Below, in pieces: positions 1 to 59,836 of a DNA stretch of 59,836 nucleotides. The position numbers were made by a program, and so were the translations under genes. Positions within the stretch are counted from its first letter, which is position 1; each line of letters starts with the position of its first letter. The stretch lies in IMG/VR virus record IMGVR_UViG_3300046791_000436, positions 1 to 59,836 of that record. One strand, 5' to 3'. This stretch comes from a virus. A model generated the notes under the pieces. That model searched no databases. It was not told the origin of the DNA and saw nothing but the letters and a program-made list of their open reading frames with translations.

Positions 1-112
1 TCTCCCGAAAGCAGTCCCTAAGAAGGCGCATGTATTGGAGCGTCGATGGGATCTCCCAATGCAGCCAACGACGGTGGTAAGCCCGTGCGTAATGCAGAAC
101 CGGAGAAAAGAC
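1..112 (+). ncRNA. Candidate large structured RNA, part after the circle junction
   Basis: Leader before the first gene and the continuation of the structured region ending at 59836. The only coding signal is the ribosome binding site GGAG at 102-105 for the gene starting at 113. The RNA could therefore be an untranslated leader of the early operon or an independent RNA processed from it. Confidence 0.45.
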
Positions 113-127
113 ATGCTACAGATTCTG
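1..127. repeat. Left copy of 127-bp terminal direct repeat
   Basis: Identical base for base to the last 127 bases of the window (59710-59836). An overlap of exactly this size is typical of a circular contig cut at an arbitrary point by an assembler, so the molecule is probably circular or circularly permuted with a unit of 59,709 bp. The repeat ends inside the first gene, just after its start codon, so it is unlikely to be a biological terminal repeat. Confidence 0.95.
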
Positions 128-748
128 GTCGATCTTGGCGCTTGTGAAGAGGCGCGGATCTGGGCCAAGGACTACGCCGATCTTCAATCGGCGTGGGACA
201 AGTGCGAACGTGGCGATTGGATGCTCTGGCTTCTGCAGAGATCCAAGGACCCGGACCGCAAGAAGATCGTTCGCACGACCTGTGACATTGCCAGGACCGT
301 GTTGCATCTGATTCCTGCCAATGAGGACAGGCCACGTCTGGCGATCGAAGCAGCCGAAGGCTGGTGCGAAGGAAAGGTCTCGATCGAGACTGCCTACGCT
401 GCTGCCCGCGCTGCTGCCGACGCTGCCTATGCTGCCCGCGCTGCTGCCTATGCTGCTGCCGACGCTGCCGACGCTGCCGACGCTGCTGCTGCTGCCGACG
501 CTGCTGCCGACGCTGCTGCCTACGCTGCTGCCGACGCTGCCGACGCTGCTGCCGACGCTGCCGACGCTGCTGCTGCTGCCGACGCTGCTGCCGCTGCTGC
601 CTATGCTGCTGCCGACGCTGCCGACGCTGCCGACGCTGCTGCCGCTGCTGCCTATGCTGCTGCTGCTGCTGCTGCTGCCGCTGCTGCTTCTGGTTTGAAA
701 CAAGCACACATTGTGCGCAAGCACTTCCCCCTAGCACCGAGGTTCTGA
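113..748 (+). CDS. Imm5-like putative immunity-domain protein with alanine-rich repeat tail
   Basis: 211 residues. The start at 113 is preferred over an upstream ATG at 35 because GGAG (102-105) sits 7 nt before it. The N-terminal half resembles the Imm5 'putative immunity protein' domain (PF14423) found in many phages, including the typical stretch HLIPANEDRPRLAIEAAEGW. From about residue 95 the protein becomes an almost pure alanine repeat (Ala-Ala-Asp/Tyr-Ala units, nt 397-690), predicted to form one long helix, followed by a basic tail. What the domain does in phages is unknown. The repeat DNA is built from GCTGCC/GACGCTGCC units and is likely to vary in length. Its stop codon overlaps the next start (TGATG). 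Confidence 0.75.
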   Translation: MLQILVDLGACEEARIWAKDYADLQSAWDKCERGDWMLWLLQRSKDPDRKKIVRTTCDIARTVLHLIPANEDRPRLAIEAAEGWCEGKVSIETAYAAARAAADAAYAARAAAYAAADAADAADAAAAADAAADAAAYAAADAADAAADAADAAAAADAAAAAAYAAADAADAADAAAAAAYAAAAAAAAAAASGLKQAHIVRKHFPLAPRF

Positions 749-1022
749 TGCCCAAGTTCAACTGTCGTTGGACCGAAGAGACCATCGAAACTCGTGTGGC
801 CATGATCGAGGCCGAAAGCCTGGAGCATGCCAGACAGATCCTTCTACCTTCGATGTCTACTACGCGACCGATGGCACACTGGTTGTGCACGTCGAGACGC
901 ACGACGTTCCCGAGAACGAGAAGGGTCCTTTGATCCGTCTCTATCTCAACGACAGCGAACCTCTGTTCGAAAACCCCCCCTTCGAGGCTTCGGAAGATGA
1001 CCCACGAAATCGCAGGGCGTGA
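748..1022 (+). pseudogene. Small phage protein split by a -1 frameshift
   Basis: An ATG at 748 overlaps the preceding stop and opens a typical small phage protein (MPKFNCRWTEETIE...) that loses sense after about codon 31. The continuation, with a clear beta-rich run (TFDVYYATDGTLVVHVET), lies in the -1 frame from about 837 to the stop at 1022. Joined, the two halves make one protein of about 90 residues. I see no X-XXY-YYZ slippery site at the join, so a mutation or a one-base assembly error is as likely as recoding. The downstream frame has no good start of its own. Confidence 0.55.
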
Positions 1023-1443
1023 GAAAGGCTCGCCCAAGCAACGCTGGCATGCGCAGAAGCGGGCCTTCCTCGGCAAGGTAGCCAAGCTGCTCGGTCTCAC
1101 GACTGGCCAGCGGACGATCTCGAGCAACCTCGGCGGCCCGGCTGTCGGGGGTGAGGTGAGCCTGCACACCGACACGATCTACTTGTGGCTGAAGTGCCCC
1201 ATCACGGGTTATGGCAGCGCAGATCCGACTGCTCACCTCTACGAAGGCGTGGGCATCGCTCGCCGCTGCAAGGGGCGCAAGGACTACACTGGCGAATGCA
1301 ATGTCAGCATCTTCGCGACCAACGCTGCGACACCCGAAAGGCTCGCCGCGTGGTTGCGTGCGGCCTTCCCGACGGAGGTCTACCAGGCTCGCCAACCGGC
1401 GACTGAACAACATCTGCCAAGGGCTGCGGGGCCATCCCGCTAA
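997..1443 (+). CDS. Hypothetical protein, 148 aa
   Basis: Starts inside the end of the previous frame, with GGAAG directly before the ATG. Family not recognised. The central segment (LHTDTIYLWLKCPITGYGSADPTAHLYEG) looks like a compact alpha/beta domain with a CxxG...C pattern. The last 20 residues are basic and low in complexity. Last gene before the structured 1444-1896 region. Confidence 0.6.
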   Translation: MTHEIAGREKGSPKQRWHAQKRAFLGKVAKLLGLTTGQRTISSNLGGPAVGGEVSLHTDTIYLWLKCPITGYGSADPTAHLYEGVGIARRCKGRKDYTGECNVSIFATNAATPERLAAWLRAAFPTEVYQARQPATEQHLPRAAGPSR

Positions 1444-1896
1444 GGCCCGAGGTTCGACCGAATGCCCTCGTTGAAAAACGAGGGGTTAGATATCGGGCAG
1501 TGAGCAAATCGGTTGTTGCCCGTAGTCCTTGGCAGACCTTCTTCGGCTAGGCAGAGAAAAAGAGCACCCTACGAGAACTCAGGTTGCCTCTGAGGAAGAT
1601 CGGGTGCTAGTGGCTGCTCTGCCTAGCCGGTTTCTTTGACACACCGCCGAGAGTTGTCCCGCGACGGACATAAAAGCTCGACTCTCCTTCTTCCCCTTTT
1701 CCCGAAGAGCTTTTCTCTCGGCACTTTCTTCTCAAGCCGTCCTTTTTGGTGCTAGTGGGTGTTAGCTGTTGGAACCTCACAAAAGAGCAGCTGGCCAACA
1801 CAGCACGGCACCTTCTCCTGGCCCGCATCGCAGAACAGAGCGCCCGCGTTCGGTCGCTCGGACGGTCAGCTCTCCTGCGGTGCGGGCCTTTTCTTT
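1444..1896 (+). ncRNA. Candidate structured RNA, about 450 nt, ending in a terminator
   Basis: A gene-free stretch with nested inverted repeats. GCCCGA (1444-1449) pairs with TCGGGC (1493-1498) and encloses an 8-bp hairpin with a GAAA tetraloop. A perfect 13-bp stem (1544-1556 with 1617-1629) encloses AGCACCC/GGGTGCT (1563-1569 with 1602-1608) and CTCAG/CTGAG (1578-1582 with 1590-1594). GCCGAGAG/CTCTCGGC (1646-1653 with 1715-1722) stacks on AAAAGCTC/GAGCTTTT (1672-1679 with 1707-1714). GTTGG/CCAAC lies near 1767-1799. The stretch ends in a terminator-like hairpin with a T-rich tail. An ATG at 1746 opens a frame through this region, but it reads as noise until the real start at 1911. RNA family not recognised. 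Confidence 0.6.
1821..1896 (+). terminator. Probable intrinsic terminator closing the RNA region
   Basis: GCCCGCA (1821-1827) pairs with TGCGGGC (1881-1887), with AGAGC/GCTCT inside (1837-1841 with 1869-1873). CTTTTCTTT follows at 1888-1896. Confidence 0.5.
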
Positions 1897-1910
1897 CCCA
1901 AGAGGACTCC

Positions 1911-2075
1911 ATGACCATCAGAGCATTCATCAGCGCCAACCGCGCAGCGTTGGACGCTTGCATTCGCGGAGCCTGCCCCAACCTCGGGAAGCTCAACGAC
2001 GAGGATCGCCACGAGTGGATCCTCAACGACGAAGGACTCTACAACTGGGCACGCTCCTGTGGCGTGCAGATCTGA
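1911..2075 (+). CDS. Hypothetical small protein, 54 aa
   Basis: The start at 1911 is supported by AGAGGA 6-8 nt upstream; the in-frame extension back to 1746 runs through the structured RNA and was not used. The sequence is helical and rich in Asn/Asp/Trp (MTIRAFISANRAALDACIRG...). No family recognised. Confidence 0.6.
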   Translation: MTIRAFISANRAALDACIRGACPNLGKLNDEDRHEWILNDEGLYNWARSCGVQI

Positions 2076-2079
2076 TACC

Positions 2080-2304
2080 ATGAATCACTACCGTCTGAAG
2101 TTCACCGGCCGCCAAAGGGGCGCGATTGGGATCTTCCATCCGTGCCAGGTCGATGTTTGGGCAGAAGACGAAGAAGCTGCCTGGATCAAGGCCTACGACA
2201 CGCACGAACACATCGCCGGCCGCAAGGCAGAGATCCTGCCCCAAGGCCCGCAAGACGACTACGACCCGACCAACCCCAACTATCGGAGGTATCAGGGTGA
2301 CTGA
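2080..2304 (+). CDS. Hypothetical small protein, 74 aa
   Basis: Begins MNHYRLKFTGRQRGAIGIFH and follows the previous stop by 4 nt, suggesting translational coupling. Alternating hydrophobic residues followed by a DEEAAWIKAYD helix are typical of small phage alpha/beta proteins with the pattern 'beta strand - EAESEEEA helix'. Function unknown. Confidence 0.65.
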   Translation: MNHYRLKFTGRQRGAIGIFHPCQVDVWAEDEEAAWIKAYDTHEHIAGRKAEILPQGPQDDYDPTNPNYRRYQGD

Positions 2305-2443
2305 GAAAGAAAAGAAGCTCATCGAGTTTGCCCGATGGCGATGCGGCCCTGTTCTGATCTGCGGTTGGGGCAGCTCGCGATGGGTCTGGAAGTGGGGTTG
2401 GTGGAGCAAAGAAGGCGTCTACCAAGGGAGAAAGAAGCCATGA
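2297..2443 (+). CDS. Tryptophan-rich mini-protein, 48 aa, GTG start
   Basis: The GTG start at 2297 has a strong CGGAGGT site 6 nt upstream (2284-2290) and overlaps the previous gene by 8 nt. Residues 14-38 contain two Cys and six Trp (RWRCGPVLICGWGSSRWVWK...). A membrane-associated or zinc-binding role is possible. Family not recognised. Confidence 0.6.
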   Translation: MTEKEKKLIEFARWRCGPVLICGWGSSRWVWKWGWWSKEGVYQGRKKP

Positions 2444-2724
2444 TCCACTGTCGAAAACGCTCGTGCCAGAACGGCGCGCATTGCGTGCCGACGAACTGTG
2501 AGAAGTTCGAACCTGCCCTCAAGCTGATCGAGAAGGAGCGCACGCTCTCCGTGGCTCGGTGGGCAGACTACGTCACTGACTGGAAGGTCAGAGTCGACAG
2601 CTCAAACAGGTGGTATCGAGTGCGTTGCATCGACAACATCTGCTACTTCCACTATAATGGAGAGATCTACGAAAGCAGACTCTTCTTCGTGGGTAGTCCA
2701 GCAACCTTCCAAAGGAGAACATGA
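2440..2724 (+). CDS. Cysteine-containing hypothetical protein, 94 aa
   Basis: The ATGA overlap with the previous stop and GGGAGAAAG upstream decide the start. The N-terminus (MIHCRKRSCQNGAHC) has a CX4CX5C spacing suggestive of a small metal knuckle, followed by a helix and a beta-rich C-terminal half. No family recognised. Confidence 0.65.
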   Translation: MIHCRKRSCQNGAHCVPTNCEKFEPALKLIEKERTLSVARWADYVTDWKVRVDSSNRWYRVRCIDNICYFHYNGEIYESRLFFVGSPATFQRRT

Positions 2725-2966
2725 AGCACATCCGACAGGGTTCGAGAAGCGATCTCGTCAAAGACTTCGCCCTGGGCAAAGCATACATGCAATGTGCCCT
2801 CACAGAAGGGCAACTAGAGTCGACCGAAAGCAAAGCCGAAGAGACTCTGAGTGCTTTCGGCAGGTTGATTCAAGTCCTTGCCGACAACGGAACGCTGGAT
2901 CTCAAAGACATCAACTACGTGGTGTTGGGTTACAAAAACGCCGACACCACAATGGAGGAAAGGTGA
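2721..2966 (+). CDS. Hypothetical protein, 81 aa
   Basis: Starts at an ATGA overlap with a good AAAGGAG site upstream. Mostly helical and acidic (MKHIRQGSRSDLVKDFALGK...), ending in TTMEER. Function unknown. Confidence 0.7.
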   Translation: MKHIRQGSRSDLVKDFALGKAYMQCALTEGQLESTESKAEETLSAFGRLIQVLADNGTLDLKDINYVVLGYKNADTTMEER

Positions 2967-3628
2967 CCGTCTTCTACAAAGGTCCGTCCATGTTGGACGG
3001 CAAGCCGATCGTCGCCATCGCGACCGACCGGACGAAGAACCGCAAGACCGGCGACATGATCCAGACCTGGATCCTGCGCGCCGATCAGGACCCGCTCGCA
3101 GCGGTGTTCAGCGGAGCCGACTCCTCGATCTGCGGGGACTGCAGGCATCGCGGGAAGAACACCAAGGCAGAGCCCAGGACGTGCTACGTGACCGTTGCCC
3201 AGGCCCCTCTCGGGATCTGGCGCAAGTGGAAGAGTGGCGGGTATCCCAAGGGACCGCTGCCGACGCACAAGCCCGTCAGGATGGGCGCCTACGGCGACCC
3301 GGTGGCGGTGCCTTGGCAGGCCTGGACGGGCCTGCACTCGGCGAACCTGTGGACCGGCTACACACACCAGTGGCGGCAGCTGATCGCCTCGCCGTTCCGC
3401 AACGTGCTGATGGCCTCGTGCGACAGCGAGCAGGAAGAGAAGCTCGCCCAGCTGATGGGCTGGCGGACCTTCCGCGTCATGAAACCAGGCACAACAGGCA
3501 CCGCCCTCGAGTGCCCATCGAACAAAGGAGCTCAGTGCGCGCACTGCGGACTCTGCTCCGGGTTGAACCGACCAGACGCACCGTCCGTCTGGATCGAAGC
3601 ACACGGGACGGCAAAGGCATTCGTGTGA
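2963..3628 (+). CDS. Conserved phage protein of DUF7227 type, 221 aa, GTG start
   Basis: The GTG at 2963 follows GGAGG (2954-2958) and overlaps the previous stop (GTGA). The sequence matches my memory of a conserved phage family: it opens with FYKGPSMLDGKPIVAIATD, then the Cys-rich segment SSICGDCRHRGK...CYVTV (CxxC...C), then PLGIWRKWKSGGYP, and ends with C...CAHCGLCSG. The clustered Cys residues suggest a metal site. The family's biochemical role is unknown. It regularly sits among small early-gene clusters, as here. Confidence 0.75.
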   Translation: MTVFYKGPSMLDGKPIVAIATDRTKNRKTGDMIQTWILRADQDPLAAVFSGADSSICGDCRHRGKNTKAEPRTCYVTVAQAPLGIWRKWKSGGYPKGPLPTHKPVRMGAYGDPVAVPWQAWTGLHSANLWTGYTHQWRQLIASPFRNVLMASCDSEQEEKLAQLMGWRTFRVMKPGTTGTALECPSNKGAQCAHCGLCSGLNRPDAPSVWIEAHGTAKAFV

Positions 3629-3936
3629 AGAAGACCAAGAAGACCAAGAAGACCGAGGGTCCGACCTGGACCACAGCCACGGGCGAAGTCCTGTTGCTGA
3701 AGAACATGCGCGACGATCACCTGCGCAACGCGCACAGGATGTTGCGTCGGCAGCCGTGGATCGTCCCGCACTTCAAGAGCCTGCAGACGCTCGAGACCGA
3801 GATCGCGCGCCGCAACATGCAGCCTTTGCCTGTCTTCATCGATTCGATCGACGAGGCAGCCCACATCGTCCGTCGGGCAGCGAAGGCCGCCAGGGCCGCG
3901 GAAGAGATCGATCCTCCCGGACCGGGGGACTTCTGA
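3625..3936 (+). CDS. Conserved small phage protein ('MRDDHLRNAHRML' type), 103 aa
   Basis: GTG start overlapping the previous TGA (GTGA). It opens with a lysine-rich leader (KKTKKTKKTEG), then WTTATGEVLLLKNMRDDHLRNAHRMLRR. That is a recurring phage motif in which a short strand-turn (a requirement phrase like 'W.T..G....I..M.D.HL.N') precedes a helix. Function unknown; possibly a small nucleic-acid-binding protein. Confidence 0.7.
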   Translation: MKKTKKTKKTEGPTWTTATGEVLLLKNMRDDHLRNAHRMLRRQPWIVPHFKSLQTLETEIARRNMQPLPVFIDSIDEAAHIVRRAAKAARAAEEIDPPGPGDF

Positions 3937-4166
3937 TGAGCTGCATCGTCAAAGGCAAAGATCGTTTCGCTGTCTACTTCCGCCATGGTGCCGACAACTG
4001 GCGATTGGTCGTCAGAGAGACCCACAAGGAAGCTGTCTTCGAATATGAAGACGAGGACGGCATGGGACAGGTGGCCTGGAACGACGAAACAGGCGAAATG
4101 GAACCGTCCGAACAAGCCGAAGTTCTCGTCTTGGCTCTGAAAGCCATCGTAGCAGAACTGCCATGA
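3936..4166 (+). CDS. Hypothetical acidic protein, 76 aa
   Basis: Starts in a TGATG overlap with GGGGGA upstream. Acidic, beta-rich N-terminus (MSCIVKGKDRFAVYFRHG...), then a helix (SEQAEVLVLALKAIVAEL). Function unknown. Confidence 0.65.
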   Translation: MSCIVKGKDRFAVYFRHGADNWRLVVRETHKEAVFEYEDEDGMGQVAWNDETGEMEPSEQAEVLVLALKAIVAELP

Positions 4167-4432
4167 ACCAAGCCAAAGCACTCGTCCGCACACTCAAGAG
4201 CCTGCAGAGCGATTTGCGCGAAGCCCAACCCGGCAGCTTGCGCGCCGACTACTGCAAGCAGCGCATCTCGAAATGCCTGATCTCGCTGGTGGTCGAAGTC
4301 GAAAAGGACCAGGACTACTGGATTGTGCTGACGATCGAATCGTTCTTCGTCGGACCGTTCGAGACAGAGGAGGAAGCAAACTCCTGCCAAAACAAGCGAG
4401 GAGGGACTGTCTACAAACTGGAGAAACCGTAA
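4163..4432 (+). CDS. Hypothetical protein, 89 aa
   Basis: ATGA overlap with the upstream stop. N-terminal helix (ALVRTLKSLQSDLREAQ), then strands (DYWIVLTIESFFVGPF). No family recognised. Confidence 0.65.
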   Translation: MNQAKALVRTLKSLQSDLREAQPGSLRADYCKQRISKCLISLVVEVEKDQDYWIVLTIESFFVGPFETEEEANSCQNKRGGTVYKLEKP

Positions 4433-4800
4433 TGGAAACACGAGACGAAAAGCTGCTTCGTATGCTCTCGCCAGAGCAAAAGGCCTTGGCCGACGAGCTG
4501 ATGGAAAAGGGATACCGACGAGTATCTCGCAAGTTCGGGCACGTCGCTCGAGTCGATCGACGCGACTGGCTGTTCGTAGATCAGATGCTCAGTTTGCGTA
4601 GCCACCTCAGCGGCATGGCAGAGCATTATTGTCGTGTGTTTTCCAAGGACAAAGTCGTCCTAGGAGAAAACAGCTTGACTGCTCTAGCTGTCCCCACACA
4701 CGGCTTCGGAGAAATCAGCGGAGACCCTATCGTAGAGGAGACCTGGAAGGTGATCGAGGCCGCCCTGCACGCTTGGATTCAGCAAGGAAAAGAAACATGA
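4432..4800 (+). CDS. Hypothetical protein, 122 aa
   Basis: Start at 4432 overlaps the previous TAA; GGAG (4420-4423) precedes it. The first half is a helical segment (LLRMLSPEQKALADELMEKG) that could be helix-turn-helix-like but is not diagnostic. The C-terminal half is mixed. Confidence 0.65.
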   Translation: METRDEKLLRMLSPEQKALADELMEKGYRRVSRKFGHVARVDRRDWLFVDQMLSLRSHLSGMAEHYCRVFSKDKVVLGENSLTALAVPTHGFGEISGDPIVEETWKVIEAALHAWIQQGKET

Positions 4801-5180
4801 CCACACTCACCCTACCCAAGATCGCCACCGCGAAGTCGGTGGACGAGAAGACCTACAAGGAGCTGTCGGGCTCGCTCGAGCCTGGCCAGCACTTGATCGA
4901 CTGCAGCGTGCGCCTGCGTGGCGTGCTGAAGAAGGGAACGCCCTTCAAGACGCCCGTGCCGGCCGCTGCCAATCCCTGGCGCCTGTTGGCGCTGGCGTTG
5001 AGCAAGCTGAACGTCGTCTCGATCGAGAGTCTCGTGCGCGAGGCCCTCGAGGCCAGCGACGAAACCGCAGATGCGGTGAAGAAAGAGGCGCAAGAGGCCA
5101 TCGAACGCATCGTCGCCGCGACCGAGCGCGAATCCTCGGGCAGGATCACGGGGAACGTGATCTGGGAGTTGCTTGCATGA
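4797..5180 (+). CDS. Hypothetical protein, 127 aa
   Basis: ATGA overlap with the previous gene; its own stop overlaps the methyltransferase start (ATGA), so it may be translated together with it. The sequence MTTLTLPKIATAKSVDEKTY leads into a helical C-terminal half (residues about 65-125, SIESLVREALEASDETADAV...). Similar 'resolvase-associated' small proteins occur in phage replication clusters, but I cannot assign a family. Confidence 0.65.
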   Translation: MTTLTLPKIATAKSVDEKTYKELSGSLEPGQHLIDCSVRLRGVLKKGTPFKTPVPAAANPWRLLALALSKLNVVSIESLVREALEASDETADAVKKEAQEAIERIVAATERESSGRITGNVIWELLA

Positions 5181-6463
5181 ATGCAGTCGACCTGTTCGCG
5201 GGTGCTGGTGGCTGGTCACACGGCTGGCGTATGGCAACCGAGACGGAGCCGATCGTCGCAGTGAACCACTGCGCACACGCCATCCAGCTGCACAAGCTGA
5301 ATCACCCCAGCACCGAGCACTTCCCGACGGACATCTGGTCCCTCGAGCCGAAGTCGGTGATCCGTGGCAGAAAGATCGAATGGTTGCACGGCTCGCCAGA
5401 CTGCACCCACTTTTCCAGGGCCAAGGGCGGCAAGCCGAAGAGCCAGAAGATCAGAGCGCTCGCGTGGGTGGTCTATCGCTGGGTGAAGGAAGCCCGCCCG
5501 AGCATCTTGTCCCTCGAGAACGTCGCAGAGTTCCTCGACTGGGGCCCGCTCGACAGCGAGGGGCAGCCGAACAAGGAGAAGAAGGGCGCGTCGTTCCGCG
5601 CCTTCGTCGCGAGCCTGCAGAACCTCGGCTACAAGGTCGACTGGCGCGTTCTGTGCGCTGCAGACTACGGCACCCCGACGGTGCGAAAGCGTCTCTTCTT
5701 GCTCGCGCGCTGCGACGGGCAACCGATCGAGTGGCCCGAGCCGACACACGGCGAGGGGCGGGAGCATCCGTGGCGCACAGCCGCGGAGTGCATCGACTGG
5801 AGCATCCCATGCAAGTCGATCTTCGGTAGGAAGAAGGAGCTGGCGCCGGCAACACAGCGGCGCATCGCGGCAGGCATCGTGCGCTACGTGCTGAATGGCA
5901 CGCCCTACATCACGCAGATGCCCAGCTCGGGTAACCAGCAGCCAGAGAAGGTGGCTGCCTTCCTGCAGCAGAACTTCACCGGCATGATCGGAAAGCCGAT
6001 GACGGTGCCAGTGCCGACGATCACTTCCATCGACCACCATAGTCTGGTGGCCGCTTCGCTGGTGCAGTCGGGCTACGGCGAGCGTCTCGGACAGGCGCCA
6101 CGAGCTCTCGACATCGAGAGGCCCTTGGGCACTGTAGTGTCCGGAGGCAGCAAGCATGCACTCGTAGCGGCCTTCCTGACCACCTACTATGGAGAAGGCG
6201 GCGGCACAGCGAATCCGGTCGACAGGCCGATGCCAGCTGTGGTGACAAAGGGCAGGCACGGGCTCGTGACCTACTCGATCGGCGACATCGGTCTTCGCAT
6301 GCTCGAGCCGCGTGAACTGGCAAGAGCGCAAGGATTTCCTGACAGCTACAAACTGGAGGGAACGAAGACGCAGCAGATCGCACGCATCGGAAACAGCGTG
6401 TGTCCCCAAGTAGTCGAAGCCCTCGTGAGGGCTAACACCCAACAGGAGATGGCGGTAGCATGA
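5177..6463 (+). CDS. dcm: DNA (cytosine-5-)-methyltransferase
   Basis: 428 residues, the normal size for a single-chain C5 enzyme; transfers a methyl group from S-adenosylmethionine to cytosine in DNA. Motif I is FAGAGGWS (residues 7-14). Motif IV is SPDCTHFS with the catalytic Cys at 76, the form common in phages instead of PPCQ. Motif VI is SLENV (112-116) and motif VIII VRKRLFLL (169-176). A target-recognition stretch fills about 190-370; motif IX (RELARAQGFP) and motif X (IGNSVCPQVVEAL, from about 404) follow. All catalytic elements are present, so it should be active. No cognate restriction endonuclease is visible, which suggests protection of phage DNA from host restriction rather than an R-M system. 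Confidence 0.93.
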   Translation: MNAVDLFAGAGGWSHGWRMATETEPIVAVNHCAHAIQLHKLNHPSTEHFPTDIWSLEPKSVIRGRKIEWLHGSPDCTHFSRAKGGKPKSQKIRALAWVVYRWVKEARPSILSLENVAEFLDWGPLDSEGQPNKEKKGASFRAFVASLQNLGYKVDWRVLCAADYGTPTVRKRLFLLARCDGQPIEWPEPTHGEGREHPWRTAAECIDWSIPCKSIFGRKKELAPATQRRIAAGIVRYVLNGTPYITQMPSSGNQQPEKVAAFLQQNFTGMIGKPMTVPVPTITSIDHHSLVAASLVQSGYGERLGQAPRALDIERPLGTVVSGGSKHALVAAFLTTYYGEGGGTANPVDRPMPAVVTKGRHGLVTYSIGDIGLRMLEPRELARAQGFPDSYKLEGTKTQQIARIGNSVCPQVVEALVRANTQQEMAVA

Positions 6464-6726
6464 AGTCTTCAGTGGAGCATGCATTGCGCATAGAAGAGAT
6501 TCTAGGCGTCACTCTCAGTGTGTCGAGGTTGAACAAGATCGCCAAGGCAATCTACAGGGCGCAATCGGAAGCCCATCGGAAGGGAGCTGTCGAAGCCTTA
6601 TCGGACAAGCCCGAAGGCTTCGTTCTCTCGGAGAAACAATTGGATCTTCTTTGGTTCCGATCCGCACGCAGCTGCGGAAACTTCGGAGCCACAGGCAAAC
6701 GAATCAGGGAGTTAACAAACAAATGA
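6460..6726 (+). CDS. Hypothetical protein, 88 aa
   Basis: Starts at an ATGA overlap with the methyltransferase stop. Helical throughout (HALRIEEILGVTLSVSRLNK...), with a region that could form a helix-turn-helix near residues 15-40. Function unknown. Confidence 0.65.
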   Translation: MKSSVEHALRIEEILGVTLSVSRLNKIAKAIYRAQSEAHRKGAVEALSDKPEGFVLSEKQLDLLWFRSARSCGNFGATGKRIRELTNK

Positions 6727-6944
6727 AGCAAGCAACGAAGGACGCTGCGTTGGCCGCTCGGCCGGGCAGCAAGCTGATCTACATCAAGCCCCAGTGGGGC
6801 GTGGTCTGGCAGGACGGTAAGGTCTGGAAGGGCCAGTTGATCAGCAAGGTCGACTACGACAACCCGACTGGCATCTGGTGGGGTCCAGAAGACCAAGCCA
6901 AGACCAGGAAGGGCCTGATCGCGGGCCTGAAGGAGACGCAATGA
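6723..6944 (+). CDS. Hypothetical basic protein, 73 aa
   Basis: ATGA overlap on both sides. Lys-rich, beta-strand-rich core (SKLIYIKPQWGVVWQDGKVW). No family recognised. Confidence 0.65.
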   Translation: MKQATKDAALAARPGSKLIYIKPQWGVVWQDGKVWKGQLISKVDYDNPTGIWWGPEDQAKTRKGLIAGLKETQ

Positions 6945-7141
6945 CCCTGACCAAGAAGGAAGAAAAAGTCCTGCGCGCAGCTGCGAAGGCTTCGAAAGTC
7001 CAGAGGTTGATGCCTTCGACTCGAGAGGCGATGATCGATCTCGCTTGGGGCAAGCCCAGCGAGTTCGAACGCAAGCTAGTTCGTCGAGCGACTCTCTACA
7101 TCAAGGAGCTGCAGAAATGCCTAGCACTCTTGGACAACTGA
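6941..7141 (+). CDS. Hypothetical helical protein, 66 aa
   Basis: Starts at an ATGA overlap. Two predicted helices (TKKEEKVLRAAAKASKVQRL and EFERKLVRRATLYIKELQKC). Small nucleic-acid-binding or complex subunit possible; not recognised. Confidence 0.65.
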   Translation: MTLTKKEEKVLRAAAKASKVQRLMPSTREAMIDLAWGKPSEFERKLVRRATLYIKELQKCLALLDN

Positions 7142-7473
7142 TCTTCGACGCCTTCGGCGGCAAGCCCGAGTCGACGACGATGCACCTGATCGAGCGGGTC
7201 TACCACGTCCTGCTGCCCGACCATGGAGTGAGCTTCGACGTGGTGGTGCCCAAGGGGCTGATCAAGAACGGCAAGCTGCACAAGGTGCCAGGCGACTTCG
7301 CGGTCGGCTTCGCGCTGGTGAACTTCGAGCAGCAGAACTCCGACCGCAAGATCTGGCTTGGCCAGAGGTTTCGGAAGCACCTCGAGGAAGCGCGCGAGCT
7401 GGCGAAGGGTTGGTGGCGTGCCCAAGTCGTGCTCGGGGAGGAGTGGGAGAAGCACCATGCGAAAAAGAGGTAG
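7117..7473 (+). CDS. Hypothetical protein, 118 aa
   Basis: AAGGAG lies about 10 nt before the ATG at 7117, which overlaps the previous gene by 25 nt. Contains MHLIERVYHVLLPDHGVSFDV followed by a basic C-terminal helix with several Trp. Function unknown. Confidence 0.65.
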   Translation: MPSTLGQLIFDAFGGKPESTTMHLIERVYHVLLPDHGVSFDVVVPKGLIKNGKLHKVPGDFAVGFALVNFEQQNSDRKIWLGQRFRKHLEEARELAKGWWRAQVVLGEEWEKHHAKKR

Positions 7474-7534
7474 CTTTTCTTGGAGGTATTGGCTAGTGTT
7501 CTGGCTTCTCTTCATCGGCGTGTGCGGTTTGTGA
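7457..7534 (+). CDS. Possible single-pass membrane micropeptide, 25 aa
   Basis: Overlaps the end of the previous gene. A basic start (MRKRGSFSWR) is followed by one hydrophobic stretch (YWLVFWLLFIGVCGL). GGGAG lies a few bases upstream. Too short to judge by family. The positively charged N-terminus plus membrane segment is what a real phage micropeptide would look like, but a chance ORF cannot be excluded. Confidence 0.35.
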   Translation: MRKRGSFSWRYWLVFWLLFIGVCGL

Positions 7535-7545
7535 GGTCCCCAAAA

Positions 7546-9447
7546 ATGACAGATTTCGCAGAGCGTTTGAAAGAGTTTCGTTCGATGCTCCCTGACGGAG
7601 AGACGAGAACGATCTCAGATCCTCTAGGGCAGAACGTCCCTCTTCCTTGGAAGGTTGACGATCTTCGCCAGGCTTTCGACCTCGCGCTGGAAGCCCTTCA
7701 CCGCCCCTCGGCGAAGCTGCGTCGGGCGGCGCAGATGCTCTGCGTCGAGTGGAACGATGCGCCCACCGGGACGAACGCCGTCCACTTCCTCGACAAGCAC
7801 ACGGCGATCCTCGCCTCCGCGCTCGCCGAGCCCGACGCGCCGCGTGACGAGGCGGGGCTGCTGCGGAAGCTGCGGGAGTGGCTAGTGAAGCGCGGAGATC
7901 GCTCCAATCCTGACAACTGGGCGCTCCTCGGAGAGACGGCTCGCGGCATGGAGACAGGGCGACTGCTCCTGTGGAGTCACACCGTTGAGGAAGTCGACCG
8001 CCTCCTCGCCTCGGCGCCCGAGCCCGTCGCGTCGCCCGAGAAGCCGCCCGCCACCGAACCGCCGATCGCGGGTGAGCCTCGCCGCTACAAACTGCGCATC
8101 GACCGACTCGACTTTACCGTTGCTCACGGCGTCAAGGTCACGGTCGACGACGCGATCAAGATGGCTGGCAAGAACCCGGAGACGCACACGCTCTACGAAC
8201 GCGGGCGTCGCGGCGAGCCGGACGACATCCTCGATCTTGGATGGGGTGAGTTGAACATCTACGACGAGCAGGCGACCTACTACACCGCGCCGAAGATCAT
8301 CAGCGGGAGCAGCACCGAACCGCCGATCGCGGGTGCGTCCGACGCGCTACGGGATGCTGCGCAACGCCTCGTTGACGGTTGCAATAGCGATGGGTGGTTC
8401 ACTCGTGCGACGCGCGAATGGACGAGGATCATCGCAGACCTCCGCGCCGCCCTCGCGCTCAAGGCGCCGCCGGCTGGCGAGGTCACGCCGGTTCCGCAAG
8501 GTGGGTTCGACGACATTGCCGCGGCGGTCAAGGCGGCGCGCGAGTGCTGGTCGATGGACCTGACCGACGACGCGCGGCGACGCGCTCGCGGGCACTGGAT
8601 GCCGGAACTGCTCGCTGCCATCGCCGCCGCCGAGTCGGAGCGCGACGCGGCGCGGAAGGAAGTCGTCCGCCTCGGCAAAGCGTGGGACGAGGATCGCGGC
8701 GACCTTTGCGACATCGGCATCGCGCTCGGCGTTGTGGTTCCTGAGCGCATGCGCGAGGTGAAGCCGGCCGTCGACAAGCTTCGCGCCGAACTCGCCGCCT
8801 CGCGGAAGCCGGCGCCGGTCGATGCGAAGCGAGTCGCCAAGATCGCGGCAATGGAGAAGGCGATGTTGTCCACGGTCTACAGCGGCGACTCCGAGCTTCG
8901 TCTCGTCACCAGGAACGAGATCCGCAAGGCCGTCGAGATGATGATGTCGGCTCCAGGCACCGCCCCCGAGCAGGCGAGGCGCGAGTTGCGGGAGCGAGTC
9001 GAAGCCGAGCCGGTGGCGACCGGATGGAATGACAAGCAGCACGTCGATGAACGCAAGCGAGTGCTCGCCCTCATCGACGCCATGCCGGTCGAGCCGCGCG
9101 CCGAGGCGGTGGCGGTTGACCCCGAGGTGATGGCGTGGGCGGAAGCTGACGCCTACGACTTCGATCTGAGCACCGAGATCGAGTCCCACGAACGATGCCA
9201 GCGAGCGAAGGCGGCGAAGTTCATCCTCTCGCTCCCCGCAGGCGCCCCGCCCTCCCCACCGCCCGAGAAGGCCGATGGGCGGCTGGAGGCGGCGATGGAG
9301 AAGCTGCGCAGCGTGGGCTTCGCGAAAAGCACTGGGGTAGTTGGCAACCTCGGGCTCGCCTTCACCCACGTCGATGAGGACCAATGCCTGCTCCGCGACG
9401 CCGTGCTGGCGCTGCACGACCGCATCGCGGCGAAGGAGGGAAAGTAG
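7546..9447 (+). CDS. Large modular protein with a multi-ubiquitin-like beta-grasp domain
   Basis: 633 residues from the ATG at 7546; GAGG lies upstream. Residues about 180-252 (RYKLRIDRLDFTVA... to ...YYTAPKII) fit the Multi_ubiq pattern of bacterial ubiquitin-like conjugation loci: strand 'YKLRID', a turn, 'VTVDDAIKMAGKNPETHTLY' (compare 'tgreil.LAGk.P....L'), 'DDILDLGWGELNIYD', then the closing 'YYTAPK'. The domain is bounded by TEPPIAG linkers (170-176 and 257-263), encoded by an identical 23-bp repeat. The rest looks like helical phage modules: 'AAESERDAARKEVVRLGKAW' at about 365-385, then Ala/Arg-rich helices. I see no Gly-Gly terminus. The role is unknown; interaction with a host ubiquitin-like defence pathway is a speculation. 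Codon use is visibly richer in CGC/GCG than upstream. Confidence 0.75.
   Translation: MTDFAERLKEFRSMLPDGETRTISDPLGQNVPLPWKVDDLRQAFDLALEALHRPSAKLRRAAQMLCVEWNDAPTGTNAVHFLDKHTAILASALAEPDAPRDEAGLLRKLREWLVKRGDRSNPDNWALLGETARGMETGRLLLWSHTVEEVDRLLASAPEPVASPEKPPATEPPIAGEPRRYKLRIDRLDFTVAHGVKVTVDDAIKMAGKNPETHTLYERGRRGEPDDILDLGWGELNIYDEQATYYTAPKIISGSSTEPPIAGASDALRDAAQRLVDGCNSDGWFTRATREWTRIIADLRAALALKAPPAGEVTPVPQGGFDDIAAAVKAARECWSMDLTDDARRRARGHWMPELLAAIAAAESERDAARKEVVRLGKAWDEDRGDLCDIGIALGVVVPERMREVKPAVDKLRAELAASRKPAPVDAKRVAKIAAMEKAMLSTVYSGDSELRLVTRNEIRKAVEMMMSAPGTAPEQARRELRERVEAEPVATGWNDKQHVDERKRVLALIDAMPVEPRAEAVAVDPEVMAWAEADAYDFDLSTEIESHERCQRAKAAKFILSLPAGAPPSPPPEKADGRLEAAMEKLRSVGFAKSTGVVGNLGLAFTHVDEDQCLLRDAVLALHDRIAAKEGK
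8052..8074. repeat. 23-bp direct repeat, copy 1
   Basis: Identical to 8313-8335. Both copies are in the same reading frame and encode TEPPIAG linkers on either side of the ubiquitin-like domain. Confidence 0.95.
8313..8335. repeat. 23-bp direct repeat, copy 2
   Basis: Second copy of 8052-8074. Recombination between the copies would cleanly remove 261 bp (87 codons, in frame) containing the ubiquitin-like domain. Confidence 0.95.
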
Positions 9448-9449
9448 CC

Positions 9450-9842
9450 ATGGGCAAGGCAACGATCACGCACCTCGGATGCGTCGGTCACTTCATCTGT
9501 GCGAGCGACTGCCAATTCCGTCGGCACACGCAGGTCGATGGTCCTGGCGGTCACTTCCGCGTCTCGACGGTGGGCGACTTCTACTACAAGCACGAGAAGA
9601 ACGGCAAGAGGCAGACGCTCGGAGCCGGCGCCGACTCATTCTTTGAAACGATGGTGTTCGAGACTACCTCGAAGCCTGCGGACGGAGACAGGAACGAAGG
9701 CTGCGGATGCCATGAGGTCGTGGAGTTCTGCGAGATCGACAGCGAGCGATACGCGACGGCTGGCGCCGCGCAGGCAGGCCACGAGAAGTTTGTCGCGATG
9801 TTTGCGAAGCGCGTCGCGGCGAAGCCGGCGGGAGGGGCGTAG
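9450..9842 (+). CDS. Conserved phage protein ('CVGHFICASDC' type), 130 aa
   Basis: Starts 3 nt after the previous stop, preceded by GGAGG. The opening ATITHLGCVGHFICASDCQF, then FRVSTVGDFYYK and QTLGAGADSFFETMVF, is a pattern I recall from small conserved proteins of unknown function in many phages. Paired Cys (LGCVGHFICASDC and NEGCGCHE) suggest metal binding. Part of the accessory island. Confidence 0.65.
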   Translation: MGKATITHLGCVGHFICASDCQFRRHTQVDGPGGHFRVSTVGDFYYKHEKNGKRQTLGAGADSFFETMVFETTSKPADGDRNEGCGCHEVVEFCEIDSERYATAGAAQAGHEKFVAMFAKRVAAKPAGGA

Positions 9843-9844
9843 CC

Positions 9845-10042
9845 ATGGCGAAGTATCCGAAGGGCGCTGCTAAGGTGCGATGCGGCGACTGGTGGGAGCG
9901 AAGATCGCAGGGCAAGCGTTACGTCAACTCGCGCGGGCAGTGTTCGCGGTGGACGTGGCACCCGTCAGGCTGCTGCTCGGCGCACCGCTATCCGTGGCGC
10001 GAGAACCGCAACAGCAACGCGAAGAAGGAGCCAACGCCATGA
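9845..10042 (+). CDS. Basic Cys/Trp-rich protein, 65 aa
   Basis: Starts 3 nt after the previous stop; GGAGG lies upstream. Highly basic, with Trp and Cys pairs (CGDWWERRSQGKRYV...; SGCCSAHRYPWREN). Possibly a small nucleic-acid-binding protein; not recognised. Confidence 0.6.
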   Translation: MAKYPKGAAKVRCGDWWERRSQGKRYVNSRGQCSRWTWHPSGCCSAHRYPWRENRNSNAKKEPTP

Positions 10043-10269
10043 CCAAGACCAAGAAGCCGAAGCGCGTGCGGATGCGGGCGGTAATACGATTCGCGCTCGT
10101 ACATCTGGACTGGGGGTTCGACGGGCAGATCCCTTTCGATCGAACGATCAACGACGCGCTGCGCAGCCGTGAGCATCTTCTTGCGAACCCGCGATGGAGA
10201 CTCGTCAAGGCGACGTTCCGCGAGGTCCAAGCCAAGCCGGCGCGCGGCAATCGGAGGAAGGCGAAGTGA
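10039..10269 (+). CDS. Hypothetical basic protein, 76 aa
   Basis: ATGA overlap with the previous gene. A Lys-rich start (MTKTKKPKRVRMRAVIRFAL) leads to a beta strand and a helix, then a basic tail. Function unknown. Confidence 0.6.
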   Translation: MTKTKKPKRVRMRAVIRFALVHLDWGFDGQIPFDRTINDALRSREHLLANPRWRLVKATFREVQAKPARGNRRKAK

Positions 10270-10460
10270 GCGACGTTCCCGCCACCGTCATCGACAAGTC
10301 AGCGTGGGTCGACCTCAAGGAACTGGACGACCACGGCGAGAACCTGAGCCAGTGGGAGATCGACTTCGTGGAGAGCCTGCACGGATGGTTGCGCGCGGGC
10401 AGGATGCTCTCCGACAAGCAACGCGCGACCTTGGATCGCATTCGAGACGACAAGCTATGA
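10266..10460 (+). CDS. Hypothetical helical protein, 64 aa, GTG start
   Basis: GTGA overlap with the previous stop; GGAGG lies about 10 nt upstream. The core (LSQWEIDFVESLHGWLRAGR, MLSDKQRATLDRIRDDKL) is a pattern common in small phage proteins that pair a 'search for the end of the site' helix with 'LS.kQ...L.ri'. Often near replication genes. Not assigned. Confidence 0.65.
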   Translation: MSDVPATVIDKSAWVDLKELDDHGENLSQWEIDFVESLHGWLRAGRMLSDKQRATLDRIRDDKL

Positions 10461-10669
10461 CCGAAGTAACATCCGACGCGCCGAGCGCAAATCCCATCAT
10501 GCGTTTCTTCGCCTTCGCCCACCTTCCTGACCATCTCAAGCTGGTCAGTGGAGAGGTATTCCGCTTGGCGTGCTCGATGGACGCCTTGCTTCCCAACGGC
10601 GCTGAGAAGTCGGCCGGGCTCCGCAAGCTGCTGGAGGCGAAGGACTGCTTCGTGCGAGCCGCGTTGTGA
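10457..10669 (+). CDS. Candidate Acb2/Tad1-type hairpin protein (cyclic-nucleotide sponge)
   Basis: 70 residues, starting at an ATGA overlap. The sequence FFAFAHLPDHLKLVS...LACSMDALLPNGAEKSAGLRKLLEAKDCFVRAAL resembles a widespread small phage family ('MRFFAYEHLP...LRKLLEAKDAAVRA'). It has the same two-helix layout as the Acb2/Tad1 hairpin domain, whose characterised members bind CBASS or Thoeris signal nucleotides: aromatic-rich helix, 'P...E...L' turn, 'LrkLeEA...vraA' helix. The resemblance is from memory of the patterns; binding of a nucleotide is inference. Its place in a region with other possible counter-defence genes fits. Confidence 0.55.
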   Translation: MTEVTSDAPSANPIMRFFAFAHLPDHLKLVSGEVFRLACSMDALLPNGAEKSAGLRKLLEAKDCFVRAAL

Positions 10670-11070
10670 ACCGCCTCGACGAACTCGACGCGCTCCACGC
10701 GGCTGCGACGCCGGGAGAGTGGTCGTGCGATGGCCATGGCGGGATCCAGATGGACGGCACGCGCGACGGCTACGACATCTTCCACGGACCGATTTGCGTG
10801 GCGCGCACACCGATCGGTGCGGGCAACGGTCGCAAGCAGAAGCGCGACGACTTCGCGGCCATCGTCGCACTCCGCAACTCGTGGCCCGAGATCGCGCGGG
10901 CGCTGCGTGCCGCTGCGGCGCTTCGCACGAAGTGCAGAATGGACTGCAACAGCGGGTTCGGCATTCGCGAGGGGTGGGTTCAGGTTCGTCAAGCCCACTA
11001 CGACGCGATGATCGACGCAATGATCGAGTGCGGAAAGGCGCTGGCGCCACTGACCAAGGAGAACGGATGA
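10666..11070 (+). CDS. Ea22-like phage protein, 134 aa
   Basis: Overlaps the previous stop. The N-terminus LDELDALHAAATPGEW is the signature start of the Ea22/ead-like group; the conserved follow-up is also present (DDFAAIVALRNSWPEIARAL). The lambda Ea22 family has no firm function. The C-terminal part is helical with two Cys. GC-rich codon use as in the rest of the island. Confidence 0.65.
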   Translation: MNRLDELDALHAAATPGEWSCDGHGGIQMDGTRDGYDIFHGPICVARTPIGAGNGRKQKRDDFAAIVALRNSWPEIARALRAAAALRTKCRMDCNSGFGIREGWVQVRQAHYDAMIDAMIECGKALAPLTKENG

Positions 11071-11231
11071 AAAAAGAGCCTGTATATTTCCTTGCTAGCG
11101 ACGGGCTTCCAGCAAGAAGAGACGCTGATCCTAAATGCAAGAAGTGCAATGGATACGGGATCCTTGACGATGGAGACTCTTTCGGCCCTGCGCTTGTTCC
11201 ATGCGAATGTTGCTCGAAGGAAAAGCCATGA
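11067..11231 (+). CDS. Zinc-knuckle mini-protein, 54 aa
   Basis: Start ATG at 11067, GGAG upstream, overlapping the previous stop. CKKCNGYGILDD... followed by PCECC gives a CxxCxGxG...CxCC arrangement like half of a DnaJ-type zinc finger. Likely metal binding; partner unknown. Confidence 0.7.
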   Translation: MKKEPVYFLASDGLPARRDADPKCKKCNGYGILDDGDSFGPALVPCECCSKEKP

Positions 11232-11515
11232 CCGTCTATGTTGACCAAGCTAGGCTACGTTTCGGTCGCATGCGAATGTCGCACATGCTGGCCGACACAG
11301 AAGAAGAACTGCATGCGATGGCCGAGAAGATCGGGCTGAAACGTGGTTGGTTCCAAGACAAGGCCTCAACACCTCACTACGACGTATGTCAAGCAACTCG
11401 AGAAAAAGCGATAGCCATGGGGGCTGTTGTAGCGGACAGGCGAAAAACAGTCGATCTGATCAGGAAGAAACGATCATCGGTATCGACTTCGCAAAAGGAA
11501 AAGACGAGACTGTAG
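11228..11515 (+). CDS. DUF4031 domain protein
   Basis: 95 residues, ATGA overlap. The sequence follows the DUF4031 (PF13223) pattern closely: MTVYVDQARLRFGRMRMSHM, then LADTEEELHAMAEKIGLKRGW, FQ...PHYDV, and AIAMGAVVADRR. The family is common in phages and actinobacteria, about 80-100 residues, with unknown function. Confidence 0.85.
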   Translation: MTVYVDQARLRFGRMRMSHMLADTEEELHAMAEKIGLKRGWFQDKASTPHYDVCQATREKAIAMGAVVADRRKTVDLIRKKRSSVSTSQKEKTRL

Positions 11516-11685
11516 TTCTCCGAAAAACCTCAGAAGGTTTCGTTGTTCTCGATGAATACTGCAATATGACTCGCAAGCAGTTCCAGGCGCTCAGAGCCCG
11601 CATGGGCCTGCTTCCGTTGCACCTGGACCGCCACAGGAAGCACAAGGGCAAGCGCACGAGACCTCGGCTACGGCACTGCAGGTAG
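11389..11685 (+). CDS. Hypothetical protein overlapping DUF4031 gene, 98 aa
   Basis: The frame overlaps the DUF4031 gene by 127 nt. The first 30 residues are low in complexity and look like a shadow of that gene. From about 11487 the sequence becomes protein-like (TIIGIDFAKGKDETVVLRKT...EGFVVLDEY), with a 'GIDFAKG' strand-turn as seen in RNase H-fold or ATPase N-termini. The only standard start codon is the ATG at 11389. An AGGAAG just before the good part hints at a non-standard start, but that is speculation. Confidence 0.45.
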   Translation, partial: SSNSRKSDSHGGCCSGQAKNSRSDQEETIIGIDFAKGKDETVVLRKTSEGFVVLDEYCNMTRKQFQALRARMGLLPLHLDRHRKHKGKRTRPRLRHCR

Positions 11686-11727
11686 TGGCTTCCATTCCTC
11701 TCACCCCTCGCTACGGTTGCCCCTCCC

Positions 11728-14163
11728 ATGCTGCTAGCCTACGGGTCACGCTTCGCGTTGAAGTCCGTCACGCCTCTGCAGACCATCGAATGGAAACAGG
11801 CCTTCACTGACCAGTTCGACACCGACGCGCACGCTTGGCCCTACCTGCTACATGCTCCTGACGGGTCGATCGCGGTCCCGCAGATCCGGGTGCCGGTCAA
11901 GGAACCGGAGCGGGTGTTCTGCTACTTCGTCTTCCTCGACTACGACGGTCTGGACGCCTTCGACCACCTGCACAAGATCCCGCAGGACCACTTCCTCTGG
12001 CGCCCGTGCGCGATCTACAAGACGAAGGCCGGGATGCGCCTCGTCTACCGGCTCGAGGAGCCCGTCACAGCTGCCGAATACGGGCCGCTCGTCCGAGGCA
12101 TGGCCCTCGAGCTGTGGCATCGAACCTCCCTGCGTGTCGACCCGAGCACCGACCAGTGGACCCGGTGCTTCCGGCTCCCCAAAGTCACCCGCAGCGACGG
12201 CAAGGCCGACGGGCCGACGTGGTTGCAAGACTATTTCGTAGAGCCTGGGATCGGTGACGACACCCTGGACCCAGACGAGCTCCCGCGTCGAAAAGACAAG
12301 CTGCCCTGGGCAGCGACATTCAGCGCCCCGGTCGACACGGGCGACAAACCAGACCTCGACGAAGAACTGCACCCCGGTCGGCAGAAGCTCTACAAATCGC
12401 TGCTAAGGATCAGTCGTTTCCGATCCTACATCTTCGAAGACGCGCAGATTCTACCTGGACGAAGGGATCCTACTCTTTTAGCGATGGCAGGGGAGATCGT
12501 CAGCAAAGCGTTCAAGGGGGTTCCTGAATCCAGCGCAGTAGAGATCTTCCTTCTTCTCCTGCCTATCGTGATGCAGATGGAGAAGGATGCAGGGGAAGAA
12601 TGGCACGACAAGCTGTGGCGGATGGTGACCTACAGCTGGTCGCAGGAAGCAGGGAAAGAGGCAGAGAGGAAGAAGCAGCACGAGGAAGACTGCACAGCCA
12701 GAGACTTCGTCGTCGAGAAGATGCTCACGTTGCTGCCGGCAGAAGAGGTGCCGAACGACACGATCCCCCGCAGCGCGTTCGCTTCACGCCACTTCTGCTT
12801 GCAGACCGGTCGCGGTGCTTTCGTCGTGCAGAAGGATGGCACCTATTCGACCCAGGCACTGCAGACCAGCCAACTGCCGGCGCACTTCAACGAAGGCCTG
12901 CAGTTCCTGGTCGAGGGAGGCTTCCGCAAGTCCGATGGCGAGCCGATGAAAGGCCAACGCATCCTCGACGCCTACTCAACTAACGTCGACACAGTCGAGT
13001 ATGTGGCGGCCACGAAGCAGGAGACACGGCTGATAGGGATCGGGGAGAAGAGGGTGCTGCAGGTGACTCCTTTCTGCCTGCGTCCCGACCTCGTCGAACA
13101 GGCCGAACTGGATGCCGACATCGATGGGTGGCTCGAGACCTTCGATCGACCGATCTTGCTGAAGCGTTGGCTCGCCGCCAGCCTGGCTCTGCATCTCGGC
13201 GGCGTCGCGAGCCTCTACCTGCACGGCCCAGCTCGAGTCGGCAAGAGCATGCTCGCGCAAGGGGTAGCCGAGTGCTTTCACGCGCAACCTGTTCCTGGCG
13301 CTCAGGCCTTCAGTGAATACAACGGCGGGCTGTTCGACTCGCCAGTAGTGATGATCGACGAAGGGCTGCCGAATAGAACGAACGGGGTAGATACAGCGGA
13401 TATGTTCCGTTCGATGGTGACGGGCGGACCTGTGTCGGTGATGAAGAAGTATGGAAACGCGCTGGTCAGCAAGATCCCCTATCGGTTGGTGTTCACCGCG
13501 AACAGCTTCGACATGGTGCGGCAGTTGATAGGTCGAAGAACGATGGGGCCACAAGACCGTGACGCTTTCCGCGAGCGCATCCTCGTGATGGACACGGGCA
13601 GCAAGCCCGCCGAATATCTGGACAGCCGCGGCGCCATGGAGTTCACGCGCCACCACAAGAAGGGCAGCTGGATCGGCGGAGAGTGTCGACTAGCGAGACA
13701 CCTGATCAGGCTCTACCAGATGGCGTTCGAAGAGAGCGCTTTCTGCCGAGCAGGACGACTGCTCGTCGAAGGCGAAGCACATCCATCCTTCACCCTATCC
13801 TTCGACCTCTCGGGCGCGGGCAGGGACGTAGTCGACGATCTGACGGGAGACATCAAGAAGAGGAATGATAATACAGCTGTTGGGCTCGATCTGATGAAAG
13901 CGTTGGAGATCACAGACGGGAGAGTGTGGGTGAAGAAACGCCCCTATTGCAAGTTCTCCTGCAGTAGGTCTGGCAACCGGAACACGGACGGATACACCGT
14001 TGCTTTGGAAAGGTTCCTTTCCCCTACCATCCGATCTTCGCCCAACGACATGACCACACAGACGCTGGTAGATATGCAGAAGCTGATTTTCTGCGCGCAG
14101 GCAGAAGGGTTGGACTACAAGTCTCTGGAGATCCTGCAGAAGAAAGCAGCGGGGGTCGCATGA
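11728..14163 (+). CDS. Primase-polymerase / SF3-type helicase fusion
   Basis: 811 residues. The N-terminal third looks like an archaeo-eukaryotic primase (PrimPol) core: FLDYDG supplies two metal-binding aspartates (71, 73), the 'TKAGMRLVYRL' strand matches the usual 'T.gG.H.y' position, and 'STDQWTRCFRLPKVTR' fits the third motif. The C-terminal half is a P-loop helicase with Walker A HGPARVGKS (499-507, Lys506), Walker B VVMIDE (Asp544-Glu545) and a sensor strand LVFTAN, in the style of superfamily 3 or D5 proteins. It should prime and unwind DNA at phage replication forks. It heads the replication operon, and its stop overlaps the nuclease start. No clear ribosome binding site precedes the ATG. 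Confidence 0.8.
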   Translation: MLLAYGSRFALKSVTPLQTIEWKQAFTDQFDTDAHAWPYLLHAPDGSIAVPQIRVPVKEPERVFCYFVFLDYDGLDAFDHLHKIPQDHFLWRPCAIYKTKAGMRLVYRLEEPVTAAEYGPLVRGMALELWHRTSLRVDPSTDQWTRCFRLPKVTRSDGKADGPTWLQDYFVEPGIGDDTLDPDELPRRKDKLPWAATFSAPVDTGDKPDLDEELHPGRQKLYKSLLRISRFRSYIFEDAQILPGRRDPTLLAMAGEIVSKAFKGVPESSAVEIFLLLLPIVMQMEKDAGEEWHDKLWRMVTYSWSQEAGKEAERKKQHEEDCTARDFVVEKMLTLLPAEEVPNDTIPRSAFASRHFCLQTGRGAFVVQKDGTYSTQALQTSQLPAHFNEGLQFLVEGGFRKSDGEPMKGQRILDAYSTNVDTVEYVAATKQETRLIGIGEKRVLQVTPFCLRPDLVEQAELDADIDGWLETFDRPILLKRWLAASLALHLGGVASLYLHGPARVGKSMLAQGVAECFHAQPVPGAQAFSEYNGGLFDSPVVMIDEGLPNRTNGVDTADMFRSMVTGGPVSVMKKYGNALVSKIPYRLVFTANSFDMVRQLIGRRTMGPQDRDAFRERILVMDTGSKPAEYLDSRGAMEFTRHHKKGSWIGGECRLARHLIRLYQMAFEESAFCRAGRLLVEGEAHPSFTLSFDLSGAGRDVVDDLTGDIKKRNDNTAVGLDLMKALEITDGRVWVKKRPYCKFSCSRSGNRNTDGYTVALERFLSPTIRSSPNDMTTQTLVDMQKLIFCAQAEGLDYKSLEILQKKAAGVA

Positions 14164-16031
14164 AGGTCTCGATCTCGGAACTCGAGCACATCATCGACGA
14201 GGATACGAAGTGCTATCGCCGTTGGTATTTCCTGAAGAAGCTGAAGCTCCCGGTCTTCAAGAAGGCCTACTTCGGGATCGGCAGCGTGCTGCACGGATGC
14301 TGCGAACGCTATCTACTCGGTGCTGACGACCCGTTCGCCGTAGGCTGGGACATCGATCCCGACAGCAAGAAGAGGATCGCTCCGGGGGATGCTTCTCTCG
14401 TGCGCTTGCTCGTCGAGAAGGGCATCGAAGCCGGCTACCTCGAGCGTCGGCCAGGGCAGCGAGTAGAGCAGTGGTTCACGATCGAAGTCGACGGACACCA
14501 GTTCGTCGGCAAGAAGGATGTGGAGTCCCCGGCGCGCATCGAAGACCACAAGACCAGCAAGAACACGCGCTACCTGAAGAGCAAGGAGAAGCTCAAGAAG
14601 AACGCGCAGCTGCTGTCCTACGCCTACGAACAGCTGGTCCAGACCAGGAAGCGCGGTGAGATGGATCCGCGCATCTTCACGCTGGTCCACAACCAGTTCG
14701 TCACCGATCGAGAGGCCCCCGAAGTGCGCCGTCGCGAGGTCGAAGTCACTCCGGAAGAGATTGATCACTTCTGGAACACGGTCATTCGTCCTGGGATCAA
14801 GAAGATCGAAGAACTTTCGCAAGTCGAAGATCCGTGGACGATTCCAGACCCCGACAAGAAGGCTTGCGAATCCTACGGGGGATGCCCGTTCCTTACTTTG
14901 TGTTCTGGATCCGAGGAGATCTTGACCTACTCGGCCAGAATCACTAACATGCTGAAGCAACAACCCATGGCAAACGTTCAAGACTTTTTGAAGGCCCGCG
15001 CTGGCGGGGTCCCCCCAGCTTCGGCCGCTCCGGCGGTCAACCCCCCCTCGAACGGCACGCCAGCTCCCGCAGCTGCTCCCGCCCCGAACAAGCCAGCCGC
15101 ACCGCCTTGGGCAGTGTCGAACTGCGGGCTCTGCTCGACCACGGCGACGCCTGGCTTCAAGCCCGGCAAGGGCACACCGTGCCGGATCTGCGTGTCGATC
15201 AGCAAGGTCTCGCTGCTCGACTACGAGTGGAAGATCGAAGCCGACGGCAAGGTGACGTGGTGGAAGAAGGGAGAGCAGGTCGCCGAGACGCCTCCCCCGC
15301 CCCCGGTCGAGGACAAGGGCTCGAAGGCCGCCTACACGGTCGACGCGCTCTACGCCAAGCTGAAGGAAGCGAAGACGATCGAAAGGGTCGTCGAGATCAT
15401 CAAGGAAGCCGAAGGCGTGCTCGGCGTCGGCAGCACGGACTTCGCGACGTTCTCCGCGACCGCAGACGCGAGGATGGAGACGATCGAGGTGGAGCCGGAA
15501 CCTTCGCCGAAGCCGACCACCGCTGCCGAGGTCACCCAAATGATCGACGCGCAGATGCCGAAGATCCTGGCCAATCAACCACCGCTGACGGCAGCGTCGA
15601 CTGTAGCGCCCGTAGCGCCCGTAGCGCCCGCACCCGAGGTGCCGCCCAAGAGGAAGCGTGGTCGTCCGAGGGCTGCGGCGCTTCCTGTGGCTGCCCGCGA
15701 CGGACAGCAGGACGAGAACGGCGACGACGTGCTCTCGGTCGTCGGCTTCGTGCTGCTCCTGGGCTGCCAGCCGATTGGCGGCACGAGCTTCCCCGAGATG
15801 AAGGTGCTGTTCGCCGAAGCCCTGCTGACCAACATCCCAGGCTACTGGGCGAACGACAACGTCTTCGAACGCCGGCAGCAGCTTCGCAAGGCCTTCACCG
15901 AAGACAGCAAGATGGTCGAAGGTCTGGACGGGCACGTCATCGTCCAGCAAGGCCGCGACCCGGACGTGGACAACCTCATGAGCACGCTGCTGTGCTGCAA
16001 GCCGGCTCTCGTGCTGCGGGGGACGGTGTGA
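14160..16031 (+). CDS. PD-(D/E)XK (RecB/Cas4-like) nuclease with C-terminal extension
   Basis: 623 residues, ATGA overlap with the helicase. The first 260 residues form a RecB-family nuclease: GSVLHGCCE (His45), FVGKKD (Asp120), IEDHK (Asp129, Lys131). Cys18 plus a cluster near 238-250 (ACESYGGCPFLTLC) could hold an iron-sulphur cluster as in Cas4/AddB. After that come a Pro/Ala-rich linker, a four-cysteine knuckle (NCGLCSTTATPGFK...CRIC, about 320-345), acidic and low-complexity segments, and a final helical domain. Probably processes DNA ends in replication or recombination. The extension is long for the family and may recruit a partner. Confidence 0.78.
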   Translation: MKVSISELEHIIDEDTKCYRRWYFLKKLKLPVFKKAYFGIGSVLHGCCERYLLGADDPFAVGWDIDPDSKKRIAPGDASLVRLLVEKGIEAGYLERRPGQRVEQWFTIEVDGHQFVGKKDVESPARIEDHKTSKNTRYLKSKEKLKKNAQLLSYAYEQLVQTRKRGEMDPRIFTLVHNQFVTDREAPEVRRREVEVTPEEIDHFWNTVIRPGIKKIEELSQVEDPWTIPDPDKKACESYGGCPFLTLCSGSEEILTYSARITNMLKQQPMANVQDFLKARAGGVPPASAAPAVNPPSNGTPAPAAAPAPNKPAAPPWAVSNCGLCSTTATPGFKPGKGTPCRICVSISKVSLLDYEWKIEADGKVTWWKKGEQVAETPPPPPVEDKGSKAAYTVDALYAKLKEAKTIERVVEIIKEAEGVLGVGSTDFATFSATADARMETIEVEPEPSPKPTTAAEVTQMIDAQMPKILANQPPLTAASTVAPVAPVAPAPEVPPKRKRGRPRAAALPVAARDGQQDENGDDVLSVVGFVLLLGCQPIGGTSFPEMKVLFAEALLTNIPGYWANDNVFERRQQLRKAFTEDSKMVEGLDGHVIVQQGRDPDVDNLMSTLLCCKPALVLRGTV

Positions 16032-16222
16032 TCACCGACCGTATGCGGGTCCGTGCTTACATGAAGCTGCACGGGTTCGAAACCCTAGATGACTTCTCTC
16101 CTGAAGTGACTCTGCTTTCCTGCCCTCTTTCGGACGAGATCTCGGGTATGGAGTGCCAAGAGATGTGGGAGAACATCTGTGCCTTCGATCCTGAAGCAGA
16201 GAACATGACGGTGGAAGAATGA
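16028..16222 (+). CDS. Hypothetical acidic protein, 64 aa, GTG start
   Basis: GTGA overlap with the nuclease stop, ATGA overlap with the exonuclease. Acidic and Cys/Met-rich (YMKLHGFETLDDFSPEVTLL...). No family recognised. Confidence 0.6.
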   Translation: MITDRMRVRAYMKLHGFETLDDFSPEVTLLSCPLSDEISGMECQEMWENICAFDPEAENMTVEE

Positions 16223-16764
16223 ACAACCACCTGATGCTGGATCTCGAGACGTTCGGAACGTCTCGGGATGCTGCGATCGTCTCGATCGGAGCTGTCTGGT
16301 TTGATCCCTTCGGAGAAGGTGTTGGACAGCAGCTCGACGCAAAGATCGACTTCGCGAGCAGAAACATTGGCAGGCCAGACGTAGCCACCGTCGTGTGGTG
16401 GTTGCAGCAAAACCAGGAAGTTCAAACAGCCTTGCTCAGTGGATTCCGTGTCCACCTAGACAAAGCCTTACACAGCTTCTGCGAGCGCGTCGAGCTTGAA
16501 GGCCAAGTCGAAGGTTTTTGGTCGAACGGTCCGATGTTCGACGAGGCCCTCCTCCGCAGCGCGTTCGAGCGGTGTGAGATCGCCTGGCCAAAGCTGATTA
16601 GCTTCCGTGCTTCGCGCGACTTCCGCACGATCGTCCAAGTCGGCCAGATGTTCGGCATCCAGAGAACGCCAAGCGATCAGATCAAGCACGATGCTCTTGC
16701 TGACGCGATCGATCAGGCCAGCTATGTGCAGAAGGTGTTCAGGAGGCTTCATGCCCTCCGCTGA
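16219..16764 (+). CDS. DEDD-type 3'-5' exonuclease (Rv2179c/ExoVIII-like)
   Basis: 181 residues. Exo I MLDLETFG (Asp8, Glu10), Exo II in FWSNGPMFDEALL, Exo III in KHDALADAIDQA, with the His-Asp pair of DEDDh enzymes. The 'SRDAAIVSIGAVWFDP' strand and 'WWLQQNQEVQ' helix match the PF16473 phage and mycobacterial exonucleases. It likely trims nucleic acid with a free 3' end during replication or repair. It ends inside the ThyX start. Confidence 0.85.
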   Translation: MNNHLMLDLETFGTSRDAAIVSIGAVWFDPFGEGVGQQLDAKIDFASRNIGRPDVATVVWWLQQNQEVQTALLSGFRVHLDKALHSFCERVELEGQVEGFWSNGPMFDEALLRSAFERCEIAWPKLISFRASRDFRTIVQVGQMFGIQRTPSDQIKHDALADAIDQASYVQKVFRRLHALR

Positions 16765-17791
16765 ACTCATCTACGACGGCGACGAACTCGCTCGTCCCGC
16801 AGCGGCCCGCGACGACCAGATGCAAGGCACCGTTGCCGAGCGTCTGGCCGAGCTGGCTGGTCGCGAGTGCTACGACTCACTCGGCAAGGGTCGCGGCAGC
16901 GCCGACTACCACAAGCACATCCTCGAGGTCGGACATCTGTCCGTTCTCGAGCACTTCAATTTCACGGTCGAGCTTCCTCTGTCAGGAGAGAACGTCTCTT
17001 CTTTCCTGAACCGCCCAGGCACCTTTGTCAGCATCGAGAATGGGATCTTTCATGTGACGTTGAACTTGCGTTGCGTGCTGGACTGGGGCAAGTGGAACAA
17101 CCAAGGCTTCAACGCCGTGTTCCTGGCCTTGGCCTACTACGCCCGCGAGCTGGCGCCGCAGATCTTCCCTGTGCTTCAAGCCACGGATGGGACGATCCTG
17201 ACCAGGAAGCCGTTGAACACCGCTCTGGTCAAGCCAGACCATACGGAAGCTGAGTGGGTCAGTCTTCGATTGGTCGGCTCACGAGGCTTCTCGCATGAGA
17301 TGGTGAGGCACCGTTTCCGCACCGCGGTGTCGCAACGCAGCACACGCTACGTGGACGAGTCGACCAGCCCGTGGTGCTTGCATCCTTTAGTGCTGGAGTT
17401 CATTAAGCAGGAGAACCCTTCGATGGGTATCTCTGACACGGCTTATCTGTGTATGAAAGGAGCCAAAGAGGCCTACGACCAGAGTGTCGTTCTTCTCGAA
17501 CCATGGTTGATCGAGAAGGGCGTCGACAAGGCCACAGCACGCAAGCAGGCCCGTGGAGCTGCTCGAGGATTCCTCGGCAACGCTCTGCAGACCTCGATGA
17601 TCTATTCGGCCAGCATTGCGCAGTGGCGACGGATCCTCGCGCTTCGTTGCCATCCAGCAGCCGACGCGGAGATCCGCATGATCATGGCCGACGCTCTCCG
17701 CTGCCTGAAGGCCTCGCGCTACTCCGGCCGCTTCGAAGACCTGAACTTGGTGCCCAGTCCCGATGGGATCGGAGAGGTGCTTGCACCCTGA
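16751..17791 (+). CDS. thyX: Flavin-dependent thymidylate synthase
   Basis: 346 residues; an AGGAGG site sits 4 nt before the ATG. Makes dTMP from dUMP using methylene-tetrahydrofolate and FAD. Early part SVLEHFNFTV is the usual His-containing strand. The signature lies at 186-200: RHR then, after eight residues rather than the standard seven, S-T-R-Y. The protein is about 100 residues longer than typical ThyX, with additional sequence between about 105 and 165 and a C-terminal helical part. No ThyA is seen in the genome. Confidence 0.88.
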   Translation: MPSAELIYDGDELARPAAARDDQMQGTVAERLAELAGRECYDSLGKGRGSADYHKHILEVGHLSVLEHFNFTVELPLSGENVSSFLNRPGTFVSIENGIFHVTLNLRCVLDWGKWNNQGFNAVFLALAYYARELAPQIFPVLQATDGTILTRKPLNTALVKPDHTEAEWVSLRLVGSRGFSHEMVRHRFRTAVSQRSTRYVDESTSPWCLHPLVLEFIKQENPSMGISDTAYLCMKGAKEAYDQSVVLLEPWLIEKGVDKATARKQARGAARGFLGNALQTSMIYSASIAQWRRILALRCHPAADAEIRMIMADALRCLKASRYSGRFEDLNLVPSPDGIGEVLAP

Positions 17792-19835
17792 TCTGGCAAA
17801 GCTGCTGGCTCGCGGCAAGGAGCCTGAACCCGTCCCGGTTGGCAAGACCGCGATGGATTTCATCGTCAATAGGAAGCTCGAAGCAGCTCCAGAGCAGGAG
17901 TCAGAGATCACGCGCATCTGCAGTATCCCAATTGCAGTGCCTCTCGATGCCGAAGAGATCGAAGCCATCAATCGGATACACATCAAGCCGAAGGCCTACG
18001 AGGCAGGCTTCCGATTCAAGAAGGTCCAGGCCGAAGCGATTCATGCCTTCCAAGAACATGGTGCGCTGTTCGGATCGATCGAAGTCGGTGGCGGCAAAGA
18101 GCTGATCTGCCTGCGCAGCGTCGGCATCGCGGCCGAGAACGGCGCGCAACGCATCATGCTCTGCACACCGTCCAACGTCGTGATCCAGCTCGTCGAGCAC
18201 GACATCGCCTGGGCTCGGCAGCGCGTGCCTCTCGGCTGCACGTTCTACAACATGAACGGTCTCTCGCCGCAGAAGCGACGCGAGATGTCCGGAGGCCGGC
18301 GAGGCTGTTGGGTCGTGCCCTACTCGCTGCTCTCAACAGAAGACTCGAGCGAGATGCTCGAGAGGATCCGTCCCGAGGTCATCATCCTCAACGAAGCGCA
18401 CAACCTGAAGCATCGCGACGCTGCGCGCACGAAGAGAATCCTGACCTACTGCCGGCACTATCGCCCCCGGCTCGTTGTGGTGTCAGGCACCGCGAGCAGC
18501 AAGTCGATCAAGGAGATCGCACATCTGCTGATGTTCTGCCTCGGCAAGAACTCGCCCACGCCGCACGATGCGCAGATCGTTGCCGACTGGGCATCCGTGA
18601 TCGACAGCGAGCAGTTGGCCGAAGGGTATCACTCCGAACGCACCGCCTCGGGCCCGCTGCGGCCCCTGATCAACTGGGCCAACCAGAACTTCCCCGGAGT
18701 GAAGCGTCCCTACGACGTGCAAGGCTTCCGCTGGGCGTTCCGCGATCGACTCGTCACGACCCCAGGCGTGATCACTTCGCCGGCAGACTCTCTCGGCACG
18801 AGCCTCGTGATCGAGAACGAGAAGGTCGTGTCGAAGACGCCGAAGCTCGCAGAACTGCAGAAGCAGCTCGACGACCTCTGGTTGACGCCAGGAGGCGACG
18901 AGATCGAGTTCGCCATGCTGAAGTGGAAGTGGGCGAACGAGCTGTCTGCCGGCTTCTACAACGACCTGCGCTGGCCCGAGGCTTCGAAAGTCGACGCGGC
19001 CGTGCTGCAACGCAGCAAGGACCACCACGCGCTGCAGCAGATCTACCACAAAGAGCTGCGCAGCTGGTTCAACAGCCGGCCGCACAAGCCAGGTCTCGAC
19101 ACGCCGATGCTGATCGGCGCTGACATGGCCCGGCATGGCGCCGAAAACGTCGGCCATTCCCTGTTCACGACGTGGCGCGCGATGAAGGATGCGGACTTCC
19201 CAGACCGCATCGAACGCGACTCCGTGCCGGTGCGGGTCTGCGACTACAAGCTGCGCGCCGCGATCGGCTGGATGAAGCGCCACGTCACGAACGGGGGCAT
19301 CGTCTGGGTCCATCACCAGGAAATCGGCCAATGGCTCTACGAGCTCGCCAGCGCCGAAGGGCTGCCCGTGGTCCACTGCCCGGCAGGCGACACCGCGAAC
19401 CGCTTCCTGACCGCAGAAGGCGCTGCTGGGCGTTGCCAGGGCAAGTTCCTGATCTGCTCGACGATGGCGCATGGTGAGGGCAAGAACCTGCAGTTCATGG
19501 TCGATCAGTTGTTCGTGCAGTTGCCGATGAACGAAGCTAAGGCGCAGCAGGCGATCGGCAGAACGCACCGAACAGGACAGTTGGCGGACACGGTGACGGT
19601 CACGCTGCTGATCTCCAATCTCACGGACCAGATGCATCTCGCTGCGTGCCTGAACGATAGCATCTTCGTCTACGAAACTTTCCAGTCGGCCAGGAAGATG
19701 CTAATCGCTACCTGGAATCCGATGCCTACGGTTTACGGAACCCACGTCTTGCATCGTGCCGGTCTCCAGAGTAAGGTCCTCACAGCGAAACAGCAGCTGA
19801 TGCTGGCCGAACGTTTCGGCCGGTCCAGCGACTGA
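17763..19835 (+). CDS. SNF2/SF2-type DNA-dependent ATPase with altered Walker motifs
   Basis: 690 residues, overlapping thyX by 29 nt. Helicase layout is clear: motif I region IEVGGGKEL (107-114), motif Ia MLCTPSNVV, motif II IILNEAHN (207-214), motif III SGTAS (241-245), and near the C-terminus HGEGKNLQFM and QAIGRTHRTGQ (motifs V and VI), as in SNF2-like phage enzymes. Motif I has Glu where Thr/Ser is usual, and motif II is NEAH instead of DEAH, so metal coordination may differ. It probably remodels or unwinds DNA during replication. The start is uncertain; a Met at residue 31 is possible. Confidence 0.78.
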   Translation: MGSERCLHPDLAKLLARGKEPEPVPVGKTAMDFIVNRKLEAAPEQESEITRICSIPIAVPLDAEEIEAINRIHIKPKAYEAGFRFKKVQAEAIHAFQEHGALFGSIEVGGGKELICLRSVGIAAENGAQRIMLCTPSNVVIQLVEHDIAWARQRVPLGCTFYNMNGLSPQKRREMSGGRRGCWVVPYSLLSTEDSSEMLERIRPEVIILNEAHNLKHRDAARTKRILTYCRHYRPRLVVVSGTASSKSIKEIAHLLMFCLGKNSPTPHDAQIVADWASVIDSEQLAEGYHSERTASGPLRPLINWANQNFPGVKRPYDVQGFRWAFRDRLVTTPGVITSPADSLGTSLVIENEKVVSKTPKLAELQKQLDDLWLTPGGDEIEFAMLKWKWANELSAGFYNDLRWPEASKVDAAVLQRSKDHHALQQIYHKELRSWFNSRPHKPGLDTPMLIGADMARHGAENVGHSLFTTWRAMKDADFPDRIERDSVPVRVCDYKLRAAIGWMKRHVTNGGIVWVHHQEIGQWLYELASAEGLPVVHCPAGDTANRFLTAEGAAGRCQGKFLICSTMAHGEGKNLQFMVDQLFVQLPMNEAKAQQAIGRTHRTGQLADTVTVTLLISNLTDQMHLAACLNDSIFVYETFQSARKMLIATWNPMPTVYGTHVLHRAGLQSKVLTAKQQLMLAERFGRSSD

Positions 19836-19862
19836 TCGCTTTTACCGAAAGGTTGTTTCAAA

Positions 19863-20375
19863 ATGGCAGGCGCCTTTTCCGGGTTGGACAAAACCAACCC
19901 TTCTCGCGACACGGAGTTCGTCAAGCCCGGTCGCTACGTCATGCGGGTGGAGGGATACACCCACAACAAGACGAATCGAAACGGACGAATCTCGTCCTTC
20001 TTCACGTTCCTCACGGTTGCCGTGCTCGACAACAGTGCCGGCGCTGCTCACCCAGGCGGTTCGCACCGCGTCGGGGACAAGGCGACGTGGATGCTGATGG
20101 CCGACGTGGACGCCAGTGGTCCGGCGCTGGTCGCGGCGATGCTGGCGGTCACGGGCTTGCCGCAGACCGAGTTGGACGACGCCGCCTACCAAGCGTTCGG
20201 TGCCGCCGCGCAGCCGTTGCGCGGGATCTTCGTCGAGGTCGACTCGAAGCAGATCACCACGAAGAAGGGAGCTCCCTTCACGCTCGTGAAGATCAAGCGG
20301 GCCATCACCGATGACGAGGTGAAGACCTTGGTGCCGGTCGAAGTGCAGAAGTCGCTGAAGCTCGAACTGAAGTAG
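19863..20375 (+). CDS. DUF669-like candidate ssDNA-binding protein
   Basis: 170 residues with GAAAGG upstream. It opens with AFSGLDKTNPSRDTEFVKPGRY, then repeated beta strands (DKATWMLMADVDAS, LRGIFVEVDSKQITTKKGAPF), as in phage proteins related to DUF669/SSB that start 'GLDKTNPS....i.PG.Y'. The location just before the polymerase supports a role coating single strands. The acidic tail typical of SSB is not obvious. Followed by a terminator. Confidence 0.6.
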   Translation: MAGAFSGLDKTNPSRDTEFVKPGRYVMRVEGYTHNKTNRNGRISSFFTFLTVAVLDNSAGAAHPGGSHRVGDKATWMLMADVDASGPALVAAMLAVTGLPQTELDDAAYQAFGAAAQPLRGIFVEVDSKQITTKKGAPFTLVKIKRAITDDEVKTLVPVEVQKSLKLELK

Positions 20376-20383
20376 TGGTCCCA

Positions 20384-20424
20384 GGGTCCGGAGTCTAGCA
20401 TGGGCTCCGGGCCCTCTTTCTTTT
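20384..20424 (+). terminator. Intrinsic terminator
   Basis: A 10-bp stem (20384-20393 with 20405-20414, one G-T pair), 11-nt loop, and a T-rich tail from 20415. It separates the ssDNA-binding gene from the next one and supports the later start (20442) of that gene. Confidence 0.75.
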
Positions 20425-20441
20425 CCCCAACCAAACGAAAC

Positions 20442-22466
20442 ATGACCCTTCCCACCGTCTCCGTTGCCAACCCTTCCAGCAAGCGCCAAGTTCGATGGGC
20501 TGTAGTTCCCATGCCTCTTGCGCAGGCAAACCTTCTCCCCGACACCTGTCTCGTGGATGGTCGCTACCTCGCGGTGAAGGCGCAGCGCATCGGAATCGTC
20601 TCGCAACTCTGGCATGTCCGCTGCGACATCCAAGGCGTGGGTATCTTGCAGTTCAGCGACTGGCAGCCAGCTCCAGCGAACTCGGTTCCACCTTTCTCGA
20701 TCTCGTCGTGGGTCTCCGACAGGCCGCAGAGGGATGTGGTGTGGTTCGCGATCAGCGAAAACGGTGCGTGGAAGCTGAACCTGCGAATGGCAGGCGGAAC
20801 GATGGTGTCGTCTTCGCCGGTCTCGCAGACCTACGAGATCCGCACCTCTCAAGGCGGCTACCATGCCGTGGTCTGGGCAACCTTCTGGACAGGCCAGGAT
20901 GCGATCGATCTACGCGGTTCTGTGCTCTGGAGCGATCCGACCGTGCCGCAATGGAGCAAGTCCGATGTCACCGTCGCGATCGAAGTCGGAGACTGGCCGA
21001 TCGTTGGTGAGGGCCTGGCGATCTACAATGCCGCCAAGACCGGCTTCGTGCGATGGGGCGCTTCTCGTGGTCAGCTCTACCGAGGCCCTCTGCCGCACGG
21101 CGTCAAGGTGACGTTCCGTGGCGCGATCCTGCCACAAGACGACGGCCGCGTGCCCGTGACGCTCGAGGAACAGCAAGCTGCCCTGCTGGGCGATTCTCGA
21201 CGGGCCCTGCTCGACGCTGCCTCCGAGGGTCAACTGGTCGGCGCCGCGAAGTGGGATCAGAACTGGATGGCCTTCGGCCTCGTCCCGAGCATCCCACAAC
21301 GCTCCGATCCCGCCGCCGTGCGCGCGATGCTCGCGCAGACCGGCAAGCTGTTCGATGCCCGCCCTCTGGCGACCGGAGACATTCATGGCGGCACCGCCAT
21401 GCAGCCTCCCTTCGGCGCACTGAAGGACGCGCAGGCCTTGCAGGGAGATCCCTGGCGCGTGCTGGAGATGGACTACAGCGCCGACGACTACTGTCGCCGA
21501 GGCTTCCACCACAAGGAGCTGGATGGCCGTCGCGTGACCAAGGAGATCCGTCCTGGCGTGCAGACTTTGGCCGGCACGATCGAGCCCAAGGAAGGCCCCG
21601 ACACCTTCGGCAAGCCTCGCGGTGCGCAGCCTGATGGTTGGGACCGGATCGGTTCGCGGTCGATCCTCGCCGACGACCAGCATCGTTCGGACGCCTACTG
21701 CTTCGCAGCCTATGCCCTCTCAGGGGACCCTCTGCTTCGCGAGTGCATCCTCAACGTGATGGAAGTCGATCGGATGCGCGCGATGCCGGCGAGGGGTTGG
21801 TATGACGCGCCGCGGGCCACGGGGAGGCTCTGCCAATCGTGGGCAAAGGGCATGGTGCTGTTCGAGGGCGAGATCCGCGAGAAGTTCGTCGCGCTGGCGT
21901 TGGCAGAGCTGACCGATCGGGAACGCGATCAGCAGACCTGGAACTACTCGCCGCTGACGGTCATGCAGACCATCGTCGATGACAGGGTGATCAGCGGGCA
22001 AGAAGCCCAGGTCCCCTGGAACAACGCGCTCGGTGTCATGGGCTTCCTCGAGTGCGGCTACGCCTTGCTCAAGATCGGCCGCTCTGCCGAAGCCCAGAGG
22101 TTCTTCGCCTTCGCTCGCAAGCTCGGTCGTTCGATCACGCAATACAGCACCGTCACGGAAACCGGCAGCGGTCACGTCTTGCCGATCGAAGGCCAGAAGT
22201 GGTTCCCAGGCGGGGCTGTTCCTCCTCCGAGCTACTACACCTTCCCGCGCGCAGGAGCAGCGGCCTCGGCTGGTCCGGGCATCGACATGCTGGTCGATCC
22301 GAACACGAACTGGTGGCCCTGGTTCGCTGCTGCGCTCGCCTCTGCGCAGCTCGGACCGACCGACGATGTGTCGGCGAAGGGAGAGCAGATCATGACGGCG
22401 CAGTCCGCCGGCTCCACGACCGCAGCTCCTGGCTACGAGCTGGAATGGTGGGCGGTGCCTCGGTGA
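20442..22466 (+). CDS. Large unknown protein, possibly a RIFT-barrel plus (alpha/alpha)-toroid polysaccharide-active protein
   Basis: 674 residues from the ATG at 20442; an in-frame ATG at 20400 lies inside the terminator hairpin. The N-terminal 200 residues are beta-rich ('SSKRQVRWAVVPMPLAQANL...') in the manner of the RIFT domain heading PcRGLX/YetA-like lyases. The C-terminal half has spaced helices with aromatic and His/Asp residues (DDQHRSDAYCFAAYALSGDP, VPWNNALGVMGFLECGYALL), as in six-hairpin toroid folds. No catalytic motif can be named. It is out of place between replication genes and follows a terminator, like an independently expressed cargo gene. Confidence 0.5.
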   Translation: MTLPTVSVANPSSKRQVRWAVVPMPLAQANLLPDTCLVDGRYLAVKAQRIGIVSQLWHVRCDIQGVGILQFSDWQPAPANSVPPFSISSWVSDRPQRDVVWFAISENGAWKLNLRMAGGTMVSSSPVSQTYEIRTSQGGYHAVVWATFWTGQDAIDLRGSVLWSDPTVPQWSKSDVTVAIEVGDWPIVGEGLAIYNAAKTGFVRWGASRGQLYRGPLPHGVKVTFRGAILPQDDGRVPVTLEEQQAALLGDSRRALLDAASEGQLVGAAKWDQNWMAFGLVPSIPQRSDPAAVRAMLAQTGKLFDARPLATGDIHGGTAMQPPFGALKDAQALQGDPWRVLEMDYSADDYCRRGFHHKELDGRRVTKEIRPGVQTLAGTIEPKEGPDTFGKPRGAQPDGWDRIGSRSILADDQHRSDAYCFAAYALSGDPLLRECILNVMEVDRMRAMPARGWYDAPRATGRLCQSWAKGMVLFEGEIREKFVALALAELTDRERDQQTWNYSPLTVMQTIVDDRVISGQEAQVPWNNALGVMGFLECGYALLKIGRSAEAQRFFAFARKLGRSITQYSTVTETGSGHVLPIEGQKWFPGGAVPPPSYYTFPRAGAAASAGPGIDMLVDPNTNWWPWFAAALASAQLGPTDDVSAKGEQIMTAQSAGSTTAAPGYELEWWAVPR

Positions 22467-22591
22467 ACGACGACATCTGCACTGCCTGCGGTTGTTCTTA
22501 CTGCGTCATGGATCTCCATCTCTATCTGATCGGCAATGACAGGATTCGACTTCGAGACCTTCCCGTTCGGTCCCTGCAACCTTGCTCCTGA
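22463..22591 (+). CDS. Four-cysteine mini-protein, 42 aa, GTG start
   Basis: GTGA overlap with the previous stop; its end overlaps the polymerase start by 56 nt. CTACGCSYC provides CxxCxCxxC near the N-terminus, a likely metal knuckle. Very short, so uncertain. Confidence 0.4.
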   Translation: MNDDICTACGCSYCVMDLHLYLIGNDRIRLRDLPVRSLQPCS

Positions 22592-24587
22592 TCCCATCTG
22601 CCTTTCGATAGGCGATCCAGATGGAACGGGAGCCGTGATCGCATCGTGCGAATCAGGCTTCGACGATGCGATCGAGTTCGCGTGGAAGCAGGACGAGATC
22701 GTCATGGCGAACGGAGCGTTCGACTCGTGCGTGATCATCGCGCATCGGCCGAAGCTGGCGCCTCTGGTGTGGAAGGCCTACCGGGAGCGCCGCGTGGTCG
22801 ACATCCTGATCCGCGAACAGCTCAAGGTGCTCGGCGACACCGGTGACCTGACCTACGAGACCCTGCCCAACGGAGCGAAGAGCCGCCTGCTGTTCAACCA
22901 AGCGGCGCTCGAGGAGAAGTATCTTGGGATCAGCCGAGGCGAAGAGAAAGAAGAAGAAGACGGCTGGCGCAAGAACTACTCGTCGCTGGTCGGCATGAAG
23001 GCCAGCGACTACCCGAAGGATGCCTACGACTACAGCCTCAACGACTCCGTGAACGCGGCGAAGATCGCCAAGATGCAGCCGGTCAGCAAGGCCGAGTTCG
23101 TGCATGTGCGAGCTAGCCTTGCCCTCTACCTGAACAGCTGCTGGGGTTTCCCGATCGACAAAGCTACGGTCGACAAGTTGCTCGTCGAGATGACCGAACG
23201 GTTCGACGAGAAGAACTTCCCGCTGCTGCTGCAGACGGGGATCCTTCGTCCCGCCGAGCCGCCTCGAGCCTTCAAGAAGAACCCCGAGAAGACGACCAAA
23301 GGGAAGGCTGCAACCCTCAACTCCGAGATGCTGCGAGCGCACGTCGAACTGGTCAGCAACGAGTTCGACATCCCCACCAAGCTCACGGACGGCGGCGAGT
23401 CAGGAAAGCAGAAGGTCTCTTATAGCGATGAAGTTCAAGCCGATCTGAAGGGCCTGGATCCGACGTTCGACGAGTTCATCGCACGAAGCGAGATCCAGAA
23501 ACTGGTGACGACAGAGTTGCCTAGGCTGGTCGGCCATACTCGAGTGCATCCGAAATATCGGGCACTGAAAGAAACTGGTCGAAGTGCGAGTGCCGGAAAC
23601 AAAAAGACGGACAAGAACCCTCCCTACCCAGCGGTCCACATCCAAGGCGTCGACAAGCGCATCCGCCACGTCTACACCGCCGACCCAGGCCATGTGCTCT
23701 GCTCGATCGACTACAACTTCATCGAGCTGGTCTCAGCCGCGCAGAAGTGTCTCGATCTGTTCGACAAGTCCGTGCTGGCCGACACCATCAACGCCGGCAA
23801 GGACCCACACGCACACCTCGCGTCCGGCATCGCACGGAAGTTCGATCCGCAGTTCAAGTGGAGCAAGGACGACGAGGAGAACTATCAGCAGTTCATGCTG
23901 CTGAAGACCGCGGACAACGCCAAATACAAGCACTGGCGAAACCTGTCCAAGCCAACAGGACTCGGTTACTGGGGCGGTCTTGGCGACAAGAGATTCGTTG
24001 GCTACGCCAAGAAGGAGCCGTTCTTCGTCGATCTCGTCAAGATGACTGGCAGCATGGAAGGGGCGATCGAGATGGCGAAGTCCCTCAAGATCGGCTGGAA
24101 GGAAACCTACCCAGAGTCGACGGATTACTTCAACTGGATCAACAGCAGTTGCAAAGACCTAGACTGGTCCATGGCCGAAGAGGAACGCTACGCCTACGTC
24201 AGCCCGGCCGGGATGGTGCGCAGGAACTGCCATTTCACCGACGCTGCGAATGGTGCGGCTCTCCAGACCCCAACAGCAGAAGGCGCCAAAATCGCTCTGT
24301 TTTCTCTTGCAGAAGCACTTCACGATCCTACGATCGGCAGTTGTCTACTCGGCTGTCACATGCTTGCTTTCATCCACGATGAAGTGATCCTGCAGTTGCC
24401 GCTCGACGAGTTCGTTCACGAACGCGCGTTCGAAGCTGCGAGGATCATGAAAGAAGGGATGGCGGAAGTGATGACGAGGGTCAAGGTCGGAGCAGACCCA
24501 GCCCTGATGATGTCGTGGGACAAGCTGGCGGAAACAGTGTTCGACAACAACAACAGACTGACAGTATGGCTACCCAAGGTCGCATGA
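22536..24587 (+). CDS. polA: Family A DNA polymerase
   Basis: 683 residues with an N-terminal 3'-5' exonuclease. Exo I is FDFETF (Asp5, Glu7), Exo II ANGAFD (Asp63), Exo III YSLND (Tyr166, Asp170). Polymerase motif A is SIDYNFIEL (Asp392), where Asn-Phe replace the usual Ser-Gln. Motif B is RNLSKPTGLGYWGG (Arg468, Lys472). Motif C is IHDEV (His614-Asp615-Glu616). All catalytic carboxylates are present, so this should be the replicative polymerase with proofreading. The start is set by Exo I lying immediately after it. Confidence 0.92.
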   Translation: MTGFDFETFPFGPCNLAPDPICLSIGDPDGTGAVIASCESGFDDAIEFAWKQDEIVMANGAFDSCVIIAHRPKLAPLVWKAYRERRVVDILIREQLKVLGDTGDLTYETLPNGAKSRLLFNQAALEEKYLGISRGEEKEEEDGWRKNYSSLVGMKASDYPKDAYDYSLNDSVNAAKIAKMQPVSKAEFVHVRASLALYLNSCWGFPIDKATVDKLLVEMTERFDEKNFPLLLQTGILRPAEPPRAFKKNPEKTTKGKAATLNSEMLRAHVELVSNEFDIPTKLTDGGESGKQKVSYSDEVQADLKGLDPTFDEFIARSEIQKLVTTELPRLVGHTRVHPKYRALKETGRSASAGNKKTDKNPPYPAVHIQGVDKRIRHVYTADPGHVLCSIDYNFIELVSAAQKCLDLFDKSVLADTINAGKDPHAHLASGIARKFDPQFKWSKDDEENYQQFMLLKTADNAKYKHWRNLSKPTGLGYWGGLGDKRFVGYAKKEPFFVDLVKMTGSMEGAIEMAKSLKIGWKETYPESTDYFNWINSSCKDLDWSMAEEERYAYVSPAGMVRRNCHFTDAANGAALQTPTAEGAKIALFSLAEALHDPTIGSCLLGCHMLAFIHDEVILQLPLDEFVHERAFEAARIMKEGMAEVMTRVKVGADPALMMSWDKLAETVFDNNNRLTVWLPKVA

Positions 24588-24871
24588 TTTCTCTCAAGTC
24601 GTTCGAGAGGGCCCCCTACAAGGCCCGCACGAGCAAGTACGACGAGCTGATCAAGAAGGTGCTCGAGCTCGAGACGGGCCAAGCGTGGGGCGTCGATGTC
24701 CCAGGCAAGGAAGACGCTCGGCAGTTCCGCGGTCGCCTGCGGATCGGCATCAACAACGTCGTGAAGCTGCGCATGGGCGAGAAGGCGCCGAAGATCCGCG
24801 TCGACCTGTCCAAGGACATGAAGTCCGTGGCGGTCTCCGTGAAGGTCCCGAAGGCGAAGGCGAAGAAGTGA
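24584..24871 (+). CDS. Hypothetical basic protein, 95 aa
   Basis: ATGA overlap with the polymerase stop; an ATG at 24566 would add six residues. A predicted helix (SKYDELIKKVLELETGQAW) is followed by strands and a Lys-rich tail (VKVPKAKAKK). Possibly a small DNA-binding partner of the polymerase; not recognised. Confidence 0.65.
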   Translation: MISLKSFERAPYKARTSKYDELIKKVLELETGQAWGVDVPGKEDARQFRGRLRIGINNVVKLRMGEKAPKIRVDLSKDMKSVAVSVKVPKAKAKK

Positions 24872-25410
24872 AAGCCCTGCTGCTCAACGGCCCGCCGAAG
24901 AGCGGCAAGGACTACATCGGGCAGCGCCTCGAGTGGTTGATCCACCGAAGCGCTCGCCAGAAGTTCGCTGACCCGATCGTCGACTTCATGATCCGGCAGT
25001 TCGGAGTCGACATGGCCACGGTCAACAAGGACGTGCCAGACGCTCGCCTGAACGGCCGCACTCCTCGCGAGGTAGCGATCGGCTACAGCGAGAAGTTCTG
25101 CAAGCCTCTGTTCGGCATCGACCACTTCGGCCGATTAGCTCTGCAGAAGATCCAGTGGTTCGTCCACGCCAAGCAGGATCTGGTGATCTTCACCGACAGC
25201 GGTTTCGTCTCCGAAGCCGGACCGATCGCTGATGTCTACCCGACCCTGCAGGTCGTGATCTCGCGCCCAGGCACGACGTTCCAGGGCGACAGCCGGTCGC
25301 ACTGGGAGAGCCCCAAGATCGGCAGGATCTTGTTCGACAACGACGTGACCGGACCGGAGAAGATCCAGAACGAACTCCTCCCCGAGATCAAGGCGTGGCT
25401 GGCGAAGTAG
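24868..25410 (+). CDS. Deoxynucleoside monophosphate kinase-like protein
   Basis: 180 residues, GTGA overlap. P-loop GPPKSGKD (8-15) at the very start, 'FTDSGFVSEAGPI' (a Walker-B-like strand) and 'VVISRPG' with later Arg/Asp residues match phage dNMP kinases of the T4 gp1 kind. It would phosphorylate dNMPs to dNDPs and fits alongside ThyX and PolA. Confidence 0.72.
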   Translation: MKALLLNGPPKSGKDYIGQRLEWLIHRSARQKFADPIVDFMIRQFGVDMATVNKDVPDARLNGRTPREVAIGYSEKFCKPLFGIDHFGRLALQKIQWFVHAKQDLVIFTDSGFVSEAGPIADVYPTLQVVISRPGTTFQGDSRSHWESPKIGRILFDNDVTGPEKIQNELLPEIKAWLAK

Positions 25411-25940
25411 TCCTAGGCATCGATCCCGACACCCGGACCACCGGATGGTCTGTGGTGTCGGAATCGGCCGTGCTAGCTGTCGGAGTTCTCCGATCGACCG
25501 GGACCGAGCAGAGCATCCTCCGCGTGACCGGCGTCGCGCTCGAGATGGTGCTGCAGAAGTGGAAGCCCTCCCTCGTCGTGGTCGAGGGGCAGCGCATCTA
25601 CCACGGCGTGAAGACCGCTCCGAACGACATCCTCACGCTGGGACAGGTCGCTGGCGGGATCCTCGGTCAGGTGCTGGTGCTGGCGCCGACGACGAACACT
25701 TGCTTCCCGCACCCGCAAGACTGGAAAGGCCAGCTGCCCAAGACCGTCGAGCAAGGCCGCACGTTCGTCCATTACGGCATCCTGTTCGAGAAGAACGACA
25801 GCTACTGCTGGCCGTCCGGATGCGCAAAGTCGGCGAAGATCGAGGGAGCTGCCGGTCTGAATCGCGGCGACTGGAAGCATGTCGCAGACGCGGTTGGCCT
25901 GGCTCGGCACGGCATCAAGGTGCTCAGAGCTGGATCCTGA
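25395..25940 (+). CDS. ruvC: RuvC-like Holliday junction resolvase
   Basis: 181 residues; GTG start overlapping the kinase by 16 nt. RNase H fold with GIDPDTRTTGW (Asp10), LVVVEGQ (Glu64) and a C-terminal WKHVADAVGLA (His162, Asp165), giving the acidic residues required by RuvC. It should cut branched DNA intermediates before packaging. Its 3' end overlaps the convergent gene on the other strand by 17 nt; I see no terminator between them. Confidence 0.85.
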   Translation: MAGEVVLGIDPDTRTTGWSVVSESAVLAVGVLRSTGTEQSILRVTGVALEMVLQKWKPSLVVVEGQRIYHGVKTAPNDILTLGQVAGGILGQVLVLAPTTNTCFPHPQDWKGQLPKTVEQGRTFVHYGILFEKNDSYCWPSGCAKSAKIEGAAGLNRGDWKHVADAVGLARHGIKVLRAGS

Positions 25941-26436
25941 TCTTCCGCGAGCGCGCTCCCTTCGCCAGCATCTTGCGCACCTCGCCGGCCATCAGACCGC
26001 GCAGTTCTCCTCGAGCCTTCGGTCGAGCTACTTCGAGAGCTTGCTCGATGAAGTGCGTGGCAGGGATACCCTTGACGCTGAACTTCGTGATCAGCTGATT
26101 GTTGTCGGCAGCATCTTGCCATTCCTGTGTGCTCAGGTGCCGCTCGTCGTCCTTCTTCCTCGCATAATCGCTCTGAACTCGAGGATCGTCTTTTGGATCC
26201 TTGAACCAGACCATCCTCTTTCCGCGAACAGACTTCCTTCCGTAGTTCACAAAGAACACCCAGAAGTAGAGGCTGAAGATCAGCACGCCGCTGATGCCAG
26301 TATTGATCACGCGGAAAGACTTGCTAAGGCGATTGTAACTCCCTTTCGGCGCCTTCTTCTGCAGCTCGAGAATGATGATCTTCCCGAGCTTGACCTTCGC
26401 CTTGTTCAGGAACTCGAGGCTATTGTTTGAGGCCAT
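25924..26436 (-). CDS. HK97 gp10-like head-tail protein (candidate)
   Basis: 170 residues on the minus strand. Contains KKAPKGSYNRLSKSFRV, FVNYGRKSVRGKRMVWF and ITKFSVKGIPATHFIEQAL, the order typical of gp10-like tail completion proteins (a 'tG.L..S' strand, a 'yiE.Gt' turn, and a 'a.pFl..al' helix). It overlaps the portal stop by 17 nt and is probably translated with it. Confidence 0.6.
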   Translation of the reverse strand: MASNNSLEFLNKAKVKLGKIIILELQKKAPKGSYNRLSKSFRVINTGISGVLIFSLYFWVFFVNYGRKSVRGKRMVWFKDPKDDPRVQSDYARKKDDERHLSTQEWQDAADNNQLITKFSVKGIPATHFIEQALEVARPKARGELRGLMAGEVRKMLAKGARSRKIRIQL

Positions 26437-27790
26437 CGGAGAGCTTCCTTCCCTGCTGCGAAGCCTCGGTCGCCGTCTGACGCATCTGGCTCATGGTGTC
26501 CATCTGCCCCATGTCGAAGCGATCGGTGATGCGGCGCAGCAAGAAGTCGGTCGGCGCCAGGCCAAGCCCTGCCTCTTGGCTGCCAAGCGTGCTGCCGAGA
26601 ACCTTGCTGAAGATGCGCTGGTGCTGCTCGATGTAGAGCGTCTGGAAGGCCACCAGAGCGTTCGGCAGTTCGTTGGCCGCCGCCATCTTGCCGGGCGTGA
26701 CGATGCCAGCAAGCAGCGGCGGAACACGGTGAGCCGAGACGATGCCGAGTTCGATGCTCGGCCAGCTCTCGGAGATCTTTTCCCTGTCCTCGTTGGTGAG
26801 CCGCTCCAGCTTCACGTTGAGTTCTGGCTGCTCGAAGTTGAACACCAAGGTGCGATGCCGTTGGCCAGGACCGATCGTCTTCTTCAGGGCCTCCTTGATC
26901 TTGTCGATGTCTTCCTGATTCACCTTGCGGCCGGTCAGCAACAGCATCAGATCGGGCACCGCACGGTTCTGGTAGTAGTCGTTCTCGAACGACAGGGCAT
27001 GCTGCGCCAGCTCGAGCCAGACGATGCCTGCCAACCACTGCGGCAACCCGTAGTGCGGGCTCGCGGCGGTCGGCATCTTGAAGTGGACCAGCTCGGTGAC
27101 CCTCTCTTGGCCGAGAGTCGGGAACCGGCTCCTGAACTCCTCGAGATCCCCGAAGCGAGCGAACTTCAAGGTCTTGCCGGATGTGTCGTCGACCTCGAAA
27201 TGGAAGTCGGCTGCCTTGGCTTCCTGGTTCACGAAGACGGCAGGAGCCGGCACATGCCACAATTCGGTGACTGGACCTCCAGGGGTCTCCCTGATTGCCT
27301 CGAAATAGCCGTTGCCAGTGTTCTCGTAGTCTTCGCCGGTCTGGTTGATCAGAGATTGGAAACCAAACTCCCCGCACAGCGGATCGAGGATCTGCTCCAC
27401 CTTGCTCTGCGCGTCGTTCTGACTCGGGGGATCTACTTTGGCTACAGGTTTCGGCGGCGGCGCAGAAGGCTTGTCCTGTCCGAGGGCTCTCGACTGCATC
27501 ACCTGATCGAGCGCCTTCTTGTCCTCTCTCTTCTTCCGATCTTCTTCGGTCTCGAAACCAAGACCAACCGTCGCGTCTCGCTTCGTTTGGATGCACGTCA
27601 TCTGTGTGCTGACGGCATACATCGTATTGATAGCGTTGGTCATGTTGATCGGATGCGCGGCTCTCCCGACCGCGCGTCCGACAGACCTACCTTGCGGCAC
27701 CAGAGACTGCTTGATCAGTTCGATCCGCTGCGTCTCGGGGAAGAGGGGAGTCGATTCTTGGAAGATCGCAACGGTCTGGGCTTCTGACAT
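26420..27790 (-). CDS. Portal protein
   Basis: 456 residues, start at 27790 (MSEAQTVAIFQ). The N-terminal wing is disordered and Lys/Pro-rich (about 70-120). The core contains LINQTGEDYENTGNGYFEAI, PVTELWHVPAPAVFV, ELVHFKMPTAASPHYGLPQW, VSAHRVPPLLAG and FLLRRITDRFD, the standard run of PBSX/HK97-like portal proteins. It forms the dodecameric ring through which DNA is packaged. It is encoded against the direction of the capsid operon and about 20 kb from the terminase. Confidence 0.88.
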   Translation of the reverse strand: MSEAQTVAIFQESTPLFPETQRIELIKQSLVPQGRSVGRAVGRAAHPINMTNAINTMYAVSTQMTCIQTKRDATVGLGFETEEDRKKREDKKALDQVMQSRALGQDKPSAPPPKPVAKVDPPSQNDAQSKVEQILDPLCGEFGFQSLINQTGEDYENTGNGYFEAIRETPGGPVTELWHVPAPAVFVNQEAKAADFHFEVDDTSGKTLKFARFGDLEEFRSRFPTLGQERVTELVHFKMPTAASPHYGLPQWLAGIVWLELAQHALSFENDYYQNRAVPDLMLLLTGRKVNQEDIDKIKEALKKTIGPGQRHRTLVFNFEQPELNVKLERLTNEDREKISESWPSIELGIVSAHRVPPLLAGIVTPGKMAAANELPNALVAFQTLYIEQHQRIFSKVLGSTLGSQEAGLGLAPTDFLLRRITDRFDMGQMDTMSQMRQTATEASQQGRKLSDGLKQ

Positions 27791-27804
27791 GGCAAGAAGG
27801 GTAG

Positions 27805-28023
27805 TTAGTGCTGAGGCCTTTGCATAGTCGCAGCTCGAAAAGACTGGTTCATGTCGAGCTGCTTGCCACAGAAGGGGCAGAACTTGATGGCCAAAATCAG
27901 GTTGACAGGATCGACATAGAAATCGACTGCATCCAGAGGAGTCGGTTCGTCTCGGTGCCCGAGAATGCCGATCAAGAAATGTCGACGCATCGGGCAGCAA
28001 TAGTTCTCGATCGGCGGCGTCAT
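27805..28023 (-). CDS. DUF6980-like zinc protein, 72 aa
   Basis: GAGG lies 10 nt before the ATG on the minus strand. YCCPMRRHFLI near the start and KFCPFCGKQL near the end make a CC...CxxC zinc site with the residues DAVDFYVDPV between, the pattern of the small DUF6980-type family. Commonly found beside portals; function unknown. Confidence 0.65.
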   Translation of the reverse strand: MTPPIENYCCPMRRHFLIGILGHRDEPTPLDAVDFYVDPVNLILAIKFCPFCGKQLDMNQSFRAATMQRPQH

Positions 28024-28040
28024 GGCAGGAAATCCTCAAC

Positions 28041-28065
28041 CGAGAGGATAGCAGCTATCCTCTCG
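28041..28065. promoter_or_regulatory. 11-bp perfect inverted repeat between divergent operons
   Basis: CGAGAGGATAG (28041-28051), 3-nt spacer, CTATCCTCTCG (28055-28065). It lies in the 92-bp gap between the leftward portal operon and the rightward capsid operon, where both promoters must be. A TTGACG at 28081-28086 could be a -35 element. An operator is the simplest reading. On RNA it would also be a strong hairpin. Confidence 0.55.
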
Positions 28066-28115
28066 ACGCCCTACATCCGGTTGACGAGAACGAAGAAAGA
28101 AGCGACTCTTCTGGC

Positions 28116-29156
28116 ATGCGCCGCATCCGCAAGGCGAACATCTCCTTCATCTCCCTCGTGCCGGCAGGAGCCAACAAGCTCGCGCCGGTCTACAAGGCGG
28201 ACGGTTCCATCGAACTCGGCACCCTGATCAAGGTCGCTGACGGGTTCGACGAGCAAGGAGAACTGACGGCGGTCGTCTACGCCCCCGAGCACCGAGACAG
28301 TCAGGGCGACATCGCCGATGCCTCGGTGATCAAGGACGCTGCCTACGACTTCATCAGCAACGGCGCCAAGGTCGACATCAAGCACGACGGCAAGGCTGTC
28401 GGTCGCGACCGAGCGCGAGTCGGCGAAACGTTCCTCGTCCAGAAGACCGACGAGCGTTTCCACGGCTGGAAAGACCGCGAAGACAAGCCAGTGGATCTCA
28501 CCGGAGCTTGGGCGACGGTGATCAAGATCGACGATCCCGAACTGCGCAAGAAGTATCGCTCAGGCGAGTGGGCCGGTGTGTCAATGGGCGGCACCGCCAT
28601 CGTCGAGCAGGAGAAGGCCGGGCGTTTCGACGAGATGCTCGAGAAGCTGGCCAAGTTCCTCAACCCGCCCACCAATCCGCAACCCGAACCCGAACCTGAC
28701 ATGGACGAAACGAAGATGCTGAAGGCCATCAGCGATGGCTTCTCCACCATGACCGCCGAGCTGGTCAAGGCCCTCAAGCCGGAGCTGCCGAAGGCGCCCG
28801 AACCGAAGCCCGAAGAGAAGGCTCCGATCTTCAAGGGTCGCTACGACGATCCGCGGGCCCTCGAGCTGCACCAGCGCGAGACGGTGATGTTCCAGCTCCG
28901 CAAGGGCACGGACTTCTCCGACCCGGCGAGCCTGCAGGCCTACCGCGAACAGGTCGTCGCTCTGAAGGCGGCCTGGGTCGAGGAAGACAAGGCCGCCGGC
29001 ATCGAGACGAAGGTCTCGAAGGTCGGCCCGACCGTCGGCACGCCGCAGCTGCCGCTCGCCGAAGGCACCATCGAGGAGCAGACGGACTACGGCCTGGCTC
29101 TCGCCAAGGCCGCCAACGCGCGTGCGGGTTTCAAGCCCGTCGCGAAGGCGGTGTGA
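28116..29156 (+). CDS. XkdF-type capsid maturation protease
   Basis: 346 residues. Fits the phage serine protease XkdF family (PF14550): early VSLVPAGANKL-type segment (FISLVPAGANK), VVYAPEHRDSQGDIA (catalytic His expected here), DIKHDGK, VGETFLVQ, GAWATVIKIDD, and WAGVSMGGTA (catalytic Ser). The C-terminal half is acidic and helical and may act as scaffold. Opens the head operon just before the decoration and capsid genes. Confidence 0.85.
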   Translation: MRRIRKANISFISLVPAGANKLAPVYKADGSIELGTLIKVADGFDEQGELTAVVYAPEHRDSQGDIADASVIKDAAYDFISNGAKVDIKHDGKAVGRDRARVGETFLVQKTDERFHGWKDREDKPVDLTGAWATVIKIDDPELRKKYRSGEWAGVSMGGTAIVEQEKAGRFDEMLEKLAKFLNPPTNPQPEPEPDMDETKMLKAISDGFSTMTAELVKALKPELPKAPEPKPEEKAPIFKGRYDDPRALELHQRETVMFQLRKGTDFSDPASLQAYREQVVALKAAWVEEDKAAGIETKVSKVGPTVGTPQLPLAEGTIEEQTDYGLALAKAANARAGFKPVAKAV

Positions 29157-29159
29157 TCC

Positions 29160-29624
29160 ATGGCCCTCGCCAACAACGACCTCTACTCGGAGACCACGCG
29201 CGCTGCGCTCGGTCGCATCCAGCCAGCGTCCGGTCCGGGTGCCGTGACTGCCAAGCCCTTCGCGGCTTCGTCCGGCGCGGCGGCCACCCTCGCGATCGGC
29301 ACGCCACTCGCGGTCAACACGTCGGGCTTCATGATCAAGCTCGTTCCCGCCGGCACGGCCACGGTCACGGTCAACGCGACCCCGGCCACTTACTTCGCCG
29401 AACAGGTCTACGCCATCGTCTGGCCCGCTGCGGTCACGATCGCGGCCTCTGGCGGCAGTGAGGTGGTCGGCTCGGTCATGCTCCGCGGCAGCGTCGGCCT
29501 CAAGGAGGTCTGCGATGGTCTCGGTGTCGCTGTCACGGACGCCAACACACTGCTTGCGCTCCGCAACCCCATCGTCCGCGAACGCGGCATCTTCATCGAC
29601 GACCTCACCCTGAGCCTCGGCTGA
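29160..29624 (+). CDS. Head decoration protein (candidate)
   Basis: 154 residues, almost entirely beta with Ala/Thr/Val runs (GAAATLAIGTPLAVNTSGF). Position between protease and capsid genes, size and composition fit a decoration or stabilisation protein of the lambda gpD type. No diagnostic motif. Confidence 0.6.
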   Translation: MALANNDLYSETTRAALGRIQPASGPGAVTAKPFAASSGAAATLAIGTPLAVNTSGFMIKLVPAGTATVTVNATPATYFAEQVYAIVWPAAVTIAASGGSEVVGSVMLRGSVGLKEVCDGLGVAVTDANTLLALRNPIVRERGIFIDDLTLSLG

Positions 29625-29637
29625 GAGGAACTGACCA

Positions 29638-30720
29638 ATGCCCACACCAGTCATCACCAACACCCAGCTCGGCTGGGCGACTCTCAGCACGACGCTGTCG
29701 AACATCAAGCCGACTTCGTCGTTCCTCAAGCAGCTGTTCTTCGGCGACCGCACCGAGAACATGACGACCGAGTCGGTCGAGCTGTCCTATCTCGAGGGCC
29801 ACAACAAGATGGCTCCGTTCGTCGAACTGAGCGCCGAAGCCGTGCCCGTCGAAGGCAACAGCAACGTGTTCGCGAACGTCAGCTGCCCGAACATCAAGAT
29901 CAAGCGTCCCATGGACGCCTACAATGCCTTCCTGCGCCGGCAGCCGGGGACCGGGATCTTCGTCTCTGGCAACGAGGTCGCGGTTGCTCGCCAGGCGGCG
30001 ATCGTCGAAGACCAGCTCACGATGGCTCGCATGGTCGAGCGGCGCGAGGAGTGGATGGTCAGCAAGATGCTGACCGGAGTCGATTCCACCTACCTCATCC
30101 TGTCCTACCAGGACAGCACGAACCTGCGCGCGAACTTCCGCGTCCGCTACCCGCGGCCTTCGGGGCACGTCGTCACCGTGTCCACCAGCTGGGCCACGTC
30201 CACGGTCATCAAGCTCGACTTCCACAAGGCGAAGCGCAAGATGGCCCAGACGACCCGTCTCGTGCCGAACGTCGTGGTCCTCGGCAGCAACGCAGCGGAA
30301 CTGTTCATCACGAACACGGCTGTCTTGTCCTCGCTCGACAACCGCAACGTTTCGATCGGCAATCAGACCATGATGACCCAGTTCTCCGAGGCAGGAGCGA
30401 TCTTCCTCGGCAACTACTGCGGCATCGACGTGTGGGAATACTCGGCCGAATACATCGACGAAGACGGCACGACTTCCGTGCCCTACATCGGTGCCGATCA
30501 GGCCATCTTCCTCCACACCAGCCCGTCGAACGAGGCGAAGTTCCTCTATGGCGCGATCCCCGATCACGACGCCTTCGAGCAAGGCCTGTTCGTCGGGCAG
30601 CGCTTCAGCAAGGCCTGGAAGGTGCCGGATCCGTCCGTCATGACCCAGATGCTGCAGACGCGACCGATGCCCCTCGTGCGTCGTCCCGGCGCCGTCTACG
30701 CCCTCGACGTGACCCCATAA
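29638..30720 (+). CDS. Major capsid protein (lambda gpE family)
   Basis: 360 residues, usual for Phage_cap_E (PF03864). Key stretches: 'FLKQLFFGDRTENMTTESVEL', 'IKRPMDAYNAFLRR', the long 'VARQAAIVEDQLTMARMVERR' helix, 'VPNVVVLGSNAAELF', 'VWEYSAEYIDEDGTT' and 'PSNEAKFLYGAIPDHD'. Builds the icosahedral shell. Confidence 0.93.
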   Translation: MPTPVITNTQLGWATLSTTLSNIKPTSSFLKQLFFGDRTENMTTESVELSYLEGHNKMAPFVELSAEAVPVEGNSNVFANVSCPNIKIKRPMDAYNAFLRRQPGTGIFVSGNEVAVARQAAIVEDQLTMARMVERREEWMVSKMLTGVDSTYLILSYQDSTNLRANFRVRYPRPSGHVVTVSTSWATSTVIKLDFHKAKRKMAQTTRLVPNVVVLGSNAAELFITNTAVLSSLDNRNVSIGNQTMMTQFSEAGAIFLGNYCGIDVWEYSAEYIDEDGTTSVPYIGADQAIFLHTSPSNEAKFLYGAIPDHDAFEQGLFVGQRFSKAWKVPDPSVMTQMLQTRPMPLVRRPGAVYALDVTP

Positions 30721-30736
30721 CGAGGAGCAAGGTCCC

Positions 30737-31099
30737 ATGAAAATGCTCTTCGCTGCCGTCACGCTGGGGGTCCCTGGGACCATCAGCAGCCAGATCCAAC
30801 CGAACCACCGAATCCCGGACGGGACGTTCACGCCCGAGCAGATCGAACGGTTCATCAAGAAGGGCTACGTGCGCGAGATCGACTCCGATCCGGAACCGCA
30901 AGCTGTCCCGGTCGATCCCACTCCGATCGTCAGACCGACGAAAGGCAAGTGGGACTTCGAACTCGAGACGATCAAGGGCGACACGCTCGACGTGCTGAAC
31001 ATGAAGGCGCGCGAGCACGCGGCTGCGAGCAATCTGCAGCCCATCGAGCCCTTCGAAGACCTGAGCGAAGCTCTGGCCTTCATGACGATGGACGCATGA
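30737..31099 (+). CDS. Possible head completion protein, 120 aa
   Basis: Directly downstream of the capsid gene with GAGGAGC before the ATG. Middle part IPDGTFTPEQIERFIKKGYV is a helix pattern seen in small head-tail linkers; the rest is acidic and Pro-rich. Assignment rests mostly on position. Confidence 0.5.
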   Translation: MKMLFAAVTLGVPGTISSQIQPNHRIPDGTFTPEQIERFIKKGYVREIDSDPEPQAVPVDPTPIVRPTKGKWDFELETIKGDTLDVLNMKAREHAAASNLQPIEPFEDLSEALAFMTMDA

Positions 31100-31102
31100 C
31101 CC

Positions 31103-33238
31103 GTGGCCGTCCGCTCGACTCTCCTCTCGATCGGCGACGAGAACGCCGCTGGAACGAGACCGATCAGCGAGCTGACGGCCATCAACGCGACCTTCGACGA
31201 TGTCCAGACCGACTGCTTCGTCTGGAACATCCAGGCCCAGGCATGGCAGAACATGCAGCCTGGCGTCAACACGAACACCAACTCGCCGGGATCCGATCGG
31301 TGGTCGTTCGAGTCGCGGTGGCGTGAAGGTCTGCGGACCAAGATCCCGACGGGCAACGTCTACGTCATCAAGTTCGTCGCGACGGACAGCACGCTGACGT
31401 TCCATAGCGCGAAGCCCTGCTGGTTCCCTCTCGCCTCGTCTTCCTACGCTGCGATGATCACCCAGGTCACCGCAGCTGCAGCAGCTGCTGCCCCGGATAC
31501 CCTGCGCATCGACGCAGCCTCGATCTGCGTGTTCGTTGCCGAGGTCTTGCTGCAGAAGGGCTGGCGCTCCTACGGCGAGAAGATGCGCGAGCTGATCGAT
31601 CTTCTGCGCGCCGACCTAGCTGCGATCCCCGGCGTAGCCGTGGGCTCCCTGCGAGGCGATGCCGGGCTGATGCCGGTGACGATCGTGCAACCGCACGGCG
31701 AGTTCTCGACCGGCTACACCGACGACCAGAAGGCCATCATCCTCTCGATCCGCACCCAGTGCGACGAACTGGCCAACGAGACCGACCGGGTCTCGGTGCT
31801 CCCGACGTTGCTGGCTGCCTGCACGGACGGCCTGAAGTTCGATGCGGCCTCTCTCGCCACGCTCGGATTCGACATGGCGAAGTCGTGGTATGCGCCAGTC
31901 CCTTTCGACGACAGCGCCCTACCCGAAGCGGCCCTGGTCATCTCCCTTGGCGACAGCATCCTCGACGGATCTGGACCAGCCCCGCACCCTGCGCATCTGA
32001 CCGGCGCCATGGTCGGAGCGAACATCTGGGTGCCCTACAAGGGCGTGTTCGAAGCTGCGCAGATCGGCGTCAACAACCTGATCTCTCTCTCGAACGCATT
32101 CAATCTCCTCGGCCCGGAAATGGTGTGGGGAGAGATGTTCAGAGCCGAGTATGGTGAAGTCTGGATGGTGAAAGGCACCCTCTGGGGAGGGTATGCCACT
32201 TCTCGCCGAGAAAGGGCTCTACTCGCCTTCAATCCTCTTCGCGACATCTGGCGCAACGATTTCGATCCGGGCACCCGTCATGGGATGTTCGATGCGGCAA
32301 TTCGCGGCTGGCTGCCGGAAGCCGTTCGCCAGTTGAGAGCCCAGAGCAAGAAGCCTCGCGTGCGCGCGATCTTCCTCGAGCTCGGCACCAACGACATCCT
32401 CTCGCCGGCCAGCATCGAAGCGGCCCAAGTGGTGTCTTCCTTGAAGCGCATCATCGACTACCTGCGCTTCGTCATCCTGCAGCTCGGTATCGGCACCGAA
32501 GACTTCCCCAAGGTCGTTGTCTGTGTTCCCGCACAGGGCCTGGATGCCGTTCCAGGCGTAGCACCTCGTCTGGAGCGCGTTCGTTCTGACCTGCGCAAGT
32601 GGGCTCTCGAAGACACGACGATCAAGCTGCAGGACATGACGGGCTACCCGACGAACGACGGCCTGCATCTGAACACAGCAGGAACTCTGTCGTTCGCGAA
32701 GGACGCCTTCGCCACCTGGCGAAGCACAGCAGATGCGACTGTGCAACCCTTGTTCGTGCCCTCGAAGCTGATGCTGACGAAGGCTCTTCGTCTCTCGAAG
32801 ATCAGCAAGAACAACGACGCTCTCAGCCAGATCGACGAAGCCATCTCCGTGAGCCGAGTCGAGCTCTACAAATCTCTTGGTGTAGGCCGAGTCACCGCGA
32901 TTCTCGGAATGGCCTATACGACCAACCCGATCACGGCCAACGACCACACTCGCATGCTGGCCAGCACCGTCGAAACAAAGATGGTGAAGAGGGAGCTGAT
33001 ACGAACCATGCCCATGATGTTCATGGACGGTTCGAACGCAGCACAGGCCTGGAGCGAAGAAGCGGCCTTCCGAGAAGGCAGCTACCTCCAAACACGAGAC
33101 GAGTTGCGTCGTTTGGAAGACGACATTCGAAGCGGCCTGACTTTGCTTCTCTCGGACGCCACCTACGCTCAAGCCGATGTGGTTTTCCCTGACACTTTCC
33201 ACAGCCCCGGTTCAACCGTCTATGGAGAGGTGATCTAA
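31103..33238 (+). CDS. Virion protein with an SGNH/GDSL esterase domain
   Basis: 711 residues, GTG start 3 nt after the previous stop. About 1-280 is mixed. At 279-525 lies an SGNH hydrolase: LGDSILDG (nucleophile Ser285), ELGTND (428-431, Asn of block III), and DGLHL (Asp519, His522). The C-terminal 170 residues are helical. It would hydrolyse an ester, for example O-acetyl groups on a cell-surface polysaccharide or the envelope. It is lodged between capsid and tail genes, where head-tail connector genes normally are, so it is probably part of the virion. Confidence 0.72.
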   Translation: MAVRSTLLSIGDENAAGTRPISELTAINATFDDVQTDCFVWNIQAQAWQNMQPGVNTNTNSPGSDRWSFESRWREGLRTKIPTGNVYVIKFVATDSTLTFHSAKPCWFPLASSSYAAMITQVTAAAAAAAPDTLRIDAASICVFVAEVLLQKGWRSYGEKMRELIDLLRADLAAIPGVAVGSLRGDAGLMPVTIVQPHGEFSTGYTDDQKAIILSIRTQCDELANETDRVSVLPTLLAACTDGLKFDAASLATLGFDMAKSWYAPVPFDDSALPEAALVISLGDSILDGSGPAPHPAHLTGAMVGANIWVPYKGVFEAAQIGVNNLISLSNAFNLLGPEMVWGEMFRAEYGEVWMVKGTLWGGYATSRRERALLAFNPLRDIWRNDFDPGTRHGMFDAAIRGWLPEAVRQLRAQSKKPRVRAIFLELGTNDILSPASIEAAQVVSSLKRIIDYLRFVILQLGIGTEDFPKVVVCVPAQGLDAVPGVAPRLERVRSDLRKWALEDTTIKLQDMTGYPTNDGLHLNTAGTLSFAKDAFATWRSTADATVQPLFVPSKLMLTKALRLSKISKNNDALSQIDEAISVSRVELYKSLGVGRVTAILGMAYTTNPITANDHTRMLASTVETKMVKRELIRTMPMMFMDGSNAAQAWSEEAAFREGSYLQTRDELRRLEDDIRSGLTLLLSDATYAQADVVFPDTFHSPGSTVYGEVI

Positions 33239-33240
33239 GT

Positions 33241-33296
33241 GGCACCCTTGGTTCGAGGTAAGGGCGGGGACCCCCGAATCATGGGCCAGGGGTGCC
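33241..33296 (+). promoter_or_regulatory. Intercistronic hairpin before the tail terminator gene
   Basis: GGCACCC (33241-33247) pairs with GGGTGCC (33290-33296), enclosing a GGGG/CCCC-type inner stem. The right arm covers the region just upstream of the next start codon, so it may lower its translation. Confidence 0.35.
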
Positions 33297-33303
33297 GCCT
33301 TTC

Positions 33304-33732
33304 GTGAACAAGGAAAAGATCTACAACGCTCTTCTTGCTCTGGCAAAGGAAGGCTCATTCTACGAATGTGTCATCGATGTCGAAACAGGAGAGATGTCGA
33401 TCGACACGGAGACTCCGATCTCCACAGAATCGATGTCGTTCGCCGCTAGCGAAATCAACAGCACTTTCAGAACCTCTCGCAACTACCGAAGAAATCTAGC
33501 GGACGAAAGAGAGTCTTGGATCTGGATCGTCCGCCTCGGCTTCGTCGGCGTCACGGTCAGCTTCGAGACCTGGGAAGAACAGCTCATCGAACGCGAGATC
33601 AGGATTCCTGGGACATCCTTGTTTGCACGTCTCTCTGCTTCCGATTACAACCCACCTCCGCAGGCCAGCCCGAACAACGGCGGCGCGGCAGAGTTTGCTT
33701 TTCAGATCACCTCCGAATCCTTGAGGAAGTAA
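33304..33732 (+). CDS. Tail terminator-like protein
   Basis: 142 residues from the GTG at 33304 (another GTG at 33292 is possible). N-terminal helix NKEKIYNALLALAKEG, then beta strands (WIWIVRLGFVGVTVSFETWE). Size, fold pattern and place immediately before the tail-tube genes fit a lambda gpU-like tail terminator. Confidence 0.5.
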   Translation: MNKEKIYNALLALAKEGSFYECVIDVETGEMSIDTETPISTESMSFAASEINSTFRTSRNYRRNLADERESWIWIVRLGFVGVTVSFETWEEQLIEREIRIPGTSLFARLSASDYNPPPQASPNNGGAAEFAFQITSESLRK

Positions 33733-33735
33733 CCA

Positions 33736-34581
33736 ATGCCCGGCGTCAACCTGACCGGTAAGCCGCAGACGAGTGACCTTGTCCTCGGTCGCGGATCTCT
33801 CAACTTCGCGCTGCTCGATGCGACCACCAAGAAGCCCCTCGGCTTCCGGCATCTGGGCAACTGCACGAACTTCGCCCTGACGATGGAGACCGAGGTGCTC
33901 GAGCACTTCAGCTCGCGCACGGGCATCCGCTCGATCGACCGCGAGATCATCTTGACCCAGAAGTGCGGGGTCTCGATCACGCTCGACGAGAACAGCTACC
34001 AGAACCTCGCTCTGTGGTTGTCGGGAGCTGCGACGGCAGCGGTGACCAACCCAGCCCGCACGACGGTCACCAACCAGCTGATCTCCTCGTCGGCTTTCAA
34101 GGGCTTCACCTACCAGCTGGTGAACTCCTCTGGCGATCGTCTGATGGACACCGCAACCGGCACGCTGGTCGTGAAGGCCGGACCGACCACAGGCCAGGAA
34201 AACACCCTGACGCTCGGCACCGACTACGAACACGACAGCAAGTGGGGCCTGATCTTCCTGATCCCAGGCGGCGGTGTGACCGATACGTGGAAGGTGACCT
34301 ACACCTACACGACGGCCAGCAACGAGAAGGCGATCGACACCGTCGACATCCTCACGCAGACCAAGATCAGCGGCTTCCTCCGCTTCATCATGATCAACGC
34401 TGCCAATAGCGACAAGCAAGAGATCCTCGATCTCCACAGCGTGACGTTGAAGGCGGACGGAGAGATGCAGCGAATCGGCGACGAGTTCGCGTCGATGACA
34501 TTCACCGGCTCTGCCGAACGCAACGAAGTCGGATACCCAACTTCGCCGGTCGGAAAACTCTACTTCCACGCGGACGCCTGA
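33736..34581 (+). CDS. Tail tube protein, paralogue 1
   Basis: 281 residues. Opening LTGKPQTSDLVLGRGSLNF, then PLGFRHLGNCTNFALTMETEV, EHFSSRTGIRSIDREI and GVSITLDENSYQNLALWLSG, all matched in the next gene. Beta-rich with a C-terminal 'EFASMTFTGSAERNE' strand, as in tail-tube proteins. A Ser/Thr-rich insertion sits at about 95-190. Confidence 0.75.
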   Translation: MPGVNLTGKPQTSDLVLGRGSLNFALLDATTKKPLGFRHLGNCTNFALTMETEVLEHFSSRTGIRSIDREIILTQKCGVSITLDENSYQNLALWLSGAATAAVTNPARTTVTNQLISSSAFKGFTYQLVNSSGDRLMDTATGTLVVKAGPTTGQENTLTLGTDYEHDSKWGLIFLIPGGGVTDTWKVTYTYTTASNEKAIDTVDILTQTKISGFLRFIMINAANSDKQEILDLHSVTLKADGEMQRIGDEFASMTFTGSAERNEVGYPTSPVGKLYFHADA

Positions 34582-34599
34582 TAGGCACAAGGAACAACC

Positions 34600-35580
34600 A
34601 TGGCACTCGATCTCATCGGTGGCACTCCAGGCAACTATGTCCTCGGACGTGGCAAGCTCTACATCCAGGGCGAGTTCTCTGCGCAGCCTCTCGGTTGGCG
34701 CGATGTGGGCAACTGCACTGCCTTCACCGTCAACCAGGAGAGCGAGAAGAAGGAGCACCAGAGCTTCCTCACAGGCATCAAGACGATCGACCTCGAGGTC
34801 GCGATCTCGACCAAGGTCAACGTCTCGTTCACCCTGGACGAGGTTGCCAACTTCCTGAACCTCGCTCAGTTCTTCAGCGGCGAAGCCTTCAGCTACCCCT
34901 ACCTGGGCAGCAACATCATCAACGCGGCCAACGTCGACTCGGAATCGGTGGCCGATGCGATGTGGGGTGGCACCGGCCCGGTGCATGCCACGACCCAGAA
35001 CTTCCAAATGGCCGCCGTGCGGCGCAGTCTCTGGTATGACCTGTCGCTCAAGTTCTCGGCGACGGTGGCCGCGATTGCCGGCGGCGACATCTTCCGCGCC
35101 TACAACTTCCAGAGCGATCAAGTCTTCGAGGTCAGGAAGAACCCGACGACGCGCACCTCCAACGATGGCACTCTGCTGGTCGAGGGCACCGACTACACTC
35201 TCGACAAGAAGGAAGGCCGCATCAAGCTGCTGCCGGCTCTGACGTGGAACGAGGTCTCCGACGTGCTGCGTGTCGGCTGGTCTCGCCCGACCGATCCGGC
35301 GCCGGGCAGCCCTGCCGGCTTGGATCTCTACCTCGACTACGTCAAGATCCTGACGAAGAGCGCCCAATCGGTGGGCCTCAAGTTCGTCTTGGAGAATCCG
35401 AACGACTCCGACAAGCACACCGAGTTCGAGTTCTTCAAGGTGAAGCTGAATCCCGAAGGAGACTTCGCCGGCATCGGCGATGACTGGGCTTCGATCTCCT
35501 TCACGGGCGTCGCTTCCTCCATCGCCAGTCCGCCTGTGATGGCCAGCCCGTATGGCCGCATCACCGGCTCTCGTGCCTGA
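34600..35580 (+). CDS. Tail tube protein, paralogue 2
   Basis: 326 residues. Aligns with the preceding gene through the first 90 residues (NYVLGRGKLYI, PLGWRDVGNCTAFTVNQESE, FLTGIKTIDLEVAI, FTLDEVANFLNLAQFFSGEA) and again at the end (GDDWASISFTGVASS). The middle is different and longer. One copy may form the tube and the other a modified segment or initiator; which is which cannot be seen. Confidence 0.75.
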   Translation: MALDLIGGTPGNYVLGRGKLYIQGEFSAQPLGWRDVGNCTAFTVNQESEKKEHQSFLTGIKTIDLEVAISTKVNVSFTLDEVANFLNLAQFFSGEAFSYPYLGSNIINAANVDSESVADAMWGGTGPVHATTQNFQMAAVRRSLWYDLSLKFSATVAAIAGGDIFRAYNFQSDQVFEVRKNPTTRTSNDGTLLVEGTDYTLDKKEGRIKLLPALTWNEVSDVLRVGWSRPTDPAPGSPAGLDLYLDYVKILTKSAQSVGLKFVLENPNDSDKHTEFEFFKVKLNPEGDFAGIGDDWASISFTGVASSIASPPVMASPYGRITGSRA

Positions 35581-35605
35581 TCCCCAAGAAACCTAGGTCC
35601 CCACC

Positions 35606-36190
35606 ATGGCTCTCGTGCTTCCTTTCCTCGCACCGCGGTTCGAAGAACACCCGGTGCAAGGCACTCTCCAGAAGTTCTACCCCATCAGCACGCGCATGCT
35701 GTTCCAGATGCGCTCGGCGGCCAAGCCGGTGGCTCGCGCCATCGCCACGCTCTTCGGCGACACGAAGAACGACATCGGCACCGAGCACGTCCAGAGCGAC
35801 CAGCACCAGCGCACGACGATCACGGCTGCCACAGCCGAAGTCAGCAAGATGCGCTACGAGCAGCGTCAGGCCGCGATCGAGCAGTTGATCGAAGGCCTGA
35901 TGGGAGAAAGCAGCTCACATCTGCTGGTCTCCCTGATCGCCGACTCGATGCGCGAGCTGTTCCCCAAGGAGCTCGGGCAGCAAGACCGCGAAGAGTTCTT
36001 GAAGACGGTCCCGGCCGACAACCTGATCGAGATGCTGCAGGGAGTCGGCAAGGTCAACAGGAAGCTCTTCGACCCTTTGAAGGAGCGGGTGGCGAACGTG
36101 TCGACCACCCTGAAAGCCGTTCTCGCCGACCGATTCGGAAGCACGCCCAGCGCGCCGTCCGAGGCGACAGCGACGACCGGCTCTGGCTAG
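35606..36190 (+). CDS. Tail assembly chaperone (gpG-like)
   Basis: 194 residues located between tube and tape-measure genes, the standard place for the G/GT chaperone pair. Helical C-terminal half, short Ser/Thr/Ala-rich end. A canonical -1 slippery heptamer (CCCTTTG, 36073-36079) lies in the correct frame inside this gene, and the -1 frame stays open to 36474. Confidence 0.72.
   Translation: MALVLPFLAPRFEEHPVQGTLQKFYPISTRMLFQMRSAAKPVARAIATLFGDTKNDIGTEHVQSDQHQRTTITAATAEVSKMRYEQRQAAIEQLIEGLMGESSSHLLVSLIADSMRELFPKELGQQDREEFLKTVPADNLIEMLQGVGKVNRKLFDPLKERVANVSTTLKAVLADRFGSTPSAPSEATATTGSG
36073..36079 (+). promoter_or_regulatory. -1 ribosomal frameshift site, CCCTTTG
   Basis: Reads GAC-CCT-TTG in the 0 frame, which is C-CCT-TTG: X-XXY-YYZ with X=C, Y=T. 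Slipping back one base gives CCC-TTT and enters the frame that is open to 36474. Confidence 0.55.
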
Positions 36191-36474
36191 ACCTCGAAAC
36201 GGCGATCGTCGTCGCCGTCTCGATCTACCGCTTCGATCCTGACTTTCTTCTCGACCTCGACATCTTCTCGTTCGACCGCCTGATGGAGATCGCTCGTCAG
36301 GCCAGGAACGACCAGATCGTCGAGGAGGCCATCGCAATGCGGAACGCCATGAACGCGGACAAGAAAGAGTTCGAGACGTTCCTGAAGCACTACGACACTC
36401 GGCCCAAGAAGGAGCCGAACCAGGCCGAGATCGAGAGAAGCAAGGCCACCTTGAGGAGAGCACTCGGTGGGTGA
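36079..36474 (+). CDS. T extension of the tail assembly chaperone (gpGT-like, via -1 frameshift)
   Basis: Open -1 frame entered from the gpG-like gene; listed from the slip site. From about 36175 it becomes protein-like (DDRLWLDLETAIVVAVSIYRF...LDIFSFDRLMEIARQA), then an acidic and basic helix ending at 36474, just after the tape-measure start. An ATG at 36283 could give a separate 63-residue product. The full fusion would be about 289 residues, comparable to lambda gpGT. Confidence 0.6.
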   Translation, partial: EGAGGERVDHPESRSRRPIRKHAQRAVRGDSDDRLWLDLETAIVVAVSIYRFDPDFLLDLDIFSFDRLMEIARQARNDQIVEEAIAMRNAMNADKKEFETFLKHYDTRPKKEPNQAEIERSKATLRRALGG

Positions 36475-39400
36475 TCTCCGCGACGTTTACCAACTCGACA
36501 TCCGAGGCAACTTTGCCGACGAGATGGATCGTCTGCAGATCGAGATCAACGAATCTCGTAGAGCCTGGGAACGTCTGGCCGACTCCTTCAGAGGAAGAGG
36601 AGCTGATCTCCGGACAGCGGACGAAGAACTAGAAGCAGCCGCACTGACTCTTGCCGGAGTAACGGATGGCGCAGTGCAGGCCAAGACAGAACTGCGGCAG
36701 CTGACCAGCGCAGAAAAGGCTCTGGCAAACGCCAGCAACCGATTGGTTGCCGAACAGAACGCACTGAATGAGACCCGCATCGTCGAGCTGCAAGTGCTCG
36801 ACCAGCTGCAGAAGCAAGCAGATCCCAGGATCATCGCAGCTCGGGCAGAAACCGCAGCACTGAAACGTCTCACCGCCGCTCTTACCGAAGAAGCCGCGCA
36901 GAGGATCTTCCAAGAGAAGGCCGCCGCCGCAGGCCTGCAGGTCAGTGCAGACGGGAAGCGCCTCTTCAACGCCGAAGCCATCGCAGCCGAACGCGCCGCC
37001 AAGGCCGTGCAGAAGTTGGCCATCGCGGAACAGCTTCGCCAACAGAACCGAGACGAGGCAGGAAACCTCTTCGCTGCTGTTCCCCAAGGCCCCGGCCTCT
37101 CTGGCAAGACCATCGATGCGGAAGCCAAGAAGCGCACGCCTGCGCAGGCAGCCCTTGCCGCGCAGCAAAAGAAGTTCTTCGACGAAGAACTGAAGCAACA
37201 GAAGACGCTTCTAGGGTTGCCTGATCCGTTCGTCGGAAAGCAGAAGACTCTCGCAGAAGTCACCAAGGAAGGAGCAAAGTCAGACGGAGTATTCAACCGA
37301 GTCTCGTTCACCTTCCGAAGACTGATCGGGATCATGGCCGCGTTTACCGTGGCTAGGATCGTGGTAGGCGGATTCAAAGACATGATCGTAGGAGCGATCA
37401 AGTTCAATGCAGCCATCGAGTCGACTCGAGTTGGTTTGACAGGCCTGATCACGGCTTCTGCAGAAGTTCGCGATCTGCAAGGCCAACGACTCTCTCTCGA
37501 TGAGCAGCTGAATCGAGCGCAGAACATCTCGATCCAGCAGATGGACAAGTTGAGAGCCAACGCATTGACCACGGCCGCTAGCTATGAGCAGCTCGCCGAA
37601 GCGTTCACGCAAGCCGTAGCTCCGGGGCTGACCGCCGGCCTGACGCTCGATCAGATCAGGAAGGTCACTACCGAAATCAGCCAGGCCGCCACAGGCCTTG
37701 GCGTGGCCCAGAACCAACTGTCCGAAGAGATCCGTTCCCTGTTCCAAGGCACCATCACACCGAGAAACACTCGCATCGCGACGGCCCTGGGAATCAACAA
37801 CGAAGACATCAGAAGAGCCAAGGAACTAGGAACCCTCTTCGATTTCCTGCAAGGTAGGTTTGCAGCTATCTCCGCTACTGGGCAGCGCCTGATGAACACG
37901 TTCACAGGCCAACTGTCGAATGCTGCTGACGCCTTTCAGCAGCTTCTGGCCACCACAAGTAGACCCCTTTTCGAGCAACTCAAAGGAGGTCTAGCTGATC
38001 TGCAGAAAGGCATTTTCAATGTTGTAAACGAACAAGCAATCTTCAAACCCGAAGCTGTCAACGTATTCAAAGGCCTATTCGAAGGTCTTGCCAGAGGAGC
38101 AGAAGGGGTTCGTAGGGCTTTTCAAGCCATCAATATCCGAGGCTTGTCAGACAGTCTCGGTCTGGTAGGGGAAGTTCTTGGAACAGCAGCTACTGCCATA
38201 GCAAAAGCCTTCTCAACCTTCTTCACTATCGCCGCTCCCTCTGTCACACTGCTAAAAACAGTCTTCGCTCTTCTTACAGCGATCGTGAACATAGGAGGAG
38301 TGCTAGATAAGGTCTTCCTAGGATTCCCATCGACTTTCGTTTCTCTCGCAGGAAAGCTGACCTTCTTCTTGTTCACCATGAACAAGGTGAAAGCCGTTGT
38401 CCTCTTGATCGGCAAGGCCTTTCAGACCGTCGCAAGAATTATGGCTCTGGGACAGAAGGCCACTCTTCTCCTGGTCACGGCGACCACGAGCTGGGGAAAG
38501 GCTGTCGCCTTCGTTCGCGTGAATCTCCTGAAACTGCTGCTCCCCTTGTTAGCTGTGGCAGCGGCCTTCACTCTGATCACCAAACTGCTGCCGGAGCAAA
38601 CCACAGAAAAACTCTTCGATGGCATTGGAAACGCCATCAACTTCCTTCTCGAGGGAGTCGACAAAGTCTTCGATCGAATCGTCAAGCTGCCTGAAGAGGC
38701 CAAGAACGCTACCAAGGAAGGCCTCGGCATTCTGGTCAACCAGCTCAAGGAGCTAACAGCCGACCTAGCCGATGTCTCCAAGACCCTGAAAGACGAACTC
38801 CGCTCCTTCGCAAATCAAGGGATAGCTTCCGATGCAACCTTCGGTCTCTCTTCGGAACAAGAAGCCAGGACGAGACAATTCTTCGCTACCTATCACAAGG
38901 GAATCGAAGACGCAGAAAAAGCACTAGAGCAGCAGTTGGCTATAGAAAAACAGGTAAAGGAGTTGGAAGAAAAGAGAACCAAACTCCAGAAAGAGTCTGC
39001 GACCCTCAACGCTTCTAACGCCCCCATCATAGCTGCAGAAAGAGCAGCACAACAACAGCTGCTCTCCATCCAGACCAAGCTGAACAAAGCGAGGAAAGAA
39101 CTAGAGGCCTCCCAAACCACAGGCATCCCGATAGCTCTGCCTCTCCTCTCCGAAAACAAAGCCCTATCCGAAAAGATCAAGAAACTGGAGCAAGAAGAAG
39201 CGACAGCCAAAACCATTCTGAACATCCGAAGAGAGTCCCTGAAACTCACCAACGACGAAACGGCGGTGAACAAGGATCTTAAGACCACTTCAGAACAGAT
39301 CTTGTCGCTGCAAGAGCAGGTCAACGAATCCAACAGAATCAGAGTAGAGTTGGCAGACAAGGCCCTTGCTAATGCCATCGCAGAAGAAGGCATAGCCGCT

Positions 39401-40714
39401 CGTAGAAACGAAAAGGAGTTGAGAAGGCAAATCCCGAAAGCAGACCTAGGAGCAGAAGCAGAGAAAGCAAGGTTGGCTGCTCTGATTTCCTTTAGCGATA
39501 GGGAGCTGGAAGCAGCCAATGCTAATATCGCTGCTCAAGAAGCAGAACTCGCTTTAAGCGAGTTGCAGGCCACACACCATAAGGACATCGCCGATCAGCT
39601 AGACAAGATCATCATCGCTCGCGGCGTCGCCACAGAAGAAGGGAAGGCAGCTGTGGTGTCCCTCGAGTTGGAACTCGACAGGATGCGAAAGCTCTTCAAC
39701 CTGGATGAGGGTCGTCTGTCTAGTCTGAAGAAGATCGCTCAACTAGAAGCAGAACGAAGAAGGCAAGAAGCCGAAGGTTCCATCGGACAAGGAATCACAC
39801 AAGGCCTCCAAAAGTTCGCTGCAGAGAACAGAGGCGTCTTCAAGATCGGAGAAAATCTCGCTACCGGGTTCGCCGAAGGCCTCAGTTCCGCTGTCGGCCA
39901 ATCTGTGCGCGCTGCGTTGACCAGCGACGATGTTGGCGGCGCCATCCGCGAAATCGCCAAGAACTTCGCTCTGGACATCGTCACCGGCTTCGTGACCGAT
40001 GCTACGAAGTCGGCCCTCTCGAGCCTGCTGATCGAAGCCCCAATCAAGACAGCCACTGAAACAGCTTCAGGAGCAGCCTCTGGAACAGCCGCAGGAGAGG
40101 CCATGGCCATCGCAGCTACTCCTGGTCTGGCTGCTGCCGGAATTGGATCAGGAGAATCCATGAGCTTGACTGCTGCTCCTGGTTTGATCGCGGCCGGAGC
40201 TGCCGCAGGAGAGGCTTTTGCTCTTGCTGCCGCTACCGCCAAAGCAGCCACTCTCGGCATTGCCAAGGGAGGAAAGATCGTGGACGGTCGAGTCCGCCAG
40301 GGCTTCTCCTTCGGCGGCGGTGTCACCCGGCGCCCGCAACGGCAGCTGGGCATGGATGCCAGAGACACGATCCCGGCCATGCTCCGCAAAGGCGAATGGG
40401 TCATCCGCCCCGAAGCCGTGCGTCTCTATGGCGACCAGTTCCTCTCGATGCTGAACCGCGGCAGGATCAACCCTGCAGCCCTTCGAGGCGTGGCTGGCCC
40501 TAGCGGCCCTCCACCGACACCGAAGGTCAGCTTCGCCACGGGCGGCCCTGTGCAGCAGATCAGGCAATCCAGGCAACAGCAGAAGCCCCAGGTGGTGGTG
40601 CAGTTCTTCGACGAGCAGGTGATGTCCCGAGCGCTGGCTTCAGGTCCCGAGTCCACTCTTCGCTTTGCCCGCCAGAAGAGGTCCGGTTACCGTGCTGCTC
40701 TCGGAATCACCTGA
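36467..40714 (+). CDS. Tape measure protein
   Basis: 1,415 residues, GTG start overlapping the chaperone end. Long helical, coiled-coil-rich protein: Glu/Ala/Lys heptads at about 15-270 and again 760-1130. Hydrophobic segments at about 285-310 (RLIGIMAAFTVARIVVGG) and 610-710 (several, including LLKLLLPLLAVAAAFTLI). Gly/Ala-rich region at about 1190-1265. The C-terminus has the usual tape-measure ending GMDARDTIPAMLRKGEWVIR. It sets tail length and probably assists DNA passage. By the lambda rule of thumb a length like this means a tail of roughly 200 nm. Confidence 0.92.
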   Translation: MGDLRDVYQLDIRGNFADEMDRLQIEINESRRAWERLADSFRGRGADLRTADEELEAAALTLAGVTDGAVQAKTELRQLTSAEKALANASNRLVAEQNALNETRIVELQVLDQLQKQADPRIIAARAETAALKRLTAALTEEAAQRIFQEKAAAAGLQVSADGKRLFNAEAIAAERAAKAVQKLAIAEQLRQQNRDEAGNLFAAVPQGPGLSGKTIDAEAKKRTPAQAALAAQQKKFFDEELKQQKTLLGLPDPFVGKQKTLAEVTKEGAKSDGVFNRVSFTFRRLIGIMAAFTVARIVVGGFKDMIVGAIKFNAAIESTRVGLTGLITASAEVRDLQGQRLSLDEQLNRAQNISIQQMDKLRANALTTAASYEQLAEAFTQAVAPGLTAGLTLDQIRKVTTEISQAATGLGVAQNQLSEEIRSLFQGTITPRNTRIATALGINNEDIRRAKELGTLFDFLQGRFAAISATGQRLMNTFTGQLSNAADAFQQLLATTSRPLFEQLKGGLADLQKGIFNVVNEQAIFKPEAVNVFKGLFEGLARGAEGVRRAFQAINIRGLSDSLGLVGEVLGTAATAIAKAFSTFFTIAAPSVTLLKTVFALLTAIVNIGGVLDKVFLGFPSTFVSLAGKLTFFLFTMNKVKAVVLLIGKAFQTVARIMALGQKATLLLVTATTSWGKAVAFVRVNLLKLLLPLLAVAAAFTLITKLLPEQTTEKLFDGIGNAINFLLEGVDKVFDRIVKLPEEAKNATKEGLGILVNQLKELTADLADVSKTLKDELRSFANQGIASDATFGLSSEQEARTRQFFATYHKGIEDAEKALEQQLAIEKQVKELEEKRTKLQKESATLNASNAPIIAAERAAQQQLLSIQTKLNKARKELEASQTTGIPIALPLLSENKALSEKIKKLEQEEATAKTILNIRRESLKLTNDETAVNKDLKTTSEQILSLQEQVNESNRIRVELADKALANAIAEEGIAARRNEKELRRQIPKADLGAEAEKARLAALISFSDRELEAANANIAAQEAELALSELQATHHKDIADQLDKIIIARGVATEEGKAAVVSLELELDRMRKLFNLDEGRLSSLKKIAQLEAERRRQEAEGSIGQGITQGLQKFAAENRGVFKIGENLATGFAEGLSSAVGQSVRAALTSDDVGGAIREIAKNFALDIVTGFVTDATKSALSSLLIEAPIKTATETASGAASGTAAGEAMAIAATPGLAAAGIGSGESMSLTAAPGLIAAGAAAGEAFALAAATAKAATLGIAKGGKIVDGRVRQGFSFGGGVTRRPQRQLGMDARDTIPAMLRKGEWVIRPEAVRLYGDQFLSMLNRGRINPAALRGVAGPSGPPPTPKVSFATGGPVQQIRQSRQQQKPQVVVQFFDEQVMSRALASGPESTLRFARQKRSGYRAALGIT

Positions 40715-42519
40715 TGCTCCTCTGGCACGACAGCTTCGGCTACGCGCACACTGACCACTTCGCGTTCCAGTATCCGTCCTACGTCGGAACGCCATCGACC
40801 GTCGCGCACCGAGTGCAGGGTAGCCGAGCCCTGACCGGCGCTTTCTTGCGCTTCTCCTTGCCGACCCTCACAGCTCCGCTGACCGACACCTGCATCATCG
40901 GCCTGCTGCTGAATGTCTCTTCCATCGATCCTAGCTGGAACAACCTGATCGAGATTCGAACGTCAGGCGGAAGCTCAATCCAAGTGCGCTTTCTTTTGGA
41001 AAGCATCGACGCCAACTACTTTCAGATCCGCGTCGAAAGGGGCCAGAACGACGATCTACTTCTAGTCTCTCCTCATCTAGAGAAGAACAAATGGATGTTC
41101 TTGGAGATCAAAGCAACAATCCTGACTTCAGAAGCCAAGATCATCCTACGTTTGGATGGAACAGAAATAGCCAGAGCAGAAGGATTGAGAACAGAAGCAG
41201 GTGTCGTGGACAGGCATTGGGATTCGATCAGGATTTCCACCACCAATCCAATCGCTGATCTCTATCTTCTCGACGACAAGAGCGATCACGGTCTGACCTA
41301 CACCACCTTCCTTGGTCCGGTGAAGCACAGCAAGTTCATCTGCGGCAAGGAACAGTCCTGGGAATGGGCCAACACCCTGGCGCCCGTGATCGGATCTGCG
41401 AAGACGCGACTCGTTGTTCTTGCCGGGCAGAGCAACATGCTTGGCCGAGGCTTCTCTGCCTCCTCCGTCCGCTGGAGGAGCCTCAACACCAAGATAAGGA
41501 TCTGGGACCGCATCCAACACGCCGCTGCCTGGGACAGCCTCAAGGCTCTGGCCAACACATCGGGCATGTTCCTCGTCCCTCCTGTCTCCACATTCTGGGG
41601 CCCGGAAATGCGCTTCGCGGAACGGGTAGCCTTGCTCTACGAGAACGCCGCTCTCTCAGGAACTCCTAGCGTGCGGATCGTCAAAGGAGCTCAGGACGCC
41701 AGCTACCTGTTCCCAACAGTCGCCGACTTCTGCTGGAATCCTGGCGTCGCCAACAACCTCTACAACGGCAATCCGGTGTCTGGCCGCAGCAGCCTGCTTC
41801 TGGATGTGCAAGCTGCGGTAGCTGATCTAGGAGGTTGGTCGAACATCGAGAGAGTGGATTTCTTCTGGTATCAAGGAGAGAGCGATTCTTTAAACGCTAT
41901 AGCTCCCTTCTACTATGGATACCTGAAGCAGCTGATGGCTCAAGTGAGGCTGGATTTTCTAGCCCCTCTCACGATCCATGTCCTTCGGATACCAACCAGA
42001 AGCTCGTTTGTCACAGCGCAGGGATTCAATGGTAATCTGATCAGAGAGTTCCAGAGAGACTATGCTAGGGAGTTTTCGGATGCTCGCATGCTCGATCTAG
42101 ACGGCTGCGATATGCCTCTCAACGACATCCACCATACTGAGCTTGGATTCGATAAAGTCGGAGATGTGGTGTTCGAGAGCTGGGTAAGGGAACAGAACTT
42201 CAGAACCTACATTGACGATTATTCGGCAGCAGCTGCTCTTGACGATCTCTATATCGCCTCTAGTGTCTTGAAGCCAGCTAGCTTGGCTTCCTTCTCTCCT
42301 GAAGGGAGAGAGAGTGCGTTGAACAGCCCTTGTTTAGGTCTAGCGAGCAAGATGCAAGCCTCCTCTCCTGCCCCTGGAGTGACCTTCATCAACGAAGCTG
42401 GAGGAATACTTTTCCCTGGAGTGCTTGTTTCAACTGCTTCTTGGCAGAACTTTCGACAAACGGTTGCTAGGATCCAGAAACCAGAAGAGCTGGAAGTCCC
42501 CATCAAGCTGCACCTCTAA
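40714..42519 (+). CDS. Tail protein with lectin-like domain and SASA/SGNH acetylesterase domain
   Basis: 601 residues; start overlaps the tape-measure stop (TGATG). Residues 1-210 form a beta-sandwich resembling a LamG/concanavalin domain (ALTGAFLRFSLPTL...DDLLLVSPHLEKNKWMFLEI). From about 230 to 490 it has the carbohydrate acetylesterase SASA layout: VVLAGQSNMLG (Ser240), FFWYQGESDS (Gln387-Ser390) and NDIHHTELG (Asp471, His474). It probably removes acetyl groups from host surface glycan during adsorption. This is the second SGNH esterase in the structural operon. Confidence 0.8.
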   Translation: MLLWHDSFGYAHTDHFAFQYPSYVGTPSTVAHRVQGSRALTGAFLRFSLPTLTAPLTDTCIIGLLLNVSSIDPSWNNLIEIRTSGGSSIQVRFLLESIDANYFQIRVERGQNDDLLLVSPHLEKNKWMFLEIKATILTSEAKIILRLDGTEIARAEGLRTEAGVVDRHWDSIRISTTNPIADLYLLDDKSDHGLTYTTFLGPVKHSKFICGKEQSWEWANTLAPVIGSAKTRLVVLAGQSNMLGRGFSASSVRWRSLNTKIRIWDRIQHAAAWDSLKALANTSGMFLVPPVSTFWGPEMRFAERVALLYENAALSGTPSVRIVKGAQDASYLFPTVADFCWNPGVANNLYNGNPVSGRSSLLLDVQAAVADLGGWSNIERVDFFWYQGESDSLNAIAPFYYGYLKQLMAQVRLDFLAPLTIHVLRIPTRSSFVTAQGFNGNLIREFQRDYAREFSDARMLDLDGCDMPLNDIHHTELGFDKVGDVVFESWVREQNFRTYIDDYSAAAALDDLYIASSVLKPASLASFSPEGRESALNSPCLGLASKMQASSPAPGVTFINEAGGILFPGVLVSTASWQNFRQTVARIQKPEELEVPIKLHL

Positions 42520-44780
42520 TGTCTGCCGTCCCAGGAAGTATCTTCGCTCTCGAGTTCGAAGCTCTGACCCTGTCGACGGAGTTTCCCGAACCGATCCCTT
42601 TGCCTATGTCCGGAGGGTTGCCTACCAACCCTCTGAACTTCCCAGCCAACTGGGAAGCCGAGATCTCTATCCAGACCCGGTGGCAGACCGATGTCACCCG
42701 TCCGAGCGATAGCTCCAGAACAGAGCGCTGGTCGCTCTCCTCGAGACCGTCCAAGCGCATGAAGGCGAAGATCTCCGGCCTGAGCAAGGACGAGAGCCAT
42801 GCCGTCCTGCAGGCCGCCTTCAGGCACACAGAGGCCTTCGGAAGCCCTGTGCCGCTCTACCCGGATGCCGTAGCTGTGACCTCGGCTACGGGCTTGGTGA
42901 TCCAGGGAGACTTCCGGCGCCGGAGGTTCTTCACCAACGGGCGTGTGGTGGTCTTCCCTTCTCGACACACCGTCCTGAGAGGCGACAACGTCGTCTTCCA
43001 TGCCATCCTGAAGGAGATCACTCCGACAGCGATCACGATCGACGCTGCCCCTCGAGCGATCACCAACCTAGACATGGTGGTCCCCTGCTTCGATGCAGAA
43101 CTGATCGAGCAGAACTCCGGCACCTCCCAGACCAACGATCTGTGGGAGACGGAGATCGAATGGAACGAAGTCGAGGGCGCCTCGGCTCTGCCTGCTCTCT
43201 GGCCAGCCTGCACGCCAGGCAACGCAGAGATCCTCTCTCCAGTATGCGAAATCTTGGATGGGCTGCCCATCTTCCCTTTCGACCCGAACTGGGCCGACGG
43301 GATCGATGTGAGCCCGAGCAGGGACATGGAATCCAACCCCTCTGGGCGCTCGAGGATCCAGAGCCCAGGAGGGCCTCCCTTCCATACGATCAGGATGACC
43401 CTGACCGGCTACGACCGAGAACGCAGCTGGAACATCCTGCGCTTCTTCGACTCTATGCGCGGGAGAGCGGGCGATTTCTACCTGATTCATCCTCTGCGGC
43501 CTTGGACCTTCAATGCGGTGCCAGCAACAGACCGTGCCTACATCAAAGCCGTAGGAAGTGTCGAAGGAATCCTGTTCTTCAGAAAAGTAGTTCTGACCAG
43601 AGCTAACGGAACAAAGATAACACGACACATCAACGATGTTGTCGATCTTGGAGATCGTTTTTCCTTGGTCTTCTCTGTTGCTCTTCCTGACACAGCTTTC
43701 GTGGACGTGCAGCCGATCATGGTCTGCAACTTCGAGAGCGACACGATCGAAGAGTCGTGGGCCACGACCGAAGTGATCCCTTCCATGGAAGTGGTCATGA
43801 TCGAGAACACCGATCCTGGTCCCACCTCTGCCACCAACCAGACCGAACTCCTCTTCGGGCCGGTCTTCCCCGCCTTCCTCGAGATCGAGGGCCTGAACCT
43901 CCTCTTCCGCGCCGGAACAGGCTGCGCTCGAGACGATGGTCTGATCTCTTCTGCTGTCCCGAGCTCCGCTGCGGTTCCTCGCAGCTCCCTGGACAGCAGA
44001 GTGGCCCGCTGGACCGACAACAGCGCCGGTCCGGACAGGCAGCAGAGGCAGGACAGGGTCCCCAGAGTCCTGGTCGACACCACGGGCAGGCCCTCGTTGA
44101 TTCGCTTCCCTCAGAACTTCGAGAACAACAAGCAGCTATCGATCCTAGAGCCGACCTTCTCCTTGGATTTCCAGACGCTCACCACCACGCCAACGTCCCA
44201 ACGATCCTTGTGGTCCTCGGATGGCTGGACCGTGACGATCTGTTTCTCACCCACGAGCTTCAACTACGCCAGCAGCGACCGCTACCTGATCAGGATCGAG
44301 GATGCCTCGGGCGCCGTGTTCAGCCTAAGGATCGACTCCAACGGCTTCACGGGACCAGGACGAGTGCGTGTGGCGGCGAAGGATGCTGCCGGCGGCGGGC
44401 ATTCCACAGGCTTCTCGGTCGACCTCTACGATCCCCTGCAGTTCCCCGCAGCGGTCTACATCACCGTGAGAGTCAGTGCTTCCGACAACAAGCTCAGGGT
44501 CTGGGCCAACGGACAACAGGCTTTGACTGCTTCGCTGGCTTGCCCTGGAGGCCTCTGGCTCTCCTCGATCTACACCATTTCCCAGTGGTTCGGCGGCCTT
44601 TCTACTGGCCCGAACTTGCCAGAACCGTCTTTCTTGAAAGACCTCTTCGGCAAGTTCGGTTGCGCTAATCTGCTGGTCTCCTACGATAGGCCTCTAGACA
44701 TTGACGACGTAAACAAAGTCCATCTAATCGTGTCTGATATGTTCAGAACGACGAAAGCAACTTCGAGTCTCTACGCATGA
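42519..44780 (+). CDS. Distal tail protein with C-terminal lectin-like domain
   Basis: 753 residues. The first half has two similar strands-and-loops modules; the second ends in MTLTGYDRERSWNILRFFDS, RGRAGDFYLIHPLRPW, a pattern of distal tail proteins (DUF2460-like). From about 460 a concanavalin-like beta-sandwich follows (DGWTVTICFSPTSF, RVSASDNKLRVWANGQQAL). Position just after the tape measure supports a baseplate or tip role. Confidence 0.7.
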   Translation: MSAVPGSIFALEFEALTLSTEFPEPIPLPMSGGLPTNPLNFPANWEAEISIQTRWQTDVTRPSDSSRTERWSLSSRPSKRMKAKISGLSKDESHAVLQAAFRHTEAFGSPVPLYPDAVAVTSATGLVIQGDFRRRRFFTNGRVVVFPSRHTVLRGDNVVFHAILKEITPTAITIDAAPRAITNLDMVVPCFDAELIEQNSGTSQTNDLWETEIEWNEVEGASALPALWPACTPGNAEILSPVCEILDGLPIFPFDPNWADGIDVSPSRDMESNPSGRSRIQSPGGPPFHTIRMTLTGYDRERSWNILRFFDSMRGRAGDFYLIHPLRPWTFNAVPATDRAYIKAVGSVEGILFFRKVVLTRANGTKITRHINDVVDLGDRFSLVFSVALPDTAFVDVQPIMVCNFESDTIEESWATTEVIPSMEVVMIENTDPGPTSATNQTELLFGPVFPAFLEIEGLNLLFRAGTGCARDDGLISSAVPSSAAVPRSSLDSRVARWTDNSAGPDRQQRQDRVPRVLVDTTGRPSLIRFPQNFENNKQLSILEPTFSLDFQTLTTTPTSQRSLWSSDGWTVTICFSPTSFNYASSDRYLIRIEDASGAVFSLRIDSNGFTGPGRVRVAAKDAAGGGHSTGFSVDLYDPLQFPAAVYITVRVSASDNKLRVWANGQQALTASLACPGGLWLSSIYTISQWFGGLSTGPNLPEPSFLKDLFGKFGCANLLVSYDRPLDIDDVNKVHLIVSDMFRTTKATSSLYA

Positions 44781-45742
44781 TTCCCCTCATCAAGGAATAC
44801 AAGAAGTCGACACCGCTAATTTCGATCAAGTGCGGAACGGCCATCAATATCTACATCACCACATCAAAGACTCCCATCACCAGCGATGGCGTGACCTGGC
44901 TGTCTGATCCGACGCTCGACGTGGAGCTACCGAAGCAATCCGGCTTCCTCGAACAAGAACCCTGCATCGTCACCTTGTCCAGAAACAGCCTGATCCCTGC
45001 GGTCCGCGCTCTGGCAGAACTCCTCTCGCAACCAAGAGCCGCTCCTCCGATGTCCGTTGGCATCGCCAACCTCTTGGAGTCTGCGCCGGAAGACACGCAG
45101 AGAGTGAACCTCTACGAAGGGATAGGCTTCAAACTGTCGAGAAATCCAGAAGGCCAAAAAGGCAAGCTGAAGATCTACTTCCTGCCAGAGTTCCTTCTCT
45201 ATATGGCAGAATCTACCCTAGGAAGAAGGGTAGACGCCTCGTGCGACCATGTTTATGGCGGTTTGGGTTGCTATGTCGACATCACCCAGTATTTCGATCC
45301 AGCAAGCTACTACCCAAACCAGCTCAAGAAGATCAAGAGAGCAAAGGTCACCTGTTCCGTCTTCTCTGTCCACACAGCCCGTCAGCTGACCTTGACCTTG
45401 GACCCCTCCTTCCACACCGGCTATGTCGGACCTTTCGGACAGTTCCAGAAGACCTTGACGCTGCAACCGAAAGGATGGTGGGTGCGTGGCTTCCTCGAGA
45501 AAGACGGTCTTCGAATCAGCATCGTCGACTGGCGCTACAACGACACAGCTAACATAGGAACGGACATCTTCATCCTCTCACAGGTTCCTCCGCTGGATTG
45601 GAATGGAGCACAGCTGACCCTGATCCCTGGCTGCCAACGAACCAAAGAAGCTTGTGCAGACAGGAACAACTCAGAGCAGTTCGGAGCCTTGGGGTATGGA
45701 ATCCCTGCCTACAATCCGACTACCGAAACAGACGACAGGTAA
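44777..45742 (+). CDS. Tail tip protein, gpL/DUF2163-like
   Basis: 321 residues, ATGA overlap. DHVYGGLGCYVD and the C-terminal GCQRTKEACADRNNSEQFGA followed by IPAYNP match the Cys-rich end of DUF2163/lambda gpL proteins, where cysteines hold an iron-sulphur cluster. It connects the distal tail ring with the central hub. Confidence 0.78.
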   Translation: MIPLIKEYKKSTPLISIKCGTAINIYITTSKTPITSDGVTWLSDPTLDVELPKQSGFLEQEPCIVTLSRNSLIPAVRALAELLSQPRAAPPMSVGIANLLESAPEDTQRVNLYEGIGFKLSRNPEGQKGKLKIYFLPEFLLYMAESTLGRRVDASCDHVYGGLGCYVDITQYFDPASYYPNQLKKIKRAKVTCSVFSVHTARQLTLTLDPSFHTGYVGPFGQFQKTLTLQPKGWWVRGFLEKDGLRISIVDWRYNDTANIGTDIFILSQVPPLDWNGAQLTLIPGCQRTKEACADRNNSEQFGALGYGIPAYNPTTETDDR

Positions 45743-47640
45743 TGGATCCATTCACTTTGATCTTCGTAGTCAGCCTGCTCATAGCAGCCGCTACTCTTCT
45801 CTCTCAGAAGAAGCCTGGATCTCCAGACCTGACGGACAAGCTACAATCTACAGCCACTAGAGGATCCTACATCCCTCTGGTGATCGGAAGAGCTCGAGTG
45901 AGCCCGATCTTCGCCTGGGTAGACGATGTGACCTCTGGAGCGTTCTATGCTGAAGACTCGCTGCACGTTCTATGCATTGGTCCTGGCAGCTCGCTGCGGA
46001 CCATCTTCCAAGACGGAAAAACACTATGGGAAGGGCCGATCAACCCAAAGTCACACCCTTCTGGAACACAGATCACGCTACCTGACTCTGAAGGCACCTT
46101 CGAAGTCCATTGGGGCTTCCCCGACGATCCTGTCCTGTCGGTTCTAGCTGCCTCAACTCGCCACGGTCTCTCGGTCCGCTACGCCTTCTGTCTGAAGATC
46201 CTCTGGATCGCCAAGAAGCTCGGCGGATCCAGAGTCTGGCCGCGCCTGGAATATGAGGTCGAGTGCCCCTGCTACAGCCACATCACCTCGACCTCTTCCG
46301 AGCTGCCTCTCGAAGCCGATGACGATCATCCGACCTGGGAAGAATCGCATACCTACACCCCTCCTTATGCAACCCCGGACGACAAGGTAGGGTTGGATGT
46401 CTGGCAATGCATCACTCTCTCGGGCACGGGAGAAATAGCTGTCCGAGTTCTGGAAAGAAGTCTGACAGGTCTCACGACGACCCCGATCACGAAAGGCTCT
46501 CTGAATGCCTTTGGAGCCAGCGGCGGGATCTGCAAGATCTATGGATGGGCAGATACTTCACCCACCCCTCTCTATCCGTTCAATCCCAGCATCGGAACTC
46601 CGATCACCACTTCTCAAGCCAACATCCCGTTAGGTTCTTGGAAGTTCTTCTGGATCAAGAGAGCCTACATCCACACCGAAGTTCTCTACAACGCCCCTGG
46701 AGGTGGTGGAGGAATTGCATATCTGGACGAACTGATTATCGTGCTCGGTCCAGAGGTCACAGGAAACGTAATCAACAACAAGAACCTCGGAATACCGACA
46801 AACATTGGAGGCTTTTTCTCCTCGGCCATCGAACCTCTAGATTGTCTCGGAACCGACGGAGTCAATCCGATCCATGTGATCGACCAGCTCCTCTTCGCCA
46901 AGAAGCCCTTCGGCGCCGGCAAGGACCGTTCGAAGTTCGACCCACGCTCGATCGAACAGGCCTCCGTGGTGCTGGAAGGAGAGCGGATTCGAGGCGGTTG
47001 CGTCGTTCAGGACGGGGAAGGCCTCGAGAGCGTCCTCGCCGCCCTCCTGCAGGACATCAGCGTCTACATCTCCTGGGACCCCTCTGTCGGCCTGCATGTC
47101 TTCGTGCCAGTGCGCTACGACGATCCAGGCAACGTCACAGACCTCCCTCCCGAGATGATCCTGAGCAGCCCAGAGATGATCGCCGTGCTGGGCGCCAGGC
47201 CGGTCGACACCCTGGCCTTCACGTTCAAGGATCGCAGGCGCAACTACCGCGAAGAGCCATTGGTCCTGATGGACGATGGGCAGGTTTCCTTCAACGACGC
47301 CCAGCGAGCGAAACGGATTCCAATCGAGATCACTACCGATGCTGGATCGGCTGCCCGCCTGATCCCGAGGCGCCAACAAGAGGCTCTAGCAAACCTGGCT
47401 GCCCTGACCTTCGAAACAAACCACGCAACCCAGCTGGCTGTGGCAGGAAAGCGCTTCTCGGCCACCGCAACAGAAGGCGTCGGGCTGGTATTCAGGATCA
47501 CAGCCGTAACTCGTAGCCTGGATTCCAGTAAGGTGATTCTGGATGTCCTTCTAGACAACTTCGACGCCGTGCCCTCTTCAGGCGAAGAAGATTCCGTCTA
47601 CTACGAACCACCAAGCTCTTCCCCTCTGCCTCCTCCCTAG
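45742..47640 (+). CDS. Tail tip/hub protein (gpJ-like, PF13550-type)
   Basis: 632 residues, start overlaps the previous TAA. A hydrophobic N-terminal helix (LIFVVSLLIAAATLLSQKK) precedes 'ATRGSYIPLVIGRARVSP', the usual opening of central hub proteins. A beta-rich middle follows, then 'QDISVYISWDPSVGLHVFVP' and 'SAARLIPRRQQEALANLAAL'. Shorter than lambda gpJ (about 1,100), as the receptor-binding C-terminus is absent; other tail genes may do that job. Ends in a Ser/Pro tail. Followed by a terminator. Confidence 0.75.
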   Translation: MDPFTLIFVVSLLIAAATLLSQKKPGSPDLTDKLQSTATRGSYIPLVIGRARVSPIFAWVDDVTSGAFYAEDSLHVLCIGPGSSLRTIFQDGKTLWEGPINPKSHPSGTQITLPDSEGTFEVHWGFPDDPVLSVLAASTRHGLSVRYAFCLKILWIAKKLGGSRVWPRLEYEVECPCYSHITSTSSELPLEADDDHPTWEESHTYTPPYATPDDKVGLDVWQCITLSGTGEIAVRVLERSLTGLTTTPITKGSLNAFGASGGICKIYGWADTSPTPLYPFNPSIGTPITTSQANIPLGSWKFFWIKRAYIHTEVLYNAPGGGGGIAYLDELIIVLGPEVTGNVINNKNLGIPTNIGGFFSSAIEPLDCLGTDGVNPIHVIDQLLFAKKPFGAGKDRSKFDPRSIEQASVVLEGERIRGGCVVQDGEGLESVLAALLQDISVYISWDPSVGLHVFVPVRYDDPGNVTDLPPEMILSSPEMIAVLGARPVDTLAFTFKDRRRNYREEPLVLMDDGQVSFNDAQRAKRIPIEITTDAGSAARLIPRRQQEALANLAALTFETNHATQLAVAGKRFSATATEGVGLVFRITAVTRSLDSSKVILDVLLDNFDAVPSSGEEDSVYYEPPSSSPLPPP

Positions 47641-47677
47641 GTAGAATCCACGTCCCGCCTTGCGAGAGGCAACGCTC

Positions 47678-47722
47678 CATGGAGCCGTGACGATCCGAAC
47701 ACCGTCACGGCTCCATGTTTTT
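47678..47722 (+). terminator. Strong intrinsic terminator of the structural operon
   Basis: A perfect 14-bp stem (47678-47691 with 47704-47717), 12-nt loop, then TTTTT. The right arm contains the stop codon of the convergent zinc-ribbon gene, so the same hairpin can mark the end of both transcripts. Confidence 0.9.
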
Positions 47723-47938
47723 CAGGATCAAGATCCCGTTCTCTACCTGCCTGGCTATCCCCTTGGCTCCGTGGCCCCGCTTGTTGCGCTTGCGCGGCCG
47801 TTCCAGCAAGAAGGTGACGGTCGTGGTCTTCTCGCCGCACTTGCTGCACTTGTGCCCTCGAGCCACTGCACGAGGCCCGGCCGGATAGGAGTGCGTGACC
47901 AGCAGCACGCCATCACAGTCTTTGGCTAGGCATTTCAC
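47705..47938 (-). CDS. NrdR/Ogr-like zinc-ribbon protein, 77 aa
   Basis: Last gene of the leftward operon, overlapping the terminase stop (ATGA). MKCLAKDCDGVLLVTHSYPA...RGHKCSKCGEKTTTVTFL is a four-cysteine ribbon with the 'C...C-x(n)-R...kC.kCGe...T' layout of NrdR and Ogr/Delta proteins, followed by a basic tail. Possibly a transcription activator or a DNA-binding adaptor for packaging. Confidence 0.7.
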   Translation of the reverse strand: MKCLAKDCDGVLLVTHSYPAGPRAVARGHKCSKCGEKTTTVTFLLERPRKRNKRGHGAKGIARQVENGILILKNMEP

Positions 47939-49332
47939 GTCGTCACTCTACCAGAAGCAAAGGGGTAGAAGGCCATGGCAATTGCGTCTGCGCGGTCTGG
48001 CGAAGTGTATTCCTCCTCGCCGATGCGCTTGAGATACTCGTCCTTGGATTCCAGACGGAACTTATTCTCTGTGAATCTATATTGCCTGCTGACCAACTGA
48101 CTGAAGGCAATAGGATCATTATGGAGGTGAAGAATGCGCCGCTTCGTTAGTCTCCTCAAAACGAAGTAGGCTTCCGTGATAGAGTCGTGGAACGATCGAG
48201 TATCTACTGGGACGCCCTGCGCATGGAACTCGAACACGTTCTTGTGGTTCTCATAGAACGTGTGCATGACTCCCTGCCCCATGCCTCCCGCGTCGCAGCA
48301 GTAGAGCGTGTCGCTGTCCCTCCATCCGAGAGACCTCTGCCACTCGAAAGCGTTCTGCACCACGTTCTCTGGCTCTTCCTTGGCGAAGTGCCTAATGCCG
48401 ATGATGGCCGCGTTGTAGCGCACCACGACAACCGACTCGTCGCTGCCGAAACGCGCCAGGTCGATGCCGATCTGCCTCGTGCCCTTGGGCGATTCGTCCT
48501 CGAGAATGTGCTTGTAGGCCTCCGCGAACGGCACCCGATCGCTGCACCACAGCAAGTCTTCGTAGCGGATGACGGAGTTCGGGTTCTGTCTCGGGAACTC
48601 ACCCAAGACACGGACGCGGAACACGTCGCTCTCGCGACCGTATTCCTTCTCCATGTCTTGGATGTGCTTCTTGCTGACGTTGGGCGAATCCTCGGCGTTC
48701 CAGGTCAGGGTGTGGTAGAGACCGGCATCCTTGGTGAACGCATCGAAGAACTCGGTATCGCGATCATTAGGGTTGCCGATCGCCAAGATCAGGTTCTCGG
48801 CGCCGGTCGTCGTGCCCTTGACCGTGTGCCAGATCGGACGCAGGATGCCCGAAGCCTCGTCCAATAGCACCGTGAGACCACGGCTATGGTAGCCCTGCAG
48901 GTTCTCTGGTCTGGTCGAAGTAGCAGTGAAGATACCCCATTTCTTCTGGCCACAGATGGTCACCTTCGTGGAGTCCACCTTCATCAAACGCTGAAACTCA
49001 GGATCGGCTCTAGTAACCGTTCTCGACATCTCGGTCATCCACACATCTCTGACCTGACGCATGGTCGGAGCTGTCACGAGCGTCTGCTCGTTCACGTCTT
49101 GAATGGTGCGGAACGTAGCTCCTACAGTAGAAGCTGCTGTTTTTCCTGGTCCTTGACCTGACTTACAAAAGATTCCCTTCTTTCTCTGCTCAATCGGAGC
49201 AAAGGTGACTTCTTGTATCAGCTTGAACAGCTCTGCTTGCTGATTCGTTGGCTTGAAGTTCAGGATACGACATAGTTTGAATATGTCTTTTTGGGCCGCT
49301 TTCATGGCCATCCCGAACCTAGAAACGCCCAC
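47935..49332 (-). CDS. terL: Terminase large subunit
   Basis: 465 residues. ATPase: Walker A CKSGQGPGKT (57-65, Lys64), Walker B LTVLLDEA (Asp158-Glu159), coupling motif around AIGNPND. RNase H-like nuclease: GIDLARFGSDES (Asp291), CCDAGG (Asp347), SPDRADAIAMA (Asp449). Pumps DNA into the prohead and cuts concatemers. Encoded on the opposite strand to the capsid operon. Confidence 0.93.
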   Translation of the reverse strand: MGVSRFGMAMKAAQKDIFKLCRILNFKPTNQQAELFKLIQEVTFAPIEQRKKGIFCKSGQGPGKTAASTVGATFRTIQDVNEQTLVTAPTMRQVRDVWMTEMSRTVTRADPEFQRLMKVDSTKVTICGQKKWGIFTATSTRPENLQGYHSRGLTVLLDEASGILRPIWHTVKGTTTGAENLILAIGNPNDRDTEFFDAFTKDAGLYHTLTWNAEDSPNVSKKHIQDMEKEYGRESDVFRVRVLGEFPRQNPNSVIRYEDLLWCSDRVPFAEAYKHILEDESPKGTRQIGIDLARFGSDESVVVVRYNAAIIGIRHFAKEEPENVVQNAFEWQRSLGWRDSDTLYCCDAGGMGQGVMHTFYENHKNVFEFHAQGVPVDTRSFHDSITEAYFVLRRLTKRRILHLHNDPIAFSQLVSRQYRFTENKFRLESKDEYLKRIGEEEYTSPDRADAIAMAFYPFASGRVTT

Positions 49333-49558
49333 GATTCCTCCTGGTCCTCTCCACAGCGCCGATCACCCTAGCCAAGGCCGTATCCACACCAATCACCAAA
49401 GCCACGTCAGAGGTCTCGAGTTGCGCTCGGCAGAGACTAAGGTCTTCAATCACCCGGTCTAGAACGTGACCAACGATCTGTTCTGCGTCGCCGGCTGAGA
49501 GCCCCCATCGGGTGACCACATCGGTCACCAGGGCCCTGCCGAGAACAGCTGGCCTCAC
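49319..49558 (-). CDS. Candidate small terminase subunit, 79 aa
   Basis: GTG start overlapping the upstream lipoprotein stop (GTGA); its end overlaps the terL start by 14 nt. All helical: ALVTDVVTRWGLSAGDAEQI could form a helix-turn-helix, and ALVIGVDTALARVIGAVERT an oligomerisation helix. Proposed as TerS only from position immediately before terL and its helix content; no recognised motif. Confidence 0.4.
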   Translation of the reverse strand: MRPAVLGRALVTDVVTRWGLSAGDAEQIVGHVLDRVIEDLSLCRAQLETSDVALVIGVDTALARVIGAVERTRRNRGRF

Positions 49559-49866
49559 GCCGGGGGTTGCTGCTTTTCTCCTTGCAGCTCGATAACCCTT
49601 CGTTGTCTCTCGCTCTGCGGGGCCACAGGCCCTCTCTCTGCCCGGATCTTGCCCACAGCGCCATAGTAGGCGCCGGCCAACGCAGTAGCTCCGATGCCGG
49701 CCTGGGTCAGCAGCGTGACCCAAGAGCCGCCTGTGAGCTGATCGTATTCCTCCTTCGTGATCTTGCCGTCTTGATAGAGACGCTGTGCGGTGGCCGCTGA
49801 TGTGGGGGTGAGCAGACCACACGAGGAGAACAGAAGGAGGAACAAGAGGGGGACCAGAGTCTTCAT
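49555..49866 (-). CDS. Lipoprotein, 103 aa
   Basis: Signal peptide MKTLVPLLFLLLFSSC with a lipobox (LFSSC, Cys16). The mature part contains LYQDGKITKEEYDQL, a SHOCT-like short helix pair, then a Gly/Ala-rich hydrophobic stretch and a basic tail. Located in a probable lysis cluster; an outer-membrane spanin (Rz1-like) role is possible, though the typical Pro-rich sequence is absent. Confidence 0.65.
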   Translation of the reverse strand: MKTLVPLLFLLLFSSCGLLTPTSAATAQRLYQDGKITKEEYDQLTGGSWVTLLTQAGIGATALAGAYYGAVGKIRAERGPVAPQSERQRRVIELQGEKQQPPA

Positions 49867-50306
49867 GGCTTCGACTTTTTTCGAGGTAGCAGACGACCAA
49901 TCAAAGTAGGAATCGATTTCGAAAACAAGAGGGCGAGAGCTGTGCCGACGAAAATGCAGCCGATGAGCCACTTGGTTCCTGCGCCCATCTCATCAACAGC
50001 TTTCGCTGCATCAACTCCGCGATCTAGCATGTCCTTCGCTTCCCCGGCCATTGGGATGTTGACCACGGTGGACGGGACATCGTGCGGCGGATGCCATGGT
50101 TGCTCTCCTTGCACAAGCTCGATCTTCTGCGGACGCAGCTTCCACACGCCCCAAGCCGAGAGACCAAAGCCCTCTCCCTTCGTCGTCTCGAAGTAGGGCG
50201 CGGTGCCGTCCCCGCCGAGGAAGTCGTATTGGCTCGTGTTCGCCCCCACGCCAACCTCGTCGGGAAGCGTGCAGGCGGTGAGCAGCAGGAGCACCGCGCG
50301 CCTCAA
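49863..50306 (-). CDS. Second lipoprotein with C-terminal membrane segment, 147 aa, TTG start
   Basis: The only start giving a sensible signal peptide is the TTG at 50306, overlapping the preceding stop as TTGA. It yields LRRAVLLLLTAC with Cys at 12. The mature part is beta-like (YDFLGGDGTAPYFETTKGEG), then a helix, then a membrane segment (WLIGCIFVGTALALLFS) and a basic tail. A lipoprotein with a C-terminal anchor resembles a unimolecular spanin. Confidence 0.55.
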   Translation of the reverse strand: MRRAVLLLLTACTLPDEVGVGANTSQYDFLGGDGTAPYFETTKGEGFGLSAWGVWKLRPQKIELVQGEQPWHPPHDVPSTVVNIPMAGEAKDMLDRGVDAAKAVDEMGAGTKWLIGCIFVGTALALLFSKSIPTLIGRLLPRKKSKP

Positions 50307-50560
50307 GGTGCCACCGAGATAGCGAACGTCTCGCTCCAGCCGCCGGCGTCCTCGATGTCGCCACCTTCTGCGTCGGCGGGCACGGTCTCCTCCCAGCAGT
50401 TGTCCGAAGCACTCGTCACGGTGTGCGAGAACTTCTGACCGCCAGGGTCCCAGGTGCCGTTCAGCGTCGTCGGCAGTTGCACACCGTCGAGGCTGAAGCA
50501 GAACTTCACCTTGTCGCCAGGGACGCACGGATCGGGGTCTTGTGTGATGTGCTGGGTCAT
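50303..50560 (-). CDS. Small beta-sandwich protein, 85 aa
   Basis: Starts at an ATGA overlap with AGAGG upstream. Sequence CVPGDKVKFCFSLDGVQLPT, TWDPGGQKFSHTVTS suggests an immunoglobulin-like sandwich with two to three Cys. Function unknown. Confidence 0.6.
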   Translation of the reverse strand: MTQHITQDPDPCVPGDKVKFCFSLDGVQLPTTLNGTWDPGGQKFSHTVTSASDNCWEETVPADAEGGDIEDAGGWSETFAISVAP

Positions 50561-50850
50561 CGGAGAGCCTCTCGCGCGATTTTCTCGCGCGCGTTGCGCT
50601 CCATGATAGCACCTCTAGCACTGGCCCGCTCGTTATAGGCTCGCATGGCGCCGATGGCTTCTAGCATCTGACGCTGCAGATGCACGACACACGCCTCTGG
50701 ATTGGCATCGATTCGAAGGTTCTCGATGTTCTGCTCGAAAGTCTGCTCACGCGCCATGGTGCCGTTCCAGTTGTGGATGACGTAAACAGACACACAGCAA
50801 GTCAAGACAGAGCAACCAAACCAGACAGCCACGCCTCGCAACCATCGCAT
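50557..50850 (-). CDS. Single-pass membrane protein with cytoplasmic/periplasmic helix (Rz-like candidate)
   Basis: 97 residues from the ATG at 50850 (GGAGAG upstream). A farther ATG at 50928 would overlap the holin candidate by 59 nt. Membrane segment GVAVWFGCSVLTCCVSVYVI, then a long charged helix (MLEAIGAMRAYNERASARGA...). N-in, one transmembrane segment and a coiled region fit an inner-membrane spanin. Confidence 0.55.
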   Translation of the reverse strand: MRWLRGVAVWFGCSVLTCCVSVYVIHNWNGTMAREQTFEQNIENLRIDANPEACVVHLQRQMLEAIGAMRAYNERASARGAIMERNAREKIAREALR

Positions 50851-50869
50851 GGCTGTAGCTCTCCATGGG

Positions 50870-51154
50870 CTATTCTTCTCGATGCTTTCTGTCCCCTGCC
50901 ATCTCCGCTCGAAGGAGTTTGAACTCATTGTGCAAGCTCTCCTTCAATGACCGCATTTCGGTCGCGAGATCGCTGGTGGCCTTGGTGTTCTCTCGAATGG
51001 AGATCACGATGTCGCGCCCCACCCACACGAGGAACGCACCGATGCCGACCAGGACGATCGTGAGCAGCCCCAGCACGCCGTAGCGCTCCACGAGAGTCAG
51101 ATCCGGCCCCTGTGAGAGGAAATTGCATGTCCCTACTATGCTCGCAAGGTCCAT
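50870..51154 (-). CDS. Holin-like membrane protein, 94 aa
   Basis: One strong transmembrane segment (YGVLGLLTIVLVGIGAFLVWVG) followed by a charged amphipathic helix (ENTKATSDLATEMRSLKESL), as in XhlA-like and related holins. Located amid membrane proteins and lipoproteins. Confidence 0.6.
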   Translation of the reverse strand: MDLASIVGTCNFLSQGPDLTLVERYGVLGLLTIVLVGIGAFLVWVGRDIVISIRENTKATSDLATEMRSLKESLHNEFKLLRAEMAGDRKHREE

Positions 51155-51157
51155 TCC

Positions 51158-51253
51158 TTACCTCCTGGTGCAGAAGCCAAACACTACGATGCCCAGGGCC
51201 AGCAAGGCCCAGCAAACCGCCCTCCAAGGGAACTGATCCTGACGATTGGACAC
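51158..51253 (-). CDS. Membrane micropeptide, 31 aa, GTG start
   Basis: Starts 5 nt after the previous stop and ends 3 nt before the holin candidate. VSNRQDQFPWRAVCWALLAL... holds a single hydrophobic segment ending FGFCTRR. May be a holin partner or antiholin. Confidence 0.45.
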   Translation of the reverse strand: MSNRQDQFPWRAVCWALLALGIVVFGFCTRR

Positions 51254-51257
51254 AAGG

Positions 51258-51572
51258 CTAGCCGTTGAAGTAGCGGATCGCCTTGATCCCGCTGGTGGTC
51301 TTGATGCGGATCGGAGAAGCCTGGGCATCTGAAAGGGCGACGAGGTAGAGGTAGTAGACCCTTCCATTCCACCACATCGAGAGCAGGTTCCCTGCGTTCC
51401 CGTCCGAGCTGACGGTGCAGAGAGCTCGAACCGTCCCCCCGATGCGGATGTGGAGGTGCTCTTCTTGCGAGTTGATGACCGGGTCGCTGCCTACCGTCGG
51501 GTCGTAGAGACGAACATCCTTCGAGTCCTGGTTCGCGTTGATGCCAGCAGGAACTCGTCGAAGGTAGCCCAT
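51258..51572 (-). CDS. Small beta-rich virion-type protein, 104 aa
   Basis: Starts one base after the previous stop. Alternating strands (HLHIRIGGTVRALCTVSSDG, WWNGRVYYLYLVALS). Member of a leftward run of short beta-rich proteins probably belonging to the virion. Confidence 0.6.
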   Translation of the reverse strand: MGYLRRVPAGINANQDSKDVRLYDPTVGSDPVINSQEEHLHIRIGGTVRALCTVSSDGNAGNLLSMWWNGRVYYLYLVALSDAQASPIRIKTTSGIKAIRYFNG

Positions 51573-51573
51573 C

Positions 51574-52125
51574 TCACCCAGGGACCGGGAGCAGCGTGTT
51601 GACCGACGTGCCGGCGATGTCGGGCGAACCCGCCTTGTATTCGACGACGAAGAACGGTCCGCCCTTGTTGAGCAGGATCGACCACGACCCATTCGAGACG
51701 CTCGAGAGGGTCTCGCCGACGAACGAGTTGTCCTCGGTGCGGAAGATCAGCACGCGCACGCTGCCCAGGGCAGCTCCTGTGGCGTCCCTGCTGACGCCGC
51801 TCAGGATGGTGTTCCCGTTGCCCAGCACTCTCTCGAAGGTCTGGTTGTCGGTCTTCTTGGTGCCTGCAGGGTTGACGATCGCCGTGCTCGTGGGCGTTCG
51901 GTAGCCCCTCCCGACTTCGCAGTAGTTGGACACGTAGGGCGGCGCCATGCCGACGCCGGCGTCGATGAGAGCGCGCGGGCCCGCGAAGGGCACCCCCGGC
52001 CGCGCCAGGTTGGGAGCGATCTGTTGCACCGGAGCTGCCTTGCACTTGCCGAGCAGCTGATACCGGTGGAACGACAACCACCCTGTCGCGGGCGGGAACT
52101 GACAGCCTAGGTCTACCCCGGCCAT
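51574..52125 (-). CDS. Protein with transthyretin/Ig-like C-terminal domain, 183 aa
   Basis: The C-terminal 75 residues (LSGVSRDATGAALGSVRVLI, SNGSWSILLNKGGPFFVVEY) follow the carboxypeptidase-regulatory-like pattern 'l.G.V.D..G.pl.ga.V', common in phage tail appendages. The N-terminus has a Pro/Gly-rich start. Likely a surface or tail appendage. Confidence 0.6.
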   Translation of the reverse strand: MAGVDLGCQFPPATGWLSFHRYQLLGKCKAAPVQQIAPNLARPGVPFAGPRALIDAGVGMAPPYVSNYCEVGRGYRTPTSTAIVNPAGTKKTDNQTFERVLGNGNTILSGVSRDATGAALGSVRVLIFRTEDNSFVGETLSSVSNGSWSILLNKGGPFFVVEYKAGSPDIAGTSVNTLLPVPG

Positions 52126-52126
52126 G

Positions 52127-52678
52127 CTAGTTCACGATGTCCACTTGGTAGTTGTGGACCGTGAACGACCCGGTCGCGACGGTTTGCGTGAAGAACACGT
52201 CGAGCGCGCTGGCCGCCGTGTTGTCCATGCCGGCGCCGACCGCGGGCGTGCCCACGGGGACGTTCAGGAAGCCGTTGCCGCCCACCGTAGGCAGCGGCGA
52301 AGCGATGACCGCTTCCGACGCGAACCACGCCGTGGGGAAGAACGTCGTGGCCGTGGTGATGCCGACAGCGCGGCAGACCAGCAAGCAGTCGAAGATCCAC
52401 GGCACGGTCGTCTTGGCGACGATGTTCAGGTTGAGGGCCAGCGTGTCGAACACGATGGTCGTGCCTGACGAACCCATGCAGATGTCGAAGCGTGCCGTGC
52501 CTGGCGTGGTGACCGCGCACGAGATGCGCCCCGACATCTTGATGTGCAGACCTCGCCCAACGTAGAAGAAGCTGTTGGGCAGGATGATGCGGTTCGCTGT
52601 CGGGATGCAAGAAGCTCGCGCCGCCCCGGTGAGGGTTGGCCCGTCGGTCGAGCTGAGAACGATGGTTTCGCGTGCCAT
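52127..52678 (-). CDS. Beta-sandwich phage protein, 183 aa
   Basis: MARETIVLSSTDGPTLTGAA, then alternating strands and FFYVGRGLHIKMSGRISCAV. A 'jelly-roll' style composition seen in conserved phage proteins near tail fibres. Function unknown; virion role inferred. Confidence 0.6.
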   Translation of the reverse strand: MARETIVLSSTDGPTLTGAARASCIPTANRIILPNSFFYVGRGLHIKMSGRISCAVTTPGTARFDICMGSSGTTIVFDTLALNLNIVAKTTVPWIFDCLLVCRAVGITTATTFFPTAWFASEAVIASPLPTVGGNGFLNVPVGTPAVGAGMDNTAASALDVFFTQTVATGSFTVHNYQVDIVN

Positions 52679-52681
52679 AGA

Positions 52682-52948
52682 TTAGAGGTCGGTGCGGAGC
52701 CAGATCTGACCATCCACTGGCGAAGAAGGATCGCTAGTGAGGTTTTGGATCACGAACTGAAGAGCTTGATGTTGGTTGAACTCGAGATCGATGCTGAGAC
52801 CTGAGCCATCGAAAAGAGCCTTCAACTGCGTGAGGGTTACTCTGCGCGTCTTGGGAAGGCCGGCAACGAGCTGTGAGATCAGCGCGAGGTCCGAGCCGCT
52901 GAGGGCTTGCCCGGCCGCAGGAACCGCTGAGAATGCCGTGTCTGCCAT
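52682..52948 (-). CDS. Small tail-tip type protein, 88 aa
   Basis: Start 4 nt after the preceding gene. FSAVPAAGQALSGSDLALIS and KTRRVTLTQLKALFDGS are followed by 'PVDGQIWLRTDL', a typical closing phrase in phage structural proteins ('p..G.iWyrtd...'). Role unknown. Confidence 0.6.
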   Translation of the reverse strand: MADTAFSAVPAAGQALSGSDLALISQLVAGLPKTRRVTLTQLKALFDGSGLSIDLEFNQHQALQFVIQNLTSDPSSPVDGQIWLRTDL

Positions 52949-52951
52949 GGC

Positions 52952-53140
52952 TCAGGTCTCGATCAGGATGTTGTCCGGGCCGGGGATGTCGAACTCGGCG
53001 AGGATGTATTCGCCGTCGTCGGTGAGCAGCTTGTCGACGCCAGGAGGCAAGGGGACGGCGTCGGTGCTGTCGTAGGCGAAGGCCACAGCGCCGATCGAGA
53101 GACCGAGGCTCAGACCGAAGGCTGCAGCGGGGAGGCTCAC
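52952..53140 (-). CDS. Hypothetical protein, 62 aa, GTG start
   Basis: GTGA overlap. Hydrophobic start (LPAAAFGLSLGLSIGAVAFA), then an acidic C-terminal part. The hydrophobic start could be a membrane segment or a buried strand. Confidence 0.5.
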   Translation of the reverse strand: MSLPAAAFGLSLGLSIGAVAFAYDSTDAVPLPPGVDKLLTDDGEYILAEFDIPGPDNILIET

Positions 53141-53481
53141 ACGTCCTCGATGACGGCGACGATCTCGTTGGCGACGGAAGCTCCGTAGTATTCCGTCTGG
53201 CCTGGCGAGAGAGGTCGTCCGTTGGCCTTGGCGTTTGCGAGGGTCTGGCCGGTGGTGACCGTCGCGTTGATCGTCACCCAGACACGCTTGGTGGACGCTG
53301 GGTCGACCGAGATGCGCCACACGTCGCCGGGGCTGGCCGTCAGCGTCGTGACCTGCGTGGTGCTGGGGTTGGTCTTCTCCTCACCCGTCGCCGAGATCGC
53401 CGACTGCGGGATCGGCATCAGGTAACCGCCCGCTATCGCCGAGCCGGCGTTGACCTTCGTGATGTGTGTTTTGCTGGACAT
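53137..53481 (-). CDS. Beta-rich protein, 114 aa
   Basis: Starts within the end of the next upstream gene (100-nt overlap). Thr/Val-rich strands (STTQVTTLTASPGDVWRISV, KRVWVTINATVTTGQTLANA). Probable virion component. Confidence 0.6.
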   Translation of the reverse strand: MSSKTHITKVNAGSAIAGGYLMPIPQSAISATGEEKTNPSTTQVTTLTASPGDVWRISVDPASTKRVWVTINATVTTGQTLANAKANGRPLSPGQTEYYGASVANEIVAVIEDV

Positions 53482-54238
53482 GGTTGGGGGCTTTCGCTAG
53501 CAGGAGGACCATCTCCCGGTGTCCCTTGTCGGGGTCCTGGAAGTTCAGCCCCTGGAGCGTAGAGATTTGCCGCAAAGCCGCAAGCTCGACACGAGGATCG
53601 AGTGCTCTTTTCGCTCGATGGGCGACTTTTTCGAGGCGTGCGACCGCCAGAGAGCGTTCCTCGTCGGAGGTGACCTCCGAGAGCTCGCGCAGGTAGGCGT
53701 AGGGCAGCGACAGGAAGTCCCGGCGCTCGAGTTGGTGGAGAGGGCCCAGGATCGCCTGCATGCGCCGAAGGGCTTGGTGGCGGCCTCCGTTGACCAAAGC
53801 GCGACCGACGATCGGGAGCCAGCTGGCTTCGAAGTCCAGCAGAGCTGCTTGGGAAGGGAAGAACTCTTCGAAGTGCGGTGGCTCGAACCAGTGCAGGACC
53901 GGATCTTCTGGGCTGATGCCGATCTGCAATGCCGTGTAGCCGTGGAGAAGGCTCTGGTCGTCGGAGTCTTTGAGGGGGTGGTCGTGAGGGAGAGGCAGCC
54001 GAGATTCGAGCAGAGGGGGCTGGTTCTCGAAGCGACTGGAGTCGGCTTCGTTGAGGCTCTGTCCGCTGACGATCAGCTGCCGCTGCGCGAGGATCGCTCG
54101 CGTCGTTCTGTAGCAGAGGGCCAGGAACCGCCTGCCGAGATAGTCCGGGTCTTCCGGATCTAGGCGGAAAAGGCTACGTGGAGTGCGAGCCCACCTGCTC
54201 GCAGGGTCTGGTCCAACAGCCGAAGCACTGAGATCCAC
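53381..54238 (-). CDS. Hypothetical protein, 285 aa
   Basis: Plausible from about residue 22 on (SLFRLDPEDPDYLGRRFLAL); the first residues overlap the upstream gene and look like a shadow, so the true start may lie near 54170 at a non-standard codon. Middle: HWFEPPHFEEFFPSQAALLD. C-terminal helices rich in Arg/Glu. Not recognised. Confidence 0.55.
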   Translation of the reverse strand: MDLSASAVGPDPASRWARTPRSLFRLDPEDPDYLGRRFLALCYRTTRAILAQRQLIVSGQSLNEADSSRFENQPPLLESRLPLPHDHPLKDSDDQSLLHGYTALQIGISPEDPVLHWFEPPHFEEFFPSQAALLDFEASWLPIVGRALVNGGRHQALRRMQAILGPLHQLERRDFLSLPYAYLRELSEVTSDEERSLAVARLEKVAHRAKRALDPRVELAALRQISTLQGLNFQDPDKGHREMVLLLAKAPNHVQQNTHHEGQRRLGDSGRLPDADPAVGDLGDG

Positions 54239-54387
54239 TTTTCTTCTGGGGACGTTGACTGGTCGAGGATCAGGATCCTGATGTCCTCGATCGACTTGTT
54301 GAAGGTCGAACGAGGGATCGGTCCGATGGTCCCGTAAAGGCTCTCCCCTGTCAAGACCGTGATGGGGATCGGCCGAATGAGGCTCAT
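54160..54387 (-). CDS. Hypothetical protein, 75 aa
   Basis: ATGA overlap with the upstream gene. MSLIRPIPITVLTGESLYGT, then a helix (EEKWISVLRLLDQTLRAGGL). Unknown. Confidence 0.6.
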   Translation of the reverse strand: MSLIRPIPITVLTGESLYGTIGPIPRSTFNKSIEDIRILILDQSTSPEEKWISVLRLLDQTLRAGGLALHVAFSA

Positions 54388-54833
54388 TCGAAGTAGGCCA
54401 CGGCTTGTCTGACCGCTTCCGAAGAGGTGTCGAACTCTGCGGCTACCAAAAGCATGTCTTTGGTGAGCAACCAGCATTGGTAGATCTGTGCCATGCGTCG
54501 AAGAGCGCCTCCGGCCGGTCTGCCTCTGCCGTTTACGACCAGATCCAGGTTCTCGAGAGCGCAGTTGGAGTTGTTGCCGTCTTTTGCTCTCAGAGTGGTG
54601 CATCCGTTCTCGTTCCAGCTCGGCATCCACGCATCTGCTACCAAAGTTCTAGTCATCACTGACGAGTTGCGGTATTTCACCGAAGGATGTGAGCTGACGA
54701 GGGTCTGTTTGATCTTGTGGACCCTCAAAACAGTGCCATTTTCGTCAGCAAAGAGGTCTGGAATGGGTCCGCAACGACGAAAACGAGTCGTTTTTCCGTC
54801 GGCGTCCACGAGCAAAAGGTCTGTTTCGAGCAT
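54384..54833 (-). CDS. Degenerate HNH/NUMOD-like protein with C-terminal HTH
   Basis: 149 residues. NGTVLRVHKIKQTLV... MTRTLVADAWMPSWNENGC, followed by AKDGNNSNCALENLDLV, has the NUMOD4-HNH order ('..v..HkDGn..NN.leNL') but with Ala in place of the key His, so nuclease activity is doubtful. The last 35 residues (LTKDMLLVAAEFDTSSEAVR) look like a helix-turn-helix. It may have become a DNA-binding regulator of the leftward operon it opens. Confidence 0.65.
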   Translation of the reverse strand: MLETDLLLVDADGKTTRFRRCGPIPDLFADENGTVLRVHKIKQTLVSSHPSVKYRNSSVMTRTLVADAWMPSWNENGCTTLRAKDGNNSNCALENLDLVVNGRGRPAGGALRRMAQIYQCWLLTKDMLLVAAEFDTSSEAVRQAVAYFE

Positions 54834-54856
54834 GTTTTGGGACCTGAATCTGAGCG

Positions 54857-54884
54857 TTTTTACTACCTAGAGCCTGCTTTTCAA
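54857..54884 (-). promoter_or_regulatory. Candidate leftward promoter
   Basis: On the minus strand TTGAAA (54884-54879), 16-nt spacer, TAAAAA (54862-54857), about 24 nt before the ATG at 54833. The surrounding 60 bp are AT-rich compared with the genes. Confidence 0.3.
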
Positions 54885-55095
54885 GCCTTTTTCGACTGTT
54901 TTTGCTGCCTCGAGTGAGGTGAAAATGGCCTGTTTTATTGCTGCTGGGCTACTTTTTGGCCCGAAATGCTGCTGCCGAAGCCTCTGTCGCTGGAAAGAAA
55001 CGCCTGAATATTACTACCGAGGCCTGTTTGGCGAATATTATTGCTAGAGAGAAACGCAGGGAAAAGTTGTGAGGAGGCACAGCTAGTAGAGCGCG
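54885..55095. other. Gene-free AT-richer stretch between leftward genes
   Basis: About 210 bp with T-runs and no convincing ORF on either strand. It separates the GC-rich gene at 55103 from the gene starting at 54833 and probably holds the promoter of the latter. Confidence 0.6.
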
Positions 55096-55117
55096 CAGGC
55101 CGCTACGTAGCGGCCTG
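55096..55117. terminator. 22-bp perfect palindrome overlapping the stop codon of the leftward gene
   Basis: Fully self-complementary; extended on both sides by further pairs after one G-T (out to about 55092 and 55121). The stop codon of the gene at 55103 lies at its centre. Could be a terminator hairpin or a protein binding site; there is no clear U-tail. Confidence 0.45.
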
Positions 55118-56149
55118 TGCGAGCACCTTCGTCGCGATGAAAGCACCGCGGCGGTCGAGTCCCTTGGAGAGAAGGGCGAGGATGCGCGGCCTTGCTTCCG
55201 AAAGGGCGCGTCGTTCGTTGTCCGTCAACGTCAGTTCGCCGCTGCCGCCGAGGAGCTTGCCCATGGCCACGGCAGAACGCTCGCCGGTCGTTCCGCCGAT
55301 GCATTCCCGGAGGTAGCGAATGACGTTGTCTGGTGAGTAGGCGTCAGAGCTGCCGAACGTCGCCAGCGAATCGACGATGCCAGCGGTCCGCTTGCGCGCT
55401 GCCCTTGCTTCGCGATCGGCGAGATTGCGCGCGGTGCGCCGCAGGAAGGCGAACGGCCAGACGCACGGTCCCCCCTTCTTTCGTGCGGCGCCCTTGCGCA
55501 CGCGGCCGGTGCGAAGTTCTTCCACCGCGGCCGGCGGGAGATTGCATCCCGTCTCTCGTTCCCACAGAAGGGCGAGCGCATCCTGGTATTCCTCATGCCC
55601 GGGCGCCGCATGCGTGGTGCCGGACGTGCGCCGCTGGCCGTTCGTCCACTTTCTCTCGGCACGGTGGCCCAGCACGAAGAAACGCGCGACGGTGTCGAAG
55701 GAAACCGACAGTCCGCTTGCGGGATCGAAGACGGCGAGCATCGCCGCGCGCAGTTCGTTCTGCCCCTCTGGCGAGGTAAGGTAGGAACGTTCCTCGGGCG
55801 AGCGCTTGCCCCGCTTCGCATGCTGCTGAAGAATCGGGGGGAGAAGGGCGAGCGCTGCCGCGAGCGTTCCGCTGACGGCCGTTCCCCGCTTGTCGATCGG
55901 TGCCCCCTCTCCCATGCCATCGCGGTCGCCCTTGGTTCGCTTCGGCGCCGGGATCGTCAAGGAAGGGCGGAAGGCGCTGTTGCCGTCGATGCCGTTGCCG
56001 TGCACGTTCGGGGCCGGGCGATCCAGGGGAACATCCTGCGGGCCGCTAGGAGCCCTTCCAGCATCGATCGGGGGAAGGGGAAGGGCGAGATTGGCGCGGA
56101 ACGTCGCCATACGGGAAAGACGTAGGGCGAGGATGGGAAGGTCGGTCAT
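55103..56149 (-). CDS. Unknown GC-rich protein, 348 aa
   Basis: The start is uncertain: ATGs at 56227, 56149 and 56110 are all without a ribosome binding site; 56149 (MTDLPILALRLSRM) is used. Pro/Arg/Gly-rich N-terminal 90 residues, then a helical body: ELRAAMLAVFDPASGLSVSF, VARFFVLGHRAERKW, DALALLWERETGCNLPPAAV, NVIRYLRECIGGT. Codon use is more GC-rich than its neighbours. It borders the hairpin-rich gene-free region and could be an origin-binding or regulatory protein, but nothing in the sequence proves that. Confidence 0.55.
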   Translation of the reverse strand: MTDLPILALRLSRMATFRANLALPLPPIDAGRAPSGPQDVPLDRPAPNVHGNGIDGNSAFRPSLTIPAPKRTKGDRDGMGEGAPIDKRGTAVSGTLAAALALLPPILQQHAKRGKRSPEERSYLTSPEGQNELRAAMLAVFDPASGLSVSFDTVARFFVLGHRAERKWTNGQRRTSGTTHAAPGHEEYQDALALLWERETGCNLPPAAVEELRTGRVRKGAARKKGGPCVWPFAFLRRTARNLADREARAARKRTAGIVDSLATFGSSDAYSPDNVIRYLRECIGGTTGERSAVAMGKLLGGSGELTLTDNERRALSEARPRILALLSKGLDRRGAFIATKVLAQAAT

Positions 56150-56395
56150 TCGGTCGGTCGCTTGGGTAAGGCGCGGGCGGGATGCTCGCGCGCACGACGG
56201 TAACGTTCCGGAACGTTCGGTCCCCACCGCATTATTAGAGGTTATACAATTCCGTTACCTTGCCAGGCTAGCAAGATTCAAGCCAGGAATTGTTCCTTGC
56301 CGATTCCTGGCCGACGGGCGAACGTTGACCGGCGTTCGGGCCCTACTAGGTGGAGGTAGCGCGCTGCGGCGCGCGGCAGACGAGTGTGCGGTGCG

Positions 56396-56425
56396 GCGCA
56401 CGGTTGGTTACGGCCAACCGTGCGC
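56396..56425. repeat. 12-bp perfect hairpin
   Basis: Left arm 56396-56407, 6-nt loop, right arm 56414-56425. Strong cruciform or RNA hairpin in the gene-free region. Confidence 0.85.
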
Positions 56426-56434
56426 TGCGGCGCC

Positions 56435-56457
56435 TTTTCGGGAAAAAATCCCGAAAA
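56435..56457. terminator. Symmetric hairpin TTTTCGGGA / TCCCGAAAA
   Basis: 9-bp stem with AAAAA loop, flanked by T's on one side and A's on the other, so it could end transcripts in either direction. Confidence 0.5.
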
Positions 56458-57013
56458 CAGGCTCGTTTACCTTCAGGCGCAAGACACAATTAGCTCCCTG
56501 GACTGGGTTTGGGACTGAAATCGCGACTCATTACGGTTCTCAGTCTATCCCGCGAGGTCGAGTTAATATTGTATTGCTAGGACTTAGCCCCTTACCAGGA
56601 CTGGACTTAGGTCTGCTGAGAGGGGGGGTCTGTCCGTTAGAAGTTCTACCTCTGTTTTACCGGGAGGTGGGACCGACCCCGAGTAAGGGTCAACTCTAAA
56701 AATAGGGGGTTGACTAACCGGCAGGATCTAGGTCCGGTTTTAACGTAGTCCCTCTGGGTCACAAGTAGCAATAAAACTGAGTTGAAACTTTTTACTGCAA
56801 CTTGCTCTCATCCTCTCCCCAACTACACGGCCGCCAAACGACTTACCGCAGGTAAAATGGACGGCTGTCAGTAGTAAAGAGACCACCTCAAGATTTGATG
56901 AAGACCGTGCGTTTCGGCATTTATTCGGATAATGCCAGACTTCGACCCTTCGTCTAAAACAATTCTCGTTCGTCTACTCCTACCGTGCCAGTGGCACAGG
57001 ACTTGCTACAGAA

Positions 57014-57154
57014 ATGCCCTCCGCCGCAATCTGTGACCACGACTTCGTGGTCGTTTTCACGCCGGCCGGCGCCGTCGTGCATCAGGAGGGGGACTCGGTC
57101 CCGCTCACCTCGGCTGGCGTTGTCCGGCTGCAGGCCCTCGGCTACGGTCTCTGA
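57014..57154 (+). CDS. Possible mini-protein, 46 aa
   Basis: First plausible rightward frame after the control region: MPSAAICDHDFVVVFTPAGA..., two hydrophobic beta strands and a helix. No good ribosome binding site; a distant AGGA only. Confidence 0.4.
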   Translation: MPSAAICDHDFVVVFTPAGAVVHQEGDSVPLTSAGVVRLQALGYGL

Positions 57155-57255
57155 TCGGTCTCGGAGCAGGCCCCCGACGACTCTCCCGCCCGCTTCCATC
57201 GCGGGCCTGGCGAAAGCCCTGGGAGCTGTCATCGCCGGCCTGCTCGGAGGTCGCC

Positions 57256-57453
57256 ATGACCAAGAACCCAGAACTCGAGGCCAAACTGGCCGCCTTGCTC
57301 GAGGAACTCGACAAGATCCCAGCCTCACCAGACGATGCTGATCTCTGGGAGGAAGAAGGAAAACGACAGGACACGGCAGCTGGACTTTGCCACACCATCC
57401 TTCGGCACGTCAATCGTGACGGTCTTGGTGGATGTCGTCTCTGCCGCAGTTAG
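57256..57453 (+). CDS. Hypothetical protein, 65 aa
   Basis: GGAGGT sits 5 nt before the ATG, one of the best sites in the genome. N-terminal helix (KNPELEAKLAALLEELDKIP), acidic loop, and a C-terminal end GLGGCRLCRS with a CxxC. Early-operon protein of unknown role. Confidence 0.7.
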   Translation: MTKNPELEAKLAALLEELDKIPASPDDADLWEEEGKRQDTAAGLCHTILRHVNRDGLGGCRLCRS

Positions 57454-57578
57454 AAACGGCTCTGGAAAGAGCGCACGAATACCCAACCTCTCGGCAGGCG
57501 CATCGCCCGGCAGAGGACCTTCGTGTGCTCTTTCGAGTGCCGTCAATTTCGACGCACCCGGAAACCAAGGAAACTTCC

Positions 57579-57971
57579 ATGGCCCATCTGACACTGACCC
57601 CGGCCTACGGTCGGGACTACAAGTCAGCCAAGGCGGTCGAAGTGGACTTGCTCAAGGACAAGGACTTCACGGTGCAGCCGCAAGGTTGCTACGTGAACCT
57701 CGCCCAGCTCGAGCCTGGCCAGACCCTCAACGTGCGTTACCAACGCATGACGAAGGTCGCCGTGTTCAGCACCACCAAGCTCAAGAGCAAGCCACCCCCA
57801 GCGCCGAACGAGGGGGACTTCGACGTATGGCTGAAGAACGTTGGCCGCCAGGTCACCGCTATCTCCGGCCTCACCATCAGCGACTTCGCCGACGCCCCCA
57901 CCAGGGACTGGTTCAACGACGGCTGCACGGCCACCAAGGCCGCCCGGTCGATCGTGAGGAACGACTGGTGA
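57579..57971 (+). CDS. Conserved small phage protein ('LTPAYGRDYKSAKA' type), 130 aa
   Basis: The start at 57579 has AAGGAA upstream, and the family normally begins here (HLTLTPAYGRDYKSAKAVEV); the frame is open back to an ATG at 57432, which would add 49 atypical residues. Middle VNLAQLEPGQTLNVRYQRMT, then an acidic and basic end. Such proteins recur in early regions of many phages; function unknown. Confidence 0.7.
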   Translation: MAHLTLTPAYGRDYKSAKAVEVDLLKDKDFTVQPQGCYVNLAQLEPGQTLNVRYQRMTKVAVFSTTKLKSKPPPAPNEGDFDVWLKNVGRQVTAISGLTISDFADAPTRDWFNDGCTATKAARSIVRNDW

Positions 57972-57975
57972 ACGA

Positions 57976-58101
57976 ATGAAGCACGACGTTCTCTGCGGCT
58001 GCGGCTGGGGACAGCTAGCGGTGCCTGAAGATCAGGTGCCCAACAACTGCCCGGTCTGCGGTTTCGACTTCTGGGCCTACGCCGAGCAAGGGGGGAGCTG
58101 A
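57976..58101 (+). CDS. Rubredoxin-like zinc mini-protein, 41 aa
   Basis: VLCGCGWGQLAV...NNCPVCGFDF gives CxC...CxxC with aromatic residues as in zinc ribbons. Begins 5 nt after the previous gene. Confidence 0.6.
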   Translation: MKHDVLCGCGWGQLAVPEDQVPNNCPVCGFDFWAYAEQGGS

Positions 58102-58103
58102 GC

Positions 58104-58244
58104 ATGACGAGCACCGCACCAATTCTCTCGCTCTGCAACGTCTGCGGGCACCGCTGGATCGTGTTCCCGATGTGGCAGTGCGACTGTTGCGCCTTGGATG
58201 ACGACGGCGACCTTAGCGATGCCGATCGGGACAAGGATCGCTAA
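58104..58244 (+). CDS. Zinc mini-protein, 46 aa
   Basis: GGGGGGAG 7 nt before the ATG. SLCNVCGHRWIVFPMWQCDC is a CxxC...CxCC ribbon, then an Asp-rich tail. Confidence 0.65.
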   Translation: MTSTAPILSLCNVCGHRWIVFPMWQCDCCALDDDGDLSDADRDKDR

Positions 58245-58355
58245 CCCACCGCTCCCGACGGGGACGAGCTGCCATGAGCGGCCTCAACACAGCAAGCCGG
58301 TCCCAAGCCCGGCAACGGACTCACCTCGAGTTCGGATGTGGAGGGAGGCAAACCC

Positions 58356-58463
58356 ATGATCTACTTGAAGCGCCTGCCCAACGGCAGGTTTGCCAAGGCT
58401 CGCCGCCCCTACAAGGGCGAGCTGATCCTCGGCCTGCTGCTGATCCTGGCCCTGGTGCTCTGA
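58356..58463 (+). CDS. Single-pass membrane mini-protein, 35 aa
   Basis: GGAGGGAGG upstream. Basic start (MIYLKRLPNGRFAKARRPYK) then a Leu-rich segment (LILGLLLILALVL). Topology N-in by the positive-inside rule. Confidence 0.6.
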   Translation: MIYLKRLPNGRFAKARRPYKGELILGLLLILALVL

Positions 58464-58525
58464 TGCACGAGGACCACGATCAAGACCACGACCACGACCG
58501 CTGGACAAACGAGGGCGGCCGGTGA
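58463..58525 (+). CDS. Possible His/Asp-rich micropeptide, 20 aa
   Basis: Lies exactly between two stop-start overlaps (TGATG before, GTGA after). MHEDHDQDHDHDRW is metal-binding in appearance. No ribosome binding site of its own; too short for certainty. Confidence 0.3.
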   Translation: MHEDHDQDHDHDRWTNEGGR

Positions 58526-58734
58526 CCGTCTCCTACAAGCCTGAAGTCCAGGCCGACGACACAGGGACCTGGACTGGCAACGCTCTGCGCTTCGCCACCA
58601 AGGAAGAAGCAGAGACCTACGTCAGCGATCTCCAGGCCCGTTGGATGCTCGTGCGCGCGACCCGTGTCGTGCAATCGGAGGACCCGGTAAACTACCGCTG
58701 GACCGACCACGGCATCGAAGCGATCAAGCCATGA
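58522..58734 (+). CDS. Conserved small phage protein ('YKPEVQADDTGTWTGNALRF' type), 70 aa, GTG start
   Basis: GTGA overlap with the frame before. Recognised from many phages by 'PEV.aD.tGkW.gN.lRFat.eEAe.Yv.dL..RW..Vr.tRV' and 'dPVNYRW', all present here. Function unknown. Confidence 0.8.
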   Translation: MTVSYKPEVQADDTGTWTGNALRFATKEEAETYVSDLQARWMLVRATRVVQSEDPVNYRWTDHGIEAIKP

Positions 58735-58937
58735 CCGACGAACCAACCGAGACCTACGCCCGCGTCGTCGAGCAGGGACTGGCCTTGCAACAGCAGGCAG
58801 CCAAGATCCTCGAGATCTGTGGCATCCACTACGACAACCTGATCGCCGGCCACCACCGGCTCAGGACCGTCGCTGACCTTCTGGGCGAAGCGCGGGAAAG
58901 CCTGCGCAAAGCCCGTGCTTGGCTCCCAACCAACTGA
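58731..58937 (+). CDS. Hypothetical helical protein, 68 aa
   Basis: ATGA overlap. Heptad-like helices (YARVVEQGLALQQQAAKILE; LRTVADLLGEARESLRKARA). Coiled-coil partner of another small protein possible. Confidence 0.65.
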   Translation: MTDEPTETYARVVEQGLALQQQAAKILEICGIHYDNLIAGHHRLRTVADLLGEARESLRKARAWLPTN

Positions 58938-58943
58938 GGACCC

Positions 58944-59123
58944 ATGGACTGCCCCCGCTGCGGCCTGCCCATCAGCACGCAACACGCCTGCTGGGAGTGC
59001 AGGCCGGTCTTCGTTCGCCCGCCGCGACTCAACTTCGCTCGCAAGCGCGAGGCTTGGAAGACCGAACTGGTCTTGACGTGCCTCGCCATGGCCTGTCTGA
59101 TCGCACTCGCAATCTGGGGCTGA
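58944..59123 (+). CDS. Zinc-knuckle membrane protein, 59 aa
   Basis: GAGGA before the ATG. CPRCGLP...HACWECR is a CxxC...CxxC knuckle, and the C-terminus is one membrane segment (LVLTCLAMACLIALAIWG). Last coding gene before the large RNA candidate. Confidence 0.65.
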   Translation: MDCPRCGLPISTQHACWECRPVFVRPPRLNFARKREAWKTELVLTCLAMACLIALAIWG

Positions 59124-59836
59124 TCCAGAAAAACCCGGAGGATGCCATGTAGCAGTCCTACTCAAAAGCGAAAGACTCAAATACTCGCTTTTGGCGGCCT
59201 AGCGAGCCGTCAGCCGTGAACCAGGACCTTCGAAAGATGCAGGAAAAGAAAGCGCCGGCTCGGCGCTAGAACACAAATGCGAGCACTCGCCGGGTAGCTG
59301 AGGCGCCCGGCACGTTTATCCCAGCCAGTGGAACCGCCGCAGATCCGAGTAGCCCTCGGAAACAGGACGGGAAAGCTGAAGGTCTCAAGCCCTTGTAAAT
59401 TGGAGAGAGGACGTGCCTGCGGTAATCGATCTAACGTGGATCGGTAGCTCATTTCCAACCTAAGAAACTGGTTGCGACACAAGAGCGGTGTCAGCAGGTG
59501 TCCTAATGCGGCCCTCGAGGACTCGTGAGATACTCGGGGACGGTGACAAGCCCGTAAAACGTCCGGCCCGCGGGGTGACGAAAACGCAGAGTCAGGACAA
59601 GCCCTCGGTGAACGGCAAAGTTTCCGTAAGCCGGATCGGGATCTTCGCAAGCAACTGGACCATGCCTACCGGCTACAGAAAGGTTGCCCAAGTCGACCGG
59701 TCTCGAATGTCTCCCGAAAGCAGTCCCTAAGAAGGCGCATGTATTGGAGCGTCGATGGGATCTCCCAATGCAGCCAACGACGGTGGTAAGCCCGTGCGTA
59801 ATGCAGAACCGGAGAAAAGACATGCTACAGATTCTG
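59124..59836 (+). ncRNA. Candidate large structured RNA, part before the circle junction (continues at 1-112)
   Basis: No convincing gene lies between the stop codon at 59123 and the start at 113 past the junction, about 700 nt. The stretch is full of short GC-rich helices separated by A-rich loops. Examples: 59163-59170 with 59186-59193 (8 bp); 59200-59209 with 59256-59268; 59290-59294 with 59306-59310; 59427-59431 with 59439-59443; 59456-59460 with 59470-59474; 59476-59480 with 59488-59492. This is the style of large phage RNAs such as GOLLD or ROOL, and the length fits, but I cannot match it to either. Group I/II intron cores, RNase P and tmRNA signatures were looked for and not found. Strand is inferred from the flanking genes. 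Confidence 0.5.
59710..59836. repeat. Right copy of 127-bp terminal direct repeat
   Basis: Second copy of bases 1-127. Features near the end of the window continue directly at base 128 of the window start; in particular the structured RNA candidate spans this junction. Confidence 0.95.

Follow-up and report, generated by a model that had tools for sequence, protein, structure and literature searches.

A probable diverged Multi_ubiq-like module between two copies of a perfect in-frame repeat in a large phage protein

Bacterial ubiquitin-like domains (UBLs) of the Multi_ubiq family (PF14452) include those of BilA and BubA (PDB 8u38, 9cd2, 9d59, 9ea8), and many family members adjoin E2 and E1/JAB genes. 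Protection against phage has not been demonstrated for the Bub operons (PMC13373217). In phage lambda, the tail assembly protein I (gpI) has an N-terminal ubiquitin-like domain that is removed by the JAB peptidase gpK (PMC1779556; PMC12908700), and domain shuffling, or mosaicism, is already known in phage proteins (PMC10684548).

The module described here lies inside a 633-residue phage protein. It is like Multi_ubiq in the sequence and spacing of its strand1-strand2-helix-strand3 part and in its predicted beta-grasp, and this family gives its best profile match and is among the best structural matches, but it is a single internal copy in a large protein, stays below the Pfam threshold, and lacks the GxExF motif, the TEG tail and the E1, E2_E and JAB neighbours of the Bil and Bub systems. 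Like gpI it is encoded by a tailed phage and is unconjugated as far as known, whereas gpI is a tail-cluster protein with the domain at its N-terminus and the present module is internal, located outside the tail genes, Multi_ubiq-like, and found in a genome with no Prok-JAB match. As in other mosaic proteins, a discrete module that shows signs of recent exchange is set in a phage protein to which it is otherwise unrelated, but what indicates this is a perfect direct repeat, in frame on either side, and not a domain common to two phages. The module differs from the known cases of phage UBLs and shuffling in its family (Multi_ubiq), its place within the chain and the exact repeat that flanks it.

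The phage genome and the protein carrying the module

The window, i.e. the whole stretch of 59,836 nt that was analysed, is the genome of a tailed phage (59.8 kb), in which genes for DNA polymerase A, helicase, ThyX, head and tail proteins and the tape measure are present. An identical sequence of 127 nt is present at both ends (1–127 and 59710–59836), as a complete genome, circular or terminally redundant, would be expected to have. The phage is remote from known phages, the polymerase having one relative with 25% identity among 50,697 phage records. The features of the locus are the following:

7546..9447, + strand: 633-residue phage protein bearing the module (from the ORF listing; ATG at 7546, stop at 9447)
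8052..8074, + strand: left copy of the 23-nt repeat, CACCGAACCGCCGATCGCGGGTG, encoding the linker TEPPIAG
8075..8312, + strand: module between the repeats, GC 0.618 (gene parts on either side, 0.658 and 0.685)
8083..8229, + strand: Multi_ubiq-homologous core, residues 180–228 (HMM and hhalign with controls, AlphaFold model)
8230..8301, + strand: C-terminal part of the domain, residues 229–252, with a family sequence match that is not significant
8313..8335, + strand: right copy of the 23-nt repeat, in frame with the left one at a distance of 261 nt or 87 codons

The coordinates, frame and residue numbers given in the initial annotation are right, RYKLRID starting at residue 180 (nt 8083) when the protein is counted from the ATG at 7546. 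This start is preceded by GAGG at good spacing, and an alternative TTG start is located at 7480. The GC content at the three codon positions of the ORF (0.71/0.48/0.82) is of the coding type for this genome. Neither the protein nor the domain gave any match at threshold in Pfam, NCBIfam, PADLOC or PHROGs; the PHROG matches were all sub-threshold and no tail PHROG was found for the protein. The ORF follows a gene for a C5 DNA methyltransferase (5177–6463) and the head and tail genes lie about 20 kb downstream of it, so that the protein is probably not structural. The methyltransferase neighbours L020–L025 contain no UBL, and beyond the methyltransferase they have little in common with the window.

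Elsewhere in the genome, the major tail protein family with an Ig-like domain (phrog_807) is matched by each of two adjacent genes (33736–34581 and 34600–35580). In the 394-residue ORF at 16607–17791 the ThyX match is limited to residues 221–368, the first 220 residues are without explanation, and the GTG taken as the start may lie upstream of the real one.

Similarity to the Multi_ubiq family and predicted fold

The comparison with PF14452 proposed in the initial annotation gave no report for the protein or the domain even at E≤10, the curated Pfam score being 24.5 bits, which the phage domain does not reach. When the 79-residue domain was used as tblastn query, run blind against 72,556 plasmids, only four weak matches were obtained, but a genuine Multi_ubiq protein is among them (E=1), encoded in an E2/E1-JAB operon next to a Prok-E2_E gene and a ThiF-JAB gene, and family members were therefore gathered for our own profiles. 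These were made from 91 bacterial Multi_ubiq domains, 21 from plasmids and 70 from 64 bacterial loci. The segment ranks first of the 810 stop-to-stop ORFs of the window both with the 21-domain HMM (E=0.0048, runner-up 0.68) and with the 91-domain HMM (E=0.0013, runner-up 0.45), and its HMM score exceeds those of 2,000 shuffles. An HMM of a six-member subfamily gives E=2e-5, a value that is inflated since the members were picked partly for likeness to the query. In hhalign the segment reaches a probability of 91.2 (P=1e-6) against the family, compared with at most 5.0 for 150 shuffles and at most 3.3 for 300 decoys taken from pieces of other ORFs in the window. The resemblance to Multi_ubiq over residues 180–228 is far above chance, and kinship is supported for the strand1-strand2-helix-strand3 part, where the predicted elements are strand 1 (180–185), strand 2 (188–193), a helix (200–206) and strand 3 (214–218). 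Among the nearest relatives of the module are single-copy UBLs from Planctomycetes, Acidobacteria, Rhodothermales and Latescibacteria, which have the patterns Y-x-x-R-[IV]-D-R and K-x-P-[ED]-T-H-x-L-[FY] in common with it.

The Multi_ubiq pattern had been assigned to residues 180–252, and it holds for 180–228 but not for 229–252, where 11% of the shuffles score equally well against the family. The letters of the two motifs pointed out there, 'D.l.IYD' and 'YY..PK', are present, but the fit to the family is not significant, and the C-terminal core [VI]D[LF]..pG[IV]E[RK]F, with the GxExF-type motif found in 66 of 70 family domains, is absent from the phage module. AlphaFold predicts a short strand (228–230) and a long last strand (242–249) in the C-terminal part. 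Since several defining family features are absent, the module is classified as a diverged relative and not as a member of Multi_ubiq. A UBL type fused to an E2-like region was considered as a nearer relative of the C-terminal part, and the fit was not better. It is a 214-residue protein (L098:1471–2112) with a diverged ubiquitin-like N-terminal domain (19.7 bits to PF14452, below the cut-off) followed by an apparent E2-type region, and one copy is present in 385 genomes of that class.

The AlphaFold model made from the single sequence had a pLDDT of 47 and was discarded, while 29 family domains supplied as alignment gave a model with a pLDDT of 75.7, in which strands and helix are arranged as in a beta-grasp and residues 68–70 (model numbering) form a weak stretch. 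Because the alignment consisted of Multi_ubiq relatives, the predicted fold is partly imposed and is no independent proof. The top Foldseek matches in the PDB are mostly ubiquitin-like domains, together with Ras-binding and UBX domains that share the fold, and the bacterial multi-ubiquitin chains 9d5a, 9ea8, 9cd2 and 8u38 are matched with a probability of 1.00 and TM 0.53–0.60, although no match in the PDB has E≤0.001 and the best E is 0.004. When solved chains are compared with the Multi_ubiq profile, both BubA and BilA proteins are among the matches. With these restrictions, model and structural matches support the beta-grasp proposed in the initial annotation, a fold that the whole module may adopt.

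Searches with the whole protein or the domain in phages, plasmids, IMG/VR and GTDB genomes gave no relative of the phage protein, and the homologues in other phages that the initial annotation proposed to look for were not found. Degenerate DNA patterns gave 0, 2 and 2 matches in IMG/VR, none of them a UBL, and a match to the marine virus AG-345-L05 (E=2) was rejected as the ORF does not contain the family pattern. As no other phage or bacterial copy was found, there is no conservation evidence for a function.

On plasmid pPla86_1 a ThiF gene is preceded by a Multi_ubiq domain (CP036297.1 6836–7078) for which the PLSDB table shows no gene, and in AP024153.1 each of the three genes, Multi_ubiq, E2 and E1-JAB, carries the annotation of a hypothetical protein.

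A perfect direct repeat at the module boundaries

The two 23-nt copies bracket the module exactly and are both read in frame as TEPPIAG, with 23 of 23 nucleotides identical, synonymous sites included. If the terminal repeat and one tandem array are set aside, the genome has no other exact repeat of at least 20 nt, and the longest exact repeat was at most 16 nt in codon-order shuffles of the gene and at most 14 nt in 15 other genes. As the identity extends to synonymous positions, the repeat suggests a recent origin. It fits insertion or exchange of a module at the linker, or duplication of the linker. A search of IMG/VR with the first 21 nt revealed no other or empty allele and no donor.

The tandem array is located at 359–714, where ORFs on both strands overlap, and its repeats are spaced by 9 and 12 nt and about 61–78% similar.

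Missing conjugation features and possible roles of the module

A TEG-type ending, [TQ][ED]G, is present in 61 of 70 family domains, while the phage module has none and the chain continues for about 380 residues past the domain. No match to PF00899, PF14464 or PF14462, representing ThiF (E1), Prok-JAB and Prok-E2_E genes, was detected in the 59.8-kb record. For these reasons conjugation is unlikely, and with tail and enzyme matches absent, binding within the chain is the simplest reading. The lack of tail and partner enzymes, together with the placement between identical repeats, points to a recently shuffled interaction module and not to a working ubiquitin.

We consider it fairly probable (about 0.6) that the module is a captured, non-conjugated and diverged UBL descended from the bacterial Multi_ubiq (BubA/BilA) family, which serves as a protein-binding module within the chain of a mosaic phage protein. 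Phage domain shuffling would have put this presumptive beta-grasp domain into the protein. The site was probably a linker, and the 23-nt DNA of this linker now flanks the domain on both sides. The module would stay unconjugated as part of the 633-residue chain and may act as a binding surface, with the host ubiquitin-like machinery as one candidate ligand. The homology of residues 180–228, the perfect in-frame flanking repeat, the missing tail and the lack of recognizable ThiF, Prok-E2_E and Prok-JAB genes are direct observations; the fold of the whole module, a recent insertion or linker duplication and the use in binding are inferred.

For the module the initial annotation proposed, as a speculation, a role as decoy, substrate or inhibitor. 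A special case of the above explanation is that the module is a counter-defence decoy, mimicking host Multi_ubiq and binding E1, E2 or JAB without being transferable, so that a Bil- or Bub-type system is jammed. The module is homologous to the modifier of such systems and, lacking the tail, would be a non-productive mimic, and such operons are found in about 2–3% of the sampled genomes of two bacterial classes. We nevertheless regard this role as unlikely, since the module was not found again in the other phages searched, protection against phage by Bub operons is as yet undemonstrated, and the identity is only about 25%, the diverged part being the C-terminal one, in which the family has its most conserved motif. 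A rather doubtful extension is that the non-conjugatable multi-ubiquitin copy forms an exchangeable in-frame cassette bounded by the 23-nt repeats, which would block host Bil/Bub-type enzymes and be removed cleanly by recombination between the repeats when unneeded.

It is also improbable that the module is a beta-grasp or other small domain with a chance or very ancient likeness to Multi_ubiq, unrelated to ubiquitin-like conjugation systems. The sub-threshold Pfam score and the weak C-terminal half would agree with this, as would the chance occurrence of the string K-x-P-E-T-H-x-L-Y in L090, an unrelated viral protein. However, this protein has no score with the family HMM, so the string alone cannot explain the match, and the hhalign and HMM scores of the module are far outside all controls. 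That the module is an active modifier, released by a cut behind the domain and then conjugated through host enzymes, has homology only in its favour and is highly improbable given the internal position with about 380 residues following, the missing TEG tail and the lack of phage E1, E2_E or JAB matches.

If the module does bind ubiquitin-like enzymes of the host, it would represent a phage countermeasure against bacterial ubiquitination-like systems, and whether Bub operons act against phages could be tested directly. Even without binding of host enzymes, the Multi_ubiq family would be extended to an internal, non-conjugated phage adaptor, and the perfect flanking repeat exposes the gain or loss of a domain in a phage protein at the level of single bases.

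Follow-up and report, generated by a model that had tools for sequence, protein, structure and literature searches.

Predicted type-P1 twister ribozymes in tandem within a gene-free region of a phage genome

What does a phage genome hold in about 700 nt that encode no protein? The question is raised by one viral record (IMGVR_UViG_3300046791_000436, 59,836 nt; the whole of it was analysed and is called the window below), for which an earlier note described a gene-free, helix-dense region running from 59124 across the circle junction to base 112, and proposed a giant phage RNA of the GOLLD or ROOL kind. The absence of genes was borne out. The window begins and ends with the same 127 bases; the circle junction is accordingly real, and the gap continuous at the right end of the window. 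The last gene before the gap (ATG 58944, Shine-Dalgarno sequence (SD) GAGG) has its stop at 59123, and the next gene starts at ATG 59822, which is the same as 113. The longest open reading frames (ORFs) of the gap, 59210-59650 (-), 59503-59823 (-) and 59488-59730 (+), have codon-usage scores of -0.53, -0.40 and -0.15 bits per codon, respectively, and a coding reading of them was rejected on these negative values. The flanking genes, in contrast, score from +0.12 to +0.59, and all flanking small ORFs are positive; the gap is thus real. At the start of the leader, 59137-59152 (+) reads GGAGG and, 5 nt on, AUGUAG, a start codon directly before a stop.

We analysed the region for known RNA families. 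As the earlier note had suggested, it was scanned against Rfam. No match was found in the region at the gathering cut-offs; an E-value search of the stretch, however, gave three matches in tandem, all to the type-P1 twister ribozyme (RF03160, clan CL00120), at 59313-59413 (+, E 4.7e-6), 59500-59597 (+, E 1.3e-4) and 59762-59814 (+, E 1.8e-3). Searching the whole window added a fourth, at 58281-58349 (29.0 bits, E 0.036). We call the matches T0 (58281-58349), T1, T2 and T3 in the order of their positions; T0 lies about 1 kb upstream of the gap and the other three within it (Table 1). Their Rfam scores of 27 to 36 bits (27.3 for T3) are all below the twister-P1 gathering score of 67.2 bits, which is why the default scan is empty. 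That score is a curation threshold, not a feature of the structure: of 50 phage records that carry a strict-consensus twister, 46 miss it and 4 pass, and it hides most phage twisters from default annotation.

For a second line of evidence we used a held-out covariance model, built from 30 of the 64 IMG/VR viral stretches that matched a strict consensus pattern scan and including no sequence of this window. Run on the full window, it found T3 (E 5.7e-15, 47.6 bits), T2 (E 7e-8), T0 (E 1.7e-5, 22.4 bits) and T1 (E 3.1e-4, 19 bits), all on the + strand, and no further site below E 0.04. The next-best site, at 39363 (E 0.041), was rejected, being inside a gene and lacking the L4 loop; a site at 24360 from a descriptor scan was also rejected as lying inside a gene. 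A second stretch without a good gene, of lower GC, occupies 56700-56984 and contains a weak twister-like site (56734-56790; E 0.69 with the held-out model), which was rejected for want of a pseudoknot. Rfam gave no match to other ribozyme classes in the region at E <= 10. We regard it as nearly certain that T0 to T3 are twister ribozymes.

Table 1. Features of the region. Positions beyond the junction are also given from base 1 of the window.
Feature	Position	Strand	Description	Basis
T0	58278-58352	+	twister-P1 with inserted P5 hairpin; predicted cut between C58285 and A58286; pseudoknot CCC/GGG	RF03160 and held-out model; P1, P2, P4 and pseudoknot pairing
SD of 35-aa ORF	58340-58348	+	GGAGGGAGG; ATG 58356, spacing 7 nt; coincides with T0 pseudoknot half and P1 3' strand	sequence, ORF and SD scan
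Four small genes	58356-59123	+	58356-58463, 58522-58734, 58731-58937 and 58944-59123, between the T0 and T1 cuts	positive codon-usage scores
Gene-free region	59124-59821	+	59821 is base 112 past the junction	ORFs, codon usage
Hairpin	59289-59311	+	7 bp, GCCGGG..CCCGGC; 3' arm stops 6 nt short of the T1 cut	
T1	59310-59416	+	twister-P1 with long P1 (GGCACGUU/GACGUGCC) and long P3 arm; predicted cut between U59317 and A59318; pseudoknot CUC/GAG	
Spacer 1 (T1-T2)	59408-59504	+	cloverleaf-like: closing stem CCUGC/GCAGG and three hairpins	z -3.9
T2	59497-59601	+	twister-P1 with P1 to P5; predicted cut between U59504 and A59505; pseudoknot GAC/GUC	
Spacer 2	59602-59758	+	no recognisable structure beyond chance	z about 0
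T3	59759-59817 (50-108)	+	minimal twister-P1; predicted cut between C59766 and A59767; pseudoknot GGU/ACC	
SD of gene at ATG 59822 (113)	59811-59814	+	GGAG, spacing 7 nt; fully within T3 P1 3' strand (UCUCC/GGAGA)	sequence, SD scan
Gene 3' of T3	113-748	+	211-aa protein with long Ala-rich tract	

The anatomy of the copies follows the type-P1 consensus core (RF03160), in which P3 and P5 are optional. P1, P2 and P4 are fully paired in all copies, with the exception of one P2 mismatch in T1. The pseudoknot between L4 and L1 builds the twister active site. All 12 of its 12 pairs are Watson-Crick complementary across the four copies, which use four different sequences; in the phage set, 156 of 156 pairs are formed in eight sequence types, and covariation of the whole twister structure is 0.479 against 0.123 for shuffles. 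The GC in L2 that forms half of a second pseudoknot, the AAGC in L4 and the A 3' of the cut, all features of twisters (PMC5408937), are present in this window's copies. T1 and T2 have a U 5' of the cut, T0 and T3 a C; this base is less conserved according to the same review (PMC5408937). Minimum-energy folding returned the nested twister stems of T1 (z -2.6) and P1 to P5 of T2, both unprompted. Besides their sub-threshold scores, the copies differ from the family in the P5 hairpins inserted in T0 and T2 and in T1, the weakest copy, which has UAU in place of UAA, a departure at the second base 3' of the cut, and a P3 arm of 52 nt (59327-59378, +). This arm is unusually long and has purine-rich internal loops; it could contain a site through which a bound ligand or RNA controls cleavage.

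The low scores of T0 (22 bits) and T1 (19 bits), together with the core departures in T1, might suggest that the copies are relics that have drifted and lost their function. However, all four keep compensated pseudoknots of differing sequence, the A of the cleavage site and the AAGC of L4, and the score of T3 is high. In addition, there are no recent direct repeats among the copies, indicating that their cores have been kept over a long divergence. We consider decay to relics very improbable, and judge that at least T2 and T3 very likely cut.

Does the gap nevertheless form one large molecule? GOLLD (RF02032) and ROOL (RF03087) are likewise phage-borne, non-coding and hundreds of nucleotides long, and a single ornate RNA, of their kind or of a new giant family, in which the twister parts serve as architecture only, would suit a non-coding phage region of some 700 nt; spacer 1 also folds better than its shuffles. 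However, neither family matched the region at E <= 10, although for ROOL the positive-control genomes in the search were also without a match. tRNA genes are frequent neighbours of GOLLD and ROOL (PMC12286853), and the window has no tRNA gene and hence no tRNA island. The helices noted by eye can be drawn, but their density is not borne out statistically: against dinucleotide shuffles, the whole gap has a minimum-energy z of -0.5 to -0.8, less than one standard deviation away, while adjoining coding windows reach -4.8. No excess structure is seen in spacer 2 or in the initial 189 nt. Moreover, intact catalytic cores would be expected to cut such a molecule into pieces. The gap therefore does hold structured non-coding RNA, as the earlier note proposed, in the form of ribozymes whose parts covary, and not as a single giant RNA: with high confidence, it holds three tandem twisters, and one folded giant is far less credible.

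Even less credible is a DNA element, such as an origin or a packaging site, with hairpins arising by chance. The stretch is gene-free and separates two blocks of genes, as might be expected of such an element, but no iterons were found, the skew has no clear switch at this position, and strand-specific RNA features account for the conserved parts.

To place the twisters in context, we surveyed 50 whole IMG/VR viral contigs with a twister. In 17 of the 50, two to four twister-P1 matches occur, nearly always on the same strand, and in some contigs pistol, twister-P5 or RAGATH RNAs are found among them. Phage twisters lie mostly between consecutive genes. An SD and a start codon (ORF of at least 30 aa) follow within about 60 nt 3' of the twister in 48 of 73 distinct twisters, against 20% of random positions, the phages being unweighted for kinship. 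On the other side, a hairpin of at least 6 pairs has its 3' arm ending at most 12 nt (typically 3-6 nt) 5' of the cut in 46 of 72 cases, against 9% of random positions, again with phages unweighted for kinship; in bins further upstream such hairpins occur at 6-12%, and an energy test gave p = 1e-7. A layout of hairpin, twister and ribosome-binding site with start codon is thus common to many phage twisters among the IMG/VR loci L006-L090, and it makes transcript processing directly testable. We found no description of this layout in searchable open papers, a search that did not extend to the original twister reports. In the present phage, T1 has such a hairpin (7 bp, 6 nt from the cut), T0 a weak case of it (5 bp, 3 nt) and T3 none.

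These observations suggest how the region may work. The twister consensus, the pairing of P1, P2 and P4, the covarying pseudoknot, and the strand, position and ribosome-site overlap of the copies directly support a reading in which the region is probably part of a four-copy type-P1 twister array for RNA processing on the + strand, and point, with slightly less assurance, to transcript processing as its role. A rightward transcript would run through the junction, and each twister would fold and cut itself as the RNA is made, at up to four places (the predicted cuts of Table 1). Cutting would release an upstream message severed 5' of the 35-aa gene; a message of 1032 nt (58286-59317, about 1.03 kb) with the four small genes, whose 3' end would lie 6 nt past a strong hairpin; two non-coding RNAs, of 187 nt (59318-59504) and 262 nt (59505-59766); and a downstream message. 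Cleavage would then set the stability or the translation of the messages. No sigma-70 promoter or + strand intrinsic terminator was recognised in the region.

The overlap of T0 and T3 with ribosome-binding sites suggests one way in which translation could be affected. Uncut, either twister would mask the site at which ribosomes bind to the following gene, and cleavage would expose it; at T3 the SD would become accessible when the 5' strand of P1 departs. In this way, cleavage may induce translation of both genes (ATG 58356 and ATG 113). In the survey, however, an overlap of SD and P1 3' strand occurs in only 8 of 73 phage twisters (phages unweighted for kinship), so SD unmasking is not a general rule, and although it may be a selected function, we lean against this.

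It is also conceivable that the array mainly makes small RNAs, with T1 and T2 freeing the 187-nt structured RNA, perhaps as a circle closed by an RtcB-type ligase; circular RNAs flanked by twisters have an engineered precedent. At the ends of this piece, pairing is possible between GUCC of the T2 P1 5' strand and GGAC of the T1 P1 3' strand, both P1 remnants are paired in its minimum-energy fold, and the T1-T3 interval is without a gene, unlike that of most phage twister pairs. Inside the piece, the closing stem of spacer 1 ends about 6 nt 5' of the T2 cut. However, the paired ends are shifted by one base from the register that religation in T1's own active site would need, and for this reason such religation of the piece was not adopted. 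The T1 P1 is also strong (8 bp), and its 5' strand may stay bound; coding windows attain equal z values; and no homologue and no second sequence of spacer 1 was found. We therefore think it improbable that small RNAs are the main product, and retain transcript processing as the likelier role.

A broader proposal is that phage twisters are a message-finishing device, an RNA-only terminator combined with a processing site, in which the hairpin caps the upstream 3' end, the cut separates genes and P1 sometimes masks an SD. The present locus would be an extreme case, in which two small RNAs, perhaps circular, are freed as well. We offer this as speculation that is, on the whole, unlikely to hold. 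For the purpose of phage-borne self-cleaving ribozymes the locus provides a compact test, with four ribozymes whose cuts are predictable and two of which overlap ribosome-binding sites.

The earlier note had also called for homologues, and none of the whole 700-nt region came to light. The region had no blastn match in phages or plasmids, and T0 had none in phages. Relatives were not found through the neighbouring gene 997-1443, nor in viral contigs through the DNA polymerase; the protease led to fragments only, at 38%, and the capsid to relatives at 40-61%. The five records related through the capsid, mostly fragments, lack both twisters and the gene downstream of T3, so the search yielded no syntenic counterpart of the 700 nt.

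Clusters of ribozymes in phages are already known. Tandem hammerheads occur in phage-like bacterial operons, where native polycistronic RNA is cut in vitro and, for one triple array, in vivo as well (PMC3088659). A 2023 paper describes hammerhead and twister ribozymes of bacteria as enriched around Mu-like phage genes and around one another, the reasons being given as unknown; their neighbourhoods include pistol, hatchet, twister-sister and RAGATH RNAs (PMC10085705). The present array resembles these clusters (PMC3088659, PMC10085705), and the pairs and quartets in other IMG/VR phages, in that a phage transcript carries several ribozymes on the same strand. It differs in having three copies in 505 nt without an intervening gene, where other phages usually have one. 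The HHphage hammerhead of haloviruses HF1/HF2 (PMC3088659) is likewise directly followed, at 13 nt, by a phage start codon, but belongs to a different ribozyme class, whereas in T0 and T3 the SD itself is a P1 strand. The interest here lies, then, in the tight non-coding array and in the hairpin-twister-gene layout.

The tight gene-free spacing is unusual among the surveyed phages, although not unique. At L033:4577-4762 (-), two twisters stand 128 nt apart, each after a near-identical hairpin of the type CAGAAGGGC..GCCCUUCUG or its 3' arm. The closest analogue of the non-coding array is L087:1071-1532 (+), where a twister, a RAGATH-16 RNA and a second twister follow one another with no intervening ORF of 50 aa.

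The protein encoded 3' of T3 has no Pfam match. About 100 of its residues are Ala-rich repeats (YAAADAADAA), which appear in the DNA as GCC/GCT repeats.
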